Assembly: GCA_947462105.1 (NCBI GenBank)
Contig: CANHNJ010000003.1
Span: 1-64,000, forward strand
DNA: 64,000 nt
Origin: Alphaproteobacteria bacterium
Lineage (GTDB): Bacteria; Pseudomonadota; Alphaproteobacteria; Micropepsales; Micropepsaceae
Direction of reading: 5' to 3'
A program made the position numbers and the translations under genes. Shown here piece by piece: positions 1 through 64,000 of the stretch. Every line of letters starts with the position of its first letter. Within the stretch, counting starts at the first letter, position 1. Under the pieces are notes generated by a model. That model searched no databases. It had not been told where the DNA came from and was given only the letters and a program-made list of their open reading frames with translations.

Positions 1-176
1 ACCGCCTGGCGCGGCTTGAAGGTGATGTCCGAGAAGGCGTTGATGTTGTCGCGGCCCGTCACGCCGTCATCGGCGGTGCCATCGAGATAGTCGAACACGG
101 CCTTGGGCAGCCGCCGCTGCGCGGCCTCGCGCAGGTCGGCGATGTTGACGATACGGGCGGCGGAGAAGCGCGGCAT
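1..176 (-). CDS. FMN-dependent alpha-hydroxy-acid dehydrogenase, N-terminal part (cut by window edge)
   Basis: Only the first 58 codons lie in the window. The peptide has the family's N-terminal signature: VNIADLRE, a KAVFDYLDGTADD segment and a TFKPRQAV segment. It aligns without gaps to the start of the complete paralogue at 4449-5627. The family (lactate, glycolate or mandelate oxidase/dehydrogenase) oxidises (S)-2-hydroxy acids to 2-oxo acids with FMN. The ATG at 176 matches the start of the paralogue. The catalytic half is outside the window, so substrate and integrity cannot be judged. The leader just upstream resembles that of the paralogue, suggesting duplication. Confidence 0.85.
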   Translation of the reverse strand, partial: MPRFSAARIVNIADLREAAQRRLPKAVFDYLDGTADDGVTGRDNINAFSDITFKPRQA

Positions 177-277
177 GGGGCGCTTATGCCCGATGATGCC
201 CGCATCGCCAAGCGGATCGTTTCAAAATGGCGCAGCGCACATTCATTAGCTGAACCGGGTAATAGCCGAACCGGGCG

Positions 278-397
278 TCAGGGCCGTCCGTGGCGCGCCT
301 GGACCTGGACCGGGCCGCAGCCCTTGCGCTGGGCCGCCAGTTCGAAAGCACGGCCGCGCCCGCCTGCATCCCTCTCGCGGTCGATCAACGTGCTCAT
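278..397 (-). CDS. Possible 39-residue ORF translationally coupled to the flippase gene
   Basis: An ATG at 397 overlaps the stop codon of the flippase gene in an ATGA arrangement, typical of translational coupling. It opens a 39-residue frame (start MSTLIDRERD) that is rich in Arg and Gly and ends at 278. No domain is recognisable. It could be a genuine small protein, the truncated start of a lost downstream gene, or chance. The coupling geometry is the only support. Confidence 0.25.
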   Translation of the reverse strand: MSTLIDRERDAGGRGRAFELAAQRKGCGPVQVQARHGRP

Positions 398-1712
398 GTC
401 CGCACACCACCGGTGACGAAGCGGTAGAGCGCGGCGGCGGAGAGCAGATAGAGCCCGCCATAGACGGCGTTGAGCCACAGGCCGATGGTGAAGCTGTCGG
501 CAGTGGTGGACAGCAGCAGCGCCAGCGCGGCGGCGTTCAGCGTCACCAGGGCCACCGCCACGGCGGCGCGCGCCGTCATGCGGCCATAGACGAAGAACAG
601 CTCGCCATGAAATTCCATCAGGTTGCGGAAGGCCGGCACCAGCAGCATCAGCAGGAACAGGTGCGCCGCCACCGCCACGTTGGCGCCCAGCAGCAACGGC
701 CAGCGCCACAGCAGCAGGGCCAGCGCGGCGAAGCCCAGCACCGACAGCCCCAGGATCGCGCCCTCGACCTTCAAAGTGCGGCCCAGCGCATTGCGGATGC
801 GCTTGCCTTCGCCAAACAGCTTGCGGGTGTAAAGCGTGTAGAAGGAACGGAACGGCAGCGCCGTGAAATCGACGATGCGGCTGGAGATGGCATAGATACC
901 GGCGAACCGGGCATCGGCCAGCGATAGCACAATCAGCTTGTCGATCTGGCCCTGGGCATTGAGCGCAAAATACGAGAGCGCGAACATCGCGCCGTCGCGA
1001 AAGCGCGAAACGAAAAGGCGGCTGCGCCAGCGCGGCCGCACCGGCGGCCGGAAAACCAGGAATACCACCAGCAGCGCCACCAGGTTGGACGCGAAGTAAT
1101 ACAGCGACCAGCGTTCGACATCGCCGCCGCCCATCAGCACAAACGCGACCGCGCCACCGGCCCGGATCGCCGAGGCGGCGGTCACGACCAGCGCGCCCGT
1201 GGTGAAACGGCCCAGCCCGTTCTGCGCCAGCACGATGACATCGATGATGCGCCACAGCACGGCTTCCACCACCAGGATGGCGAGGAAGGCCGGCAGCGAG
1301 ATCGAACCTTCAAAGAGCCAGAAATAGACCGGCAGCGCCGCCGCCAGCCCCGGCGACGTCGTCAGCACCGGCCGCCATAGAAGAGACCGAGATAATTGCC
1401 CAGCAGGCGTGGGCGACCGGCGGCGGCGCGAAACGCCAGGCTGCCAAAGCCCAGGCCAGAAAAACTGGCCAGCATCAGGCCCACGGCGGACGCCGACGCG
1501 AATATGCCCATTGCCGCGAGGCTCAGCGTGTTGGCCAGCAGGAAAAAATAGACAGCCTGCAGCCCCAGCCGGGCCGAGTTGCCCGCCAGCAGCTTGCAGT
1601 AATTCTCCAGCGTGCGGCGAAAGCCCGCGTGAAAGAATCCCGCCGCGATGTCGCGCCGTGCAGCGGCGCCCGGCTTCAAATAGCGAAGCGGTAGGCCAAG
1701 TGAAAACGACAT
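394..1712 (-). pseudogene. MOP/Wzx-like polysaccharide flippase, frameshifted
   Basis: The product resembles oligosaccharide flippases of the MOP superfamily: many hydrophobic segments (for example YFWLFEGSISLPAFLAIL and WSLYYFASNLVALLVVF) and a central region with QIDKLIVLSL and AGIYAISSRIVDF as seen in Wzx-type lipid-linked glycan flippases. The gene reads from ATG 1712 for about 112 codons, reaches GNYLGLFYGG, and then hits a stop. The rest (VLTTSPGL onward, about 330 residues to 394) continues in another frame. The break lies near 1370-1385, where one extra base would restore a roughly 440-residue protein. This is either a real inactivating mutation or a sequencing error. Glycosyltransferase neighbours are absent, so the glycan is unknown. 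Confidence 0.75.
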
Positions 1713-1810
1713 GACGACTCCCGGCCCGGCGCTCTGCGGCCCGGCTTGCCCTCACTCTATGGAAGGGTCGCTAAGGAATGCTTGCAGGCATTTCACGCCC
1801 GGGACCGGCG

Positions 1811-1825
1811 GTAAGGTTTCGTTAA
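1811..1825. promoter_or_regulatory. Possible CtrA-type half-site pair (GTAA-N7-TTAA)
   Basis: The 238-bp gap between the flippase start and the small gene at 1951 contains GTAA, seven bases, then TTAA. This is one base off the CtrA consensus TTAA-N7-TTAA. The organism has ChpT and GcrA, so a CtrA regulon is expected. A one-mismatch match can occur by chance and no promoter elements were assigned. Confidence 0.2.
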
Positions 1826-1950
1826 CCGGCGAAACCCAGTCCATCTGGCGGGACAGGGCTACGGGCATCTACGTACGCATTGACCCGAATAGTCCTGCGC
1901 CGCCCGGCGCGTCAGCATGCCTCCGATAAACGAAGTCAATGGAGGACATC

Positions 1951-2091
1951 ATGACCACCGGTGAAATCGCCTATCTGGGCCTTGTGATCAGCGCTTTCGG
2001 CGCCTTTGGTGTCCTGATCGCTTTTGCCAGCTGGGACGACAAGCGCCGCCAGAAGCGGATGGGCGAGCACTGGTACATCAGGCCGAAATAG
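1951..2091 (+). CDS. Small single-pass membrane protein (46 aa)
   Basis: A 46-codon frame starts at ATG 1951, five bases after a perfect GGAGG (1941-1945). An in-frame ATG at 1939 overlaps that ribosome site and is less likely. The protein has a short N-terminus (MTTGEIAY), one hydrophobic helix (LGLVISAFGAFGVLIAFA) and a charged tail (WDDKRRQKRM). This predicts an inner-membrane protein with a basic tail. It is followed by a strong hairpin terminator at 2113. No family was recognised. The ribosome site, codon use and terminator make it a credible gene. Confidence 0.65.
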   Translation: MTTGEIAYLGLVISAFGAFGVLIAFASWDDKRRQKRMGEHWYIRPK

Positions 2092-2112
2092 CCGCCCATG
2101 CGCCGCACGCGC

Positions 2113-2153
2113 AACGGCCCCGATGGAATTCCACCGGGGCCGTTACGTCTTTT
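2113..2153. terminator. Bidirectional hairpin terminator
   Basis: A perfect 9-bp stem (2113-2121 with 2136-2144) and a 14-base loop are followed by a short T-rich stretch (tcttttg). It lies between the small gene ending at 2091 and the convergent gene ending at 2168, so it can serve both. Confidence 0.7.
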
Positions 2154-2167
2154 GTCGTCAGTTGCGA

Positions 2168-2476
2168 CTAGCGGCCGTAATAGCCGTCATTGTCATAGCG
2201 GTCATAACCGTAGCGGTCATAGCCGTAGCGCTGGCGGGGCGGCGGCGGGACATAGCGCGGTTCGTAGCGGGGCTCGTAATAAGCCTGGCTGCGGTTCTGC
2301 GCGGCGATGATCGCACCCAGCGCAAACAGGCCGATGCCCAGGCCGATCATGGCGCCGGTATTGTCGCGGCGCTGATCATAGCTGCGGCTGTAGCTGCTGC
2401 GGGGCGCCGCCATCGCAGGGGCGGCGGCCGTCACCAGAAGCGTACCGGCAAGCGCGGCGCTGATAATCTTTTTCAT
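2168..2476 (-). CDS. Small exported glycine/tyrosine/arginine-rich protein (102 aa)
   Basis: From ATG 2476, preceded by GGAGAAGG, the protein has a Sec signal peptide (MKKIISAALAGTLLVTAAAP, cleavage near AMA-AP). A hydrophobic glycine segment (GAMIGLGIGLFALGAIIAA) follows, then a C-terminus of repeated Tyr-Arg-Pro and Tyr-Asp-Arg-Tyr-Gly units. Such proteins are common in alphaproteobacterial envelopes and have no assigned function. A longer in-frame extension upstream exists, but the signal peptide and ribosome site fix this start. Confidence 0.75.
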   Translation of the reverse strand: MKKIISAALAGTLLVTAAAPAMAAPRSSYSRSYDQRRDNTGAMIGLGIGLFALGAIIAAQNRSQAYYEPRYEPRYVPPPPRQRYGYDRYGYDRYDNDGYYGR

Positions 2477-2631
2477 TTGCCTTCTCCAGTTGGTGCCCAT
2501 GTGCACCTTGGGATGGAGATTGCGCCCCGCTGGGTGAACGCTATCTGGACGCAAAATTTATCTGCCGTTCAGGAGAAAATCGTGGATTTCCGCCTTTTTT
2601 GCCGCGTTGACCGGGTAGGAGGCTTCGGCCA

Positions 2632-3519
2632 GTGTCCGCCGCGATGAACGAAGACCTGAAAAACCGCGCCCGCACCTGGTTCGAGACGTTGCGCGACCGG
2701 ATCGTGGCCGATTTCGAGGCGCTGGAGAGCCAGGCGCCCGCTTCGCTCTATCCCGGCGAAGCCGGGCGTTTCACCAAGACGCCGTGGCAGCGCGCCAAGG
2801 GTGAGAATGGCGAAGACCAGGGCGGCGGTGTGATGGGCATGATGCGCGGCCGTCTGTTCGAGAAGGTGGGTGTGCACACCTCGACCGTACACGGCCTGCT
2901 CTCGCCCGAATTCGCCAAACAGGTGAAGGGCGCGGGCGAACAGCGCCTGTTCTGGGCCAGCGGCATGAGCCTGATCGCCCATATGCGCAATCCGCGCATC
3001 CCCGCCGTGCACATGAACACGCGGATGATCGTCACCACGGAAAGCTGGTTCGGCGGCGGCGCCGACCTCAATCCTACCCTGGATGCGGCGCGCAATGAGG
3101 CGCATCCGGATGCGGTCACGTTTCATGCCGCGCTGAAGGATGCCTGTGACGGCTTCGACGCCGCCTTCTATCCGAAGTACAAGCAGTGGGCCGACGAGTA
3201 TTTCTGGCTGCCCCATCGCGGCGAACCGCGCGGCGTCGGCGGTATCTTCTATGACCATCACAACAGCGGCGACTGGGATCGCGACTTCGCCTTCACGCAG
3301 GGCGTCGGCGAAGCCTTTCGCAGTATCTATCCGCAGATCGTGCGCGACCGCATGACCGAAAGCTGGACCGACGCCGAGCGGCACGAACAGGCCAAGTGGC
3401 GCGGCCGCTATGTCGAGTTCAACCTGCTCTATGACCGTGGCACCACCTTCGGCCTCAAGACCGGCGGCAATGTCGAGAGCATCCTGTCTTCCATGCCCCC
3501 GATTGCGGAGTGGGCATGA
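2632..3519 (+). CDS. hemF: Oxygen-dependent coproporphyrinogen III oxidase
   Basis: HemF converts coproporphyrinogen III to protoporphyrinogen IX by two oxidative decarboxylations using O2, late in heme synthesis. The 295-residue protein has the family blocks GGGADLNP (about 141-148), [14 protein letters not shown] (about 195-208) and, near the C-terminus, [19 protein letters not shown]. The chosen start is GTG 2632 because AGGAGG lies nine bases upstream. An ATG four codons later (2644) is possible. The stop overlaps the hemC start (ATGA), so the two heme genes form a coupled pair even though they act at separate pathway steps. Confidence 0.97.
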
Positions 3520-4448
3520 TTATCGGCTCCCGTGGATCGCCGCTGGCCTTGACGCAGGCGCGGCAGGTGGCCGCGATGCTGGCGGCGCAGGCGGGCGATG
3601 CCGATGCCAGCACCTTCCCGATTGAAAGCTTCATGACCAGCGGCGACCGGCTGCAGGGCCGCCTGCAGGAGCAAGGCGGCAAAGGCTTGTTCACCAAGGA
3701 GCTGGACGAAGCGCTGCTGGACGGGCGCATCGACTGTGCCGTGCACTCGATGAAGGACCTGCCGACGCGGCTGCCCGAAGGCATCGTGCTGGCATGCGTG
3801 CCGGCGCGCGAAGACCCCCGCGACGGTTTCATCGCCACGCGGGCGAAGACCTTGGCGGCGCTGCCGGAAGGCGCGACCATCGGCACAGCCAGCTTGCGGC
3901 GGCAGGCGCAGACGCTGCACCTGCGGCCCGACCTGAAGGTGGAATTGCTGCGTGGGCGGGTCGAAACCCGATTGGCAAAGATCGAGAGCGGCGCCTTCGA
4001 TGCCACCTATCTGGCGCTGGCCGGGCTCAAGCGCCTGAACCTGGAACAGCACATCGCCAGCATCGTGGATGTGGACGCGATGCCGCCCGCCCCGGCGCAG
4101 GGCGCGCTGGCGATCACGGCGCGGGCCAATGATGTCAGGACGCTGACACTGCTGACGCCGCTGAACATCGCGCAATACAATATTGCCACCGCCACCGAAC
4201 GTTCCTTCCTGGCGGCGCTGGATGGCTCCTGCCGCACGCCCATCGCAGCGCTGGCGCGGCTGCAGGACGGCAAGCTGGACTTTGTCGGCGAAGTGCTGAC
4301 GCCCGACGGCAAGCATCGCTGGCGGCGGCAGGCCCAATGCGCCGCCACGCTGGAAGACGGCATCGCGTTGGGCGCAAGGCTGGGCGGCGAGATCCGTGTC
4401 GAAGCGGGGGCGCTTTACAGCGCGCACTTCGGCGATGCTGGTTGGTAA
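3516..4448 (+). CDS. hemC: Hydroxymethylbilane synthase (porphobilinogen deaminase)
   Basis: HemC joins four porphobilinogen molecules into hydroxymethylbilane. The protein begins with the conserved [11 protein letters not shown] block. It carries HSMKDLP (about 77-83), TASLRRQAQ (about 124-132) and the dipyrromethane-cofactor cysteine in DGSCRTP (Cys239). Its 310 residues are normal for the family. ATG 3516 overlaps the hemF stop. A GTG two codons upstream is less likely. The stop codon directly abuts the stop of the convergent dehydrogenase gene, with no base between them and no visible terminator. Confidence 0.97.
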
Positions 4449-5627
4449 CTAGTCGACTCTGAATCCAGGCTTCAAGGCCACCAGATCGGTCGTCAGATCT
4501 TTGACGCTGTTGGCACCCAGGAGCTTCATGGTGCGCACCAGGTCGGCCTTCAGGATTTCCAGCGCCCGGTCCACGCCGGCATCGCCCGCTGCCGCCATGC
4601 CGTAAGCATAGGCGCGGCCGACCAGCACCGCTTCCGCACCCAGGCACAGTGCCTTGGCGATGTCGCCGCCGCGGCGGATGCCGCCGTCGAAGATGATGGT
4701 GGTCTTGCCCTTCACGCGTTCGACGATGCCCGGCAGCACGCGCAGGCTGGCCGCCACGCTGTCGAGCTGGCGCCCGGCATGGTTGGAAACAACGATGCCG
4801 TTGGCGCCCATATCCACCGCACGCTGTGCGTCATCGGCCGTCATCACGCCCTTTATGACGATGGGACCGTCCCAGCTTTCGCGAATCCATTGCAGGTCGT
4901 CCCAGCAGACATGGGCATTTTCCAGCGCACGGCCGACATCGGTGGCGACCAGCGGGCCGGTCTCGGTGACGACATTGGGCAGGCCGGGCATGCCGCCATC
5001 CAGCAGGAAGCGGAACAGCCAGCGCGGATGCATCATAATTTCCGGCACATAAGGCAGCTTGGGCAGCAATTCCTTGCCCATCAGCGCGCGCATGCCGTTG
5101 CGCGGATCGCGCTCGCGGTTGCCCGCCACCGCCGTGTCGATGGTGACGAACAGGCCACGATAGCCCAACGCCTTGGCGCGGGTGAAGGCGCGCTTGGTCG
5201 CCTCGCGCCCGCCCATCAGGTAAACCTGGAAAAAGACCTTGTCGTTCTGCTCGCGCACTTTTTCCAGCGGATGGCCGGAGATGGTGGAGAGGATATAGCC
5301 GGTACCGGCGCGCCTGGCGCCGCCCGCGCCCGCCAGCTCGCCGCGCGGATGCAGCATGCGGCTATAGCCGATGGGCGACAGGATCGCGGGCATGGCAAGA
5401 TCAACGCCCAGCACGCTGGTCGAAAGGTCGGGGGCCGTCATCACCGCCTGACGCGGCTTGAAGATCACTTCGGAGAAAGCGGCGACATTGTCCTTTGCCG
5501 TGATCTCGTCATCGGCGGCGCCGTCGAGATAATCGAAAGCGGCGTTGGGCAGACGGCGGCGCGCCAGGGCGCGCAGGTCGGCGATGTTGACGATATTGGG
5601 CGGCTGGAGGGATTTGGGCGTGGACAT
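4449..5627 (-). CDS. FMN-dependent alpha-hydroxy-acid dehydrogenase (LldD-like)
   Basis: The 392-residue protein is a complete member of the (S)-2-hydroxy-acid oxidase/dehydrogenase family, which oxidises lactate- or glycolate-type acids with FMN in a TIM barrel. The active-site signature SNHAGRQLD (281-289, catalytic His283) is intact. So are the FMN-phosphate-binding region DGGIRRGGD (about 314-322) and VGRAYAYG. Substrate is uncertain; L-lactate dehydrogenase is the usual annotation. The gene at 1-176 is a paralogue with a related leader. It probably shares a transcript with the hydrolase gene upstream, which ends 57 bases before its start. Confidence 0.92.
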   Translation of the reverse strand: MSTPKSLQPPNIVNIADLRALARRRLPNAAFDYLDGAADDEITAKDNVAAFSEVIFKPRQAVMTAPDLSTSVLGVDLAMPAILSPIGYSRMLHPRGELAGAGGARRAGTGYILSTISGHPLEKVREQNDKVFFQVYLMGGREATKRAFTRAKALGYRGLFVTIDTAVAGNRERDPRNGMRALMGKELLPKLPYVPEIMMHPRWLFRFLLDGGMPGLPNVVTETGPLVATDVGRALENAHVCWDDLQWIRESWDGPIVIKGVMTADDAQRAVDMGANGIVVSNHAGRQLDSVAASLRVLPGIVERVKGKTTIIFDGGIRRGGDIAKALCLGAEAVLVGRAYAYGMAAAGDAGVDRALEILKADLVRTMKLLGANSVKDLTTDLVALKPGFRVD

Positions 5628-5684
5628 GACGGGCTTATGCCCGATGCCGCCTTTGCCGCCAAGCGTTTCGCAGGTGCGGAAATG

Positions 5685-6626
5685 TCAGGGCGCGGCTTTC
5701 GCGGCGATTCCCAGCACCCAGGCGGCGATATCCTCGATGGGCGCGGCCCGGCCCAGGTCGCGCAGCAGCATGTGATAGCCGGCCGCGTATTGCTTCACCG
5801 TGGCGCGGCTGCCCAGGCCCGCGATGACGGCCTCGGTGGGGCGGGGCGGAATGATCTGGTCCTTTGCACCATAGGCGAAAAGAAGCGGCGGCGTTTCGGC
5901 AAGCCGTGCGGGCGCGCTACGGGCCTCGTCCATCAGGTTGGTCAGGCCGAACAGCACATCGGAACGGGTGCGCCGCTGCACCAGCGGGTCGCGCGCCATC
6001 GCACGCAGCATCTCGATATTGTCCGACGGCGTGATCGTGACGACGCGGGATGCGGCGCTGTTGTTCAGCACCAGCCCCGGCAGCAGCCGCGCCGCCAGGA
6101 ACAGCGCCACGCGATAATAGAATGGCATGTCGGCCCGGGACCAGACGGCAGGCGCGACCAGAACTGCGCCTTTTACATCGAGCTTCTGTTCCAGCGTGGT
6201 GAGCGCCACCGCTCCACCCATGCTTTCGCCCAGCACGAAGACCGGCACATCTGGGTAGGCCGTTTTCACCGCCGCCACCGCATCGCGCAGGTCGCCCCGC
6301 ATGGTCTCTTCGCCAGCCCACAGGCCGGGATTGGGCGCACGGCCGAAACCGCGCTGGTCATAGGCGATGGTGAGGATGCCGCGCCCTGCCCATTGCGCGC
6401 CCGGCATGGCGAAGGCGTTGGCGTAATCGCTCATGCCATGCAGGGCGATGATGATGGCTTTGGGTGCTCCCTCCGGTGTCCAGCGCCGCACCGGCAGCAC
6501 CAGGCCATCGCGCAGCAGCAGCATATCGCCTCGCAGGGACGGCAATGAAGGTGAAGCGCCCTGCGGGGCCGTCATGGGGGCACAGGCGGCCAGCACCAGG
6601 GCAAGAAGCAAGGCAAGACGTTTCAT
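5685..6626 (-). CDS. Alpha/beta-hydrolase lipoprotein (lysophospholipase/monoacylglycerol lipase type)
   Basis: The protein starts with a lipoprotein signal peptide and a lipobox LAAC (Cys15), so it should be anchored in the envelope. The alpha/beta-hydrolase fold is shown by the oxyanion segment ALHGMSDYA, the strand IAYDQRGFG, the nucleophile elbow GESMGG (Ser135), and a late aspartate and histidine (GAKDQIIPP and AAGYHMLLRD). This arrangement is closest to PldB-type lysophospholipases and monoacylglycerol lipases. The exact substrate is not shown by sequence. Confidence 0.88.
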   Translation of the reverse strand: MKRLALLLALVLAACAPMTAPQGASPSLPSLRGDMLLLRDGLVLPVRRWTPEGAPKAIIIALHGMSDYANAFAMPGAQWAGRGILTIAYDQRGFGRAPNPGLWAGEETMRGDLRDAVAAVKTAYPDVPVFVLGESMGGAVALTTLEQKLDVKGAVLVAPAVWSRADMPFYYRVALFLAARLLPGLVLNNSAASRVVTITPSDNIEMLRAMARDPLVQRRTRSDVLFGLTNLMDEARSAPARLAETPPLLFAYGAKDQIIPPRPTEAVIAGLGSRATVKQYAAGYHMLLRDLGRAAPIEDIAAWVLGIAAKAAP

Positions 6627-6649
6627 ACTTGAAGACTAGCATAGGTTGC

Positions 6650-6730
6650 CGCGGCCCTTCGCTTACGCTCAGGGCGTTCGTCGCTCGAAATGGTCCACCG
6701 GACCATTTCGTCAGCCCAAGGGCTGACCGC
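6650..6730. repeat. Dispersed palindromic repeat, family A, copy 1
   Basis: This intergenic element matches, in inverse orientation, the element at 20385-20466. It holds a perfect 10-bp stem (6687-6696 with 6700-6709, 3-base loop) and a second hairpin (GTCAGCCC with GGGCTGAC) next to it. Both stems differ from copy 2 by paired, compensatory changes. It lies between the lipoprotein hydrolase and the PAS-protein gene. Confidence 0.8.
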
Positions 6731-6736
6731 TTCTCA

Positions 6737-7261
6737 CTATGCCGTAGCAGCCTCGCGCATGACCAGTGCCGTCACGATCAGGATGTGGTCCACCACATCG
6801 TCTTCGCCCAGGGGCAGGACGGCGTTCTCGTGATAAACGAAGGCGGCACCTCGCATGTCGTTGCCGACCCAGCCGCGATAGCCCAGCGGATCGCCGCTGG
6901 CGCGCACCATTTCGTAAAGCATGCGCAGGCCCAGGCCAAACCTGGGCGCGGTCTGGATGATGTCGGAAAGACGGCGGCCGGTGAAATCCTCGTCGAACGC
7001 CTTGGTCAGCTCTTCGCCGACTTCGCGATATTGATAATCGGCGCCGCCATCCAGCACCTCGACCAGCAGCATGTTGGTGCGCATCTGCGGCGACAGGCAG
7101 GAGACCAGCGAGGCGCGGCCGGGAAAGCGCTGGTCGCGCTTCAGCGAGCGCCAGTAGGAAATGCCGGTGCGCACCAGTTCGGCGTCCAGACGCTCGATGG
7201 CCACGATATCGCCACGCGATTCGGCGGGCAGGCGGGGATCGGTGGTAGCAGACAAAGGCAT
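6737..7261 (-). CDS. PAS-domain protein (PAS_5 type)
   Basis: The 174-residue protein matches the alphaproteobacterial PAS_5 pattern. An N-terminal helix is followed by WRSLKRDQRFPGRASL, then a PAS core with DYQYREVGEEL, GRRLSDIIQ and a late strand GAAFVYHENAVLPL, and it ends with HILIVTALV. No output domain is attached, so it is a stand-alone sensor or binding protein. In this group such proteins are often of unknown function. It is transcribed away from the repeat at 6650. Confidence 0.75.
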   Translation of the reverse strand: MPLSATTDPRLPAESRGDIVAIERLDAELVRTGISYWRSLKRDQRFPGRASLVSCLSPQMRTNMLLVEVLDGGADYQYREVGEELTKAFDEDFTGRRLSDIIQTAPRFGLGLRMLYEMVRASGDPLGYRGWVGNDMRGAAFVYHENAVLPLGEDDVVDHILIVTALVMREAATA

Positions 7262-7310
7262 TGCCCATCTTTAGAGCAAGTTCCCTGCCCCGTCATGGTG
7301 CCCGGTCAGG

Positions 7311-8567
7311 CTAGACCGGCAGAAGACCAATCCAACAGGCGCTCAAGCCCGTCGCCATCGCACCCGACAGCAGCGCCTTCAGCGCCAGGGGCACGATTTC
7401 ATCGCGGCGGTCGGGCAAAAGCGCGCCCATGCCCGCGATCAGGATGCCGACCGAGGCGGTGTTGGCGAAACCGCACATGGCGTAAACCATGATGTGGATT
7501 GTGCGCGGGCTGAGCGTGCCCGGCGGCAGGTTCGCCATGTTGACGTAGGAGATCAGCTCGTTGAGCACGATCTTGGTGCCCATCAGCCCGCCCGCCGCCA
7601 CCGCATCGGAAGCCTGTACGCCATAAAGCCAGACCACGGGGGCGAAGACCCAGCCCAGGATGCGCTCCAGTGTCAGCGGCGCACCGCCCAGTGCGGGAAA
7701 ATAGGCGAGAATGGCGTTGACCAGCGCCACCAGCGCCACCGTCACCAGCAGCATGGCGATAATCTGCAGATAGATCTTCAGGCCATTCTCGGTGCCGTCG
7801 GACATAGCATCCATAGTGGAGCGGTATTCGTGCCCGGTCTTGCCGGAATGGTCGGTGTCGGCCTTTCCCGGCACCATGATGCGCGCGATCATGATGGCGG
7901 CGGGCAGCGACATCATCGAGGCCACCAGTAGGTGCCCCAGCGAGTCGGGCATCACCGGCGCCAGGATGGTGGCGTAGAGCACGAAGACCGTGCCCGCGAT
8001 CACCGCCAGCCCTGTCGTCATCAGGATGAAAAGTTCGGTGCGGCTCATGCGCGACAGATAGGGACGGATGACGAGCTGGCCTTCGATGTTGCCGAGAAAG
8101 ACCGTCGCCGCCGCGCCCAGGCCGACCGCGCCGCCGATGCCCATCACCCGCTTCAACACGAAGGCGACGCCGTTGACGATGCGGCCCAGGATGCCCCAGT
8201 GCCACAGGATCGCCGACAGGGCCGAGATCACCATCACCAGCGGCAGCACGCCAAAGGCCAGGCTGACAAGATTGTTGGGCGCGGTGGCGGTGAAGGGCAG
8301 CGGCCCGCCGCCGATATAGCCGAAGACGAAGCCGGAACCGGTGCGCGTCGCTTCGTTGAGCGTGGTGACGACACCATTGAGGCCGAACAGGACATCGCGC
8401 GCCACCGGCAGCTTCAGCAGCACCAGCGCGATGACCAGCTGCATCCCCAGCCCCGAGGCGACGATGCGCCAGTCAAAGGCACGGCGATTCTCCGACACCG
8501 CCCAGGCCAGGGCGACAATGACGACGATGCCCAGCGCCGACTGCGCGTGCAGCAGAATATTGTCCAT
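7311..8567 (-). CDS. Concentrative nucleoside transporter (NupC/CNT family)
   Basis: This inner-membrane protein of 418 residues has the CNT layout of multiple hydrophobic helices. Conserved motifs include GYIGGGPLPF, the segment GNIEGQLVIRPYL, and late NELISYVNM and CGFANTASVGILIAGMGAL (the family's FANxxSxGI block). CNT carriers import nucleosides with Na+ or H+. The ATG at 8567 (MDNILLHAQ) is chosen because an earlier in-frame start would add a non-conserved tail. It is divergent from the acyltransferase gene, sharing about 100 bp of promoter. Confidence 0.9.
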   Translation of the reverse strand: MDNILLHAQSALGIVVIVALAWAVSENRRAFDWRIVASGLGMQLVIALVLLKLPVARDVLFGLNGVVTTLNEATRTGSGFVFGYIGGGPLPFTATAPNNLVSLAFGVLPLVMVISALSAILWHWGILGRIVNGVAFVLKRVMGIGGAVGLGAAATVFLGNIEGQLVIRPYLSRMSRTELFILMTTGLAVIAGTVFVLYATILAPVMPDSLGHLLVASMMSLPAAIMIARIMVPGKADTDHSGKTGHEYRSTMDAMSDGTENGLKIYLQIIAMLLVTVALVALVNAILAYFPALGGAPLTLERILGWVFAPVVWLYGVQASDAVAAGGLMGTKIVLNELISYVNMANLPPGTLSPRTIHIMVYAMCGFANTASVGILIAGMGALLPDRRDEIVPLALKALLSGAMATGLSACWIGLLPV

Positions 8568-8665
8568 TTGTAACGCCCCAGGAGCCCAATTCCGCGTTGA
8601 TAGTTGCAGCTTTCCGCTCAGCCCGCCATGACATAGATCGGGCAAAACGCTACAATTTCAGGCGC

Positions 8666-9859
8666 ATGGGGACGCATTCCGCAAAACAGAAGCCTGCCAC
8701 CATCGCGGCGCTGGCAGGCGCGCGCGCGATCCCGCCCCTCTTGATCGTGCTCTATCACTATTGCGAGGGGCATCATTATTTCGGCGTCCGCCTGCTCGAT
8801 CTCGCCGCCACGCGCGGCTATCTGTGGGTCGAGTTCTTCTTCGCGCTCTCCGGCTTCATCCTGACCCATGTCTATGCCAGGCGGGGCAAGGAGCTGTGGA
8901 CGCGCACCGGCTATTTCGGCTTTCTCAAGTCGCGGCTGATCCGGCTCTATCCGCTGCACCTCTTCATGCTGCTGGCGCTGCTGGCGCTGGTGATCGGCGT
9001 GCGGCTGGCCGCCGACGCCGGCGGCTATGTCTCGATCTATGACCGGCCCAGCTATCATCCCAACATGACGGTGGAAGGCTTCTTCGCCAGCCTGTTCCTG
9101 GTCAATGGCTGGAACACGCTGTCATCTCTGACCTGGAACGGCGCTTCGTGGTTCGTCAGCGTCGAGTTCGCGCTCTGCCTGCTGTTCCCCCTGTTCATCA
9201 AGCTGCAGGATGGGCGCGCCTGGCGTGGGGTGGCGCTGGTGGCGGCGGGCATCGCCGGACTGCTGCTGTTGCTGGCGACGTCGCGCTACGGCCTCGACCT
9301 CACCTATCGCAACGGCATTTTCCGCGGGCTGGCCAACTTCGCCATCGGTGTCGGCCTGGCGCGGCTGTTCCATGCCGTGCAGACGGATCGCATCCCGGTC
9401 TGGGTCCACAGCGTCATCCAGCTCGCGCTGGTGGCGTTCCTGCTTTTCATCTTCACCAACTCCGGCTGGTCGCATACCGGCCGCGACATCTATTCCGCCC
9501 TGGCGATGCAGGCACTGATCCCGGCACTGGCCTTCGACAAGGGCATTGTCGCCGACCTGTTGCAGCGCCGCCTGCCGCAGCATCTGGGCGAATGGTCCTA
9601 CGGCATCTATCTGGGCCAGACCTTCTGGCTGCAATATATGCGGGTGATCGAATTCCGCTTCTATCCCGCGCCCGACACGCTGGTTTTTGGCACGCCCTTT
9701 TCAAGCCTGGTCTTCTGGCTGGAGCCGACCTTGCTCGTGCTGGTCTGCACCGCCTGGGGCGCGCTGCTGGCGCAGAAGATAGAGATTCCCGCCGCCAGAT
9801 GGTTGCGGCGGCAGCTTGACCGCCCGCGCCCCACAGCGCCACCATGGGGAATCTCATAA
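8666..9859 (+). CDS. Acyltransferase 3 family membrane protein (OafA/NodX type)
   Basis: The 397-residue polytopic protein starts with ALAGARAIPPLLIVLYHY, the family's start with its conserved Arg and His. It continues with GYLWVEFFFALSGFILTHVYARR and SRLIRLYPLH, typical of acyltransferase-3 proteins that O-acylate glycans or lipids at the inner membrane. Late GEWSYGIYLGQTFWLQYM also fits. ATG 8666 is preferred over a TTG 23 codons upstream. No adjacent glycan gene tells the acceptor. Confidence 0.9.
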   Translation: MGTHSAKQKPATIAALAGARAIPPLLIVLYHYCEGHHYFGVRLLDLAATRGYLWVEFFFALSGFILTHVYARRGKELWTRTGYFGFLKSRLIRLYPLHLFMLLALLALVIGVRLAADAGGYVSIYDRPSYHPNMTVEGFFASLFLVNGWNTLSSLTWNGASWFVSVEFALCLLFPLFIKLQDGRAWRGVALVAAGIAGLLLLLATSRYGLDLTYRNGIFRGLANFAIGVGLARLFHAVQTDRIPVWVHSVIQLALVAFLLFIFTNSGWSHTGRDIYSALAMQALIPALAFDKGIVADLLQRRLPQHLGEWSYGIYLGQTFWLQYMRVIEFRFYPAPDTLVFGTPFSSLVFWLEPTLLVLVCTAWGALLAQKIEIPAARWLRRQLDRPRPTAPPWGIS

Positions 9860-9880
9860 AAACATTCCGGGAGTAGCGCC

Positions 9881-10792
9881 ATGACCATTTCCTTCGCCGG
9901 CAAGGTTGCAATCGTGACGGGCGCGGGCGGCGGGTTGGGCCGCTGCCATGCGCTGGAACTGGCGCGGCGCGGCGCGAAGGTGGTCATCAACGACCTGGGT
10001 GGCGCGCTGGACGGCAGCGGCGGCAATTCGGCAGCCGCTGAAAAAGTCGTGGCCGAGATCAAGGCGGCCGGTGGCGAGGCCATCGCCAATGGCGCTTCGG
10101 TCAGTGACGATGCGGGCGTGGTGCATCTGGTCGAGCAGACCATGAAGGCATTCGGCCGCATCGATATCCTGATCGCCAATGCCGGCATCCTGCGCGACAA
10201 GAGCTTCGGCAAGATGGAGCTGAAGGATTTCGAGGCTGTGATGGCCGTTCACCTGATGGGCACGGTCAAGCCCGCCAAGGCGGTGTGGCAGATCATGAAG
10301 GACCAGGGTTATGGCCGCATCGTGGTCACGACGTCTTCCACCGGCCTGTACGGCAATTTCGGCCAGACCAACTATGGCGCGGCCAAAGCCTCGCTGGTCG
10401 GCTTCATGCATTCGCTGAAGCTGGAAGGCGCCAAGGACAATATCCGCGTCAACGCGATCTGCCCGGTGGCTGCCACCCGCATGACCGAGAATCTGCTGCC
10501 GCCCGCCATCCAGGAAATGCTCAAGCCGGAATATATCTCGCCTGCCGTAGCCTATCTGGCGAGCGACGATGCGCCAACGGGCGTGATTCTCACGGCAGCG
10601 GCTGGCGTCTTCGCCACGGCGCGGCTGGAAGAGACGGATGGCGTCAATCTCGGTCACCAGGCAACGGCGGAAGACCTGGCGGCGCACTGGAACGAGATTG
10701 CCGACTGGTCCACGGCCAAGCCCTATGGCCAGGGCGGCGAGCAGAACGCGAAGTTTTTGGCGCGGCTTCAGGAGAGGCCGGCGCTCAGTTAG
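9881..10792 (+). CDS. Short-chain dehydrogenase/reductase, 3-hydroxyacyl-CoA dehydrogenase-like
   Basis: The 303-residue SDR has the Rossmann motif TGAGGGLGR (13-21), NAGILRD (100-106) and the catalytic Ser at about 153, Tyr165 and Lys169 (YGAAK). The acidic NDLGGALDGSG after strand 2 favours NAD(H). The insertion after it and the C-terminal extension resemble the dehydrogenase part of peroxisomal multifunctional enzyme type 2, so a 3-hydroxyacyl-CoA substrate is likely but not proven. It lies 21 bp after the acyltransferase, probably on the same transcript. Confidence 0.88.
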   Translation: MTISFAGKVAIVTGAGGGLGRCHALELARRGAKVVINDLGGALDGSGGNSAAAEKVVAEIKAAGGEAIANGASVSDDAGVVHLVEQTMKAFGRIDILIANAGILRDKSFGKMELKDFEAVMAVHLMGTVKPAKAVWQIMKDQGYGRIVVTTSSTGLYGNFGQTNYGAAKASLVGFMHSLKLEGAKDNIRVNAICPVAATRMTENLLPPAIQEMLKPEYISPAVAYLASDDAPTGVILTAAAGVFATARLEETDGVNLGHQATAEDLAAHWNEIADWSTAKPYGQGGEQNAKFLARLQERPALS

Positions 10793-10798
10793 CGCCCG

Positions 10799-10889
10799 CT
10801 GTCATGGCCCACTTAACGTGGGCCATCCAGGGCCACAATCACCGCTGTTGGTTGCTTTGGATGGCCCGCGCGGAGGCGGGCCATGACAG
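10799..10889. repeat. Mirrored double-hairpin intergenic repeat (BIME-like)
   Basis: An outer 12-bp perfect inverted repeat (10799-10810 with 10878-10889) encloses two hairpins whose stems share the core ATGGCCC: 10804-10812 with 10818-10826, and 10861-10869 with 10876-10884. The two halves are mirror copies of one palindromic unit separated by about 34 bp. This is the usual build of bacterial interspersed mosaic elements. Confidence 0.75.
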
Positions 10890-10997
10890 GATGGTTGTTG
10901 GCGCGGCTACACGCCATGAACGCTGCAATGACAAGAAATATTATTTTCAGCGCAAATCACGCTTGCGCACCGTTCGCGCTTGGATAATGCTTCGTCT

Positions 10998-11537
10998 ATG
11001 GACGAACTCGCGCTGAGCGTCAGGCAAGCGCGGCCTGTAGATGCCGCAGAACTCGCGCGCATCTACATCGAAAGCTGGCAAGACACCTATGCCGGCGTCC
11101 TTTCCAATACCCTCCTCTCCGCCATGTCGCACAAGGGTCAGGCCGCACGCTGGCAGCAAACCATGCGCGGCCCCGGCGCGGTGCTGATCGCCGAAGATGC
11201 CACCGCCGGTCCTATTGGGCTCGCCAGCCTTGGCCCGGCGCGCGACAAGGGCCTGGGGCTGGATGGCGAAATCTATACGCTCTATGTCGATCCGGCCTAT
11301 CTGGGCCGTGGCGCGGGCAAGGCGCTGCTGCAGGCCTCCTTCTCGACCCTGATGACGAAGAAGTACCGCTCCTGTGTGATCTGGTCCCACGCCCGCAACA
11401 ATGCCTGCTATTTCTACGAGGCGATGGGCGGCAAGCGCGTCGGCGCGCGGCTGACGCGGCTGGTCGGCGAGGAAACCCCGGAAGTGGCTTTCGGCTGGAA
11501 GCGCCTGCTGGTGGGCGACAAGGTTTTAAAATCCTGA
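10998..11537 (+). CDS. GNAT-family N-acetyltransferase
   Basis: The 179-residue protein has the GNAT layout. The N-terminal VRQARPVDAAELARIYIESW is followed by a central beta region (GEIYTLYVDPAYLGRGAGKALL) containing the acetyl-CoA pyrophosphate loop GRGAGK (Q/R-x-x-G-x-G/A type), and then NNACYFYEAMGGKRVG. It should transfer an acetyl group to a small molecule or protein amine; the substrate is unknown. ATG 10998 is chosen over a TTG six codons earlier. It follows the palindromic repeat at 10799. Confidence 0.88.
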   Translation: MDELALSVRQARPVDAAELARIYIESWQDTYAGVLSNTLLSAMSHKGQAARWQQTMRGPGAVLIAEDATAGPIGLASLGPARDKGLGLDGEIYTLYVDPAYLGRGAGKALLQASFSTLMTKKYRSCVIWSHARNNACYFYEAMGGKRVGARLTRLVGEETPEVAFGWKRLLVGDKVLKS

Positions 11538-11569
11538 GGCCTGCGAAACGCTTTCTCGCACTGGCGGCG

Positions 11570-11971
11570 ATGACCGTGCTGAGCGGTGCCAATATCGCGC
11601 GTGCACAGGAAGGCGACGATTTTGTCAACGCGCCCAAGGTGCTCGCCTGCAAGCCTGGCGTCCTGAAAAAGGGTGGCGCGGTCACGCTGGTGCTTGGGCC
11701 CCATCACGGCGCCGAACTGGCGATCCAGCGTGGCGGCACGCGGGACTGGTATTTCATCGTCACGCCCGGCCCAGAGAAACCGCACTTCATGACGCCGCAG
11801 GCCTTCGCGGCAGCGAAGCACGCCACCCTGACGGAAAAAACGCTGGGCTTGGGGCCGAGCGGCAATCTGGAGCGGATATTTACACAGCCTGGCCGCTATG
11901 TCGTTCACATCTCCGACAAGATGGAGTCGGATGCAGGCGGCAATATCTGCACCATCAACTACCGTCCCTAG
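11570..11971 (+). CDS. Small exported protein of unknown function
   Basis: The mature part (QEGDDFVNAPKVLACKPG onward, ending in NICTINYRP) has two cysteines that could form a disulphide and several beta-strand-like stretches. No family was recognised. From ATG 11570 the N-terminus lacks the positive charges of a signal peptide. The frame remains open upstream and encodes RPAKRFLALAA, which would complete a normal signal peptide with an ARA-Q cleavage site. The true start may therefore be a rare codon such as CTG 11534, overlapping the acetyltransferase stop. Its stop overlaps that of sixA. Confidence 0.6.
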   Translation: MTVLSGANIARAQEGDDFVNAPKVLACKPGVLKKGGAVTLVLGPHHGAELAIQRGGTRDWYFIVTPGPEKPHFMTPQAFAAAKHATLTEKTLGLGPSGNLERIFTQPGRYVVHISDKMESDAGGNICTINYRP

Positions 11972-12486
11972 ATATCCTTCGGCCGCACGAAATCCGCCAG
12001 CCTGGCGGAACACGGCACCACCAGCTTCCAGCTGGCGATGTCGAAATCCAGCACCGCCAGCGCGGCGGTGGGGAATTTCTCTTCCATCACATCGTGACGA
12101 TGCTGCTCCCGGGGCCGCACCGCTTCGCGCGCCAGCAGCGTGGCGCACTGCTCCAGTCCCGGATTGTGCCCCACCACCAGCAGCACATCGTCGCCATCAT
12201 CGGCATTCTGGATCGTAGCGATGATCGCGCCTGGCGGCGCATGATAGAGCAGCTCCAGATATTTGACCGGCGCCGGGGTCTGCGCCAGCACCGGCTCCAC
12301 CGTCTGCCGCGTGCGTGCACTGGTGGAGCAGAGGATGGCCGCAGCCAGGTAGCCTTTTGCCTTCAGGTAGCGGGCGATGGCAGCGGCGTCCGCATGACCG
12401 CGCTCGACCAGGGCCCGGTCATGGTCGTCCTGGTCAGGGCCGCCGGGTTCGGCCTTGGCGTGTCTCAGGAGCAGAAGTCTCTTCAA
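11968..12486 (-). CDS. sixA: Phosphohistidine phosphatase SixA
   Basis: The protein starts KRLLLLRHAKAE, the RHG catalytic signature of the histidine-phosphatase (phosphoglycerate-mutase-like) superfamily in its SixA form. It also has STSARTRQT and the second catalytic histidine in VVGHNPGLE. SixA removes phosphate from phosphohistidine, in E. coli from the nitrogen-related PTS. The TTG start at 12486 is chosen because GGAAGGG lies just upstream and the motif begins at once. The open frame extends 69 codons further but is not conserved in character. It diverges from metZ. Confidence 0.85.
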   Translation of the reverse strand: MKRLLLLRHAKAEPGGPDQDDHDRALVERGHADAAAIARYLKAKGYLAAAILCSTSARTRQTVEPVLAQTPAPVKYLELLYHAPPGAIIATIQNADDGDDVLLVVGHNPGLEQCATLLAREAVRPREQHRHDVMEEKFPTAALAVLDFDIASWKLVVPCSARLADFVRPKDI

Positions 12487-12586
12487 GCAGCCCTTCCCGC
12501 GCCCACGCAAATCCCGCAGGAAAGCTATGCGCTTGACCCGTCCCCCGGCAAGCGCGACAAAAGACGCCATTTTCGAGCAAAGCCCC

Positions 12587-13780
12587 ATGGCGACCAACAA
12601 GAAACCCGGCAACTGGCGAAAGCGCACCCTGGCGGTGCGCGGTGGACAGGTGCGTACGCCCTTCCAGGAAACCTGCGAGCCGCTGATCTTCACCGCCGGC
12701 TATGCCTATGAGAATGCCGAGGAAGGCGAAGCCCGCTTCAAGGGGACCAGCCCCGGCTACCAGTATAGCCGTATCGGCAATCCCACCGTCGCCATGCTCG
12801 AGCAGCGTATGGCGCAACTGGAAGGCGCGCCTGTCGCCCGCGCCACTGCCACGGGCATGGCCGCGGTCAGCGCCGTCTTCATGGCAGGCTTGAAGGCCGG
12901 CGATCATGTTGTTTCAGCCAACGCCCTGTTCGGCTCCTGCCGCTACGTGCTGGAAAACGTGATGTCGCGCTTCGGCGTCGAGACTAGCTTCATTGACGGC
13001 AGCGCCCTCGAAAACTGGACCGCTGCGCTGCGGCCCAACACCCGCATGCTGTTCCTGGAGACGCCCTCCAATCCCACCCTGACCGTGTTCGACCTCAAGG
13101 CCATTGCCGCCATCGCCGATCAGGCTGGCGCCCGGCTGGTGGTAGACGGCGCCATGGCCAGCTCGGCCCTGCAGCGGCCGATGGATTTCGGCGCCCACAT
13201 CGTGGTGCATTCCACCACCAAGTGGACCGATGGGCAGGGCCGCGCCCTGGGCGGCATGATCCTGTGCCGCCAGGATTTCCTGGACGAGAATCTCAATCTC
13301 TTCCTGCGCAACACCGGCCCCACCCTCAGCCCGTTCAATGCCTGGCTGCACCTGAAGAGCCTGGAGACGCTGGACCTGCGCATGAAGGCGCATTGCGAGA
13401 ATGCCGCCAAGGTGGCGGACTTCCTGGCCACGCAGAAGAAAGTGACGAAGGTTCTGTATCCCTTCCGGCCCGACCATCCGCAGCACAATCTGGCCCGCGC
13501 CCAGATGTCCGGCGGCGGCGGCGTGGTGACGTTCGAAGTGGCGGGCGGCAAGCAGATGGCGTTCCAGCTCGCCAATGCGCTAGGGCTGATCGACGTCTCG
13601 AACAATTTCGGCGATGCCAAGAGCCTGATCACCCACCCCGAAACCACCACGCACCAGAAGCTGACGCCCGAAGCGCGCGCCGAACAGGGTATCACCAGCG
13701 GGTTGCTGCGCCTGTCGGTCGGGTTGGAGGATGCGGACGATCTTTGCGAAGACCTCGAGCAGGCGCTGAAAGTCGCCTGA
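12587..13780 (+). CDS. metZ: O-succinylhomoserine sulfhydrylase
   Basis: This PLP enzyme of the Cys/Met metabolism family makes homocysteine directly from O-succinylhomoserine and sulfide. It has YSRIGNPT (60-67), ETPSNPTL, and the PLP lysine in HSTTKWTDGQGR (Lys212), where the DGQGR ending is typical of MetZ. It has 397 residues, normal for the family. ATG 12587 is chosen because the upstream open frame is Arg/Ser-rich and non-conserved. Cystathionine gamma-synthase is the alternative but fits the lysine context less well. Confidence 0.9.
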   Translation: MATNKKPGNWRKRTLAVRGGQVRTPFQETCEPLIFTAGYAYENAEEGEARFKGTSPGYQYSRIGNPTVAMLEQRMAQLEGAPVARATATGMAAVSAVFMAGLKAGDHVVSANALFGSCRYVLENVMSRFGVETSFIDGSALENWTAALRPNTRMLFLETPSNPTLTVFDLKAIAAIADQAGARLVVDGAMASSALQRPMDFGAHIVVHSTTKWTDGQGRALGGMILCRQDFLDENLNLFLRNTGPTLSPFNAWLHLKSLETLDLRMKAHCENAAKVADFLATQKKVTKVLYPFRPDHPQHNLARAQMSGGGGVVTFEVAGGKQMAFQLANALGLIDVSNNFGDAKSLITHPETTTHQKLTPEARAEQGITSGLLRLSVGLEDADDLCEDLEQALKVA

Positions 13781-13785
13781 TCCGC

Positions 13786-14196
13786 ATGGCCGAACACAAG
13801 ATCATGCTGAAATGGTTCAAGGGCGATGTGCCCTTCAGCTACGAAACCTATCCGCGCAATCACACCATCACCTTCAAGGATGGCGCGCCGCAGGTCTTCT
13901 CCGCCGCGCCTGCCTATCTGGGCGACCCGTCCAAGGGCGATCCGGAAGACTTGCTGGTGGCGGCCCTGTCGTCGTGCCACATGCTCAGTTTTCTGGCCAT
14001 CTGCGCCAAGAAACGCATCACCGTCGAAGCCTATGACGATGATGCTATGGGCGTGCTGGAGAAGGATGGCGGCAAACTCTGGATGACGAAAGTGGTCCTG
14101 AAGCCCAAGGTGCGCGCCAATGTAGATGCTGCAACTTTGCTGCATATTCACCATCTGGCGCATGACGCCTGCTTCATCGCCAGCTCGGTAAAGTGA
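13786..14196 (+). CDS. OsmC-family peroxide-resistance protein
   Basis: The 136-residue protein has the OsmC/Ohr fold. An N-terminal strand region with WFKGDVPFSYETYPRNH is followed by the first peroxidatic cysteine region SSCHMLSFLAICAKK and the second cysteine in HDACFIASSV. It is a likely thiol peroxidase acting on organic or inorganic peroxides. It follows metZ by five bases, so the two are probably co-transcribed. It is OsmC-like rather than a confirmed Ohr. Confidence 0.85.
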   Translation: MAEHKIMLKWFKGDVPFSYETYPRNHTITFKDGAPQVFSAAPAYLGDPSKGDPEDLLVAALSSCHMLSFLAICAKKRITVEAYDDDAMGVLEKDGGKLWMTKVVLKPKVRANVDAATLLHIHHLAHDACFIASSVK

Positions 14197-14306
14197 CAAG
14201 TCTCGGTCGAACCGCGATAAATCCGGGCGATTGCCGCGCCGTAAGGTTCCCGGTTTGCACATTAGGGATATTCCAAAACTGCGCCGTTACGCCGCTTGCG
14301 CAGGCC

Positions 14307-14783
14307 ATGAGCGGGCCCAATACTGGCGGCATGCACGACCTTGGTGATCCCGCCCGCAGCCCCAGCCGCAAGGCCAAGCCTGATTTCCGCTATGAGAGCG
14401 AAACCCGCTCCATCAAGGTGGCGGTGAAGCCTGCCTATCTGGATGACCAGTCGGACCCGGAAGATGATCGCTATGTCTGGTCCTACACCGTCACCATCGA
14501 GAACAAGGGTGCCGAGCCGGTGCAGCTGATGTCGCGGCTGTGGAACATCACCGACGCCACCGGCCGCACCCAGCAGGTGCGCGGGCCGGGCGTGGTCGGG
14601 GCCCAGCCGGTGATCGCGCCGGGCGAAAGTTTCCAGTACACCAGCGGCTGCCCGCTGGAGACATCGTCGGGCCACATGACCGGCCGCTACCAGATGCTGA
14701 GCGTCGCCTCGGGTGAAAGCTTCGAGGCCGAGATTCCGGCCTTTCTGCTGGAAAGCCCCTACGAGCGCCGGCAGATTCACTGA
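14307..14783 (+). CDS. apaG: ApaG-domain protein
   Basis: The core from FRYESETRSIKVAVKPAYL through VWSYTVTIENKG, SRLWNITDATG, VRGPGVVG, GESFQYTSGCPLET and GHMTGRYQM to EIPAFLLESP matches ApaG, an FnIII-like fold tied to divalent-cation resistance in enterobacteria. The family's true role is unclear. About 25 extra residues precede the core. ATG 14307 or 14331 are both possible starts and neither has a strong ribosome site. The long open frame reaching back to 14193 is not conserved. Confidence 0.88.
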   Translation: MSGPNTGGMHDLGDPARSPSRKAKPDFRYESETRSIKVAVKPAYLDDQSDPEDDRYVWSYTVTIENKGAEPVQLMSRLWNITDATGRTQQVRGPGVVGAQPVIAPGESFQYTSGCPLETSSGHMTGRYQMLSVASGESFEAEIPAFLLESPYERRQIH

Positions 14784-14870
14784 CGGTCGCCTGATCCGGC
14801 ATATCCCTGCGCGCGTAAGGGTTCCATCCGCCGGTCCCGGCGTGGTAATCCCTTTTCCTGCGGTGAGACC

Positions 14871-15461
14871 ATGACAAAACCGACGCGCGAAGAAGCCGAA
14901 AAGGCCGTTCACACACTTCTGCGATGGGCGGGAGACGATCCCGCGCGCGAGGGCCTGGTGGATACACCGGCGCGCGTCACGCGCGCGTTCGAGGACTGGT
15001 TCAGCGGCTACGACCAGGACCCGGAGGAATATCTCACGCGCACCTTCGAAGAAATCGATGGCTATGACGACATGGTCATCCTGAAGGATATCCGCTTCGA
15101 GAGTCACTGCGAGCATCACCTGGCCCCCATCATTGGGCGGGCCCATGTCGGCTACCTGCCGACGCGCCGCGTGGTCGGTATCTCCAAGCTGGCGCGGGTG
15201 GTGGAAACCTTTGCCCGCCGCCTGCAGGTGCAGGAAAAGATGAACGCCCAGATCGCCAACTGCATCCAGAAAGTGCTGGAGCCCAAGGGCGTGGCGGTGG
15301 TGATCGAGGCGTCGCACCAGTGCATGACGACGCGCGGCGTGCACAAGAGCGGCGTCACCATGGTGACCTCCAGCATGTTCGGCGCCTTCCGCGACAATTC
15401 CGACACCCGCAAGGAATTCCTCAACATCGTCGGTAACCCGGCTTCGCGCGAAGACCGATGA
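14871..15461 (+). CDS. folE: GTP cyclohydrolase I
   Basis: FolE opens GTP to dihydroneopterin triphosphate, the first step to folate and pterins. The 196-residue protein has the zinc site cysteine and histidines in [10 protein letters not shown] (Cys80, His82, His83), the second zinc cysteine in SHQCMTTRG (Cys150), and [10 protein letters not shown]. The length fits the family. Its stop overlaps the argE start (ATGA). Apart from that coupling, nothing in the sequence links folate to arginine synthesis. Confidence 0.97.
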
Positions 15462-16606
15462 GCCTGAACGCGGCCGACATGACGAAGGCGCTGATTGCCT
15501 TCGACACCACCAGCCGCGGCTCCAACCTGGCGCTGATCGACTTCGCACAGGGCCTGATCGAACAGGCGGGCGGTCGCTGCCGCCGCAGTTACGACGCAAC
15601 CGGCGCCAAGGCGAACCTGTTCGCCACCTTCGGGCCCGATGGCGATGGCGGCATCGTGCTGTCGGGCCACACCGATGTGGTGCCGGTGGATGGCCAGGAC
15701 TGGTCGGGCGACCCCTTCGACGCGGTGATACGCGACGGCAAGCTGTTCGGGCGCGGCGCCTGTGACATGAAGGGTTTCCTCGGCGTGGCGCTGTCGCTGT
15801 TGCCGCAGATCGCGGCGGCGAATCTCAAGCGGCCGCTGCATCTGGCGCTGTCCTATGACGAGGAAGTGGGCTGCGTCGGCGTCACCGGCCTGCTGGACGA
15901 CCTGAAGCAGCAGAATATCAAGCCGGCGCTGGCGATCATCGGCGAGCCGACGCTGATGAAGATCGTGGGCGCGCACAAGGGCGGCGCCAAGCTGGTCACC
16001 CATTGTTGTGGCCGTGAAGGTCATTCCAGCGCCCCGGAAAAGGGCGCCAACGCCGTGATGATGGCGGGCGAATTCGTGGCGCTGCTGGACAGTGTCTGGG
16101 ACGAATTGCGCGCCGATCCCGATGCGCGTTTCGATCCGCCCCATTCCACCGTGCAGGCGAACGTGATCGGTGGCGGCACGGCGGTGAACATCCTGGCCAA
16201 GGATGCGGACGTGACCTGGGAATATCGCTGCCTGCCCGATCGCGATCCGCAAAGGATCCTGGCCCGCGTCGCGCAGCGCGCAACGGACGAGATTTTGCCC
16301 AAGTACCGCGCCCGTGCCGCCGAAGCGGCGTTCCAGACCAGGCTGCATGCGCAGTATCCCGGCCTGAAGATGGACGCGGATTCGCCCGCCGTGCTGCTGG
16401 CGCGTGAGCTGACCGGCGCGAACCAGGTCGAGGCCGTCGCCTACGGCACCGAGGCCGGGCATTTCCAGGCTTACGGCATCCCGGCGGTGATCTGCGGCCC
16501 CGGCTCTATCGAGCAGGCGCACCGCCCCGACGAGTTCGTGGCACTGAGCGAGCTCATGGCCTGCGAGAAGTTTTTGCGTAAAGTGATTGCCAAGGCGTCG
16601 GCCTAA
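15458..16606 (+). CDS. argE: Acetylornithine deacetylase (M20 peptidase family)
   Basis: ArgE removes acetate from N2-acetylornithine to give ornithine. The 382-residue protein has the M20 metal motifs [24 protein letters not shown], the general-base YDEEVGC, and a late GTEAGHF. Its dimerisation domain sits mid-protein ([15 protein letters not shown]). It supplies the ornithine used by argF, encoded just beyond hslO on the opposite strand. The last four bases overlap the end of hslO. Confidence 0.92.
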
Positions 16607-17523
16607 GCCAGCGCTTCCGGCGTGATCTGGTGCACCGTGCCGCAGAACTCACATGACGCCCTGATGATACCATCGGGATCAGCAAGGCCCTCGCGTTCCT
16701 GAACCGAATAACCCTTCAGGATGCTGGTGATGCGGTCGCTGTTGCAGTCACAGCGGAAGGCAATCGGCTCGGGCGGATGCACCCGCACCTCGTCCTCGTG
16801 GAACAGGCGCCACAGCAGGGTTTCGGGTGCCAGTTCGACATCCACCAGCTCAAGATCTTCCGCCGTCTTCATCAGGATGAAAAGACGCTCCCAGTCATTG
16901 GCGATGTCTTTTGCTTCGGGCGTCGCCTGCAGCATCAGCCCACCGGCGCGCCAATGCGGGGTCTTGTCGCCCGCCACGAATAGCGGCGCGGCGGCAAGGC
17001 GGATGGTGGTGAGCAACTGCTCCGATTGGCCGAAATAGACTTCGGCGGATGCCGCGATGCCGCTGGGCGAAAGCTGCACGATGCCCTGATAGTTGTTGCC
17101 GCCGACGCGCGGCTCGATGGTGATCGCCATCGCGCCCTGCCCCGTCAGCGTGGTGAAATTCTTTTCGGTGCGGGCGGCGAAGCGCGCCGCATCCAGGCGG
17201 CCAAAGGCGCGAACGCCGCGCGGCTTTTCGTCGGTGGCCCCATAATAATCCACCGTCACCAGATCGAGCGGGCCATCGCTGCGGGTCTGCAACGTCAGCC
17301 GCCCGTCCAGCTTGATGGCGGAACCCAGGATGGCCGCCAGCGCCAGGCCTTCGCCGACGACGCGCGCCGCATCTTCCGGCAGGACATGAGCCGACAGGGC
17401 ACGGGTGGAGCTGGCGTCGAGCCGCACCAGGCGGCCGCGCACGCCGGCCTTGGGCAGATCAAACGGCAGGATGAAATCGCCGTGGTTCGAAACTTGTGAC
17501 ATCAGGCCAATATTGGCGCTCAT
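16603..17523 (-). CDS. hslO: Redox-regulated chaperone Hsp33
   Basis: Hsp33 is a cytoplasmic holdase switched on by oxidation. The zinc-binding redox switch is complete near the C-terminus: CDC in FRCDCNSDR and, about 30 residues later, CEFCG. The N-terminal half has the family's LPF and VRGRLVRLD openings. ATG 17523 is preferred over a start 16 codons further upstream inside the argF tail. It lies 10 bp after argF, forming argD-argF-hslO, a common alphaproteobacterial order. Confidence 0.93.
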   Translation of the reverse strand: MSANIGLMSQVSNHGDFILPFDLPKAGVRGRLVRLDASSTRALSAHVLPEDAARVVGEGLALAAILGSAIKLDGRLTLQTRSDGPLDLVTVDYYGATDEKPRGVRAFGRLDAARFAARTEKNFTTLTGQGAMAITIEPRVGGNNYQGIVQLSPSGIAASAEVYFGQSEQLLTTIRLAAAPLFVAGDKTPHWRAGGLMLQATPEAKDIANDWERLFILMKTAEDLELVDVELAPETLLWRLFHEDEVRVHPPEPIAFRCDCNSDRITSILKGYSVQEREGLADPDGIIRASCEFCGTVHQITPEALA

Positions 17524-17533
17524 GACGCCAAGT

Positions 17534-18472
17534 TCAAGAAAGCGCCCAGGCAAGAATGGCCTTCTGGGCATGAAGCCTGTTCTCGGCTTCGTCCCAGACC
17601 ACGCTTTGCGGCCCGTCGATCACCTCGTCGGTGACTTCATCGCCGCGATGCGCGGGCAGGCAATGCAGGAAGATCGCATCCTTGGCCGCCAGGCTCATCA
17701 ACTGACCATTGACCTGGTAGGGCTTGAGCAGCGTACGGCGCTTGGTGGCGTTGTCGTCACCCATCGAGACCCAGGTGTCGGTGACGATGCAGTCCGCGTG
17801 CCTAACCGCCTTTTCCGGATCGGTACCGAAGGTGATGAGGTCGCTGGACGCGGCCCAGTCGCGTACTTCCGGATCGACCGGCAATTCGCGCGGGCCCGCG
17901 ATGTCCAGCCGGAAACCGAACTTCACCGCCGCATGGATGAGGGAGGTCAGCACATTGTTGCCGTCGCCCGTCCACGCCACCTTGGCACCCTTGATCGGGC
18001 CGCGATGCTCCTCGAAGGTCAGGATGTCCGCCATGATCTGGCAGGGATGGGACCATTTGGTCAGGCCGTTGATGACGGGGATGCTGGCATTGTGCGCCAG
18101 GTCTTCCACCATCTCATGATCCAGCAGGCGGATCATGATGGCGTCGACATAGCGCGAGATCACCCGCGCCGTATCGGAAATGGTTTCCTCGCGCGCCAGC
18201 TGCATCTCGCCGCCGGTCAGCATCAGGGTCGAACCGCCCAACTGCCGCGCCGCCATGTCGAAGCTGATCCGCGTGCGGGTGGACTGCTTGTCGAAGATCA
18301 TCGCCAGGGTGCGGCCGGCCAGCGGCTGGTCGTCATCGGCCATGCCCTTGGGGCGGCCCTTGCGGCCCGCCTTGCGCAGCTTGGCGTCCTCGATCATTGC
18401 GCGCAGCGTGCCGGCGTCATGGTCCGAGAGATCGAGAAAATGCTTGGGCTTCATGGTCACCGGCGCGTTCAT
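17534..18472 (-). CDS. argF: Ornithine carbamoyltransferase
   Basis: ArgF makes citrulline from ornithine and carbamoyl phosphate. It has the carbamoyl-phosphate motif STRTR (64-68), the HPCQIMAD block, and the catalytic [10 protein letters not shown] near the C-terminus. The length of 312 residues is normal. The ATG at 18472 overlaps the argD stop (ATGA), so translation is probably coupled. Confidence 0.97.
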
Positions 18473-19659
18473 TGTGCCGCCTCTTTGCGAACTTCCATTG
18501 CGGTCGCGGCCTTTTCCAGCATCGCCACGGCCTCGCGCATTTCCGCCTCGCTGACATTCAGCGGCGGCAGGATACGCACCACATTCTCGCCTGCGCCAAC
18601 GGTGAGCAGGCCTTGCGCCCGCGCTGCGTTGACAAAATCACCGGCCGGGGGCTTGAGCTTCAGGCCCAGCATCAGGCCGGCGCCGCGCACTTCTTCGAAC
18701 ACATCCGGATGTGCCGCCACCAGCCCCGCCAGTTGCTGGCGCAGGTAGTTGCCGGACTGGTTGACGCGGTCGAGGAAGCCTTCTTCCAGCAGCATGCCCA
18801 CGGCCTCAACCCCCACGGCCATGCCCAGTGGGTTGCCGCCATAGGTACTGCCATGCGTACCGGCGGTCATGCCCTTGGCGGCATCGGCCGTGGCCAGCAC
18901 CGCGCCGATGGGAAAGCCACCGCCGATGCCCTTGGCCGCCGCCAGGATGTCTGGCGTGACGCCCACCCATTCATGGGCGAAGAACTTGCCAGTACGGCCC
19001 GCGCCGCACTGGATCTCGTCGAAGATCAGCAGGATGCCGTTGTCATCACACAGGCGGCGCAGCGCGCGCAGGAATTCGGGATCGGCGGTACGCATGCCGC
19101 CCTCGCCCTGGATCGGTTCGATCAGCAGCGCGGCAGTCTGGCCGGTGATCGCGCCTTGCGTTGCCTTCAGGTCGTTCAGCGCCACCTGGGTAAAGCCTTC
19201 CAGCTTGGGGCCGAAACCTTCGATGTATTTCGGATTGCCGCCCGCCGAGATCGCCGCGATGGTGCGGCCATGGAAGGCGCCCTCGAAGGTGACGATATGG
19301 AAGCGCTCCGGGTTGCCGTTCACGAAATGGAAGCGGCGCGCCATCTTGATGGCGAGCTCGATCGCCTCGGTGCCCGAGTTGGTGAAGAACACCGTGTCGG
19401 CAAAGCTGTTCGCCACCAGCTTGCCAGCCAGCGTTTCCTGGCCGGGCACGCGATAAAGGTTGGAGGTGTGCCAGACCTTGGCCGCCTGTTCGGTTAGTGC
19501 CTTGATCAGGCGGGGGTTGGCATGGCCAAAAGCATTCACCGCCACGCCCGACCCGAAATCGAGGTATCGCTTCCCATCCTCGGCGAAAAGGTACGAGCCT
19601 TCGCCACGGACGAATGCGACATCCGCCCGGTTATAGGTGGGAAGAACGACGGGAAACAA
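18469..19659 (-). CDS. argD: Acetylornithine aminotransferase
   Basis: This class-III PLP aminotransferase makes N2-acetylornithine. It has [36 protein letters not shown] and the PLP lysine in [14 protein letters not shown]. The start is taken as TTG 19659 ([13 protein letters not shown]) because a perfect GGAGG lies five bases upstream (19665-19669 on the opposite strand). The open frame extends 31 codons further but that stretch is Arg/Pro-rich and unlike the family. It is first in the argD-argF-hslO operon. Confidence 0.93.
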
Positions 19660-19901
19660 AGCGGCCTCCGCGAGGGATAGGGGGTGATTCCCCGGAAAGC
19701 GGGGAGTTATCGGCCTTTGCCTTGCCCGAGACAAGTTGCGCCCGCGTGACATCCGTCATGCATCACTCTCCCGACTCTTGTGGACAAGGGCTAGCGGCAC
19801 CCCTGCAAAGCTTGTGCGGCGCAACCGGAGCGGTACGATATGTGGTGGCTGGGAGCCCGGCGCGAGTCGCAGGCCGGGAACCGCCGCCAAGAGGCTGGCT
19901 T

Positions 19902-20381
19902 ATGGAGCTTTCGCAAATGACACAGGCAGGCTGGTCTGATGACCGGGTTGAGCAGCTGAAATCCCTCTGGACCGAGGGCCTTTCGGCCAGCCAGATCGCC
20001 CGCGCCCTGGGCGGCGTCACCCGCAATGCCGTGATCGGCAAGGTCCATCGCCTGGGCCTGGCCGGCCGCGCCAGCCCCGCCCGCGCCGACCGCCCGCGCC
20101 TGCCGTCCGCCCCCAAGGCGTCGACCCTGCGCAACGACATGCCGCCCGCCGTGGTGGTCGAGGAAGATCCGCTGCAGCTGGAAGACGGCAACTTCGCCAC
20201 CGTACTGACCATCAGCGACCGCATGTGCCGCTGGCCGATCGGCGATCCCGCCGCCACCGAGTTCCATTTCTGTGGCCGTGGCCCCAAGGCCGGTTCGCCC
20301 TATTGCGAGGCCCATGCCCGCAAGGCCTATCAGCCGCAGCAGGCCCGCCGCGACAAGGGCAACGGTAGGATGACGGGGTGA
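19902..20381 (+). CDS. gcrA: GcrA cell-cycle regulator
   Basis: GcrA is the alphaproteobacterial cell-cycle activator that works with sigma-70 at CcrM-methylated promoters. The N-terminal helix-turn-helix is diagnostic: WSDDRVEQLKSLWTEGLSA then SQIARALGGVTRNAVIGKVHRLGL. The C-terminal RNA-polymerase-binding part has CRWPIGDP and the FCGR and YCEAH cysteine/histidine motifs. Two starts are possible. ATG 19902 follows AAGAGG by seven bases, and ATG 19917 follows GGAG by nine bases and gives the usual family N-terminus. A GANTC site (19773-19777) lies upstream. Confidence 0.95.
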   Translation: MELSQMTQAGWSDDRVEQLKSLWTEGLSASQIARALGGVTRNAVIGKVHRLGLAGRASPARADRPRLPSAPKASTLRNDMPPAVVVEEDPLQLEDGNFATVLTISDRMCRWPIGDPAATEFHFCGRGPKAGSPYCEAHARKAYQPQQARRDKGNGRMTG

Positions 20382-20384
20382 GAC

Positions 20385-20466
20385 GCGGTCGGCCGAAAGG
20401 CCGACGAAACGGTCCACTGGACCGTTTCGAGCGTCGAACGCCCTGAGCGAAAGCGAGGGGCCCGAG
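20385..20466. repeat. Dispersed palindromic repeat, family A, copy 2
   Basis: The element starts four bases after the gcrA stop. It contains a 7-bp GAAA-loop hairpin (20388-20394 with 20399-20405) and a 10-bp hairpin (20406-20415 with 20419-20428), then the shared tail ending near CCCTGAGCGAAAGCGAGGGG. It matches the reverse complement of 6650-6730. Where stem bases differ between copies the partner base differs too. Confidence 0.8.
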
Positions 20467-20503
20467 AGCTGCTCGCCACAAGCGCCGTCGCATATCTCAG
20501 TAT

Positions 20504-20537
20504 AAAAAGCTGGATTCCCGCTTTCGCGGGAATGACA
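20504..20537. repeat. Dispersed palindromic repeat, family B, copy 1
   Basis: An 8-bp stem (20514-20521 with 20526-20533) and a 4-base loop are preceded by AAAAAGCTGG. The reverse complement matches 61303-61336, including the CCAGCTTTTT flank. It ends eight bases before the glutathione peroxidase start. Confidence 0.7.
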
Positions 20538-20544
20538 ATGCGCC

Positions 20545-21007
<463 letters not shown>

Positions 21008-21024
<17 letters not shown>

Positions 21025-21718
21025 CCAGCGCAGATTCGTCCAGCGAATAACCCGCCGAGCGCACGGTGCGGATCGGGTCTTCGGTGCCATCGATGTTCAG
21101 CGCCTTGCGCAGGCGGCCGACATGGACATCGACGGTGCGGGCTTCGACATAGACATCCGAGCCCCACACCGCATCCAGCAACTGCTCGCGGCTGAAGACG
21201 CGGCCGGGATGCTGGATCAGGTGATCGAGCAGGCGGTATTCGGTCGGGCCCAGATGCACTTCGGTGCCGGCGCGGCGGACGCGGTGGGCGGCGCGGTCCA
21301 TCTCGATATCACCGACCTGCACCACGTCTTCGGCCAGCGACGGGCGGATGCGGCGCAGCACGGCGCGCAGGCGCGCCAGCAATTCGGTCATCGAGAAGGG
21401 CTTGGTGAGATAATCGTCGGCGCCGGTATCCAGGCCGCGGATGCGGTCGGTTTCCTCGCCCCGCGCCGTCAGCATCAGGATTGGGACGTTGCGGGTTTCC
21501 TGGCGGCCGCGCAGGCGGCGGCAGACCTCGATGCCAGAAAGCTGCGGCATCATCCAGTCGAGAATGACGAGATCGGGCTTTTCCTCGGCGGCGATCAGCA
21601 GCGCCTCTTCGCCGTCACGGGCTTCCACCACGCGATAGCCTTCACGCTCCAGATTGTAGCGCAGCAGGGTGATCAGGGCGCTTTCGTCTTCTGCGACGAG
21701 GATGGTCGGCTTGCTCAT
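21008..21718 (-). CDS. phoB: Phosphate regulon response regulator PhoB
   Basis: The protein is an OmpR-family regulator with an N-terminal receiver (DE at 10-11, phosphoacceptor Asp54 in ILDWMMP, KPF at the end of the domain) and a winged-helix DNA-binding domain (EYRLLDHLIQHPGRVFSREQLL, then RTVDVHVGRLRKAL). It is 236 residues. ATG 21718 overlaps the phoU stop. It completes a phoR-phoU-phoB operon, so it should control phosphate-starvation genes. Confidence 0.94.
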
Positions 21719-22434
21719 GTGCTGTGGTTCTCGTACGGCACGGAAGTTTCGCTGGTGGTGTCGGCCTTGGGACGGGCGGTGTTGAGATGCCCCGCCTTGA
21801 CCATGTGATAGACGACCTCGGCAATGTTGGTGCAATGGTCGCCGCTGCGTTCAATGTTCTTGGCGACAAACAGCAGATGGGTGCAGAGCCCGATGGTGCG
21901 CGGGTCTTCCATCATGTAGGTCAGCAGCTCGCGGAACAGGCTGTTGTAGATCTCGTCGATCTCGCCATCGCGGCGCCACACCGCTTCGGCGTCGTCGGCG
22001 TTGCGGTTGGAGAAGGAATCCAGCACCTGCTTGAGCTGGCCCTGCGCCGCCTTGCCCATGCGGGCGAGGCTCTGCGTCAGGCGGATCGGCGGTTCGCGGT
22101 TCAGCACCAGGGCGCGCTTGGCGATGTTCTTGGCGAGGTCGCCGATGCGCTCCAGCTCGCCTGCGATCTTGATCGCCGCCAGCGTGTCGCGCAGGTCCAC
22201 CGCCATAGGCTGGCGCAGGGCCAGCAGCTTGACGGCGCGTTCCTCGATCTCGGCCTGCAGGGCGTCGATGCGGCCATCGCCGGCGACGGCGGTTTCAGCG
22301 GCCTGGCTGTCGCGGCGCGCGATGGCCTCGATGGCAGCGGCGAGTTGCGCTTCGGTCAGGCCGCCCATCTGGGCTACCAGCGTGGCGAGAGCCTGAAGCT
22401 GTTCGTCAAAGGACCGGACGGTGTGATCGTTCAT
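21715..22434 (-). CDS. phoU: Phosphate signalling protein PhoU
   Basis: PhoU dampens PhoR signalling. It is an all-helical protein with two similar three-helix repeats, each with a metal-binding motif: ELERIGDLAKNIAKRA in the first, and NIERSGDHCTNIAEVVYHM in the second. It is 239 residues from ATG 22434, because the 17 codons upstream are not conserved. It lies between phoR and phoB. The pst transporter genes that usually sit here are missing from the window. Confidence 0.95.
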   Translation of the reverse strand: MNDHTVRSFDEQLQALATLVAQMGGLTEAQLAAAIEAIARRDSQAAETAVAGDGRIDALQAEIEERAVKLLALRQPMAVDLRDTLAAIKIAGELERIGDLAKNIAKRALVLNREPPIRLTQSLARMGKAAQGQLKQVLDSFSNRNADDAEAVWRRDGEIDEIYNSLFRELLTYMMEDPRTIGLCTHLLFVAKNIERSGDHCTNIAEVVYHMVKAGHLNTARPKADTTSETSVPYENHST

Positions 22435-22500
22435 CTGCGACTCGCGAAACGGTGACAGACCAAGGCCATAAGAGGTCCGCACCAACTCTATGCGACATAT

Positions 22501-23775
22501 TTATAACACTTCCGTGACATGGATGGGGGCCTCTGATTCCACGAGGTTTTCTAGCTCGGCTGGCGCCAGCGCGGCGGGCACCAGAACGGTAAAGGTGCTG
22601 CCCTCGCCGACCACGCTCTCAATCACGAGCCGGCCCTGGTGGCGGCTGACGATGTGCTTGACGATGGCCAGGCCCAGGCCGGTGCCGCCCCGCTCCCGGC
22701 TGCGCTTGACGTCCACCCGGTAAAAACGCTCGGTCAGGCGGGGTAGTGCCTCGCGCGGGATGCCATCGCCCTCGTCGCGCACCGCGACCAGGGCATGGCC
22801 GTTTTCGCGGCCCAGCGTGACAGTCACCTGCCCGCCTTCGCGGCCATACTTGATGGAGTTGTGGACCAGGTTCTGGAAAAGCTGCGCCAGTTCGTCATGG
22901 TCGCCATTCACCTCCGGCGCCTCGCCGGTGATGACCACGGTGATGCGATCTTGTTGCGCCAGCGGCGCCAGTGCCGCCGCCGCCTGGCGCACGATCGGCT
23001 CCAGCGACACCCGCAGGTTGGGGCGCACATGCTCGTTCAGCTCGATGCGGGTGAGCGAGAGCAGGTCGTCGATCAGCCGCCGCATCCGGGCAGCCTCGAC
23101 CGCCATGATGCCCAGGAACTTCTCGCGCGCCGCCTCGTCGTTGCGGGCATGGCCGCGCAGGGTCTCGATGAAGCCGCTGACCGCCGCCAGCGGCGTGCGC
23201 AGTTCATGGCTGGCATTGGCGACGAAATCGGCGCGCATCTGCTCGCTGCGGCGGATGGCAGTGACGTCGTGCAGCAGCAGCGCGGTCAGGCCGCCATCCA
23301 CCCGCGCGGCATAGGCCTCGTAATGGCGCTCCACGGAACCGGCGATGGTGAAGGTGGTAGAGGCGGGCTCGCCGCTCACCTGGGCTTCGGCGATGACGTT
23401 CAGCGCACCGGGATGGCGCAGCGCGGCGCTAACATGGCGGCGCTCCAGTCCCGGCCCCAGCACTTCGCGCATGTCGCGGTTGACGAAGAGCACGCGCTGG
23501 CCGCCATCCAGCAGCATCACCGGCAACGGCAGGCGCTCGAACAGGGCCCGCGTCAGGGGCGGCAGCATCGCCAGCGGGTCTTCGCGCGCGGTGGTGATGC
23601 TCACCACCGGCGGCTCGAACGAAATGAAGCGCGCGACCAGCGCCGCCGCGAGGCCCAGCGCGATGATGCCCCACAGCACTTCCTTGCCCAGCAGCGCGAC
23701 CAGCGCCCCGCCGACAACGATACCCGCCAAGGCGCGCCAGAAGCCGCCGCGCGGATTGCGGAACGATTCCATCAT
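22501..23775 (-). CDS. phoR: Phosphate regulon sensor histidine kinase PhoR
   Basis: Two adjacent N-terminal hydrophobic helices (ALAGIVVGGALVALLG and VLWGIIALGLAAALVA) are followed by a PAS domain, then the HisKA site FVANASHELRTPL and an HATPase domain (NLVHNSIKYG, DEGDGIP, GGTGLGLAIVKHI). This is the PhoR architecture: no large periplasmic sensor, and input from Pst/PhoU. The start is one of two adjacent ATGs (23775 or 23772). It heads the operon with phoU and phoB. Confidence 0.93.
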   Translation of the reverse strand: MMESFRNPRGGFWRALAGIVVGGALVALLGKEVLWGIIALGLAAALVARFISFEPPVVSITTAREDPLAMLPPLTRALFERLPLPVMLLDGGQRVLFVNRDMREVLGPGLERRHVSAALRHPGALNVIAEAQVSGEPASTTFTIAGSVERHYEAYAARVDGGLTALLLHDVTAIRRSEQMRADFVANASHELRTPLAAVSGFIETLRGHARNDEAAREKFLGIMAVEAARMRRLIDDLLSLTRIELNEHVRPNLRVSLEPIVRQAAAALAPLAQQDRITVVITGEAPEVNGDHDELAQLFQNLVHNSIKYGREGGQVTVTLGRENGHALVAVRDEGDGIPREALPRLTERFYRVDVKRSRERGGTGLGLAIVKHIVSRHQGRLVIESVVGEGSTFTVLVPAALAPAELENLVESEAPIHVTEVL

Positions 23776-23851
23776 CGGGCCATCATAACCGCGATTGCGA
23801 CGGGGCGGTAACACCTTGGAAACGGCTGGAAAAAATGGCCGTGACCGGAGG

Positions 23852-23974
23852 CTAGCGCCGCGGGCTGGCGCCCTTGTCGGTGCTCTGCTCCAGCTGCTGG
23901 GCCGCCTTCAGACGGCTCTTGCGATGGGCCAGGCGCTTCTTTTTCTTCCTGCCGTTGATCAGTCGGGCGCCCAT
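23852..23974 (-). CDS. Very small basic protein (40 aa)
   Basis: A 40-codon frame starts at ATG 23974 after a strong ribosome site (AAGGAG, six-base spacing). The product is highly basic, with a KKKKR run after MGARLINGR, then LAHRKSRLKAAQQLEQ, and has no hydrophobic segment. This suggests a nucleic-acid- or ribosome-associated peptide. No family was recognised. It lies between phoR and arfB on the same strand. The ribosome site is the main reason to call it a gene. Confidence 0.55.
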   Translation of the reverse strand: MGARLINGRKKKKRLAHRKSRLKAAQQLEQSTDKGASPRR

Positions 23975-24081
23975 GTCAGTCTCCTTGCGGGTTTGGCCAC
24001 GGGTATTGGCACACATTGCGCCACGTACCAATGGGTGAGGAGGCCGCTGCTGGCGGTGGCGGGCGGCCCGGCGGCGTTGGG

Positions 24082-24492
24082 CTAGTCTGAGGCGGGCCGT
24101 CCGCGCCCCTGCTTGACCTGTGACCGGCGCTTCTTGCCGTCCAGCCGCTTCTTCTTGCTGGACTTGGGCACCCTTGTCTTGCCCCGCTTCTTGGGCGGCA
24201 CCGAGGCCCGGGCGATGATATCGGTCAACCGCGCCCGGGCATCGGCACGGTTGCGGTCCTGGGTAGCGAACCGCTGGGCCTGGATCACCAGCACGCCCTG
24301 CTTGGTCAGTTGCCCGCCGAACAGCAGCACCGTCCGCGCCAGTTCGGAGATGCTTTTCGAATGGCGGACATCGAAGCGCAACTCCACCGCCGTCGAGACC
24401 TTGTTGACGTTCTGCCCGCCCGGCCCCGAGGCGCGGACGAACTTTTCCTTGAGCTCGTCTTCCGGAATGTCGATCAGGGGTGCACCAGCCAT
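24082..24492 (-). CDS. arfB: Ribosome-rescue peptidyl-tRNA hydrolase ArfB (YaeJ)
   Basis: ArfB frees ribosomes stalled on broken messages by hydrolysing peptidyl-tRNA. The 136-residue protein has the catalytic loop SGPGGQNVNKVST (GGQ at 25-27), the class-I release-factor core, and a long basic C-terminal tail (KKRGKTRVPKSSKKKRL) that in the family enters the mRNA channel. It lacks a codon-recognition domain, which separates it from true release factors. Confidence 0.95.
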   Translation of the reverse strand: MAGAPLIDIPEDELKEKFVRASGPGGQNVNKVSTAVELRFDVRHSKSISELARTVLLFGGQLTKQGVLVIQAQRFATQDRNRADARARLTDIIARASVPPKKRGKTRVPKSSKKKRLDGKKRRSQVKQGRGRPASD

Positions 24493-24537
24493 GGTTCCGA
24501 GTATAATCGCGTCCTGCCGTCATCGGAAAGACCAAGC

Positions 24538-24837
24538 ATGATCGTCATCCTGGGAAGCCTGCGCTTCCCGCCCGGGAACATGGACCAGGTGCGCCCGCCC
24601 CTGCAGCGCTTTGTCGAGGCCACGCGCGCGCATGACGGCTGCATCTCCTTTGACGTGGCGGAGGACCTGTTTGACCCCGGCCTGATCCGCTTCTCCGAGG
24701 AATGGCCCGACCAGGCGACGCTGGACCGGCACCTGCAGGCGCCGCATATCCTGGCCTGGCGGGCGGCCGTGCTCGGGCTGGGCATATCGGGGCGCAATTT
24801 CACCATCTATGTCGCGGATGAAGGACGGCCGCTCTGA
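24538..24837 (+). CDS. ABM-domain (YgiN-like) monooxygenase family protein
   Basis: The 99-residue protein has the dimeric alpha+beta-barrel pattern: VILGSLRFPPGNMDQVRPPL, then HDGCISFDVAEDLFDPGLI, then FSEEWPDQATLDRHLQAPH. This is the antibiotic-biosynthesis-monooxygenase/quinol-monooxygenase fold. Many members lack a proven reaction. It shares the arfB promoter region divergently and lies one base before the next gene, so the two are likely co-transcribed. Confidence 0.82.
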   Translation: MIVILGSLRFPPGNMDQVRPPLQRFVEATRAHDGCISFDVAEDLFDPGLIRFSEEWPDQATLDRHLQAPHILAWRAAVLGLGISGRNFTIYVADEGRPL

Positions 24838-24838
24838 C

Positions 24839-26065
24839 ATGAGCCAGGGTTTTTCATCAGCGCGGCTGGCGCGCATCATGCCCTTCTTGCAGCACCAGTA
24901 TGTCGACACCGGCGTGCTGCCGGGGGCGCAGGTGCTGGTCTGGCGGCGGGGCGAGACCGTGCTGGACGCCGTGACCGGCCTGCGCGACCGGGTGCGCGAG
25001 ACCCCGATGGAGCAGGACACCATCCATCGCATCTATTCCATGACCAAGCCGATGACGACGGTGGCGGCGCTGATGCTGCTGGAAGTAGGCGTCATCGCGC
25101 TGGATGATCCGGTGGCGCGCTTTATTCCCGCCTTCGCGAACCTGAAGGTGCATGCCGGCGGCGGACCCGGTCATTTCGTGACACAGGAACCGGGCCGGGC
25201 CATGACGGTGCTGGACCTGATGCGCCACACCTCCGGCTTCACCTATGGCTTTCTCTTTCGCACCGGCATCGATGCGGAATATCGCCGCCTGCGCATTGCC
25301 GAGCCCGATATGGAGGGTGGCCTGCCCGCGATGATGGATCACCTGGCGGCGCTGCCGCTGGAATTCTCGCCCGGCAACGCCTTCAACTATTCCGTCTCCA
25401 CCGACGTGCTGGGGCATGTGGTGGAAATCGCCAGTGGACAGAAGCTCAGCGCCTTCTTCCACCAGCGCCTGCTGGGTCCGCTGGGCATGCGCGACACCGA
25501 CTTCTTCGTGACCGAAGACAAGCGGGCGCGCCTGGCAACCTGCTACTGGTCGAAGGATGACCGGCTGGCGCTGTGGGATGATGGCGTGAAGACCATGCGC
25601 TATGGCGCGCCGCCGAAGCTGGAATCCGGCGGCGGCGGCCTGGCGGGCACGGCGGCGGATTATCTGCGCTTCGCCCGCATGTTGCTGAACCGGGGCGAAC
25701 TGGATGGAGTGCGCTATCTCTCGCCCAAGACCGTGCAGCTGATGACCATGAATCACCTGCCCGGCAATGCGGAAATTGCCGACCTGATGCCGGCCTCCGA
25801 CCTCTTCAACGAGACCGGCTATCGCGGCGTCGGCTTCGGGCTGGGCGTGGCGGTGATGCAGAATTTGAGCCATGCCGCCCTGCCCGGCAGCATCGGCGAA
25901 TATACCTGGGGCGGCCTGGCGGGCACCTTCTTCTTCGTCGATCCGAAGGAAGAGATGATCGTGATCGTCATGACCCAGGTGATCGACAACCAGGTGCGGC
26001 GCATGCGCCTGCGCCGCGATCTGCGCACGCTGATCTATTCGGCCATGGAAGAAAGCTTCGGCTAA
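24839..26065 (+). CDS. Serine hydrolase of the class C beta-lactamase/esterase family
   Basis: The 408-residue protein has the S-x-x-K nucleophile motif SMTKPMTTVAALMLLE and the tyrosine motif FNYSVSTDVLG. The third motif region near the C-terminus (WGGLAGTFFFVDP) has GG in place of KTG, as in EstB-like esterases. No signal peptide is evident, so it is probably a cytoplasmic esterase or lactonase rather than an antibiotic-resistance lactamase. ATG 24839 follows the ABM gene at once. Confidence 0.88.
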   Translation: MSQGFSSARLARIMPFLQHQYVDTGVLPGAQVLVWRRGETVLDAVTGLRDRVRETPMEQDTIHRIYSMTKPMTTVAALMLLEVGVIALDDPVARFIPAFANLKVHAGGGPGHFVTQEPGRAMTVLDLMRHTSGFTYGFLFRTGIDAEYRRLRIAEPDMEGGLPAMMDHLAALPLEFSPGNAFNYSVSTDVLGHVVEIASGQKLSAFFHQRLLGPLGMRDTDFFVTEDKRARLATCYWSKDDRLALWDDGVKTMRYGAPPKLESGGGGLAGTAADYLRFARMLLNRGELDGVRYLSPKTVQLMTMNHLPGNAEIADLMPASDLFNETGYRGVGFGLGVAVMQNLSHAALPGSIGEYTWGGLAGTFFFVDPKEEMIVIVMTQVIDNQVRRMRLRRDLRTLIYSAMEESFG

Positions 26066-26895
26066 GCGAAGCGTGCCAGGGGCGCGCGGGTGCGGGCATA
26101 GACGCCGTCGATCCCCGTCACCTCGTGCAGCGTGCCCACATCAGCGGTCTCGGTATCTCCCAGCAGCAGCACGCCGTCGGGCGCCAGCGTCTCGGCCATG
26201 CGTTCCAGCACCGCCTGCCGGGAAGCGTGATCGAAATACAGCAGCAGGTTGCGGCAGAAGACGAAATCGATATCGTCGAGCCAACCGAAGGAATCCAGCA
26301 GGTTGAAGACGCGAAAATCCACCATGCGGCGCAATTGCTCGGTGACGCACCAATATTCGCCGCTGGGGCGAAACCAGCTGGCGCGCTGGTCCACGCTCAG
26401 GCCGCGCGCCATTTCCAGCGTGTCATAGCGGCCTTCCTCGGCGCGGGAGACGGCTTCGTGCGATAGATCGGTGGCGATCAGGTCAATCGACCAGCCCTGC
26501 GGCGCCAGGCCCAGCCCATCCAGGATCATGGCGATGGACCAGGCTTCCTGGCCGGTGGAGCAGGCCGCCGACCAGATGCGCAGGCGCCGGGTGCGGGCGC
26601 GGGCCTTCAGCATCGCGGGCAGCAACACAGTCTTGAAAGGGGCGAAGATCTGCGGATCGCGAAAAAAGGAGGTCTCGTTGACGGTCACCGCCTCGGTGAC
26701 GGCGGTGGCGAGCGTCTCGCGGCCCAGGCGCAATTCCCGTATTAGTGCGGTGGCATCGCGAAAGCCGAAGCGGCGCATCACCGGGGCCAGGCGGCGCTCG
26801 ACCAGATCAAGCTTGGCGGGCGTCAGCGACAGGCCGGAGCGGCGGCGGAGCAACCGGGCCAGGAAGGCAAAATCATCCTGGCCGATGGTCTTCAA
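26062..26895 (-). CDS. cheR: CheR-type protein-glutamate methyltransferase
   Basis: The 277-residue protein has the CheR N-terminal helical domain (FLARLLRRRSGLSL) and the SAM-methyltransferase domain with VNETSFFRDP, WSAACSTGQEAWSIAMIL, IATDLSHEA, and the late FVFCRNLLLYFD. It methylates chemoreceptor glutamates. No receptor, CheA or CheW gene is nearby. It is encoded with a lone receiver protein (overlapping stop/start), so it may belong to a chemotaxis-like or cell-cycle pathway. Confidence 0.93.
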   Translation of the reverse strand: MKTIGQDDFAFLARLLRRRSGLSLTPAKLDLVERRLAPVMRRFGFRDATALIRELRLGRETLATAVTEAVTVNETSFFRDPQIFAPFKTVLLPAMLKARARTRRLRIWSAACSTGQEAWSIAMILDGLGLAPQGWSIDLIATDLSHEAVSRAEEGRYDTLEMARGLSVDQRASWFRPSGEYWCVTEQLRRMVDFRVFNLLDSFGWLDDIDFVFCRNLLLYFDHASRQAVLERMAETLAPDGVLLLGDTETADVGTLHEVTGIDGVYARTRAPLARFA

Positions 26896-27263
26896 AGGGT
26901 GAGGCCGATCTCGGCAAGCTTGGCACGCACGGTGACGCGGTCGAACGGTTTCATGATGTATTCATTGGCTCCCGCATGCATCAAATGCGGGATCTCCTCG
27001 GCGTCACTTTCGGTGGTCGCCACCAGGATCACCGGACGATCGCCGCCCTGCTGGCCGCGCACGCTCTTGAGAAGATCCACGCTCTTCATGCTGGGCAGGT
27101 TTCCGTCGAACAGGATGATGTCGGGCATCTTCTTTCGCACGGCGCGCAGCGCCGCCATGCCGTCCTCGGCTTCGGCGACCTCGAACTCCATCTCCTCGAA
27201 GATACGGCGTGCGACGGTGCGCAGCACATGGCTGTCATCGACCACCAGGGCATTCTTGGACAT
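26892..27263 (-). CDS. CheY-like single-domain response regulator
   Basis: The stand-alone receiver has VVDDSHVLRTVARRI, the phosphoacceptor in IILFDGNLP, a Thr in VATTESD and the lysine in YIMKPFDRVT. It has no output domain. It directly precedes cheR with a 4-bp overlap and follows chpT on the same strand, suggesting a signalling operon chpT-receiver-cheR. A start four codons upstream (27275) is also possible. It is similar in type to DivK/CpdR- or CheY-like receivers but cannot be assigned. Confidence 0.88.
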   Translation of the reverse strand: MSKNALVVDDSHVLRTVARRIFEEMEFEVAEAEDGMAALRAVRKKMPDIILFDGNLPSMKSVDLLKSVRGQQGGDRPVILVATTESDAEEIPHLMHAGANEYIMKPFDRVTVRAKLAEIGLTL

Positions 27264-27368
27264 GAGCATGGGCATGAATTCCCGGCTCGCGCGCCGGAAG
27301 CGGCCATGCGAGAAAGGGGAGCCTAGTCCAGGGTGGTAAAAATCAGGTGACTGAGCGGTTAACGGCCA

Positions 27369-28052
27369 TTAGCCGGCTGTAAGCTCTACAAAACCTTCGC
27401 CCTGGGTCAGAACAAGCCCACCGTTGACGGTGCGCGACAGCTTGTGGGTGAGATAGGGCTGTACCCCGCGCGCATCGACGGCGCTGGACAGGGGTTCACC
27501 GGCCAGAAGCCGCTGCAGGTCCTCGGCCACCAGGATATGGGTGCCCTCGCCGCGGATATGGAAACTGGGCACCGACGGGTCGGCCCCGATCCTGACCGTA
27601 ACGGTGCCTCCGCGCGGCAGACAATCCGCCGCCAGCAGGGTGGCGTTCATGATCAGCTTCGCCCAGTCCTTGCCCCAATAGGTGGCGCCGACATTCCAGT
27701 CCAGCCGGGTTTTGCCACCTGCCAGCAGACCGGTGATCAGGCGGCCAATTTCGGACAAATCGAGCTCGGCCCCGGCGGAGCCGGCAGCGCCAAAGGCTAT
27801 GCGCATGAACTGGATGCGGGCCAGCGCCTGCTCGGCGCTGCTGGTGACCAGGCGGATGGCATCGGCGCGCATGTCGGCGTCGCGCTCGTCTTCCAGCACT
27901 TCCATGCCGTTGACCACCGCGCCCAAGGGGCCAACAAGGTCATGGCAGACGCGGCTGACCAGCAGAGCCGCGAATTCGATCTCGCTCATCGGCCCCTGCG
28001 GGGCGGAGGGCTTTTCTTCGAAGGCCTTGATTTCGGAAGATTGAGCAAACAT
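27369..28052 (-). CDS. chpT: Histidine phosphotransferase ChpT
   Basis: ChpT carries phosphate from the CckA kinase to CtrA and CpdR in alphaproteobacterial cell-cycle control. The 227-residue protein has the phosphohistidine helix FAALLVSRVCHDLVGPLGAV (His37), a helical dimerisation hairpin and a degenerate ATPase-like domain lacking kinase motifs. A perfect CtrA-type box lies upstream at 28098. ATG 28052 is used; an internal ATG at 27989 would also include the key helix. Confidence 0.92.
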   Translation of the reverse strand: MFAQSSEIKAFEEKPSAPQGPMSEIEFAALLVSRVCHDLVGPLGAVVNGMEVLEDERDADMRADAIRLVTSSAEQALARIQFMRIAFGAAGSAGAELDLSEIGRLITGLLAGGKTRLDWNVGATYWGKDWAKLIMNATLLAADCLPRGGTVTVRIGADPSVPSFHIRGEGTHILVAEDLQRLLAGEPLSSAVDARGVQPYLTHKLSRTVNGGLVLTQGEGFVELTAG

Positions 28053-28097
28053 GGCGATGCCTTATGTCTGTGCAAATGGTAAAGACGCCGAAGCTTC

Positions 28098-28112
28098 TTA
28101 AGGAATTCTTAA
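28098..28112. promoter_or_regulatory. CtrA-type box TTAA-N7-TTAA in the chpT/cysQ divergent promoter
   Basis: An exact TTAA, seven-base spacer, TTAA match lies 46 bp upstream of chpT and ends one base before the cysQ start codon. It fits the known CtrA consensus. Its position would let CtrA~P act on chpT, a member of its own phosphorelay, and also block translation or transcription start of cysQ. Confidence 0.6.
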
Positions 28113-28113
28113 T

Positions 28114-28881
28114 ATGACCAGCACGCCGGGGAAACCCCTGCTCGACCTGGCCCGGATCGCCGCCGGGGCGGGTGCCGTCGTCATGCGCCATTACGGCGCC
28201 TGCGACGCCCGCATCAAGGAAGACCACTCGCCTGTCACCGATGCCGACGAGGAGGCCGAGGCCCAGATCCTGGCCCGGCTGGCCGAACAGTTTCCCGGCG
28301 TGACCGTGGTCGCCGAGGAGATGATGGCGGCGGGCAAGACCGTAGAAGCCGGGCCGCACTTCTTCCTGGTGGACCCGCTGGACGGCACGCGCGAATTCCT
28401 GTCGGGCAATGGCGAGTTCACGGTCAATATCGCCGAGATACGCGACGGCGTGCCGGTGATGGGCGTGGTCTATGCCCCGGCCAAGAACCGGCTGTTCGTG
28501 GGAAGCCTGGCCGAAGGTGCGTTCGAAATGGCGGGTGACCTTTCAGGCGCACGCGCCATCACGGTGCGGCCCGCGCCATCCGATGGCCTGGTGGCGGTGG
28601 GCAGCCGCAGCCACAATGACGAGAAGACGGCAGATTTCTTGAAGCAGTTCCCGGTGAAAAATTTCGTCAGCGCCGGATCGTCGCTGAAATTCTGCCTGGT
28701 GGCGGCGGGCGAAGCCGATCTCTATGCCCGCGCCGGCCGCACCATGGAATGGGACACGGCGGCGGGCCAGGCGGTGCTTCTGGCAGCCGGCGGCACGATG
28801 AGCCTGTGGGACGGCACGCCGTTCACTTACGGCAAGGTGGGATTCGAGAACCCGGGCTTCGTCGCCAAAGGCGATTTTTAA
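28114..28881 (+). CDS. cysQ: 3'(2'),5'-bisphosphate nucleotidase CysQ (inositol-monophosphatase family)
   Basis: CysQ removes the 3' phosphate of PAP made in sulfate assimilation. The 255-residue protein has the lithium-sensitive phosphatase motifs: EDHSPVTDADEEAE, VAEE, and the metal-binding DPLDGTREFLSGNGEF followed by MEWDTAAGQAVLLAAGG. The GTREF form of the motif favours CysQ over inositol monophosphatase. The start is close to the CtrA-type box, leaving almost no leader. Confidence 0.93.
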   Translation: MTSTPGKPLLDLARIAAGAGAVVMRHYGACDARIKEDHSPVTDADEEAEAQILARLAEQFPGVTVVAEEMMAAGKTVEAGPHFFLVDPLDGTREFLSGNGEFTVNIAEIRDGVPVMGVVYAPAKNRLFVGSLAEGAFEMAGDLSGARAITVRPAPSDGLVAVGSRSHNDEKTADFLKQFPVKNFVSAGSSLKFCLVAAGEADLYARAGRTMEWDTAAGQAVLLAAGGTMSLWDGTPFTYGKVGFENPGFVAKGDF

Positions 28882-28943
28882 GTGGTCGCGCCGCCTAACG
28901 CTGACGGTCGCGCACAAATGCACGGTATGCTGGGCGGTCGCTC

Positions 28944-29271
28944 CTAGCGATCGTAATTGTTGCGGCTGGAATAGAATAAAAGCACCATCAGGCCGCCGCA
29001 CAGCACGACGCTGACGACGGCGTCAGCCGTCACTGTGGGGTTGTCGCGGGTGATCACCACCTGGCTGGAATTTCCAGCACCTCTTCCATCATGGAGAGCT
29101 TGCGCCCGATCCGGTCCACGAACGGCGCACTCAGGTTGAGGCCGAGCCTGAGCACAGTGGTGAAGCGGCCAAAGCGCTCCACCGTCCATTCGCAGCCCTA
29201 CGGCAGGATTTGACGCCGGAGAAAATCACGGTGATCGCCAGCACCAGGAACGCCAGAAGGAACATATTCAT
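28944..29271 (-). pseudogene. Decayed SPFH/band-7 (QmcA-like) gene
   Basis: Three successive frames together spell the start of a QmcA-type membrane protein. MNMFLLAFLVLAITVIFSG reads from ATG 29271, which has GGAGGG upstream. EWTVERFGRFTTVLRLGLNL with SAPFVDRIGRKLSMMEEVLE follows in a second frame, and VVITRDNPTVTADAVV in a third. At least two frameshifts and an early stop separate them. The remaining two thirds of the gene are missing and the last frame ends in a hydrophobic tail. The intact family scaffolds membrane microdomains. This copy cannot make it. Confidence 0.75.
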
Positions 29272-29447
29272 TACGCTTAATCCCTCCAGAGATTCGACCG
29301 GTATCCACGCCACCCCGGCCTGCCTCCATTAAAAATAGGTATGGCAGGCTCCAGCCACGAGACGCCCGGGATCCTGGCTGTAAAAAAGCCGGATTCTGGG
29401 GGAGAATCCCCTTTATAGGGGCACTGATTCGGGCCAGGAGAGATTCC

Positions 29448-30065
29448 ATGTCGTACAAAAACCGGAAGAACTTGAACCGCAAGCAGTTCGTCAGCGGCTT
29501 GCTGGCGCTGGGCGCGATGCCCATGCCGGCGCTGGCACAGCAGGCGCAGCAGGCGCAGCATGACAGCCACCTTGTCAGCGATCTCAAATATACCGCCGAC
29601 GAAATCACCCAGGCGGGCTCGGAATTCTTCGACATCACCACCGAGGCGATGGCCATGGGAGTGCAGTACATCTTCGGAGACCTCGGCCAGCCCGACGCCT
29701 ATATCAAAGGCGATGAAGGCTCGGGCGCCTTCATCTTCGGCGTCCGCTATGGCTCGGGCTGGCTTGTGCGCAAGGGCCGCGAGCCGGTGCGCGTCTACTG
29801 GCGCGGACCGTCGGTGGGTTTCGATGCCGGCGGCAACGCCTCCAGGGCGTTCACGCTGGTCTATAATCTGCGCGAGGACCGCCATCTCTATCAGCGCTTC
29901 CCCGGCGTGGAAGGCAGCTTCTATGTCGTGGCAGGACTGGGCATCAATTACATGCGTTCCGGCGGCGTCACACTGGCGCCAATGCGCACGGGCCTGGGCC
30001 TGCGCGCGGGCGTGAACGCCCACTACCAGGTCTATTCCGACAAGCGCGACTGGTTCCCGCTGTAA
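29448..30065 (+). CDS. DUF1134-family envelope protein (EipA-like)
   Basis: The 205-residue protein has an N-terminal export signal (FVSGLLALGAMPMPALA, cleavage before QQAQ). The DUF1134 core includes AYIKGDEGSGAFIFGVRYG, VYWRGPSVGFDAGGNASR, and FPGVEGSFYVVAGLGINYM. In Brucella the DUF1134 protein EipA is a periplasmic factor for envelope integrity. The next small gene starts two bases after its stop. Confidence 0.85.
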   Translation: MSYKNRKNLNRKQFVSGLLALGAMPMPALAQQAQQAQHDSHLVSDLKYTADEITQAGSEFFDITTEAMAMGVQYIFGDLGQPDAYIKGDEGSGAFIFGVRYGSGWLVRKGREPVRVYWRGPSVGFDAGGNASRAFTLVYNLREDRHLYQRFPGVEGSFYVVAGLGINYMRSGGVTLAPMRTGLGLRAGVNAHYQVYSDKRDWFPL

Positions 30066-30067
30066 CG

Positions 30068-30259
30068 GTGAAAGACGCCGTGCCCCGCGCCTTCACCGTC
30101 ACGGCGATGATCGCGCTGGCGGTGGGCGCCGTGGCCGTGGGCGCGCTGGCGGTGGGCACCGTCGCGATTGGCGCCCTGGCGATTGGCCGCGCCCGCATCA
30201 AAAGACTGGAGATTGACGAGTTGGTGGTGCGGAAGATCCGCCTGCCACCGGAAGCCTAG
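30068..30259 (+). CDS. Small five-residue-repeat hydrophobic protein (63 aa)
   Basis: From GTG 30068 the protein has a strict five-residue period: AVGAV, AVGAL, AVGTV, AIGAL, AIGRA, then the charged continuation RIKRL, EIDEL, VVRKI. Small hydrophobic residues recur at fixed positions. It could be a membrane helix followed by a soluble tail, or a pentapeptide-like beta-solenoid. Two bases separate it from the DUF1134 gene, so it is probably co-expressed. Its last four bases overlap the secF stop region. The function is unknown. Confidence 0.6.
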   Translation: MKDAVPRAFTVTAMIALAVGAVAVGALAVGTVAIGALAIGRARIKRLEIDELVVRKIRLPPEA

Positions 30260-31224
30260 GCCGTCGCGTCGGCGGCCTCTTCCTTGCCGCCGCCAACGCC
30301 CCTGCCGCCGACCGGCGGCATGTAGAGCAGCAGCGCCGACGCCACATAGGTGGACGAGAAGGTGCCCACCAGGATGCCCAGCAGGATGGCGCGGCTGAAG
30401 TTCAGCAGGACCGGGCCGCCAAACAGCAGCGGCAGCACCGACAGGGCGGTGGCGACCGACACCAGCGTGGTGCGGGTGGCGATGTGGTTGGTCGAGAGGT
30501 TGATCAGGTCCGGCAGGCTCATGCGCTTGTATTTGCGCCGGTTCTCGCGGATGCGGTCGAACACCACCACCGTGTCGTTGATCGAATAGCCCGCCAGCAG
30601 CAGCAGCGCCGCCACGGTGTTCAGGTTGAACTCCCACTGGAAGATCGAATAGAAGCCCGCCACCACTAGGACGTCATGGCCGGTGGCGATCAACGCGCCC
30701 AGGCCATACTGCCATTCAAAACGGAACCAGACCCAGACCGAAATCATCAGCACCGCCAGCACGGTGGCCCAGATGCCGCTACTGAACAGTTCGCCGGAAA
30801 TCTTGGGACCGATCTGGTCGGCGGAACGGATAGTGTATTGCTTGCCTAGCGTCGTGCGGATGGTCTGCACCACGCGCTGGTTGGACTGGTTGGCGTCCAG
30901 GCCCGTGATTTCCTGCGGCGGCACGCGGATAACGGCGCAGCTATCCACCGGCACCATGCAGCCGCCACCACCGACGGTGGTGATGGTGGGATGACCGAAA
31001 TTCAGCGCCTCGACCTGGTCGCGCAGGCTGGCGATGTTGATGGTCTGGGCCGACTTCACCTCGATCTGGGAACCGCCCGTAAAATCCAGGCCCATATTGA
31101 AACCCAGCACGACGAACGCGACCACCGACATCGCCATCAGCAGGCCGTCCACGCCGAAGGCCCACCAGCGATACTTGACGAAGTCCACGTTGGTGGTTTC
31201 GGGAATGAAGCGCAGCAGCGGCAT
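30256..31224 (-). CDS. secF: Protein translocase subunit SecF
   Basis: SecF works with SecD and YajC to drive late steps of Sec export using the proton gradient. The 322-residue protein has the first membrane helix, the periplasmic DFTGGSQIEVK motif, and the C-terminal RND-like helices with LLLAGYSINDTVVVFDRIREN and LSTNHIATRTTLV. It is complete. secD, normally directly upstream, is not here: an MFS transporter gene lies in that position. Confidence 0.95.
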   Translation of the reverse strand: MPLLRFIPETTNVDFVKYRWWAFGVDGLLMAMSVVAFVVLGFNMGLDFTGGSQIEVKSAQTINIASLRDQVEALNFGHPTITTVGGGGCMVPVDSCAVIRVPPQEITGLDANQSNQRVVQTIRTTLGKQYTIRSADQIGPKISGELFSSGIWATVLAVLMISVWVWFRFEWQYGLGALIATGHDVLVVAGFYSIFQWEFNLNTVAALLLLAGYSINDTVVVFDRIRENRRKYKRMSLPDLINLSTNHIATRTTLVSVATALSVLPLLFGGPVLLNFSRAILLGILVGTFSSTYVASALLLYMPPVGGRGVGGGKEEAADATA

Positions 31225-31347
31225 GGCGTCTCTCGAGTCGGCGGTCTTCAGTCAAGCGACTGATAAGACAGGGGTTTCTACCGCCCGGCGGCGGCACCGG
31301 GCAGTTTTACCAGCATGGGGCCCTGACCGCCATAGGGGCGGGTCGCG

Positions 31348-32547
31348 TCAGTGTTTCAGCTCCGCGCCATGCGCTTCCGGCCCCTTCCAGACCAGCAAGG
31401 CAATGGCCAGCGCCGCCAGGAACGGCACGCAGGCCAGCGCGATGGCGTAGTCGTACACGGCAGCGACCGCGAGCTGGATGTTGATGCAGGCCGAGGCGAA
31501 GAGATTGCCCAACTGGTAGACCGTGCCGGGGAAGGTGCCGCGCGCGGCGGAAGGCGACAGCTCGTTGAGATGGGCGGGAATGACGCTCCATGTTCCCTGC
31601 ACCATGAAATTGACCATGAAGGCGCCGATCACGATCACCGGGATCGAGGTCGAAAAAGCCCAGGGGATGATGGCCGGAATGGTCATCAACGCGCCGACGA
31701 TCATGGTACGGCGGCGGCCATATTTCTGGCTGAGCGAGGCGATGGTCCAGCAGCCGAGAATGCCGCCAATATTGTAGATGATGGCGATGCTGCCGACGAT
31801 ATGGGGCGGCATCTCGCGGTACTGCAGGTAGTTCGGATAGATATCCTGCGATCCGTGGCTGAAGAAATTGAAGGCTGTCATCATGACGATGGCGAAGAGC
31901 GAGAGCTTCCAATGCTCACGCAGCACCTTGAAAATGGACTGGGCCTGCCCCTTGGCACGGTCGAACACGGGGGACTCCTGCACCGTGGCCCAGATATAGG
32001 GAATTAGCGCCAGGGACGGCAGGAAGCCGACCATGAACATGCCGCGCCAGCCGACATGCTGGAACAGCAGCGCATAAACCGCCGAGGCGATCAGGTAGCC
32101 AGAGCAGTAGCCCGACTGAAGCAGGCCAGAAACCGCGCCGCGCGACTTCGGGTTCACCGTCTCCATGCAGAGCGAGGCGCCGATGCCCCAGACGCCGCCC
32201 ATGCCGATGCCGAACAGGGCGCGGACGATAAAGAAGGTGGTGAGGTCGGTGACGAAAGCGGTGGAGACGTTGAAAATCGAATAGACCGCGATGTTCAGCA
32301 TCAGGATGGGGCGGCGGCCATAGCGATCCGCCAGGCGCCCGAAGATGAAAGCGCCTAGCGGGCGGCAGCACAGGGTGAGCATCACCGCCCATGTTACGGT
32401 GTTGCGAGTGACGTTGAATTCCGCCGCGATCTCATTGAAGACGAAGACCAGCAGGAAGAAATCCATGGCATCCAGCGTCCAGCCCAGATAGCTGGCCGCC
32501 ACCACATGCTTCTGCCTCGACGTCCAGCCCCGCAGCGCCTCGAACAT
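31348..32547 (-). CDS. MFS transporter, aromatic-acid/carboxylate type (AAHS/SHS-like)
   Basis: The 399-residue 12-helix carrier has the MFS loop motif GRLADRYGRRPILM between helices 2 and 3, the early acidic membrane residue in GWTLDAMDFFLLVFV, and a repeat of the loop after helix 8 (ASLSQKYGRRRTM). The DAMDFF type of first helix is typical of proton-coupled lactate, sialate and aromatic-acid importers. ATG 32547 follows GGGGAG. It sits beside the aromatic-type catabolic genes, fitting import of a carboxylic acid. Confidence 0.85.
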   Translation of the reverse strand: MFEALRGWTSRQKHVVAASYLGWTLDAMDFFLLVFVFNEIAAEFNVTRNTVTWAVMLTLCCRPLGAFIFGRLADRYGRRPILMLNIAVYSIFNVSTAFVTDLTTFFIVRALFGIGMGGVWGIGASLCMETVNPKSRGAVSGLLQSGYCSGYLIASAVYALLFQHVGWRGMFMVGFLPSLALIPYIWATVQESPVFDRAKGQAQSIFKVLREHWKLSLFAIVMMTAFNFFSHGSQDIYPNYLQYREMPPHIVGSIAIIYNIGGILGCWTIASLSQKYGRRRTMIVGALMTIPAIIPWAFSTSIPVIVIGAFMVNFMVQGTWSVIPAHLNELSPSAARGTFPGTVYQLGNLFASACINIQLAVAAVYDYAIALACVPFLAALAIALLVWKGPEAHGAELKH

Positions 32548-32588
32548 GCGATTCTCCCCTTGCGCGGCCTCGTTCGGACCTGCGCTTT

Positions 32589-32598
32589 CTGTATACAG
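32589..32598. promoter_or_regulatory. Palindrome CTGTATACAG, possible GntR-type operator
   Basis: A perfect 10-bp palindrome sits 42 bp upstream of the MFS start. The TGTATACA-type core resembles operators of FCD-class GntR regulators, one of which is encoded at 48504. Assignment is by motif resemblance only. Confidence 0.3.
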
Positions 32599-32716
32599 CC
32601 AATTTTTCAGCCTGGCGGCAAAAGTCAATTGCCGAAAACCCTTTTCTGCCGGGGCTTTAGCGGAACAGGGCGCGCCTGCAGCTAGCGGCGCGCCAGATCA
32701 GGCTATTTATAAAGAC

Positions 32717-32803
32717 AAAGGCCGACTGCGGGTGCAGCCGGCCTTTGCCGAGATGATGCGGGCTCGGCGGCGGCCCTGCTTTCCTTTGCAGGAAGCAGGG
32801 CCG
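32717..32803 (-). terminator. Tandem hairpins downstream of the TonB-dependent receptor
   Basis: Reading from the receptor gene, the first hairpin is an 11-bp stem (32771-32781 with 32793-32803). The second is an 8-bp stem (32717-32724 with 32739-32746) ending CCTTTGTCTTT, a normal Rho-independent tail. The first hairpin, 13 bases past the stop codon, may protect the transcript 3' end. Confidence 0.7.
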
Positions 32804-32816
32804 ATCCAATCCGAGG

Positions 32817-35800
32817 TTAGTAGTTCCAGCGAACACCACCACGATAGACGCGACGCAACTGGCCGCCAGCAGTGGGGAGGTTCTGAACGTTATCAACTGC
32901 ACCGAAGAGCGTAATGTTACTGTTCCAGCTATACTGGACGCGCAAGTCGGTCCGAACAACCATTGCATTGTAGTTAGTAATTGCTCCGGTGATGGGATCT
33001 CGCTGCCCCGCACCAACTGCAGCAATATTATCAACAAGGCCGCTGGTGGCTGAAGGGCGGGTGTAAGTGACGCCCCTCATTCCGATCAGCGGATTACCCT
33101 GGTTTCCAAGGTCCATGACGGATTCGCCAAGGATCTTGAACACGGTTCCGACGGCCCAGGGGCCTTCACGGTAGTTAAAGTCCAACGAGCCTTGGAACTT
33201 TTCACCGCCGCCGTAGTAACAGGAGGCGCCGGCGCAGCCGGCACCTTGATAAGTGATGCCATTCAAGGTGCGCGAGAAGTCGTAGACGTAATTGCCGTTA
33301 GCCGAAACTTCCATATTTCCAGTAAATAAGTCGAAGCCATAAGCGATACCGACGTCGATACCGGCAGTGGTCAATCCACCGGCATTTACAGGTGCGCGGT
33401 AGACGTAATTAACTTGGCTGGTTGTGCCGGCCGGATAAGGCAGGCCATTGGCGAACACGAGGAGCGAGCAGTACGCAACCTCGCCTGCCCTGCAGCGGTC
33501 GAGCGGCTCAGTCTGGCCCGGAGTAACGATCGCCCCCGAAAGGTGGATCTGGTACCAGTCAACAGACATAGACAGCCCTTCGATGAAGGAAGGCGTCAAC
33601 ACCACGCCCGCCGCAAACGTCTTGGCTTTTTCCGGTTTCACGTCTGTATTACCGCCTGTTAGCGAGTAGCACGAATTGCCAAGACCGCCGTTAGTCCCGG
33701 TGGGTCCGCTGACGAATGATGCGCAGGTATTTTGAGACTGGGTCGAACCCTTCGGCAGGTACAGGTCGTAGATGTTCGGCGCGCGAAGGTCGGCCGACCA
33801 GGTCATGCGGACACGCACATCGTCGTTGACCTGGCTCTGAAGTCCGATCTTCCAAGTCTCCGACAAGCCGCTGAACGAGTAGTTCGTCATGCGCCCGGCA
33901 ACATCGAGGCTGAGGGTATTGACGATGTTGTCCTTAAGGAGCGGGAACGCCATTTCGACGAAGCCTTCCTCGGAGTGGAGGTGCCCTTCATACGGTTTGC
34001 CAAAATTGCCAGAGGAGTACATGCCGATCATGGCGCGCTTGTCGATCTCGTACTGGCCCGAACGATCCATGCGATACTCAGCACCGAAGGCGACACCGAT
34101 TTCGCCCGCCGGCAGAACCCAAGGCAGTACACCGTTCACCGTGAGGGCTGAAGTTACGTTACTATTTCGGGCTAGAACGGTTTCCACCTGTCCGGGGTTC
34201 TTGGCCGGATTGAGGCCGGGATTAATGTAGTTGCGAGCGGCATTAGAGATCTTGCCGTCGCCGAACGGATTAATAGGCGAACAGCCGGTCAGTTCGCCTA
34301 GGGCGGTTATGCCAAACAACCTTTCTGAATCTGCGGTGCTGTACTGCCCTGTCGCGATCGGGTTAACCACCAAGGGGTTCAGGAGGGCGCGGCACTGTAC
34401 GGAGCCAATCGGAAGGCTGGAGGTTCCGACATTACCGGAGGTGACGCGAACTGCATCCAGAGCGTTGTTAAAGCGGCTCTGGAGCGTGTTGGCGATATTT
34501 TCCTTTACGCGTGCCTGACCCCACTGAATGTAAGCGTTCCAGCCCCAGCTGTCGCCCATGACGCCTTCCAGCGTGAAGACGCCGCGCATCATCTGCTTAT
34601 GGTAGTATCCGCAATTTTGCGTGCCGCCATTGCAACGGTCATCCCAGTTGTAATCAACCGATCCGACTGAATCACTGGCTGTCGGGCTCGTTGACTGGCG
34701 GTTGCCCATTAAGTCAAAGCCGGCCGTCAAGGTCTGTGTCGGACGCGCCTGGAGCTGGGCCAGTGTCAGGGCGCCAACTTCGTTTTGTTTCGTGAAGGGG
34801 TTGTAGCCGTTCGACAAGGTCGTGGTGCCCGTAGCGCAGGACGCAACGCCAACTGGCGCGGCCGGGTTACAAACAAAACGCTGGGCAATTGCCGAATTCA
34901 GGAACGGGTTATCCGCGTAAATCACACGGTTTGCACCAGAAATGATACCACCGGCGCCACGCAGCGACAGGCGGGAGAGGTTTAGCTGAATCGACGCCTT
35001 CAAGTCCGGCAGGATCTGAAAACTGGTGTAGTTGAAGAAGATGCTCGAGTGGTAGGGATTGATGGAACCCCAGCCACCTGATCCGAATTGGTCGTTGGTA
35101 CATCCATTGTAACACTGAGAGGAATTGTAGATCGTACCGTAGTTAAACTGGGTTGGGGTAGCATCGGCTCCCACGAACATCGTGCCCTTGAGGCCGTTCG
35201 CGGCCAGGCCTGAGCCGGCGAGACCGGCGGTGTTGTTATTTGTCAGACCGCCCGTGACCGCGCTCGCGCTACCGAGAGCGTAGGCATAGGTGAGCATGGG
35301 CTGGCCAGAGAGGCTGGAACAGGTGCCGCCCGAGGTCGAGGTTGACGTCGGATAAGTAACCGCGTTGCAATAAGCCGAATTGTAGACTAACCCGCGCCCA
35401 CGTTCATTTGTCGCGCGGGCGATTTCGCCGTCGAAGACACCCCGATCGTCGCGGGTGTAATCGAAGCCGACTACGGTGTGACCACGACCATCCAGGAAGC
35501 TAGCGCCCCAGGCGAGTGATAACTTGTATACCGGCTTCGAAACGGTGGTGCTGTCAGAGTAGCTGACCGAGCCCTTGAAGCCTTCATATGTCTTGTTGAT
35601 GACGACGTTGATCACGCCAGTCACTGCGTCCGAGCCCCAGGCCGCGGATGCGCCGCCGGTTACCACGTCGACGCGCTGCGTCAGACCGGTGGGGATGAGC
35701 GAGAGATTGACAACGTTTTCTTGAATGGTGTCCGAGACGACGCGCTGACGGTCGAATAGCACCAGGTTGCGCTGGGTGCCGAGGCCGCGGATCTGGACGC

Positions 35801-36104
35801 TGTCTGTGCCGGCGTTGATCTGGACCAGGTTGCCTGAAACCGAACCGGCCGAGAGCGAACCACCGCCGCGAACCTGGGGCAGGTCGCGGATCTGGTCACC
35901 GAGCTGGACGCGCGCATCGCGGTTTAGCTGTTCAATGCCCACCACAGTTACCGGGGTAGGGGCTTCAAAACCCTTGAGGTCAATTCGCGAAACTGAAGAC
36001 TGGATTTCTTCGATTTCCAGCGCGCCGCCCTGCGCCATCGCGGCGCCTGCGGCTAAAGCTGTCGCTGAACCACCGAGAAGAAGCGTCTTGAGTAACTTGT
36101 TCAT
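32817..36104 (-). CDS. TonB-dependent outer-membrane receptor
   Basis: The 1095-residue protein has a signal peptide (MNKLLKTLLLGGSATALAAG, cleavage after AMA), a plug domain (LGDQIRDLPQVRGG, DSVQIRGLGTQRNLVLFD, VDVVTGGASAAWGSDAVTGVIN), then a long beta-barrel ending in an aromatic residue (GGVRWNY). It is longer than most siderophore receptors and lacks an N-terminal sigma-signalling domain. This is the SusC-unlike, alphaproteobacterial 'nutrient' type. G+C is clearly lower than in neighbouring genes. It is probably the uptake route for the substrate of the adjacent catabolic genes; the ligand is not known. Confidence 0.93.
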   Translation of the reverse strand: MNKLLKTLLLGGSATALAAGAAMAQGGALEIEEIQSSVSRIDLKGFEAPTPVTVVGIEQLNRDARVQLGDQIRDLPQVRGGGSLSAGSVSGNLVQINAGTDSVQIRGLGTQRNLVLFDRQRVVSDTIQENVVNLSLIPTGLTQRVDVVTGGASAAWGSDAVTGVINVVINKTYEGFKGSVSYSDSTTVSKPVYKLSLAWGASFLDGRGHTVVGFDYTRDDRGVFDGEIARATNERGRGLVYNSAYCNAVTYPTSTSTSGGTCSSLSGQPMLTYAYALGSASAVTGGLTNNNTAGLAGSGLAANGLKGTMFVGADATPTQFNYGTIYNSSQCYNGCTNDQFGSGGWGSINPYHSSIFFNYTSFQILPDLKASIQLNLSRLSLRGAGGIISGANRVIYADNPFLNSAIAQRFVCNPAAPVGVASCATGTTTLSNGYNPFTKQNEVGALTLAQLQARPTQTLTAGFDLMGNRQSTSPTASDSVGSVDYNWDDRCNGGTQNCGYYHKQMMRGVFTLEGVMGDSWGWNAYIQWGQARVKENIANTLQSRFNNALDAVRVTSGNVGTSSLPIGSVQCRALLNPLVVNPIATGQYSTADSERLFGITALGELTGCSPINPFGDGKISNAARNYINPGLNPAKNPGQVETVLARNSNVTSALTVNGVLPWVLPAGEIGVAFGAEYRMDRSGQYEIDKRAMIGMYSSGNFGKPYEGHLHSEEGFVEMAFPLLKDNIVNTLSLDVAGRMTNYSFSGLSETWKIGLQSQVNDDVRVRMTWSADLRAPNIYDLYLPKGSTQSQNTCASFVSGPTGTNGGLGNSCYSLTGGNTDVKPEKAKTFAAGVVLTPSFIEGLSMSVDWYQIHLSGAIVTPGQTEPLDRCRAGEVAYCSLLVFANGLPYPAGTTSQVNYVYRAPVNAGGLTTAGIDVGIAYGFDLFTGNMEVSANGNYVYDFSRTLNGITYQGAGCAGASCYYGGGEKFQGSLDFNYREGPWAVGTVFKILGESVMDLGNQGNPLIGMRGVTYTRPSATSGLVDNIAAVGAGQRDPITGAITNYNAMVVRTDLRVQYSWNSNITLFGAVDNVQNLPTAGGQLRRVYRGGVRWNY

Positions 36105-36417
36105 TTATTGAACCCCCGAAAAGTATATTTGTTTTATTACACGAAAACAGTTTTTACCCCATTTCGCTTATTCTCTTTCAAGTTCACACCTTACGTCAAT
36201 CGGAAACCCCTCAGGTGTATGAAACATATCGCAATAAAATCCCTAAATACCTAGGTTTATTGCTTCTTTAGATGATTTAGTTACATTTATACTACATATA
36301 TAATATACGATAAATGATTAAGCTTACATTATACTTACCCTTACGTTACTTTCTCTCGGGCCCAACAAAAAGAACGCCCCTTTCGCGTCGCCGGCCCGTG
36401 AATTGGGTGATTCTGCG
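36105..36417. promoter_or_regulatory. AT-rich intergenic region carrying the receptor promoter; no gene seen
   Basis: This 313-bp gap is strikingly AT-rich between about 36120 and 36350, in a genome otherwise near 65 percent G+C. It must hold the receptor promoter and leader. Runs such as tatataatatac near 36296-36308 could be promoter -10 elements, but I could not assign one. No open frame of interest was found. The AT richness extends the low-G+C character of the receptor gene. Confidence 0.5.
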
Positions 36418-37215
36418 TCAGATGATGGTGACGGTGAGGTCCGGCTGACCCTCCAGCGCAAAGACAAATTTGTCGCCTGCCTTGAATGGCAGCATCTTCA
36501 TCAGGGCGCCGGAAATCACCACATCGCCCGGCTCCAGGCCAACATCGAACTCCGCCAGCTTGTTGGCCAACCAGGTACAGGAAATCAGCGGACTGCCCAG
36601 CACCGCCGCACCAGTGCCCTCCCCCACCACGGCGCCGTTCTGTGACTGGATCATCTTGACCGCCGCCAGATCGGCATCGCGCAGCGCCTTGTCCCACGGC
36701 CCCAGCGCGAAGCCGCCATAAGAGGCGTTGTCGGCAATGGTATCGCCGATCTTTATCTTCCAGTCGGCGATGCGGCTGTCCACGATCTCCACGCCGAGCG
36801 CGCAGGCATCGGTGGCGGCCAGCACCTGCTCCGGCGTGATGTTCGGCCCCTTGAGCGACTTGCCGATCAGGAAGGCGACCTCGCCTTCAATGCGCGGCGC
36901 GATGAAGTCTGCCGCCGAAACCGTTACCTGGCCGTTCTTGGTTTTGTGGAAGCTGGATTCCCACAGCGTGCCATAGTCGGGCTGATCCACGCCCAGCTGC
37001 TCCTGCACGGCCTTGGCGGTAAGGCCGATCTTGCGGCCCACGATCTTCTCGCCGCGCGCCACTCGCATCGCCGTCCATGCGGTCTGCACGGCATAGGCGT
37101 CGGCAAGCTCACTGAGGCTCTCGCTAACGGCGAAGTGCGGCATGGGCACTTTCCCTCGCAAGGCCGTGTCGAGCTTTTCGGCCAGGTTGCGGATTACGGG
37201 GGCAGTGCTTGTCAT
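36418..37215 (-). CDS. mhpD: 2-oxopent-4-enoate hydratase (2-hydroxypenta-2,4-dienoate hydratase)
   Basis: The enzyme hydrates 2-hydroxypentadienoate to 4-hydroxy-2-oxovalerate in the lower meta-cleavage pathway. The 265-residue protein belongs to the fumarylacetoacetate-hydrolase-like fold, with VGRKIGLTAKAVQEQLGV, PRIEGEVAFLIG (metal-binding Glu residues), CALGVEIVDSRIADWKI and LGSPLISCTWLANKL. This is the MhpD/DmpE/TesE pattern. The product is the substrate of the aldolase at 40859, so the three genes make a working set although split over two transcripts. Confidence 0.88.
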   Translation of the reverse strand: MTSTAPVIRNLAEKLDTALRGKVPMPHFAVSESLSELADAYAVQTAWTAMRVARGEKIVGRKIGLTAKAVQEQLGVDQPDYGTLWESSFHKTKNGQVTVSAADFIAPRIEGEVAFLIGKSLKGPNITPEQVLAATDACALGVEIVDSRIADWKIKIGDTIADNASYGGFALGPWDKALRDADLAAVKMIQSQNGAVVGEGTGAAVLGSPLISCTWLANKLAEFDVGLEPGDVVISGALMKMLPFKAGDKFVFALEGQPDLTVTII

Positions 37216-37245
37216 GACGGACCTAATCAGGTTTGAGGACTTAGA

Positions 37246-38310
37246 CTATGGCTGTCCGGCGGTGTTGCCCATGTTGATAAGTTGGTAGCCGCCAAAGGCC
37301 AGTCGCACATTGGGGCCGCCGGGGGCTTCCGCCGCCATCTGGTGCCAGCTCATCGGCGCAGCATAGAGCACATCGCCTTCCACCGCGTGATACTCGCCGC
37401 TGTTTTCGAACTGGCCGCGAATCTGGCCCACCTGCACGATCCACCATTCCGCAGGGCCCGGATGCATGTGGCCGAAGGTGGAATTGGGATTGAAGGCCGG
37501 CGTGCTGGCCGGGATCGGGCCGCTGCCGATATTGCCGGTCTGACCCGGATTGCACTTGTTGTCGGCGGCATTGACGAAGCCCAGCAGCGGGCTGGCCCAG
37601 ATATGGTCGTTCACCACCACCGCGCCGCCCTTGCAGCCAGCGATGGCATCATCGAACGTGTTGAACGCCAGCCGGTTGCCGTTGGTGTAGGGGCCGGGCG
37701 TGTGGTTGAACGAGACGCGCACATTCTGAAGTCCGGCGGGTGCGGCGGGCGCGGTCTCGGAAACCGGATAGGCGGTCTTGTAGTTGGTCGGATTGACGTT
37801 GACGAACAGCGCATTCTCGGCACCGCCGACTTCGTAATTGTAGACCGTGCTCTTCATGATGTTGATGATGGCGCCGCGCTTGGCGACGGTGGCGGGCTGG
37901 CCTTCGACGTTGAAGGTCACCTCACCCTGGATCACCACGAAGACGGTGGGGGTGTCGGGATGGATGCGGCGGACCGACCTGGTGCCCGGCGCGGCGGAGT
38001 TGTAGGTGGCATCATTCTCGGCATCGAGAATGATCTGCTCCGACCACGTGTTCTGGCCGCGATGCATCGCCAGCAGTTCGGCCTTGCGCCAGATCGGGCG
38101 GTTGGGCGCCTTGTAGACACCGCCGCGCGACTTAGCGACCGTCCACATTTCGGCGGGGGCACCGCCACGACCGCCGCGACCAGCCGGCGCGCCGCCGGCA
38201 GGAGCCTGGACTTCCTGGCCCTGGGCCGGGCTGTATAGGGTGGGCAGCGCCACGGCGCCCGCGAACAGCGCGAACACGGCCGTGGAACGGATGAGCAGGG
38301 AATGACGCAT
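37246..38310 (-). CDS. Exported bicupin protein
   Basis: A signal peptide (STAVFALFAGAVALP) is followed by an Arg/Gly-rich stretch ([14 protein letters not shown]) and two cupin domains. The C-terminal cupin keeps metal ligands (HMHPGPAEWWIVQVG and APMSWHQ). The N-terminal cupin keeps only one histidine (RRIHPDTPTVFVVIQGEV), so it is probably structural. It could be a periplasmic dioxygenase-like or binding protein; no reaction can be given. It lies 30 bp upstream of the hydratase gene on the same strand and shares the Arg/Gly segment with the neighbouring NHL protein. Confidence 0.75.
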   Translation of the reverse strand: MRHSLLIRSTAVFALFAGAVALPTLYSPAQGQEVQAPAGGAPAGRGGRGGAPAEMWTVAKSRGGVYKAPNRPIWRKAELLAMHRGQNTWSEQIILDAENDATYNSAAPGTRSVRRIHPDTPTVFVVIQGEVTFNVEGQPATVAKRGAIINIMKSTVYNYEVGGAENALFVNVNPTNYKTAYPVSETAPAAPAGLQNVRVSFNHTPGPYTNGNRLAFNTFDDAIAGCKGGAVVVNDHIWASPLLGFVNAADNKCNPGQTGNIGSGPIPASTPAFNPNSTFGHMHPGPAEWWIVQVGQIRGQFENSGEYHAVEGDVLYAAPMSWHQMAAEAPGGPNVRLAFGGYQLINMGNTAGQP

Positions 38311-38348
38311 GTATCCTCCGGAGAATTTTGTTTTTGCGCGAAAGAAAA

Positions 38349-38378
38349 CGGGGCGGGCTCCGGCTGGAGCCCGCCCCG
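38349..38378 (-). terminator. Terminator between the NHL and bicupin genes
   Basis: A perfect 13-bp G+C-rich stem (38349-38361 with 38366-38378) with a 4-base loop is followed, in the minus direction, by GTTTTCTTT. It should end or attenuate the NHL-gene transcript before the bicupin gene. Confidence 0.75.
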
Positions 38379-38388
38379 GATCTGAACG

Positions 38389-39663
38389 TTACTGGCCGGC
38401 CGGCGGCGCCACGGTCGGCACCGGGCTGCCCATCGGCGGACCACCCGGTGAGCCGGGACCACGGCCCTGCGCGTTGACCGGCAGGGTGGCCGTGGCCAGC
38501 GTGTACTTGTTGATGCCCGGCGGGGTCACGCCAATGCCATAGACGACGCCATTCTTGTCCGCCGCCACGCCTTCGGGACTGGACGTGCCACGCATGGCGT
38601 TGTTGTTCGACGGCACGCCCCAGGGATCGGGAAGGAATGCGGTGACGATGCCGGTCCGGGCGCTGCCGATATGGATACCGCGCAGGTAGGACGATGTCGG
38701 GCCCGAGTTGGAATCGGAGACATAGAGGATGTCGTTCTTGTCGATGAAGACACCGGTGGCGCTGCCGAACTGCGGCCACTGGTGCAACAGCTTGCCGTTC
38801 GGGTCGAAGACATCGACGCGGCTCTGGGCGCGGTTGGCGGAGTAGATATAGCCGCGGCTATCCATAGCGATGCCGTGGCTGCAATCCAGACCGCGTGCGC
38901 CTGGATCGCAGGCCCATTCGCGCAGATACTTGCCATTCTTGTCGAACACCACGATGCGGTTGTTGGCTGGCTGCGTGTCATGCACATCGGAGATGAACAC
39001 TTCGCCAGTGACGGGCGAGGTCACCATGTCGGAGGGCTGGCTGAGATGGGTCGCATCCTTGCCATAGACGCCCGGTGTGCCAATGCGCAGCAAGAGCTTG
39101 CCCTGTGGTGAGAACTTGAGCACCTGCGCGCCGGCGACGTTCTTCACCGAACCGGGAGCCGGGTTGGGGAAATTGCCCCGGCCCGCGCGGGCCGCATTGT
39201 CGGTGTTGGACTGCAGGTCCGCGACCCAGACATTGCCGTCGCTGTCGATATGGATGCCGTGCGGATAGCTGATCATGTCAGCACCAAACTGCGCCGTGAT
39301 GCGGCCGGCGGCATTGAGGCGGAACACCGGGTTGACGTTGGAGCCGGCGCAGAGATCCTGCCCGCCGCAACGTTCGGCGACCCAGACGGAGGTGCCGTCC
39401 TTGTCGATGTCGATGGCGCTGGCGGACCCGAGATAACGGCCCTTCGGCATCGCGTACCAGGTCTGGTTGACGGCATAGGGATTGATCAGCGCGCGGTCGC
39501 CCTCACTGCGGGGACCCGCGGGCTGGGCAGCGCCACCAGCAGCGCCGCGACCACCACGACCAGCAGGTGGGGCATCCTGCCCCAGGCTGCTGACCACGGG
39601 AACCGTGACGGCCATTGCGGCGGCTGCAATCAAGACCTTGGAATATCTATTGAATTTCAACAT
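38389..39663 (-). CDS. Exported NHL-repeat beta-propeller protein
   Basis: ATG 39663 follows GGGAGGA by four bases. The signal peptide ([20 protein letters not shown]) is followed by an Arg/Gly-rich segment ([13 protein letters not shown]) and several NHL repeats, visible as the recurring patterns [67 protein letters not shown] and [18 protein letters not shown]. It resembles peptidylglycine-amidating-lyase-like propellers, but catalysis is not shown. It is 424 residues. It is divergent from mhpF, with a palindrome in the shared promoter region. Confidence 0.82.
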
Positions 39664-39811
39664 GCAGTCCTCCCTGGCGGGTACTCCATCATGGATGTGG
39701 AGCTTCCCAGCGCGGCAACCTGACCGGACGCGCGCACGCATCGTCCCTCAAGCTTCGCGAAAATGCTTAGAAATCCCCCCCTACCCTGTAAATCGAAGCG
39801 GGCGCACAATC

Positions 39812-39826
39812 TCTCATCAGATGAGA
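39812..39826. promoter_or_regulatory. Perfect 15-bp palindrome, candidate operator of the catabolic genes
   Basis: TCTCATC, one base, GATGAGA lies in the divergent region between the NHL gene and mhpF, 76 bp before mhpF. A perfect 7-1-7 repeat here is a good candidate operator, most simply for the IclR regulator encoded two genes downstream. No second copy was found by eye. Confidence 0.45.
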
Positions 39827-39901
39827 ATATTGCGGTGCGGCAATTTTGAGATTTCCGCCACGCTTAGCTCAGGGTCGCCGCCGCAAGTGGAGCCAGCAAG
39901 C

Positions 39902-40855
39902 ATGAGCCAGACAATACCGAGCAAGATCAAAGTCGCCATCATCGGCTCCGGCAATATCGGCACCGACCTCATGATCAAGATCATGCGCACCTCCGAGGTG
40001 CTGGAAATGGGCGCTTTTGTCGGCATCGATCCGGAAAGCGATGGCCTGAAGCGCGCGGCGCGACTGGGCGTGGCCATCACCCATGAAGGCATTGACGGCC
40101 TCGTGAAGCTGCCGGTGTGGCCGGAAATCGGCATTGTCTTCGACGCCACCAGCGCGAGCGCGCACAAGAAGAACAGCGAAATCTGCAACGCCGCCGGCAA
40201 GGTGATGATCGATCTCACCCCTGCCGCCATTGGCCCGTACGTGATTCCGGTGGTCAATGGCGACGATCATCTCGACAAGATGAACGTCAACATGGTGACC
40301 TGCGGCGGTCAGGCCACCATCCCGATCGTCGCGGCGGTGAGCCAAGTGGCCAAGGTGCATTATGGCGAGATCGTCGCCTCGATCTCCTCCAAGTCGGCCG
40401 GCCCCGGCACCCGCGCCAACATCGACGAATTCACCGAGACCACCTCCAAGGGTATCGAGATGGTGGGCGGCGCCGCCAAGGGCAAGGCCATCATCATTCT
40501 CAATCCCGCCGAGCCGCCCATGATCATGCGCGACACGGTCTTCACCCTGTCCTCCGGCGCGACCGAGGAACAGATCGAGAAGTCGGTCAACGAGATGGTG
40601 GCGAAGGTGCAGGCCTATGTGCCCGGCTATCGCCTGAAGCAGAAGGTGCAGTTCGAGCGCTTCGGCTCCAACAACCCAGTCAGCATTCCCGGCGTCGGCA
40701 TCTTCGAGGGCCTCAAGACCTCGGTCTTCCTGGAAGTCGAAGGCGCGGCGCATTACCTGCCCGCCTATGCCGGCAATCTCGACATCATGACATCGGCGGG
40801 CCTGAAGACGGCGGAAAAGATCGCCACCCGCAAACTGCTCAAGAAAGCCGCCTGA
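39902..40855 (+). CDS. mhpF: Acetaldehyde dehydrogenase (acylating)
   Basis: The enzyme converts acetaldehyde and CoA to acetyl-CoA with NAD+ and channels acetaldehyde from the aldolase. The 317-residue protein has the Rossmann start [17 protein letters not shown], the catalytic cysteine in [12 protein letters not shown] (Cys134), [18 protein letters not shown], and a C-terminal [14 protein letters not shown]. This is the MhpF/DmpF type, not the aldehyde dehydrogenase superfamily. ATG 39902 follows GGAG. The aldolase gene starts three bases after its stop codon, matching the known enzyme complex. Confidence 0.96.
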
Positions 40856-40858
40856 TCC

Positions 40859-41893
40859 ATGTTCAATCCGCTTAACGACAAGCTCTACATCCAGGACGTG
40901 ACGCTACGCGACGGCATGCACGCCATTCGCCACCGCTATTCCATCGCGGATGTGATCGCGATTGCCAGGGCCCTGGACGAAGCGGGCGTGGACGCCATTG
41001 AAGTGGCACATGGCGACGGCCTGAACGGCTCGTCCTTCAACTATGGCTTCGGCGCGCACACCGACTGGGAATGGATCGAAGCCGTCGGCAAGACGGTGAA
41101 GAAATCCCGCCTCACCACCCTGCTGCTGCCCGGCATCGGAACCGTGGAAGATTTGCATCACGCCCATGACCTGGGCGTCACCAGCGTTCGTATCGCCACC
41201 CACTGCACCGAAGCCGATATCGCCAAACAGCATATCGGCTACGCCAAGAAGATCGGCATGGACGTTTCCGGCTTCCTGATGATGAGCCACATGTCCGAGC
41301 CGGATGCGCTGGCCAAGCAGGCCAAGATGATGGAGGACTATGGCGCCGACTGCGTCTATGTCACCGACTCCGGCGGCGCGCTCGACATGGACGGCTACAA
41401 GGCCCGCCTGGAAGCCTATGACCGCGTGCTGAACCCCAAGACCGAGCGCGGCATCCACGCCCATCACAATCTCTCGCTGGGCGTTGCCAATTCCATGGTC
41501 GGGGCGCAGAACGGCGCTGTGCGCATCGATGCTAGCCTGACGGGCATGGGCGCGGGCGCAGGCAACGCACCGCTCGAGGTTTTCATCGCCGCCGCCGACC
41601 GCAAGGGCTGGAAGCATGGCTGCGATCTCTACAAGCTGATGGATGCGGCAGAGGACATCGTGCGCCCGCTGCAGGACCGCCCGGTCCGCGTCGACCGCGA
41701 GACCCTCAGCCTGGGTTATGCCGGCGTCTATTCCTCCTTCCTCCGCCATGCAGAGAAGGCCAGCCATGACTATGGCGTCGACACGCGCGCCATACTGGTC
41801 GAACTGGGCCGCCGCCGCATGGTGGGTGGACAGGAAGACATGATCACCGACGTGGCCCTGGACATGTTAAAGTCCGAAAAAGTTGCAGGCTGA
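40859..41893 (+). CDS. mhpE: 4-hydroxy-2-oxovalerate aldolase
   Basis: The aldolase cleaves 4-hydroxy-2-oxovalerate to pyruvate and acetaldehyde. The 344-residue protein has the family start [16 protein letters not shown] (metal and catalytic residues), the channel-region [14 protein letters not shown] and the metal-binding [15 protein letters not shown]. This is the MhpE/DmpG/HsaF type. It is in an operon with mhpF and iclR. Together with the hydratase at 36418 the last three steps of meta-cleavage degradation are present. Confidence 0.96.
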
Positions 41894-41905
41894 ACGGAGA
41901 CTCCT

Positions 41906-42745
41906 TTGGCTACACCGCGCAATCATTCGGTACTCAAGGCGTTCACGATGCTGAAATCGTTTCGCCACCCGGAAGAATGGGTGACGAGCAGCGAGCTCAG
42001 CCGCCGGGCGAAACTGCCCGAGGCCTCCGGCTATCGCCTGATTCAGACCCTGGAAGAGATCGGCGCAGTGGTGCGCGGCGAGCGCGGCCGCTACCGGCCG
42101 GGCCTGCTGCTGATGTCGCTGTCGCAGAATGTGGCGGTCGATGATTGCCTGCGCGAAGCGGCCCGCGAGATCATGTCGGACATGTCCCAGCGCCTGAAGG
42201 TGACGATGCATCTGGGCCGGCTGGAAGGCGGCATGGTGACCTATATCGCCAAATTCTCGACCCCTGAATCCTGCCTGACCCATACGCGGCTGGGCGCACA
42301 GCTTGAGCCCTACAGCTCGGGCCTGGGCAAGGTCTTGCTCTCGTCGCTGCCACAGAGCGAGCTCGACAATTTCATCCTGGAAGGCGAACTGGTGGCGCTG
42401 ACGCCGCACACCATCACCGACCGCGCTGCGCTGATGACCGAACTCGAGAATGTCCGCCGCAACGGCTATGCGCTGGACGACCGCGAGTCGCGCATGGACA
42501 TCTCCTGCATCGCCGTACCGGTGCAGGACGGAGAAGGCCGCACCGTCGCCTCCATGTCCGTCACCGAGCGGCCGGAGAACATGACGCCGCCGCGCCAGAC
42601 CGAACTGCGCGAGGCGCTGCTGGAAGCTGCCGCCGCACTGGGCCGCAAGGCTTTCCCGACAGGTTCGACCCTGATGGCGCGCCGCGCGCTGCAGAGCCGC
42701 AAGAAGGAAGCAAAGGACAACGTGGCGACCTCCCCCGCCGAATAA
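41906..42745 (+). CDS. IclR-family transcriptional regulator
   Basis: The N-terminal winged helix (VLKAFTMLKSFRHPEEWVTSSEL then RLIQTLEEIGAV) and the effector domain (GRLEGGMVTYIAKFSTPESC, YSSGLGKVLLSSL, RRNGYALDDRESRMDISCIAVPV) define an IclR regulator. These often control aromatic-catabolism genes. The start is TTG 41906, with GGAG six bases upstream. It directly follows mhpE, so it probably controls its own operon through the palindrome at 39812. The C-terminus carries an extra charged tail. Confidence 0.9.
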   Translation: MATPRNHSVLKAFTMLKSFRHPEEWVTSSELSRRAKLPEASGYRLIQTLEEIGAVVRGERGRYRPGLLLMSLSQNVAVDDCLREAAREIMSDMSQRLKVTMHLGRLEGGMVTYIAKFSTPESCLTHTRLGAQLEPYSSGLGKVLLSSLPQSELDNFILEGELVALTPHTITDRAALMTELENVRRNGYALDDRESRMDISCIAVPVQDGEGRTVASMSVTERPENMTPPRQTELREALLEAAAALGRKAFPTGSTLMARRALQSRKKEAKDNVATSPAE

Positions 42746-42778
42746 GGGGACGAGAAACAGAACCACAGGGGGAATTTT

Positions 42779-43699
42779 ATGCGCAGACGTTTATCGATTC
42801 TGATGGCGGCCGCAGCGGTGATGCTCACGGCCTATCCGGCCATGACCCAGCAGGCGCCGCGCCCCGTGCGCGATCCCAACGCCAAGCCCGCGATCCCGGG
42901 CCAGAACATCAATGGCATGCGGGTCTATATCCGCAGCGGCCTGAAATCGCATGGCGAAGGAGCGCATGACTATCCCCAGTTCCTCTCCGACTGGAGCAAG
43001 GTCCTGACCGAGCATGGCGCCGTCGTCGATGGCAGCTTCCATGCCCCCACCGCCGAGGAACTGGCGAACACCGATGTGGTGGTCTTCTTCAAGGGCGACG
43101 CCGGTTACATGACGCCGGCGGAAAAGGCGGCGCTCGACGCCTATGTCAAGCGCGGCGGCGGCATCGTCACCATCCATGACTCGTTGTGCGGGCCCGACCC
43201 GGTCTATTTCGCCAGCCTGGTCGGCGGCGCCAAGAAACATACCGAGCGCAACTCGATTGGCGGACGCCTCACCTACACCGTCACCGACGCCGGCTCACCG
43301 CTGGTACGCGGGCTGAACAATTTCGCCTTCCAGGACGAGGCCTTCTACCAGATGACCTGGGCGCCTTCGGGCCTGAAGGTGCTGGCGACGGTGCAGTTGC
43401 CGGAAGGCCGTCCCGCCACCGCAACGCAAGGCTGGAACGGCCAGCAGCTCGGCACACAGAGCCAGGCCGGCGCCGTGGTGCCGCAGATCTGGCAGTATGA
43501 GCAAACGATACCGGGCGGCCAGCCCGCGCGCGCCTTCGTCTATATGCAGGGCCACACCTTCGAGCACTTCACCAACCCGGCGATCCGCGACATGCTGCTG
43601 CGCGGCATCGCCTGGGCCGGCAAGAAGCCGGTGGAAGAACTGGCGGCCTACAAGATGCTCGAAGCACCCGCCCGTGGCGGGCGCGGCGGCGGCGACTGA
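42779..43699 (+). CDS. Exported ThuA-like protein
   Basis: The signal peptide (MRRRLSILMAAAAVMLTAYP) is followed by a ThuA/glutamine-amidotransferase-like core: ADVVVFFKGDAGYM-like strand (NTDVVVFFKGDAGYMTPAEK), YVKRGGGIVTIHDSLCG, ERNSIGGRLTYTVTD, NNFAFQDEAFYQMTW, and VYMQGHTFEHFTNPAIRDMLLRG. ThuA-type proteins are tied to sugar or glycan use. The C-terminus is again Arg/Gly-rich (ARGGRGGGD). It starts 33 bp after iclR and likely belongs to the mhpF operon. Confidence 0.85.
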   Translation: MRRRLSILMAAAAVMLTAYPAMTQQAPRPVRDPNAKPAIPGQNINGMRVYIRSGLKSHGEGAHDYPQFLSDWSKVLTEHGAVVDGSFHAPTAEELANTDVVVFFKGDAGYMTPAEKAALDAYVKRGGGIVTIHDSLCGPDPVYFASLVGGAKKHTERNSIGGRLTYTVTDAGSPLVRGLNNFAFQDEAFYQMTWAPSGLKVLATVQLPEGRPATATQGWNGQQLGTQSQAGAVVPQIWQYEQTIPGGQPARAFVYMQGHTFEHFTNPAIRDMLLRGIAWAGKKPVEELAAYKMLEAPARGGRGGGD

Positions 43700-43716
43700 G
43701 ACGCCACGCAGCAAAG

Positions 43717-43755
43717 AAAAAGGGCGGCGGTTCACACCGCCGCCCTTTTTGTTTC
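43717..43755. terminator. Bidirectional terminator between the ThuA and binding-protein genes
   Basis: A perfect 15-bp stem (43717-43731 with 43736-43750), loop TCAC, and a terminal T-run (TTTTTGTTT) in the plus direction; the A-run gives a T-run in the minus direction. It separates two convergent genes. Confidence 0.88.
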
Positions 43756-43770
43756 TGCTGATGTCAGCCG

Positions 43771-44538
43771 CTACGGGATCGGCACCGCGACGCCGCCCGA
43801 CTTCCATACCACCTGCGCTTCGGGGCTGGTGAGGTAGTTCAGGAATTCCAGCGCCAGCGCGGGGTTCTGTGCCTTGTTGAGAACGCCGCCGCTGAAATCG
43901 ATCCGCAGGCCCAGCGAGGCCGGCACCTGGCCCGCGACCTTCACGGCGGGCGCGGCCATCAGCTGCTCGGGCAGCACGCTCAGCACATAGACGGCTTCCT
44001 TGCGGTCATTGAAGACCAGCGCCGAGTTGCCGGGCGAGCTCACTTGGCGGACGGTCTCGAAACCGGGACGGTCGAGCACCGCCTTGACCATGCGGCCATT
44101 GAGGCTGTTGACCGGATCGTTGGTCAGCACCGTCTTGCCCGCCAGCGCCGCCTTGAACTCGGCTTCGGTGGCAATGCTCGGCGCGGCGCCGTCGGCGGTG
44201 CGCATCCCTAAGCTGAACAGCACGCGGCCGATATCGCGCACCGTGCCCCATTGATATTTGGCGGCCTGCGCCGGCATTTCAGAACCGGGCAGGATGACGA
44301 TATCGGCCTGCTCCTTGTCCATCGTGGTCAGGATGACGCCCAGCGGCGAATTCGCCAGCGGCAGCGGCGTCTTGACCGTGTGACCGGTCTTCTTCTGGAA
44401 GTCGATCACGATGCGGTCGAAGGCGCTGCCGACCAGGCCGACGCTGTAGACGGTGATTTCCGCCGCCTGCGCCGAAGCGCATGCGCCAAGCATGGGCAGC
44501 GTCAGGGCCAAGGCCAGTATCGACTTGCGCATCGTCAT
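43771..44538 (-). CDS. Orphan periplasmic substrate-binding protein (ModA-like type 2)
   Basis: The 255-residue protein has a signal peptide and either a lipobox (LGAC) or a signal-peptidase-I site (AQA-AE). The core matches type-2 binding proteins: ITVYSVGLVGSAFDRIVIDFQKKTGH, LTTMDKEQADIVILPGS, GKTVLTNDPVNSLNGRMVKAVL, LGLRIDFSGGVLNKAQNPALALEFLNYL. It resembles ModA. No ABC permease or ATPase is adjacent. Alone it may be a scavenging or sensing protein for the local substrate rather than a molybdate binder. Confidence 0.8.
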   Translation of the reverse strand: MTMRKSILALALTLPMLGACASAQAAEITVYSVGLVGSAFDRIVIDFQKKTGHTVKTPLPLANSPLGVILTTMDKEQADIVILPGSEMPAQAAKYQWGTVRDIGRVLFSLGMRTADGAAPSIATEAEFKAALAGKTVLTNDPVNSLNGRMVKAVLDRPGFETVRQVSSPGNSALVFNDRKEAVYVLSVLPEQLMAAPAVKVAGQVPASLGLRIDFSGGVLNKAQNPALALEFLNYLTSPEAQVVWKSGGVAVPIP

Positions 44539-44584
44539 TCCTCCGGTCGTTTTTTGCAGCTTAACGGGGCCTGCGCCAAAGCAA

Positions 44585-44612
44585 AAGGCCGGGACGTCGC
44601 CGCCCCGGCCTT
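44585..44612 (-). terminator. Terminator downstream of the aldehyde dehydrogenase gene
   Basis: A 9-bp stem (44585-44593 with 44604-44612) is followed in the minus direction by TTTTGCTTT. It lies 22 bases after the dehydrogenase stop and ends the ldh2-adh-aldh transcript. Confidence 0.75.
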
Positions 44613-44633
44613 GTTTGCGTCATAGTTTGGCGA

Positions 44634-46115
44634 TTACCAGATAACAGAAACGTACTTGGCCTCGCAGAACTCGATCAGGCCGTGATGCGAGCCTTCGCGG
44701 CCCAGGCCCGACGCCTTGACGCCGCCGAAGGGCGCCGCCGGGTCCGACATGATGCCACGATTGAGGCCGATCATGCCGGCTTCGATCTTCTCGCAGATCT
44801 GGAAGCCGCGCTTGAGGTCCTGAGTATAGACATACGCCGCCAGGCCATACTCGGTGTCGTTGGCCTTGCGGATGGCTTCGGCTTCGTCCTCGAAGGACTG
44901 CAGCGACACCACCGGTCCGAAGATTTCTTCCCGGATCATGTCGGCATTGTCCGGCACATCGGCCACCACGGTCGGCGGATAATAGGAACCCGGACGGTTG
45001 AGGCGCTGGCCACCCAGCAGCAGCTTGCCGCCCTTGGCGACGGCGTCATCGACCAGCTCGCCGATCTTGATGACAGCCTTTTCGTTGACCATCGGGCCCA
45101 GGGTCGATTCCGGATCGGTGGCTTCGCCCAGCTTGATCTCCGACATGCGCTTGACGATGCCGTCGGTGAAGCCCTTGTAGAGGTCCTTGTGGACATAGAA
45201 GCGGTTGGCGGCGGTGCAGGCCTCGCCGCTGTTGCGCATCTTGGCCAGCATGGCGCCGTCCAGCGCGGCATTGAGATCGGCGTCCTTGCAGACGATGAAA
45301 GGAGCATTGCCGCCCAGCTCCATCGCCGGTGACACCACCTCGTCGGCCGCTTCCTTCAGCAGCGCCGCGCCCACGCCCGTCGAGCCGGTGAAGGAAATCT
45401 TGCGCACGCGACGATCGTGCAGGATCTTCTTGGACAGGGCACTGGACTTGGACGTGGTCAGCACGTTCACCACGCCGGCCGGCACGCCGCAATCATGCAG
45501 GATCTGCGCGACGGCAAAGGCAGTCAGCGGCGTCTCGGTGGCGGGCTTGAGGATACAGGTGCAACCTGCGGCCAGCGCCGGGGCGATCTTGCGAGTGGCC
45601 ATCGCCGCCGGGTAATTCCACGGCGTGATCAGCAGCGCGATGCCAATAGGCTGGTACTGCACCATGATGCGCGCGCCGCTGGCCGGGGCCATGGCGACCT
45701 CACCCAACACATGGCAGGTCTCTTCCGCATACCAGCGGAAGAATTCGGCGGCATAGAGAACCTCGCTGCGCGAGTCCGGCAGCGCCTTGCCGTTCTCGAG
45801 GCTGATCAGATAGGTCAGCCATTCGATGTTCTCGATCATCTTCTCGTAGCACTTGCGCAGGATCTCGGCGCGCTGGCGCGGGCTCGTCGCGGCCCAGCCG
45901 GCGGCGGCCTTGTCGGCGGCATCCACCGCAGCCTGCGAATCCGTGTCATCGCAATCGGCGATGTCAGTGATCTTCTCGCCATTGGACGGATTGAAAACGT
46001 CGATGCGCTTCCTGGTATTGGACTCCACCCACTTGCCGCCGATCCACAGGTCGGTGGGAATCGGGAAGGGCTTGGGGCCGGTCTTGGGGTCGGGAATGGT
46101 AACGGTATGGGTCAT
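44634..46115 (-). CDS. NAD(P)-dependent aldehyde dehydrogenase, succinate-semialdehyde dehydrogenase type
   Basis: The 493-residue protein has all catalytic residues of the aldehyde dehydrogenase superfamily: Asn167 (TPWNYP), the NAD motif FTGSTGVG, Glu266 (MELGGNAP) and Cys300 ([12 protein letters not shown]). The [10 protein letters not shown] context and length match GabD-type succinate-semialdehyde dehydrogenases. It follows the alcohol dehydrogenase gene by about 20 bp, suggesting a hydroxy-acid to semialdehyde to diacid sequence. The precise aldehyde is unknown. Confidence 0.9.
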
Positions 46116-46136
46116 GGTTCTCTCTGAGGCTCTGTC

Positions 46137-47357
46137 TTAGGAAGCGATGGAGGCGCGGTCGCCGGAATAGGCCGCGCGGGTGATCGCCTTGAGGGCGTCC
46201 AGGTCGAGCTTGCGCGGGTTGTTGTTGACCAGGCGCGCCGCGCCGATGGCACTTTCGGCGGTCCAGTCCTGCTTGTCTTCCGGCAGGCCCAGATCCTTCA
46301 GGGTCACTGGAATACCGATATCCTTCAGCAGCGAGGCGACCTCGTCGATCAGCTTGCGCGAAAGCTCATCGTCCGTGCCGCTCAGACCGATGGCGCGGCC
46401 GATCTCGGCGAAAGCGGTTACGCAGGACGGGCGGTTGAACTCCATCACATAGGGCATCAGCAAGGCCACGCCCATGCCGTGCGGCGTGTGGGTCTCGTTG
46501 CCCACCGGGTACTGGATGGCGTGGGCAGCGGCGGTGCCCGCCGTGCCGAAGGCGCAACCGGCCGCCAGCGAGGCCAGCATCATTTCCTCGCGCGCCTGGA
46601 GATTCTTGCCGTCCTTCACCGCGGTGCGGAGCGAACGGAAAATGTTCTTCAGCGCCAGCAGGCCGAAAATGTCGCTGAGCGCGTTCTTGCCGACAAAGAC
46701 GTTCTTCACGGTCAGGTCTGGCGTCACCTCGCGACGGGCGGCGGTGAAGCTTTCGATGGCATGGGTCAGCGCGTCGGCGCCGCTCACGGCGGTGAGGCCC
46801 GGCGGGCAGGTCAGCGTCAACTCGGGATCGCACACGGCGACACGCGGGATCAGGTAGGGCGAGGAAATGCCCACCTTGGTGCCGCGCTCGGTGTCGGCGA
46901 TCACCGCCACGGGCGTCACTTCCGAACCGGTGCCCGAGGTGGTGGGCACCGCGATCACGGGCGCGACAGGACCGGGAATCTTGTTCTCGCCGTAATAGTC
47001 GCGAAGGCTACCGCCATGCTTGAGCAGCACCGCAACGCACTTGGCCATGTCCATGCAGGAACCGCCGCCGATGCCGAGCACGACATCAGGGTTCAAGTCC
47101 TTATATTCTTCGACACAGGCGGTGATGCCGGCCATGGGCAGGTCAGCCTCGGTGCGGTCATAGACCTTCACCGCCACGCCATTGGCCTCGATGTCGGCAA
47201 TGATGGCCTTGAACTGGGCGTCCTGCCCCATGCGGGCATCGGTGCAGACCAGCGCGCGCTTGCCGATCTGGGCCGTCATTATGCCGATGCCGGCGCGCTG
47301 ACCGGAGCCGAACACGACCGAAGCCGGCAGGCGCAGCGCACCGAAAATATTTGTCAT
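46137..47357 (-). CDS. Iron-containing (group III) alcohol dehydrogenase
   Basis: The 406-residue protein has the family's VVFGSGQRAGIG start, the GGGSCMDMAK nucleotide loop and VPTTSGTGSEVTPVAVI. The metal-binding Asp and His residues are in ALTHAIESFTA and HAIQYPVGNETHTPHG. ATG 47357 (MTNIFGALRLP) overlaps the LDH2 stop and follows AAGGAAG. With the next gene it could oxidise a hydroxyacid such as 4-hydroxybutyrate to its semialdehyde, but substrate assignment is an inference. Confidence 0.92.
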   Translation of the reverse strand: MTNIFGALRLPASVVFGSGQRAGIGIMTAQIGKRALVCTDARMGQDAQFKAIIADIEANGVAVKVYDRTEADLPMAGITACVEEYKDLNPDVVLGIGGGSCMDMAKCVAVLLKHGGSLRDYYGENKIPGPVAPVIAVPTTSGTGSEVTPVAVIADTERGTKVGISSPYLIPRVAVCDPELTLTCPPGLTAVSGADALTHAIESFTAARREVTPDLTVKNVFVGKNALSDIFGLLALKNIFRSLRTAVKDGKNLQAREEMMLASLAAGCAFGTAGTAAAHAIQYPVGNETHTPHGMGVALLMPYVMEFNRPSCVTAFAEIGRAIGLSGTDDELSRKLIDEVASLLKDIGIPVTLKDLGLPEDKQDWTAESAIGAARLVNNNPRKLDLDALKAITRAAYSGDRASIAS

Positions 47358-48364
47358 GTCAGTTCTTCCTTTTGTGATTCGGCGTCCAGTCTGAGGAGGT
47401 CTTCCCAAAGACCCTCATCGAGGTAGACACCGTGCGCTTTTGCTTTGTCTCGGGCTGTGTGCGCACGGTCGCCTGGGATCAGGACCGGACGGTCCGCCGC
47501 CATTGGAGGCGAAGCCCGCACCTCAGTCAAATATTGCGTTACCAGCGCCTTGGCCGCATCGGCATGCGGCGGTGCGATAACGATGAAGAGATCGCCCTTG
47601 TTGCTGGGATGCTGGGAATCCAGGGTACCTTTCACGCCCGTGCCGATGGCCGATGCCGCCAGGGACGCGACGAGCACTTCGAAGGCCAGGCCCAGGGCAT
47701 AGCCCTTTGCACCGCCGAAAGGCGCGATGGCGCCATCCTTCGCGGCCGCCGCATCGGTGGTCGGATTGCCCGCTGCATCCAGCGCCCAGCCTTCGGGGAT
47801 CGGCGCGGCGCGATTGGCGTGGTCGTGAATCTTGCCCATCGAGACTAAGCTGGTCGCCATGTCCAGCACCAGCGGTTCCGGATCGGCGGGAACGCCGATG
47901 GCGATGGGATTGGTGCCAATCATGGCGCGCCGGCCACCATAAGGATGCACCAGCGCCTCGCTGATGGTCAGGGCGATAACGGTCAGGCCCTGACGGGCGA
48001 CATAATCCGCATAGAAGGCGATGGCGCCCAGATGATTGGCGTTGCGGATGGCGGCGATGGCGATGCCATTCTGGCGGGCGCGGGGAATGACGGCATCCAG
48101 CGCCGCCAGTGCCACCACGGGGCCAAGACCGCGCTGGCCGTCCACCGCCAGGAAGCCGGGGGCAGTCCAGTCCTGCATGCCGCTTTCACCAGCCTTGGCC
48201 AGGCCAGCCTGCAGCCGCTCCACGACACGGCGCAGGCGCAGGCGCAGCAGGCCATGACTGGCCGTGCCGCGCATCTGCGCCCCTATAAAGAGACGACCCT
48301 GCGTCTGGGCATGCGCCGGCGGCACGCCATGCCGGACCAGCACGCGCTCTACCAGTTCCGACAA
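47354..48364 (-). CDS. LDH2/MDH2-family oxidoreductase
   Basis: The family of NAD(P)-dependent malate, L-lactate, ureidoglycolate or 2,3-diketogulonate dehydrogenases is shown by LFIGAQMRGTASHGLLRL, the middle block IRNANHLGAIAFYADY (family HxG pattern), RRAMIGTNPIAIGVPAD, and GGAKGYALGLAFEVL. The start is TTG 48364. It is first in the operon with the alcohol and aldehyde dehydrogenase genes and diverges from the GntR regulator. It probably acts on a 2-hydroxy acid. Confidence 0.88.
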   Translation of the reverse strand: MSELVERVLVRHGVPPAHAQTQGRLFIGAQMRGTASHGLLRLRLRRVVERLQAGLAKAGESGMQDWTAPGFLAVDGQRGLGPVVALAALDAVIPRARQNGIAIAAIRNANHLGAIAFYADYVARQGLTVIALTISEALVHPYGGRRAMIGTNPIAIGVPADPEPLVLDMATSLVSMGKIHDHANRAAPIPEGWALDAAGNPTTDAAAAKDGAIAPFGGAKGYALGLAFEVLVASLAASAIGTGVKGTLDSQHPSNKGDLFIVIAPPHADAAKALVTQYLTEVRASPPMAADRPVLIPGDRAHTARDKAKAHGVYLDEGLWEDLLRLDAESQKEELT

Positions 48365-48379
48365 TTGTTCTCGGGCTAC

Positions 48380-48410
48380 TAGAATCTAAATCATATATTA
48401 TATTTGACGG
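48380..48410. promoter_or_regulatory. AT-rich near-palindromic region in the ldh2/gntR divergent promoter
   Basis: An AT-only stretch (aaatcatatattatattt, 48388-48405) with partial dyad symmetry lies between the divergent genes. It may hold the promoter -10 and a GntR operator. No motif was firmly matched. Confidence 0.25.
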
Positions 48411-48503
48411 CCGGGTTTATGACACCCCTCTGCACACAAATCAATCGCACCCGGCCAACCGGAAAAGCTTGACCAAAGGCCGCATGCAACCAATGGATCG
48501 TAC

Positions 48504-49226
48504 ATGGTTCCGCCCAAACCCGGCCCCGAGAAGCTAAAGCCGGCCCCAGAGCCGCCGATCGAGGCTATCGTCACCCCGATCCGCCGCCCGACAGGGCTGG
48601 TGGATGAAGTATACAATCGCGTGCGCGCCGACATCATGTCGCTGAAGATCGCACCCGATACCCGCATCACCATCGAAAGCCTGGCGCGCAACCTGGGCGT
48701 CTCGCAGACCCCAATCCGCGAAGCCCTGTCGATGCTGGAGGCCAAGGGCCTCGTCACCAAGCAGCACCTGATCGGCTATTGCACCGCGCCCATCCTCAAC
48801 CGTGCGCAGTTCGAGGATTTTCACGAGATCCGCCTGCTGATCGAGCCTTATGTGGCGCGCCAGGCCGCCATCAAGATGAGCGACCAGACCATCGCCGAGC
48901 TGGGTCAGCTGCTGGCCAGAATGCGGCCAAAAAATGACGCGGAGACCCGCTCCTCCTACGATCTCTTCGCCGATCAGGATACCGAATTCCACGAACGTAT
49001 CGCGCAGGCCACCGGCAATGCCCTGATCGCGGATTCCCTGGCCCGCATGCATATCCACCTGCACATTTTCCGGCTTTGCTACGCCAGCTCGATCACCAGC
49101 CACGCCCATGACGAGCATGAAATCCTTTTCCGGGCGATCGAGGCGCGCGATACCGATGCGGCCGAAGCGGCGATGCGGGCGCACATCCAGAAGTCGCATG
49201 CACGCTTCTCCCAGTTCGCAAAGTAA
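48504..49226 (+). CDS. GntR-family regulator, FCD (FadR) subfamily
   Basis: The N-terminal winged helix (GLVDEVYNRVRADIMSLKIA, LGVSQTPIREALSMLEAKGLV) and the FCD effector domain (FHEIRLLIEPYVARQAAI, DTEFHERIAQATGN, HDEHEILFRAIEARD) are clear. The FCD metal/ligand residues Asp, His and His are present. Such regulators sense small carboxylic acids. It is divergent from the ldh2 operon and upstream of a cupin gene, so it likely controls both. Confidence 0.92.
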   Translation: MVPPKPGPEKLKPAPEPPIEAIVTPIRRPTGLVDEVYNRVRADIMSLKIAPDTRITIESLARNLGVSQTPIREALSMLEAKGLVTKQHLIGYCTAPILNRAQFEDFHEIRLLIEPYVARQAAIKMSDQTIAELGQLLARMRPKNDAETRSSYDLFADQDTEFHERIAQATGNALIADSLARMHIHLHIFRLCYASSITSHAHDEHEILFRAIEARDTDAAEAAMRAHIQKSHARFSQFAK

Positions 49227-49343
49227 ACACGCTCGCGAACACCAATCCCGCCTTCCCCGGTTCGTGGATTTGCGTTAATAATTCTCCAGCGTTCACGCCC
49301 ATTGTGGGGACAAGGAAGAACGCACCCTGGAGGATAAGCCCAA

Positions 49344-49955
49344 ATGACGTCCAAGCTTCTGAAGGCGACGAGCGTTGCCGCATGCCTCGGCATCGCCGGC
49401 ATTTTCGCCACCGCCGCCGCCCAGTTTCATCCGCAGAACGGCAATGTCAGCAACCAGTATCCCGGCACCAAGGCCGACATCCCCGCTGCGGCGCACGCCA
49501 CGGCCAAGGACAAGGCCGGTTCGCCGCCCAGCGCCAAGCAGGTGCCGTTCGTTCTGCCCACGAACATCAAGTGGCGCCCGAACGGCCCGCCGGGCACCAA
49601 GGCGGGTGAAGCCGACATCTCCAATGTCTATGGCGACCCCAGCAAGCCCGGCCCGTATGCCGTGCTCTATCGCTGGCACCAGGGCGCCTTCTCGCGCCCC
49701 CATTTCCACGACAAGGTTCGCCACATCGTCGTGGTCCAGGGCACCTGGTGGGTGAGCTCCTCTTCCACCTATGACGAGAAGACCACCTTCCCGCTGGTCG
49801 CCGGCACCACCGCCACCGACGAGCTGAACGCGATCCATTGGGACGGCAGCCGCGCCGGCGATCCGCAGCCCGCCATCATCTACCTGTATGGCGAAGGCCC
49901 GGTCTCGACCGTGTTCGTCGACACGGCCGGCAAGCCGCTGCCTTTGAAGAAGTAG
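49344..49955 (+). CDS. Exported single-cupin protein
   Basis: The signal peptide (MTSKLLKATSVAACLGIAGI, cleavage near AAA-QF) is followed by a cupin domain with RPHFHDKVRHIVVVQGTWW and a later histidine (ELNAIHWDG). The normal glutamate of cupin motif 1 is replaced by His (PHFHDKVRH), so metal binding differs from the classical type. It may be a periplasmic binding or isomerase-like protein. It ends just before a strong terminator. Confidence 0.78.
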   Translation: MTSKLLKATSVAACLGIAGIFATAAAQFHPQNGNVSNQYPGTKADIPAAAHATAKDKAGSPPSAKQVPFVLPTNIKWRPNGPPGTKAGEADISNVYGDPSKPGPYAVLYRWHQGAFSRPHFHDKVRHIVVVQGTWWVSSSSTYDEKTTFPLVAGTTATDELNAIHWDGSRAGDPQPAIIYLYGEGPVSTVFVDTAGKPLPLKK

Positions 49956-49979
49956 TCTTCTTCATATCGGACGAAACAG

Positions 49980-50013
49980 CTTCGCCGCCGGGAAACCGGC
50001 GGCGAAGTTTTTT
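49980..50013. terminator. Rho-independent terminator with a GAAA loop
   Basis: A perfect 12-bp stem (49980-49991 with 49996-50007), GAAA tetraloop and six T residues follow the cupin gene by 25 bases. It separates it from the convergent DUF6894 gene. Confidence 0.92.
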
Positions 50014-50023
50014 GTGGCTGCGG

Positions 50024-50257
50024 CTACTGCAGCCGCTGGCCTTCCAGCGTCAAGGTGACCCGGTACACCGGCGTGCCGTAGCTGTCGCGGACGCGGGCCA
50101 TCAGGACGGAACGCGCCGTGAAGCGGGCTTCGTCGTCCGCGACCTGGGTCAGGACGCGCCGCGCTTCAATCTGCATCTGGGCCTCGCTGTCGAGTTCGCA
50201 GCCTTCCTCGTCCAGCGTCTCCAGACGGTCACTGCCGATATCGAAAAAGTACCGCAT
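50024..50257 (-). CDS. DUF6894-family small protein
   Basis: The 77-residue protein begins MRYFFDIGSDRLETLDEEG and continues with SEAQMQIEARRVLTQVADDEA and VRDSYGTPVYRVTLTLEG. This is the small two-layer pattern of DUF6894 proteins common in alphaproteobacteria, with no known function. ATG 50257 is used because a seven-residue upstream extension is not conserved. Confidence 0.72.
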   Translation of the reverse strand: MRYFFDIGSDRLETLDEEGCELDSEAQMQIEARRVLTQVADDEARFTARSVLMARVRDSYGTPVYRVTLTLEGQRLQ

Positions 50258-50390
50258 GGCACCACCTTTCGGCGGCACGTTAGCGATGCGCGGCTGAACG
50301 GCAGCGCAATGGCGGATTTATCTGCGGTTCATCGGGAGGTGCGGTGGCCTGCCGCGATCGGCCATACGCTGTCGCTAGGCCGATCTTGGC

Positions 50391-50424
50391 ATCTTCCATC
50401 GTTCGCGAAGCGACGATGGAAGAT
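50391..50424. repeat. Perfect 12-bp inverted repeat next to the tRNA 3' end
   Basis: The arms (50391-50402 with 50413-50424) are separated by 10 bases. The hairpin starts immediately after the encoded CCA of the tRNA when read in the minus direction. It may aid tRNA 3' maturation or termination. No T-run follows, so it is not a classic terminator. Confidence 0.6.
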
Positions 50425-50499
50425 TGGTGCTCCCAAGGGGAATTGAACCCCTGTTTCAGCCTTGAGAGGGCCGCGTCCTAACCGCTAGACGATGGGAAC
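50425..50499 (-). tRNA. tRNA-Glu (anticodon CTC)
   Basis: The minus strand folds into a 75-nt cloverleaf. The acceptor stem is GTTCCCA with TGGGAGC (one G-T wobble), followed by a D arm with TCTAGCGGTTAGGAC. The anticodon stem is CGGCC with GGCTG around loop CTCTCAA, giving CTC. The T arm is AGGGGTTCAATTCCCCT, and CCA is encoded. It reads GAG. Confidence 0.95.
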
Positions 50500-50632
50500 A
50501 TCGCGCAAGGCCGCGCTTATACCGAGCCCCCTTGCCGTCGGCAAGTTCCCCTATGCGCGCGCCAAAATGGCCTAACCGTCCTGACAGGCTGGAAAATCCA
50601 GGATTTTCAGACCTGAACAGCAGGCCACGCCG

Positions 50633-51037
50633 CTATGACGGCGACGTCGCCAGGTCGGCGCTGCGGAACATCCTGTCCGCATAGACGAAGGCGGTGAGCT
50701 CTGCATCCGCCGCGATAAGCCAGAAAAAACCTTCCTCGCCCGCACCCGCCAGATCGGCGGCGGAAGGCTGCGCCTTGCCGTTCGGATGCGAGTGATAGCA
50801 GCCGATCACTTCGCGCTGCGCCGCGCGCGCCAGCCGCAGCGCCGCGAACTGATCGGCGGGATCGATCTCGAAGAGGTCGTCCTGATCTGACAGGTTGCGC
50901 GCCGGATGCAGCGACAGTGCGATGGCGGCCCCTGTGTCGCGCCGTCCGATCACCAGGCCGCAACATTCGCCCGGATGCGCCACCCGCGCCTGTGCCAGAA
51001 TCTGTTCCCGCAACGTCTCGGGCAGTATCAGCTTCAT
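50633..51037 (-). CDS. JAMM/MPN-domain metallopeptidase
   Basis: The 134-residue protein has the glutamate in HPGECCGLVIG and the JAMM zinc signature CYHSHPNGKAQPSAAD (HxH, seven residues, then S and D). Such small bacterial JAMM proteins release peptides or ubiquitin-like sulfur carriers such as ThiS or MoaD in several groups. The substrate here is not indicated. It overlaps the next gene by four bases. Confidence 0.9.
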   Translation of the reverse strand: MKLILPETLREQILAQARVAHPGECCGLVIGRRDTGAAIALSLHPARNLSDQDDLFEIDPADQFAALRLARAAQREVIGCYHSHPNGKAQPSAADLAGAGEEGFFWLIAADAELTAFVYADRMFRSADLATSPS

Positions 51038-51390
51038 TTCGCGGGCGCGGTGCGCACCTGATGCGTCAGCGCCCCGGTGGCCATGTCCAGCACCTGCACT
51101 TCATCGCCGCCGGGCCCGGTGAGGTGCAGCACCAGCCTGCCACCTTCCGCCTGCGCCGAGACGATGCGGACGCCTGCCGCCAGGGTCAGGGTGGCAAGCG
51201 GCCCGGCCGTGGCGGCCACAGGCGCCGGCGTTGCCGCCTGCTTCGCTTCCATCATGACGCGGCCCTGGCGCATGAAGCCCCAGACCAGCCCCAGGAAAGC
51301 GAGCGCCAGCAGCAGCGACATGCTAATCACCAGAATCCAGGCGATCCGGCGACGGGCCGGATTTTCCTGCGGCTCTTCCTGGGACGGCAT
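51034..51390 (-). CDS. Small single-pass membrane protein with extracytoplasmic domain
   Basis: A short charged N-terminus (MPSQEEPQENPARRR) leads into one membrane helix (IAWILVISMSLLLALAFLGLVWG). A small extracytoplasmic domain with beta-like segments (VRIVSAQAEGGRLVLHLTG, DEVQVLDMATG) follows. No family was recognised with confidence. A GTG at 51411 could also start it. The ATG is arranged head-to-head with that of rluD, the two overlapping in CATG. It is coupled to the JAMM gene. Confidence 0.7.
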   Translation of the reverse strand: MPSQEEPQENPARRRIAWILVISMSLLLALAFLGLVWGFMRQGRVMMEAKQAATPAPVAATAGPLATLTLAAGVRIVSAQAEGGRLVLHLTGPGGDEVQVLDMATGALTHQVRTAPAK

Positions 51391-52414
51391 GTCTAGCTCT
51401 GATATTGGCACTGATCATAACTCCGACGGAACATTGCGCCGCGCAGTGGCAGAGGAAAGCCATGCCGGCTGGCGGCTGGACCGTTTCCTCGCCGCCGCCC
51501 TGCCCGAATTCAGCCGCGCCCGTCTCCAGCAATTGCTGGGCGAAGGCGCGGTGACGCTGAGCGGCCGGACAGTAGAAGACGCCAATCACCGGGTCAAAGC
51601 GGGCGACGCCTATGACGTGGATGTGCCGCCCGCGCGCCCGACGCGGCCACAGGGCCAGGACATTCCGCTGAGTGTCGTCCATGAGGACAAGGACCTGATC
51701 GTGCTCAACAAGCCCGCCGGGCTGGTGGTGCATCCGGCGGCTGGCAATCCCGACGGCACACTGGTCAATGCCCTGATCGCCCATTGTGGCGAGAGCCTGA
51801 TCGGCATCGGCGGCGAGGCGCGCCCCGGCATTGTCCACCGGCTCGACAAGGATACGTCGGGCCTGATGGTCGCCGCTAAGAATGAACGGGCGATGGCCAG
51901 CCTGGCCAAGCAGTTCGCCAACCACACCATCGAACGCGCCTATCATGCGCTGGTATGGGGCACGCCGCGCCCCGCATCCGGCACCATTGAAAGCCAGATC
52001 GGGCGCAGCCAGTTCGACCGCAAGCGCATGGCAGTGCTGCGCAGCGGCGGCAAGACGGCGCGCACCAATTACAAGGTGCTGGAAAGTTTCGGCCCGGCGG
52101 ATCGCCCCTTTGCCAGCCTGGTGGAATGCCGGCTGGAAACCGGCCGCACCCACCAGATCCGCGTTCACCTCACCCATTTGGGCCACCCCCTGATCGGTGA
52201 CCCGCAATATGGCCGCGCCCGCCAGACGCCCCGCGCCCGCACCCCCGCCGAGGAAGTGGCGTTTACAGCAGCAACCGGCTTTTCCCGCCAGGCGCTGCAT
52301 GCGCTTGTGCTAGGTTTCCAGCATCCCAGCCGCCACAAGACTATGCGTTTCGAGTCGCCCTGGCCCGCCGATTTCGCCGCCCTCGTGAACGCCCTTCGAG
52401 GTTTGAATATTTGA
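51389..52414 (+). CDS. rluD: 23S rRNA pseudouridine synthase RluD
   Basis: RluD forms pseudouridines in helix 69 of 23S rRNA. The N-terminal S4 domain (GWRLDRFLAAALPEFSRARLQ) and catalytic domain with the aspartate motif IVHRLDKDTSGLMVAAK, then LETGRTHQIRVHLTHLGHPLIGD, are diagnostic. It is 341 residues from ATG 51389; the first ~20 residues are not conserved and a later start is possible. Placement before rpoH is standard in alphaproteobacteria. Confidence 0.94.
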   Translation: MSSSDIGTDHNSDGTLRRAVAEESHAGWRLDRFLAAALPEFSRARLQQLLGEGAVTLSGRTVEDANHRVKAGDAYDVDVPPARPTRPQGQDIPLSVVHEDKDLIVLNKPAGLVVHPAAGNPDGTLVNALIAHCGESLIGIGGEARPGIVHRLDKDTSGLMVAAKNERAMASLAKQFANHTIERAYHALVWGTPRPASGTIESQIGRSQFDRKRMAVLRSGGKTARTNYKVLESFGPADRPFASLVECRLETGRTHQIRVHLTHLGHPLIGDPQYGRARQTPRARTPAEEVAFTAATGFSRQALHALVLGFQHPSRHKTMRFESPWPADFAALVNALRGLNI

Positions 52415-52520
52415 GCCGAAACACTGGCTTTCTTCCACCCGCGAGCGGAGCGACAGCGGGGGAAGATGTCGGCTAGCGGGCCTGCCCGCGTGGCCGACAG
52501 ATGGGGGCGCGAGAACGGGG

Positions 52521-52549
52521 CTTGAACGGGAACTGAACGATACATATTT
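52521..52549 (+). promoter_or_regulatory. Candidate sigma-32-type promoter upstream of rpoH
   Basis: CTTG at 52521-52524 and CATATTT at 52543-52549, 18 bases apart, fit the alphaproteobacterial heat-shock pattern CTTG-N17-18-CYTATNT with one mismatch. The site is 106 bp upstream of the rpoH start. This may reflect autoregulation. Confidence 0.35.
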
Positions 52550-52655
52550 CCACTCGTCACGGGCGGAAGGGGCAATTTCGGGCCGAAACGCAGGTTTCGG
52601 CGTTACAGTCCTTCCACCCACCAGCGCATATGAGCGCCGGAGCAAAGGGGACGTC

Positions 52656-53546
52656 ATGGCGAAGGGTTTACCGGTTCTGGCAGACGAAAGTGGCCTGTCG
52701 CGTTATCTGTCGGACATCCGCAAGTTTCCGCTGCTGTCGGCGCAGGACGAATACATGTTCGCCAAGCGCTGGCAGGAGCATGAAGACCCCGAAGCCGCGC
52801 GCCAGCTCGTCACCAGCCATCTGCGCCTGGTTGCCAAGATCGCGATGGGCTATCGCGGCTATGGCCTGCCGGTTTCCGAAATCGTCTCCGAAGGCAATGT
52901 CGGCCTGATGCAGGCGGTCAAGCGCTTCGAGCCCGACAAGGGATTCCGCCTCGCCACCTACGCGATGTGGTGGATCCGCGCCGCCATCCAGGAATATGTC
53001 CTGCGCTCCTGGAGCATGGTGAAGCTGGGCACGACGGCAGCGCAGAAGAAGCTGTTCTTCAATCTGCGCAAGGCGAAGAACCATATCGGCGCCATCGAGG
53101 ATGGCGATCTCACGCCGCAGCACACGACGCAGCTGGCGGACCGGCTGGGCGTTACCGAACGCGAAGTGACCGACATGAACCGCCGCCTGTCCGGGCCAGA
53201 CTCTTCGCTCAATGCGCCGCTGCGCAGCGAAGGCGAAAGCGAATGGCAGGACTGGCTGGCCGACGACACCATCGACCAGGAAACCCGCCTGGCCGAGCGT
53301 GAGGAAATGGGCGACCGCCACAACCTGCTGGAAAACGCCATGGTCGAACTGACCGAGCGCGAGCAGGACATCATTCGCGCCCGCCGCCTGCGCGAGGAGC
53401 CGGCGACGCTGGAAGACCTGTCGCAGAAATTCGGCATCAGCCGCGAGCGCGTGCGCCAGATCGAGGTGCGCGCCTTCGAGAAGCTGCAAAAGGCGATGAT
53501 GGCTGCGGCCAATAGCACGCCCAAGCAATTGAGCGCGCCGGTTTAG
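52656..53546 (+). CDS. rpoH: RNA polymerase heat-shock sigma factor RpoH (sigma-32)
   Basis: The 296-residue factor has sigma region 2 (VSEGNVGLMQAVKRFEPDKGFRLATYAMWWIRAAI), the RpoH box QKKLFFNLRKAK and region 4 (LTEREQDIIRARRL and LSQKFGISRERVRQIEVRAFEKL). RpoH activates chaperone and protease genes on heat stress. A 240-bp leader precedes it, longer than typical, leaving room for temperature-sensitive structure. Confidence 0.96.
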   Translation: MAKGLPVLADESGLSRYLSDIRKFPLLSAQDEYMFAKRWQEHEDPEAARQLVTSHLRLVAKIAMGYRGYGLPVSEIVSEGNVGLMQAVKRFEPDKGFRLATYAMWWIRAAIQEYVLRSWSMVKLGTTAAQKKLFFNLRKAKNHIGAIEDGDLTPQHTTQLADRLGVTEREVTDMNRRLSGPDSSLNAPLRSEGESEWQDWLADDTIDQETRLAEREEMGDRHNLLENAMVELTEREQDIIRARRLREEPATLEDLSQKFGISRERVRQIEVRAFEKLQKAMMAAANSTPKQLSAPV

Positions 53547-53639
53547 GCTTGCCGTTCCTGCGCCAGCAGGCATGACAAGGTTTGCAGGATCGCATGTCTG
53601 CGGCAATCGCTATGTTGCCATGCAGTTGACTCAGCGTGG

Positions 53640-53712
53640 GCTGCGGACCTATACGGGTCGCGGGCCACGCCTCCCCAACGAGGTGCTATCATTCTGGAAG
53701 GAATGAACCGCT
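53640..53712 (+). promoter_or_regulatory. Structured serC leader (candidate alphaproteobacterial serC motif)
   Basis: The leader has a 6-bp hairpin with loop CCCAAC (53668-53673 with 53680-53685), then a second perfect hairpin TCATTC...GAATGA (53689-53694 with 53701-53706) whose loop and 3' arm hold the ribosome site GGAAGG. The serC ATG follows six bases later. This resembles the serC leader RNA described for alphaproteobacteria. Opening of the second hairpin would control translation. Confidence 0.5.
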
Positions 53713-54879
53713 ATGACTGATCCTGCGCGTGCAAATGACAGACCGGCTGTGCGTCCCGCACGGCCTTTTTTTTCGTCCGGCCCCTGCGCCAAGCGGCCCG
53801 GCTGGACGCCCGAAGCGCTCAAGGGCGCGCTGGTGGGACGTTCCCACCGCTCCAAGCCCGGCAAAGCCAAGCTGAAAGACGCGATTGAACGCACCAAGGC
53901 CCTGCTGGGCGTTCCGCCGGACTATCGCTGCGCCATCGTGCCCGCCTCTGACACCGGTGCGGTGGAAATGGCGCTGTGGTCGCTCTTGGGCGCACGCCCG
54001 GTCGACCTGTTCGCCTGGGAAAGCTTTTCGGAAGACTGGGTCACCGATGCGGTGAAGCAACTGCGGTTGCAGAACGCCCGGGTGCTGAAGGCGCCCTATG
54101 GCGAACTGCCCAACCTGAACGATTATCTTCCCGGCCATGATGCGGTGTTCGTGTGGAACGGCACCACCAGCGGCGTGAAGGTGCCCAATGGCGACTGGAT
54201 TCCGCCCGATCGCAGCGGCCTGACCATCTGCGACGCCACCAGCGCTGCCTTTGCGATGGCGCTGCCCTGGGACAAGCTCGATGTCGTCACTTTTTCCTGG
54301 CAGAAAGTGCTGGGCGGCGAAGCCGCGCACGGCATGCTGATCCTGTCACCCCGCGCGGTGCAAAGGCTGGAAAGCCACACGCCGCCCTGGCCGATGCCCA
54401 AGATTTTCCGCATGACCAAGGGCGGCAAGATCGTCGAAGGCATCTTTGAGGGCGAAACCATCAACACGCCTTCGATGATCGCAGTAGAGGATTATCTCGA
54501 CGCGCTGACCTGGGCGGAAGGCATAGGTGGCTTGCCGGCGCTGATCGCTCGCTCCAACGCCAATCTCAAGGCGCTGGAGACCTGGGTCGCGGCCAGCGAC
54601 TGGGCCGGTTTCCTGGCGCAGGATCCCGCCATCCGCTCCAATACCAGCGTCTGCCTCAGCGTGGTGCATCCGCACTTCAGCACGCTCAGCGCCGAAAAGC
54701 GCGATGAGAAGTTGAAGAAGCTCACCGCCCTGCTGGACAAGGAAGGTGTCGCCCATGACATCGCGGGCTATCGCTCCGCACCGCAGGGCCTGCGCATCTG
54801 GTGCGGCGCCACGGTGGATACGGCCGATATCGAGGCCCTGACCCATTGGCTCGACTGGGCCTGGGCTCAGGTCCAGTAA
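53713..54879 (+). CDS. serC: Phosphoserine aminotransferase
   Basis: SerC makes phosphoserine from phosphohydroxypyruvate. The 388-residue protein has the long alphaproteobacterial N-terminus ([20 protein letters not shown]), [10 protein letters not shown], and [12 protein letters not shown]. The PLP lysine is in [15 protein letters not shown]. It precedes serA by 65 bp, and the two catalyse consecutive steps of serine synthesis. It is preceded by a structured leader. Confidence 0.95.
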
Positions 54880-54944
54880 CGCCCCCTATCCTTTCATCTG
54901 CACGGACATCCCCGCGAACGGGAGACCATCCAATGGAGTTTTCC

Positions 54945-56537
54945 ATGCCCAAGGTTCTGATCGCCGACAAGCTTTCGCCCGCCGCCATCGCCATCTTCCA
55001 GGAACGCGGCCTCGAGTTCGACAACAAGCCCGGCATGAGCAAGGACGAGCTGCTCGCCTGTGTCTATCAGTATGACGGCATCGCCATCCGCTCGGCGACC
55101 AAGATCACCAAGGAAGTTCTGGCCAAGGCGACCAGGCTGAAAGTCGTGGGCCGCGCCGGTATCGGCGTCGACAATGTCGATATCCCCGCCGCCACCGCCG
55201 CCGGCGTCATCGTGATGAACACGCCCTTCGGCAACTCCATCACCACTGCCGAACACGCCATCTCGCTCATGCTGGCGCTGGCGCGCGAGCTTCCCGCCGC
55301 CAACGCCTCGACCCAGGCGGGCAAGTGGGAGAAGAACCGCTTCATGGGCGTGGAGATCACCGGAAAAGTGCTGGGCCTGATCGGCGCCGGCAATATCGGC
55401 AGCATCGTCGCCGACCGCGCGCGCGGCCTGAAGATGCGGGTCGTCGCTTTTGATCCCTACCTGTCGCCGGAGCGGGCGGTGGAGCTGGGGGTGGAGAAGG
55501 TCGAGCTGAACGAGCTGCTGGCCCGTGCCGATTTCATCACCCTGCATGTGCCGCTGACGGCGGAGACGAAGAATGTGCTGTCTGCCGACGCCCTTGCGAA
55601 AACCAAGAAGGGCGTGCGCATCATCAACTGCGCCCGTGGCGGGCTGGTGGATGAGTTCGCGCTGAAGGCAGCGCTGGACAGCGGCCATGTCGCCGGCGCG
55701 GCGCTGGATGTGTTCGAGACCGAGCCCGCCACGCAGAATATCCTGTTCGGTAGCGACAAGCTGGTGGCGACGCCGCATCTGGGCGCGTCCACCAGCGAAG
55801 CGCAGGAGAATGTGGCGCTGCAGGTGGCCGAACAGATCAGCGATTACCTGCTGACCGGCGCGGTGGTGAATGCGCTCAACATGCCGTCCATCTCGGCGGC
55901 GGAAGCCACCAAGGTGAAGCCCTGGATAAACCTGGCCGAGAAGCTGGGCTCCTTTGCGGGACAGCTCACCGGCACCAGCCTGACGGCGGTGGAGATCGTC
56001 TATGAAGGCACGCCCAGCGCGCTCAACACCAAGGCGATGACACAGGCGGCGATCGCGGGCCTGCTGCAGCCGATGCTGACCGGCGTGAACATGGTCAATG
56101 CCCCGGTGATCGCCAAGGAACGCGGCGTGCGCGTCAGCGAGACGCGGCGCGACGCGCAAGGCATCTATGAAGGCTATATCAAGATCGTGGTCACAATGGC
56201 TGGCGCGAATGGCGAAGAGACGACGCGGCGCGTGGCCGGCACGGTCTTCTCCGATGGACGACCGCGCCTGATCCAGATCAAGGACATCGACCTGGATTCT
56301 GAGTTCGCAGCCCACATGCTCTATGTGGTGAACGAGGACAAGCCGGGCTTCATCGGCCGGCTGGGCACGCTCCTGGGCGACAACGCCGTCAATATCGCCA
56401 ACTTCACGCTGGGCCGCAGCGCGCCCGGACAGGATGCGATCTGCCTGGTGGAAGTGGATGGCAAGGTGGATGACGCGCTGCTCGCCAAGATCGGCAAGCT
56501 GCCGGCGGTGCGCATGGCGCGCGAACTGAATTTTTAA
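54945..56537 (+). CDS. serA: D-3-phosphoglycerate dehydrogenase
   Basis: SerA oxidises 3-phosphoglycerate to phosphohydroxypyruvate. The 530-residue long-form protein has the N-terminal PKVLIADKLS, GRAGIGVDNVDI, the NAD motif LGLIGAGNIGS, HVPLTAETKN, the catalytic His in TPHLGASTSEAQ, the intervening domain and a C-terminal ACT domain (LYVVNEDKPGFIGRLG) for serine feedback. An ATG four codons earlier (54933, after GGGAG) could also start it. Confidence 0.96.
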   Translation: MPKVLIADKLSPAAIAIFQERGLEFDNKPGMSKDELLACVYQYDGIAIRSATKITKEVLAKATRLKVVGRAGIGVDNVDIPAATAAGVIVMNTPFGNSITTAEHAISLMLALARELPAANASTQAGKWEKNRFMGVEITGKVLGLIGAGNIGSIVADRARGLKMRVVAFDPYLSPERAVELGVEKVELNELLARADFITLHVPLTAETKNVLSADALAKTKKGVRIINCARGGLVDEFALKAALDSGHVAGAALDVFETEPATQNILFGSDKLVATPHLGASTSEAQENVALQVAEQISDYLLTGAVVNALNMPSISAAEATKVKPWINLAEKLGSFAGQLTGTSLTAVEIVYEGTPSALNTKAMTQAAIAGLLQPMLTGVNMVNAPVIAKERGVRVSETRRDAQGIYEGYIKIVVTMAGANGEETTRRVAGTVFSDGRPRLIQIKDIDLDSEFAAHMLYVVNEDKPGFIGRLGTLLGDNAVNIANFTLGRSAPGQDAICLVEVDGKVDDALLAKIGKLPAVRMARELNF

Positions 56538-56602
56538 TGACCCCCATCCGTCGCAAATCGGATGCTGCAGGCCGCGCCCAAATGGCCCGTTCGTAAGCGA
56601 CG

Positions 56603-56947
56603 TTAAGACTTGTTCCGCAGGGCTTCGTGGTGGCGGATCACTTCCTTCACCACGAAGTTGAAGAACTTCTCGGCAAAGTCCGGGTCCAGCTTGGCGTCCT
56701 GGGCAAGGCGGCGCAGGCGGGCAATCTGGGCCTGCTCGCGAGCCGGATCGGCTGCCGGAAGTTTGTGCAGTGCCTTGTGGACCCCTACAGCTTGCGTGCA
56801 CTTGAAGCGCTCCGCCAACAAGTGGATCAGCGCCGCATCGAGATTGTCGACGCTATTTCGCAGTCGCAGCAGTTCCGGGTCGCTCACAGGGGGCTCACTG
56901 TTGGTACGCGGGCTCTCATACGCTGAAGGAACGGGCACGCCAAGCAC
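56603..56947 (-). CDS. Chorismate mutase (AroQ class)
   Basis: This small helical enzyme converts chorismate to prephenate for Phe/Tyr synthesis. The protein shows the AroQ pattern: LLRLRNSVDNLDAALIHLLAERF, then VGVHKALHKLPAADPAREQAQIARL, and FFNFVVKEVIRHHEAL. The first 20 residues are not conserved and the true start may be later. It stands alone rather than fused to prephenate dehydratase. Confidence 0.9.
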   Translation of the reverse strand: MLGVPVPSAYESPRTNSEPPVSDPELLRLRNSVDNLDAALIHLLAERFKCTQAVGVHKALHKLPAADPAREQAQIARLRRLAQDAKLDPDFAEKFFNFVVKEVIRHHEALRNKS

Positions 56948-57079
56948 CGCCTAAATTTGCGCTTATCGTAAATATCCGTGTCCTGAACAGGGACTCAGGT
57001 CCGAAAGCCTGTCTATAGTTGGGCCGTGGGTATGGGGGCTCGCGCAATTTCCGGAAAACGGAAAGGCGAGTTTGGGGAC

Positions 57080-57809
57080 ATGACGAAGCGCATTCGCAGG
57101 GGTCTTTCCTTTCTGGCCGTGCTGGGCCTGTGTGCCGGCCTTTCTGGCTGTGCCACGGTACCGGACGAGCCGATGGATCCGCTCGAGGGGCTCAACCGCG
57201 TCGTCTTTGATTTCAACCAGCGGCTGGATCGCAACGCCGACCTGCCCGCCGCCACCTATTATGCCGAGACCGTGCCCGATCCGGTGCGCACCCGCGTCCA
57301 CAATGTGCTGGCCAATCTCTCCAGCCCGGTGACCGCAGCCAATTACCTGCTGCAGGGCGAAGTCTCCTATGCCGGTGAAGCGGCAGGCCGCTTCCTGGTC
57401 AACAGCACCTTCGGCCTGGTCGGCCTTTTCGATGTCGCAAGCGACTGGGGCATGCCCCATCGCAACCGCGACATGGGTCTGACACTGGGCACCTATGGCG
57501 TGCCCGAAGGCCCCTATCTGGTGATCCCATTCGGCGGCTCGTCCGCGCTGCGCGACCTGGCCGGTTCGTATGTCGATGGCTACTTCTCGCCGCTGCGCTA
57601 TGTCGGCCGCTATGAAGGCCGCCCTTATGTTGGCTTGCTCAAGAATGTGATCGGTACCGTCGATACGCGCGCGCAATCTCGACGCTTATCGCGAGATCGA
57701 GCGCAACTCGGTGGACTATTACGCCACCATGCGTTCGCGCTATCTGCAGCGCCGGGCGCAGCTGATCGAGCAGAAGGAAGTCATGACGGCGGAATTGCCG
57801 GACTTCTAG
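57080..57809 (+). CDS. mlaA: MlaA/VacJ-family outer-membrane lipoprotein, frameshifted near its 3' end
   Basis: MlaA removes phospholipids from the outer leaflet of the outer membrane. The protein has a lipobox LSGC, DPLEGLNRVVFDFNQRLDR, SSPVTAANYLLQG, FLVNSTFGLVGLFDVASDWG, and TYGVPEGPYLVIPFGGSSALRD. After VDTRA, near 57664-57675, the normal ending (NLDAYREIERNSVDYYATM and RSRYLQRRAQLIEQKEVM) continues in another frame to a stop at 57809. As written the frame instead runs to 57847 with unrelated sequence. One GC dinucleotide is missing from a short (CG)n run. This is either a sequence error or slippage. Confidence 0.88.
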
Positions 57810-57916
57810 CGTTCTCGAATTTGGGCGATTCCGAGGCAAGCACCTGATTTCTGGACAGAAACCGGCTTTGCGGCGATAAAGGCGGCCGTTTCCGCCAACC
57901 CCCGCGTTACCCACCC

Positions 57917-60523
57917 ATGTCCATCATCCAGCGCCTTGTCGCCGCCTGCTGCCGCCATGCCATCGCGGTGACGATGTTGTGCGCCGCCCTGTCGGCGGGC
58001 GCCTATATGCTGGTGGCGAACAATTTCGCCATGAACACGGACTCTTCGCAGCTCATCAATGCCGAGGTGGCATGGCGCATGCGGCAGGCCCAGTATGACG
58101 CCACCTTTCCCGGCGGCACCAACCTGATCCTGGTGGTGATCGACGCCAAGACCCCGGAACTGGCGGAATCCGCCGCCGCCCGTCTCACCACCCGCCTGCA
58201 GGCACGGCCCGAACTCTTCACCAGCGTGCGCCGCCCCGATGGCGGCGCCTTCTTCAACCAGAACGGCTTGCTCTTCCTGTCCGAAAAGGAAGTGCAGGAC
58301 ACGACGGCGCAGCTCATCAAGGCGCAGCCATTTCTCGGGCCGCTGGCTTCCGATCCGTCGTTGCGCGGCCTGATGGGAAGCCTGGACACGGTAATGCTGG
58401 GTATCGGCGCGGGCGCAGCAACGTTGGCCGACATCGACGCGCCGATGAAAAGCCTGGCCCCGGTGTTCGAGGATGCCGCCAAGGGCCAGGTCAATTATCT
58501 CTCCTGGCGCGCGCTGATCACCGGCGCGCCGCCGAAGCCGGAAGAGATCCGCCGCTTCATCACCGTGCAGCCGGTGCTGGACTTCTCCGCCCTGCAACCC
58601 GGCCAGCACGCCAGCGACACCATCCGCGCCGAGGCGCGGGGCCTGGGGATCGATCCCGCCCATGGCGTCACCGTGCGCCTGACTGGCGACGTGCCCATGT
58701 CGGACGAGGAATTCGCCACCCTGGCCGACCGCGCCGAACTGATGGTGGCGGCGACCCTGGCGGGCGTTCTGCTGCTGTTATGGCTGGCGCTGCGCTCGGT
58801 CCGGCTGATGGCCGCCATCCTGGTGACACTGTTCGCCGGCCTGATCATCACCATGGCGGCGGGCCTCCTGGCCGTCGGCGTCTTCAACATCATCTCCATC
58901 GCCTTCATCGCGCTCTTTGTCGGGCTGGGCGTGGATTTCGGCATCCAGTTCTCGGTGCGCTACCGTCACGAAAGACTGCACACCAAGGATCTGAACCATG
59001 CCTTGTCCTGCACCGGCGCAGCGCTGGGCGCGCCGCTGGCGCTGGCGGCGGGCGCAACGGCCGCCGGGTTCTTCTCGTTCCTGCCCACCACCTATACCGG
59101 CGTCGCGGAGCTGGGCATGGTGGCGGGCATCGGCATGATTGTCGCCTTCCTGCTGTCGGTGACGCTGCTGCCCGCGCTGATCAAGTTGTTGAAGCCCCGC
59201 GCCGAAGGCGAGGAAGTGGGCTTTGCGTGGATGGCGCCCGCCGATCATTTCGTGACGCATAATCGCCGCGCCATCGTCATCGGCGCCGGCGTGCTGGGCC
59301 TGGTCTGCCTGGGCCTGATGGTGTTCGTGCGCTTCGATTCCGATCCGCTCAACCTGCGTAGTCCCAACGTAGAGTCGGTCTCGACCCTGCGCGACCTGAT
59401 GAAGTCGCCCATCACTTCGCCCAACACCATCGACATCGCCGCGCCGTCGCTGGCGCAGGCCGACAGGCTGGCGGAAAAGGTCGGTGCGGTCCCGGAAGTG
59501 GGCCAGACCATCACCCTTTCCAGCTTCATTCCCGCCGACCAGGCCAAGAAGCTGGCGCTGATCGCCGACGCCAACAACCTGATCGGCGTCACCATCGCGC
59601 CCTTCGAGGTGATGGAAGCGCCGACGGATGCCGAGGTCGTGACCGCGCTGAGCAATACTGCGGCCAAGCTGCGCGCCGCCGCCACGGGAAATAATGGCCC
59701 AGCGCAGAATGCCCGGCGCCTCGCCGCCGCACTGGACGCCGTGGTGAAAGGCGGCGCGCCGGCGCGGGCCCGCGCCACCGAAGCGCTGGTGCCCGGCCTC
59801 AAGACCATGCTGGACCAGGTGGCGACCTCGCTGCAGGCGCAGGAAGTCACGACCGAAAGCATGCCACCGGAAATGCGCCGCGACTGGGTCGCACCCAACG
59901 GCACCGCCCGCATCCAGGCTTCGCCCAAGGATACGTCGAACTCGCCGGAATCGGTGCTGGCCTTCACCAGCGCGGTGCGGGTGGTGGCGCCCAATGCCAC
60001 CGGCGCGCCGATCTCGATCTATGAGTCCGGCAAGACCATTGTCGGCGCCTTCCTTGAGGCGGGCGTGCTCAGCTTCATCGCCATCATCATCCTGCTCTTC
60101 ATCACGCTGCGCCGCACCTTCGACGTACTGATGACGCTGTTGCCGCTGGTCCTGACCGGCTTGCTGACGCTGGCGACCTGCGTCGTGATCGGCCAGAAAC
60201 TCAACTTCGCCAATATCATCGCGCTGCCGCTGCTGCTGGGCATCGGCGTCGCCTTCAACATCTATTTCGTGGTCGCCTGGCGCGCGGGCGCGAAGAACCT
60301 GCTGCAGTCCAGCCTGACCCGCGCCGTGATGTTCAGCGCCGCCACCACCGCCACCGGTTTTGGCCCGCTCTGGCTGTCGATCCATCCCGGCACTTCCAGC
60401 ATGGGCGAGTTGTTACTGATCTCGTTGTTCTGGACGCTGATGACGACTTTGTTTTTATCACCTGCACTTCTGGGCCCGCCGCCCAAAAAGAAGGATCAGG
60501 TGGATGCCGCGCTCATTCACTGA
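57917..60523 (+). CDS. hpnN: Hopanoid-associated RND transporter HpnN
   Basis: The 868-residue inner-membrane protein has the RND layout of two repeats, each with a first helix, a large periplasmic loop and a group of five helices (VAATLAGVLLLLWLALRSVR onward, and IAIIILLFITLRRTFDVLMT onward). It contains the motif FVGLGVDFGIQFSVRY. The family moves hopanoids toward the outer membrane. The presence of hpnH at the window end supports this role. It lies about 110 bp after mlaA and ends at a strong terminator. Confidence 0.92.
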   Translation: MSIIQRLVAACCRHAIAVTMLCAALSAGAYMLVANNFAMNTDSSQLINAEVAWRMRQAQYDATFPGGTNLILVVIDAKTPELAESAAARLTTRLQARPELFTSVRRPDGGAFFNQNGLLFLSEKEVQDTTAQLIKAQPFLGPLASDPSLRGLMGSLDTVMLGIGAGAATLADIDAPMKSLAPVFEDAAKGQVNYLSWRALITGAPPKPEEIRRFITVQPVLDFSALQPGQHASDTIRAEARGLGIDPAHGVTVRLTGDVPMSDEEFATLADRAELMVAATLAGVLLLLWLALRSVRLMAAILVTLFAGLIITMAAGLLAVGVFNIISIAFIALFVGLGVDFGIQFSVRYRHERLHTKDLNHALSCTGAALGAPLALAAGATAAGFFSFLPTTYTGVAELGMVAGIGMIVAFLLSVTLLPALIKLLKPRAEGEEVGFAWMAPADHFVTHNRRAIVIGAGVLGLVCLGLMVFVRFDSDPLNLRSPNVESVSTLRDLMKSPITSPNTIDIAAPSLAQADRLAEKVGAVPEVGQTITLSSFIPADQAKKLALIADANNLIGVTIAPFEVMEAPTDAEVVTALSNTAAKLRAAATGNNGPAQNARRLAAALDAVVKGGAPARARATEALVPGLKTMLDQVATSLQAQEVTTESMPPEMRRDWVAPNGTARIQASPKDTSNSPESVLAFTSAVRVVAPNATGAPISIYESGKTIVGAFLEAGVLSFIAIIILLFITLRRTFDVLMTLLPLVLTGLLTLATCVVIGQKLNFANIIALPLLLGIGVAFNIYFVVAWRAGAKNLLQSSLTRAVMFSAATTATGFGPLWLSIHPGTSSMGELLLISLFWTLMTTLFLSPALLGPPPKKKDQVDAALIH

Positions 60524-60547
60524 GCGCTAGGGCTAGACTAGAGATAA

Positions 60548-60573
60548 AAAAAGGCGCCCGAAGGCGCCTTTTT
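60548..60573. terminator. Bidirectional terminator between hpnN and the MlaC-like gene
   Basis: A perfect 11-bp stem (60548-60558 with 60563-60573), CGAA loop, with A-rich and T-rich arms, lies between two convergent genes. Confidence 0.9.
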
Positions 60574-60575
60574 CT

Positions 60576-61190
60576 TTAACTCAACTCCTGATCGGCGAGC
60601 GCGTTCAGCCGCTTTGCCAAACCTTGCGGCCCGGCAGAGGCCAGCGTCGAAGCAAAGTCTGAACGCTTCTGCGCCATCTGGCTGATATTGCCGTTGAGGA
60701 AGATGTCGAACACCTTCCAGTCGCCATTCACCTGCCGCATGCGATAGTTGAAGGGGATGCTCTCCTTGCCCGACACCAGCTTGCTGCGGATCAGCTTTTC
60801 CGCGCCGCGCGGCACGGCGGTGGGATCGACGGTAAAAACCTCGCCGCCGAACTTGTCAAAATTCTTGACGTAATTGGCGACCGTCATGCGCTCGAACGCA
60901 TCGGTCAGCGCCTTCTGGTCGCCCGCCGACAGCGAGGCCCAGGTCGGGCCCACCGCCACCGCCGTCATGCCGGGCAGGTCGAAAGCCTTGGCCACAGCCG
61001 GGCGGAACAGGTCGTAGCGCGGCTTGGCAGCGCCACCCTTCTTCATCTGCGCCACCAGCGCATCATAGAAACCCTGCACCACCTGCGCGGCAGGATCGAC
61101 CTGGGCGAAGGCGCTTCCCGGCAGCGCCAAAGAACCAATAACAGCGGCGGCAGTCAGGAGCAGGGTCTGGCGGCGGGTCAGAGCGGTCAT
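60576..61190 (-). CDS. MlaC/Ttg2D-family periplasmic lipid-binding protein (HpnM-like)
   Basis: The 204-residue protein has a signal peptide (RRQTLLLTAAAVIGSLALPG, cleavage after AFA) and the MlaC core: VVQGFYDALVAQMKKG, FDLPGMTAVAVGPTWASLS, DAFERMTVANYVKNFDKFGGEVF and a C-terminal YRMRQVNGDWKVFDIFLNGN. The family carries lipids across the periplasm. Next to hpnN it is probably HpnM, the hopanoid-linked member. ATG 61190 follows GAGG by nine bases. Confidence 0.88.
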   Translation of the reverse strand: MTALTRRQTLLLTAAAVIGSLALPGSAFAQVDPAAQVVQGFYDALVAQMKKGGAAKPRYDLFRPAVAKAFDLPGMTAVAVGPTWASLSAGDQKALTDAFERMTVANYVKNFDKFGGEVFTVDPTAVPRGAEKLIRSKLVSGKESIPFNYRMRQVNGDWKVFDIFLNGNISQMAQKRSDFASTLASAGPQGLAKRLNALADQELS

Positions 61191-61302
61191 GGGATCAACC
61201 TCGGAACTCTTCGATGAAACGCGCAACGGGGTAAAAGTGCTACGGAAATCCGGCTTTTTTCAGCAGTAAACGTAAAGCGAACCATGTGAGCTTGACGTAG
61301 CG

Positions 61303-61336
61303 GCTGTCCCCGCGAAAGCGGGGACCCAGCTTTTTA
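61303..61336. repeat. Dispersed palindromic repeat, family B, copy 2
   Basis: An 8-bp stem (61306-61313 with 61318-61325) with GAAA loop is followed by CCAGCTTTTT. It matches the reverse complement of 20504-20537, and two stem positions differ in both arms in a compensating way. It lies at the end of ispA. Confidence 0.7.
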
Positions 61337-62248
61337 AGACTCCCGGTCCAGAAGGTAAAAGGGCAGCGCCACCAACTGGGGGGCGCGGGCAGCATGGGGG
61401 CCTAGCGCGTCCACGGCGGCCTGGGCCCGGCGCAGGGCTTCGGCGCGGGCGCCCTCGATTCCCAGCAGGGTCACCAGCGTCTGCTTGCCGGCATCGGCAT
61501 CCTTGCCCACCGCCTTGCCGGTCTTCTCGGCGGTGGATGTGACGTCCAGCAGATCGTCGGTGATCTGGAAGACCACACCCATCTCCTCGGCATAGGCCTT
61601 GAGGCGGGCACGGTCTTCCGCCGAGGCCTCGCCCAGAATGGGACCTACCTCGCAGGAAAACTCGAAAAGCTGACCGGTCTTCTTGCGCTGCAGCTCGATC
61701 ACGTCGGCGATGCCGAAGCTCTCGTCCGCCAGCATGTCGATGATCTGGCCGCCGATCATGCCGACATGGCCGGATGCCTCAGCAAGCCGCAAAACAAGGG
61801 CGGAACGCACTTCCGCATTGGCATGGGTCTGCTGCCCGGCCAGGAATTCGAAGGCGATGGTCAGCAGCGCATCGCCCGCCAGCACCGCCGTCATCTCGTC
61901 AAAGGCGATGTGGGTGGTGGGGCGGCCACGGCGCAGATCATCGTCATCCATGCAGGGCAGATCGTCATGTACCAGCGAATAGGTGTGCAGCGCCTCGATG
62001 GCGGCGCCGACACGCAGGGCACGGGCATCCGGCACGCCGAACAGCCGCGCCGCCTGCAGCACCAGGAAGGGGCGCAGGCGCTTGCCGCCCGCCTGGATGG
62101 CGTAGCGCATCGCCTCTTGAACACGGGCCTGCTTGCCGTGCGGCGGCGGCAGCATCGCGTCCAGCGCGGCATCGACCAGCCCCGCCGATTCGGCGATGGC
62201 GGCCTTGAGGGATTGGGCGTCGTAGGTGCGCGCGGTCGCGGTGGCCAA
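61334..62248 (-). CDS. ispA: Farnesyl-diphosphate synthase (short-chain polyprenyl synthase)
   Basis: The 304-residue enzyme condenses IPP with DMAPP or GPP. It has AGGKRLRPFLVLQ, the first Asp-rich motif DDLPCMDDDDLRRG, GMIGGQIIDM, KKTGQLFEFS and the second motif ITDDLLDVTS. The CM insert in the first motif is typical of bacterial FPP synthase. Squalene and then hopanoid synthesis use the product, matching hpnN and hpnH nearby. Confidence 0.94.
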   Translation of the reverse strand: MATATARTYDAQSLKAAIAESAGLVDAALDAMLPPPHGKQARVQEAMRYAIQAGGKRLRPFLVLQAARLFGVPDARALRVGAAIEALHTYSLVHDDLPCMDDDDLRRGRPTTHIAFDEMTAVLAGDALLTIAFEFLAGQQTHANAEVRSALVLRLAEASGHVGMIGGQIIDMLADESFGIADVIELQRKKTGQLFEFSCEVGPILGEASAEDRARLKAYAEEMGVVFQITDDLLDVTSTAEKTGKAVGKDADAGKQTLVTLLGIEGARAEALRRAQAAVDALGPHAARAPQLVALPFYLLDRES

Positions 62249-62498
62249 GATTTGGGTCCAATTCTGGTAGATGGCCGGTTTGCCCCAAAACCAGCTTGCA
62301 GGCCGCTTTTAGCCCTTAAGGCCGCAAATCCGCCAGTCCCCAGGCCGCTTTCCGGCTAACCCCTTTGTGCAACGCGGCTATTCGGCAACAGAGTTGGGTA
62401 GGTAAAGGGTTGCGGGCGCCCCCCCAAATGCGGGACAATGCTGCAATGCGATCAGCCCGGTTCGGGCTGCCCCTCCAAGCGCCAGTACCGGGAGCGTC

Positions 62499-63422
62499 AT
62501 GCGCGTTATTCTTGCCCAGCCACGCGGCTTTTGCGCCGGCGTCGTCCGCGCCATCGATATCGTCGAAAAGGCGCTCGATAAGTACGGCCAGCCCGTCTAT
62601 GTGCGCCACGAGATCGTGCACAACAAGCATGTGGTGGAGTCGCTGAAGAACAAGGGGGCCCGCTTCGTCGAGGAACTGGACGAAGTGCCCGAAGGCGCTG
62701 TCACCGTCTTCTCCGCCCATGGCGTGCCGCTGTCGGTGGTCAACACCGCCAAGGACCGTGGCCTGCCGGTGCTGGACGCGACCTGCCCGCTGGTTTCCAA
62801 GGTGCACAACCAGGGCAAGCGTTATGTCGCCCACGGCCGCACCCTCATCCTCATCGGCCATGCCGGTCATCCCGAGGTCGAAGGCACCATGGGCCAGGTC
62901 GGCGCGCCGGTGACGCTGGTCCAGGACGAGGCCGAGGTCGACGCCCTGATCATTCCCACCGACACGCCGGTCGCCTACATCACCCAGACCACGCTTTCGA
63001 TCGATGACACCAAGGGTATCATCGCCAAGTTGAAGGCGCGTTTCACCGACATTGTCGGCCCGGAAACCAGCGACATCTGTTACGCCACCCAGAACCGACA
63101 GACATCGGTGCGCGAACTGGCCATGCTGGCCGACGTGATCCTGGTGGTGGGGGCGGCGAATTCCTCGAACTCCAATCGCCTGCGCGAAATCGGCATCGAG
63201 GAAGGCCTGCCTTCCTACCTGATCAATGACGGCAGCGAGCTCAAGCCCGAATGGGTCAAGGGCAAGAAGGTCGTGGGCCTGACCGCCGGTGCGTCGGCCC
63301 CTGAAGAACTGGTGCGGCACGTGATCGAAGCGCTGGAGCGCATCGAACCCGTCACCGTCGAAACCATGGACGGCAAGAAGGAACATATCGAGTTCCGTCT
63401 GCCTGCCGAACTGAGGGCTTAA
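62499..63422 (+). CDS. ispH: 4-hydroxy-3-methylbut-2-enyl-diphosphate reductase
   Basis: IspH makes IPP and DMAPP in the last step of the MEP pathway. The 307-residue protein has its three iron-sulfur cysteines in [11 protein letters not shown] (Cys12), [11 protein letters not shown] and [11 protein letters not shown]. It also has HEIVHN and [12 protein letters not shown]. The hpnH gene starts three bases after its stop, giving an isoprenoid-hopanoid operon. Confidence 0.96.
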
Positions 63423-63424
63423 GA

Positions 63425-64000
63425 ATGGCTTCCTTACCGCTGATGCAGGCCGCCAAGATTGGCGCCTATGTGATGAAGAAGCACATTACCGGCCAGACCA
63501 AGTATCCGCTGGTGCTGATGCTGGAACCGCTGTTCCGCTGCAACCTGGCCTGTTCCGGTTGCGGCAAGATCGATTATCCTGATGACATCCTGAACCAGCG
63601 CCTGTCGGTGCAGCAATGCATGGATGCAATCGACGAGTGCGGCGCGCCCGCCGTTTCCATCGCCGGCGGCGAACCCCTGCTCCACCGCGACATGCCCAAG
63701 ATCGTCGAAGGTTATATCGAGCGCGGCAAGTTCGTCATCCTGTGCACCAACGCGCTGCTGCTGGCCAAGAAGATCGACCAGTACAAGCCGCACCCGAACT
63801 TCACCTGGTCGATCCATCTGGACGGCGACAAGGTGATGCACGACAAGTCGGTCTGCCTGGACGGCACTTATGACAAGGCCGTCGCCGCCATCAAGATGAG
63901 CAAGGAGCGGGGCTTCCGCACCCAGATCAACTGCACCCTGTTCGACGGCGCCGACCCCGAGCGCACCGCCGCCTTCTTCGACGAGATGATGAAGATGGGC
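63425..64000 (+). CDS. hpnH: Hopanoid biosynthesis radical-SAM protein HpnH (N-terminal part)
   Basis: The frame is open through the window end (192 codons). It has the radical-SAM cluster motif CNLACSGC (Cys39, Cys43, Cys46), VSIAGGEPLLH, and FTWSIHLDG, as in HpnH, which joins adenosine to diploptene to start extended hopanoids. The start ATG 63425 follows ispH by two bases. The C-terminal half lies outside the window. Confidence 0.92.
   Translation, partial: MASLPLMQAAKIGAYVMKKHITGQTKYPLVLMLEPLFRCNLACSGCGKIDYPDDILNQRLSVQQCMDAIDECGAPAVSIAGGEPLLHRDMPKIVEGYIERGKFVILCTNALLLAKKIDQYKPHPNFTWSIHLDGDKVMHDKSVCLDGTYDKAVAAIKMSKERGFRTQINCTLFDGADPERTAAFFDEMMKMG

Follow-up and report, generated by a model that had tools for sequence, protein, structure and literature searches.

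We found that the window, by which we mean the whole 64,000-nt stretch of alphaproteobacterial DNA analysed here, carries two copies of a repeat of about 90 nt that has a covarying fold, is asymmetric between its strands, is present at some orthologous sites and absent from others, and begins with a conserved GGGTGAG that carries or abuts the stop codon of the upstream gene. A structure in the 3' untranslated region (UTR) of the upstream message would fit this fold, strand, and register. Our preferred reading, to which we assign a probability of roughly 0.4, is that the element may be a portable RNA structure that protects the upstream message at its 3' end, its function being inferred. A repeat whose conserved end also supplies the stop codon of the host gene, and does so in one register even in distant families, would be a rare instance of a mobile sequence specialised for gene ends. 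The two copies, their parts as delineated with a covariance model of the element (R1), and the adjoining genes are as follows.

20376-20465, + strand: copy B, whole element (R1 match, 100.4 bits, E = 6.5e-18)
20379-20381, + strand: TGA stop codon of gcrA, element positions 4 to 6 of copy B (sequence, gene model, GcrA domain PF07750)
20382-20386, + strand: copy B outer stem, 5' arm, pairing with 20431-20435 (folding, covariation)
20388-20405, + strand: copy B hairpin 1 (folding, covariation)
20406-20428, + strand: copy B hairpin 2, 10 bp, apex TCCACTGGA (folding, covariation, gcrA orthologs)
20431-20435, + strand: copy B outer stem, 3' arm (folding, covariation)
20440-20461, + strand: copy B hairpin 3, with a symmetric GA/GA internal loop (folding, covariation)
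6650-6739, - strand: copy A, whole element (R1 match, 97.4 bits, E = 2.8e-17)
6737-6739, - strand: TAG stop codon of the gene upstream of copy A, element positions 1 to 3, immediately before TGAG (sequence, gene model)
6710-6727, - strand: copy A hairpin 1 (folding, alignment A2)
6687-6709, - strand: copy A hairpin 2 (folding, alignment A2)
6654-6675, - strand: copy A hairpin 3 (folding, alignment A2)
19863-20381, + strand: gcrA, encoding the GcrA cell cycle regulator, ending in copy B (PF07750, E = 8.9e-48)
6737-7255, - strand: gene ending at copy A, with no match in the Pfam scan (gene model)
5685-6626, - strand: alpha/beta hydrolase gene downstream of copy A (PF12146, E = 1.2e-49)
20545-21024, + strand: glutathione peroxidase gene downstream of copy B (PF00255, E = 7.2e-42)

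A preliminary description of this DNA had recognised the two copies as a palindromic pair in opposite orientation, and they are indeed 84% complementary over 85 nt in a gapless alignment. The paired base changes that it pointed out are real: C35-G49 in the 10-bp stem of hairpin 2 of one copy is T-A in the other, and G16-C27 in hairpin 1 is likewise replaced by A-T (columns of alignment A2). On the element strand, each of the two copies folds better than all of 200 dinucleotide shuffles (z = -6.05 and -4.32). The copies were also thought to be intergenic, which is nearly so, except that the TGA of gcrA lies inside copy B and the TAG of the gene at 6737-7255 lies inside copy A. Elsewhere in the window, a second palindromic repeat with a ATTCCCGCTTTCGCGGGAAT core occurs at 20503-20540, just after copy B, where it is terminator-like on the minus strand, and at 61309-61336; a serC leader motif (Rfam RF00517, 52.6 bits) lies at 53658-53710 on the plus strand; and positions 1-153 are 77% identical to positions 5443-5595, 5.4 kb away, the latter stretch lying near the start of a minus-strand open reading frame (4449-5627).

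Model R1 comprises 89 positions with 29 pairs in four helices, in which hairpins 1 and 2 are closed by the outer stem as a three-way junction and are followed by hairpin 3. Alignment A2 was assembled from 105 extracted copies, reduced to 84 by a length filter and hand-listed removals (the six odd loci L024, L049, L109, L110, L112, and L121) and then to 63 diverse copies by a 90% identity filter. Across these 63, standard pairs make up 90.4% of the pair cells, and 20 of the 29 pairs show changes on both sides, with 171 such cells against 43.0 (standard deviation, 8.5) in shuffles; the covariation score is 0.250 against 0.092 in shuffles. None of 500 shuffles reached any of the five observed covariation measures, and sliding the pairing by 1 to 3 columns abolished the signal, the score falling to between 0.030 and 0.068. 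The earlier proposal of a structured family with a preserved fold is thus strongly supported by the comparison with both shuffles and slid pairings. The 100% pairing of hairpin 2 in A2 is in part a product of selection, since the loci from genome contigs were picked by an exact hairpin-2 pattern. The orthologs of gcrA and of the gene at copy A (locus A) were found by protein search and not by hairpin pattern, and among the former (nine rows, after removal of a tenth that was a second copy outside gcrA), pairing holds in 53 of 56 hairpin-1 cells and 83 of 90 hairpin-2 cells. The apex of hairpin 2 in these orthologs, mostly TCCAGTGGA or TCCGGTGGA, is constant and its stem variable, with 87 compensatory pairwise differences and 44 that involve an unpaired state. 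At the second and third pairs of the outer stem, 67 of 163 copies have GA over GA, which would correspond to tandem sheared G.A pairs; another 16 have AA over GA, and Watson-Crick pairs take their place in at least 48.

Departures from pairing in the stems are lopsided. There are 82 G.T mismatches against 36 A.C mismatches (binomial p = 2.8e-5, a value that is indicative only, as alignments were fitted to the model, namely A3, A4, A7, A8, and A9, and copies are related) and 218 G.A against 25 T.C. These asymmetries point to folding of a single strand, namely the one that is sense for the upstream gene.

The preliminary description had made its proposal depend on whether a covariance model would find further copies in the genome and its relatives and whether these would keep the pairing; R1 found more copies in both, and the pairing is kept. 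In the source genome (2.17 Mb), the model gave 14 matches. They mark 13 separate places, 10 with E <= 1.7e-6 and 3 less significant (4e-4 to 2e-3), the last match being hairpins 1 and 2 of copy B read on the reverse strand. Matches at E <= 1e-5 were recovered in 36 of 96 genomes of the family, the source included, with up to at least 45 copies per genome (45 candidates having been scored in each); these 36 fall in two of seven genera, and all but one are in the window's own genus. The order-level sample consists of the identical 96 genomes. Evenly sampled genomes of the class gave 10 matching out of 385, and a sample of the phylum gave 30 out of 349, each including the source and each a lower bound because few candidates were scored per genome under strict filters; the 30 are all of the same class, a figure from which we draw nothing on other classes. 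A scan of genome contigs with the exact hairpin-2 pattern yielded 90 loci, and among the 80 listed, the titles name alphaproteobacterial groups, with two reading Proteobacteria without a class. A plasmid search with a consensus query recovered 17 records (16 from Rhizobium and 1 from Neorhizobium) with one place each, the 16 Rhizobium plasmids carrying the element once at one transporter locus. The same query found no match in a phage collection, and an origin from phages was rejected on that ground. Two loci stand apart in other respects: one from another alphaproteobacterial family has three tandem copies (L289, 718-968, minus strand; genome G714), and another (G046:C36:13615-13703) is the only copy in its genome, lies at gcrA, and is nearest to copy B, which could reflect transfer of the locus.

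The relationship to stop codons was examined with gene ends from a purpose-written codon-usage gene finder, RefSeq genes being used for the plasmid loci only. We counted 159 distinct copies, and in 132 a same-strand gene ends at the element or to its left; in 51 of these 132, the stop of that gene coincides exactly with the TGA or TAA of the element itself, and in another 7, it directly precedes this triplet. The overlapping share is 32% (51/159), whereas random hits on noncoding TGA, GTGA, TGAG, or GTGAG sites would give 8 to 14% (binomial p = 7e-9, tested against 14.1%). Where the stop is overlapped, the gene has GGG as its last codon in 30 of 51 cases; among other genes, this was so in 7 of 400. 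At 8 of the 10 stronger places in the source genome (E <= 1.7e-6), the upstream stop ends at element position 2, 3, 6, or 7. The RefSeq coding sequence ends at position 6 in all nine fetched Rhizobium records with the whole element, where the gene encodes a sugar-transporter binding protein, as it does for a tripartite-transporter binding-protein gene of Neorhizobium and for queF on another R. leguminosarum plasmid; in R. johnstonii 3841, the register is kept although most of hairpins 2 and 3 is deleted. In a set of 25 copies from other alphaproteobacterial families and Rhizobium plasmids (26 matches minus one, overlapping in part with the main count), the offset is 6 in eight and 3 in one. 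No fixed gene offset was found at the right end of the 159 copies, and only two of them lie inside a predicted gene. We file this register as a new feature of the element relative to described repeats; a literature search brought up, in the accessible portions of the sources, no description that we recognised of a stop-codon-anchored repeat of this kind. At three loci (L175, L068, and L117), a sequence ending in ..GTCGAAGGG, like the arm of another repeat, adjoins the left edge of the element and shares its GGG.

In the copies with the stop at position 6, the outer stem begins at the first base after the stop codon. By analogy with REP sequences of E. coli, which are reported in the accessible parts of two studies to cause stalling when they lie within 15 nt of a stop codon (PMC5082802, PMC12306157), such a stem might act on translation by stalling terminating ribosomes; many copies are not at a stop codon, and we regard this as unlikely. 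Nor do the strand asymmetry and the gene-end register follow from a double-stranded site acting at the DNA level on replication or chromosome structure, for which the CIR repeats linked to CcrM methylation would be the model. GANTC does stand at the apex of hairpin 2 in 10 of 11 Rhizobiaceae rows of alignment A5 (by eye), as is described for CIR (PMC2229807, in the part available), yet it occurs at the apex in only 2 of 84 copies tested, and we consider a DNA-level role improbable.

The genes around the element are varied. It lies between convergent genes in 57 of the 159 copies and has an antisense gene on its left in 37 (29 of arrangement '--' and 8 of '-+'); one Rhizobium copy sits between divergent genes, for a 3-oxoacid coenzyme A-transferase and an IclR regulator, and the Rhizobium operon copies lie between the transporter binding-protein gene and its permease gene. 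In a Pfam scan of 49 of the 51 upstream genes (leaving out those of 45 aa at L102 and 66 aa at L108), the families were diverse, with no enrichment of a functional class beyond the GcrA orthologs (4/49), and a shared class of upstream genes was rejected as the common factor. That the element is a factor-independent transcription terminator is very improbable: three gcrA loci that R1 does not match (L200, L206, and L207; by eye) do have a hairpin with a T run shortly after the stop, but no T run follows hairpin 3, the Rhizobium copies are inside an operon, and a scan of 20300-20700 for a GC hairpin followed by a T run found none at copy B, the sole terminator-like site being the palindrome at 20514-20533 on the other strand.

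Orthologous sites with and without the element indicate that it has been gained or lost at fixed positions. At gcrA, R1 matches the 3' end of the gene in 10 of 30 loci (one of the 10 being truncated where its contig ends). GGG is the last codon in all 10, against 5 of the 20 without a match. At locus A, three relatives carry the element (G000, G077, and G043) and five lack it (G034, G054, G039, G060, and G069); in the latter, an apparent start of the next gene comes immediately after the stop. Between G000 and G077, a single compensatory change, G-C to A-T, separates the stems of hairpin 2; in G077, the frame of the gene extends into hairpin 1, and the model alignment shows the element complete there. 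In the Rhizobium operon, eight element-free records were fetched out of 80 holding the gene; the last codon is GGC in seven of these eight, and GGG in nine of nine filled sites against one of eight empty ones. In R. johnstonii 3841, little of hairpins 2 and 3 is left in the copy, so that the element is dispensable there. A smaller relative of the element, consisting of GGTGAGGAGC, a four-base loop, GCGACGAACG, and a hairpin resembling hairpin 3, lies beside it in the Rhizobium transporter spacer (L228, about 3180-3260; also L233, L234, L243, L244, L245, L249, and L250); read by eye, it has neither hairpin 1 nor hairpin 2, implying that the family is a mosaic.

Such gains and losses would be fitted nearly as well by the main rival of a 3'-UTR barrier, a purely selfish nonautonomous mobile element whose fold serves its own transposition and which targets TGA-like sites, insertions elsewhere having been purged. 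The patchy presence among the family and class samples and the filled and empty orthologous sites are consistent with it, and filled loci end in GGG as if the element had brought its GGGTGAG along. Set against these are the stop-codon share, which exceeds the null for TGA-type sites, and the paired stems kept at orthologous loci across diverged species. Neither a target duplication nor terminal inverted repeats, the marks of a MITE, could be made out in comparisons of filled and empty Rhizobium and gcrA loci, where the right flank itself is changed at the Rhizobium loci and junctions are blurred. A transposase partner was also not found. Inspection for a RAYT-type enzyme, proposed in the preliminary description, gave no match to Y1_Tnp (PF01797) in the source genome, and among the relatives, the domain is rarer where the element is common (3 of 29 genomes with at least 5 copies, against 29 of 67 others; Fisher p = 0.0019). 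We rate a purely selfish element as somewhat less probable than the barrier.

Under our preferred reading of a 3'-end barrier, a structured family of about 90 nt would have spread over evolutionary time among alphaproteobacterial genomes, settling mainly at the 3' ends of genes, where its GGGTGAG carries or abuts the upstream stop and the rest of it would become the first part of the 3' UTR of that gene. The presence of the stop codon within its first bases suggests that it probably acts at the ends of mRNAs. The folded form would then be RNA, a sense-strand three-way junction of hairpins 1 and 2 and an outer stem, which GA over GA often closes, followed by hairpin 3, and might protect the upstream cistron from 3'-to-5' exonucleases and set it apart from the next cistron. 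Such a role is drawn by analogy with REP sequences in E. coli, which, according to the accessible part of the source, obstruct 3'-to-5' exonucleases to the benefit of the upstream cistron (PMC5082802). Speaking for it are the covariation, the strand asymmetry, the stop-codon register, the binding-protein/permease layout in Rhizobium, in which such barriers are known, and the compensatory changes by which the gcrA and locus A copies keep their stems paired. Against it count the diversity of upstream genes, the convergent, antisense-left, and divergent copies, which make a 3'-UTR role less direct, the 44 gcrA differences with an unpaired state, the degraded 3841 copy, and the fact that a strand-specific fold also fits a single-stranded DNA transposition intermediate. 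We hold it doubtful that the family is a class of mobile elements that inserts precisely at stop codons, supplies the stop, and installs a portable folded 3' UTR on unrelated alphaproteobacterial genes. The gcrA locus and the Rhizobium sugar-transporter operon are ready test sites with natural versions with and without the element, which would allow a direct test of the long-standing question of whether repeats of this sort are selfish or functional.

Finally, we compared the element with known systems. Rfam gave no match at or above the gathering score at the element; the sole subthreshold one (DUF3800-XI, E = 0.14) lies outside it, and no known family was assigned. The Rhizobium-specific intergenic mosaic elements (RIMEs; reportedly described by Osteras et al. 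in 1995), said to be about 108 bp with two large palindromes, are alike in size, intergenic location, palindromic nature, and occurrence in Rhizobiaceae. RIMEs are expected on pSymA and pSymB of S. meliloti, whereas R1 under strict filters has no match on either megaplasmid, and identity with RIME is not favoured on this basis. The Br-REP1 and Br-REP2 repeats of Bradyrhizobium also lie in 3' UTRs, Br-REP1 among three palindromes, but the published consensus CCGGAATCTCGAGATTCCGG, as given in the accessible part of the source, is unlike that of the element (PMC5082802). REP sequences and BIMEs with RAYTs are extragenic and palindromic, as the element is, and its GTGAG foot recalls their GTAG/GTGG foot; as far as the accessible description goes, a REP is a short single palindrome, usually in >100 copies (PMC2817692), in contrast to a multihairpin unit of about 90 nt with four helices and 13 places in a genome devoid of a Y1 transposase. 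Of the REP-type or structured-RNA family first proposed, the structured family therefore stands, and a REP in the strict RAYT sense was rejected on the missing Y1_Tnp, the negative association, and the unit size.

The closest described kind, which the element resembles by description and not by sequence comparison, is that of the CIR repeats, reportedly described by Chen and Shapiro in 2003. The preliminary description knew of no name for the family, and a kind to which it can be likened does exist in these Caulobacter CcrM-associated intergenic repeats of alphaproteobacteria (PMC2229807, PMC10969869; accessible parts). Both are intergenic and alphaproteobacterial, CIR being about 100 to 110 nt with two hairpin arms and a linker, and the Rhizobiaceae copies of the element share with CIR the GANTC at the apex of hairpin 2 (PMC2229807, in the part available). 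They differ in that GANTC is nearly absent from the element copies tested and in that the three-way junction, the third hairpin, and the stop-codon register are features of the element that the accessible CIR descriptions do not mention. Should the element and CIR prove to form one superfamily, the CcrM site may have been added to CIR in a particular lineage and not be part of its core.
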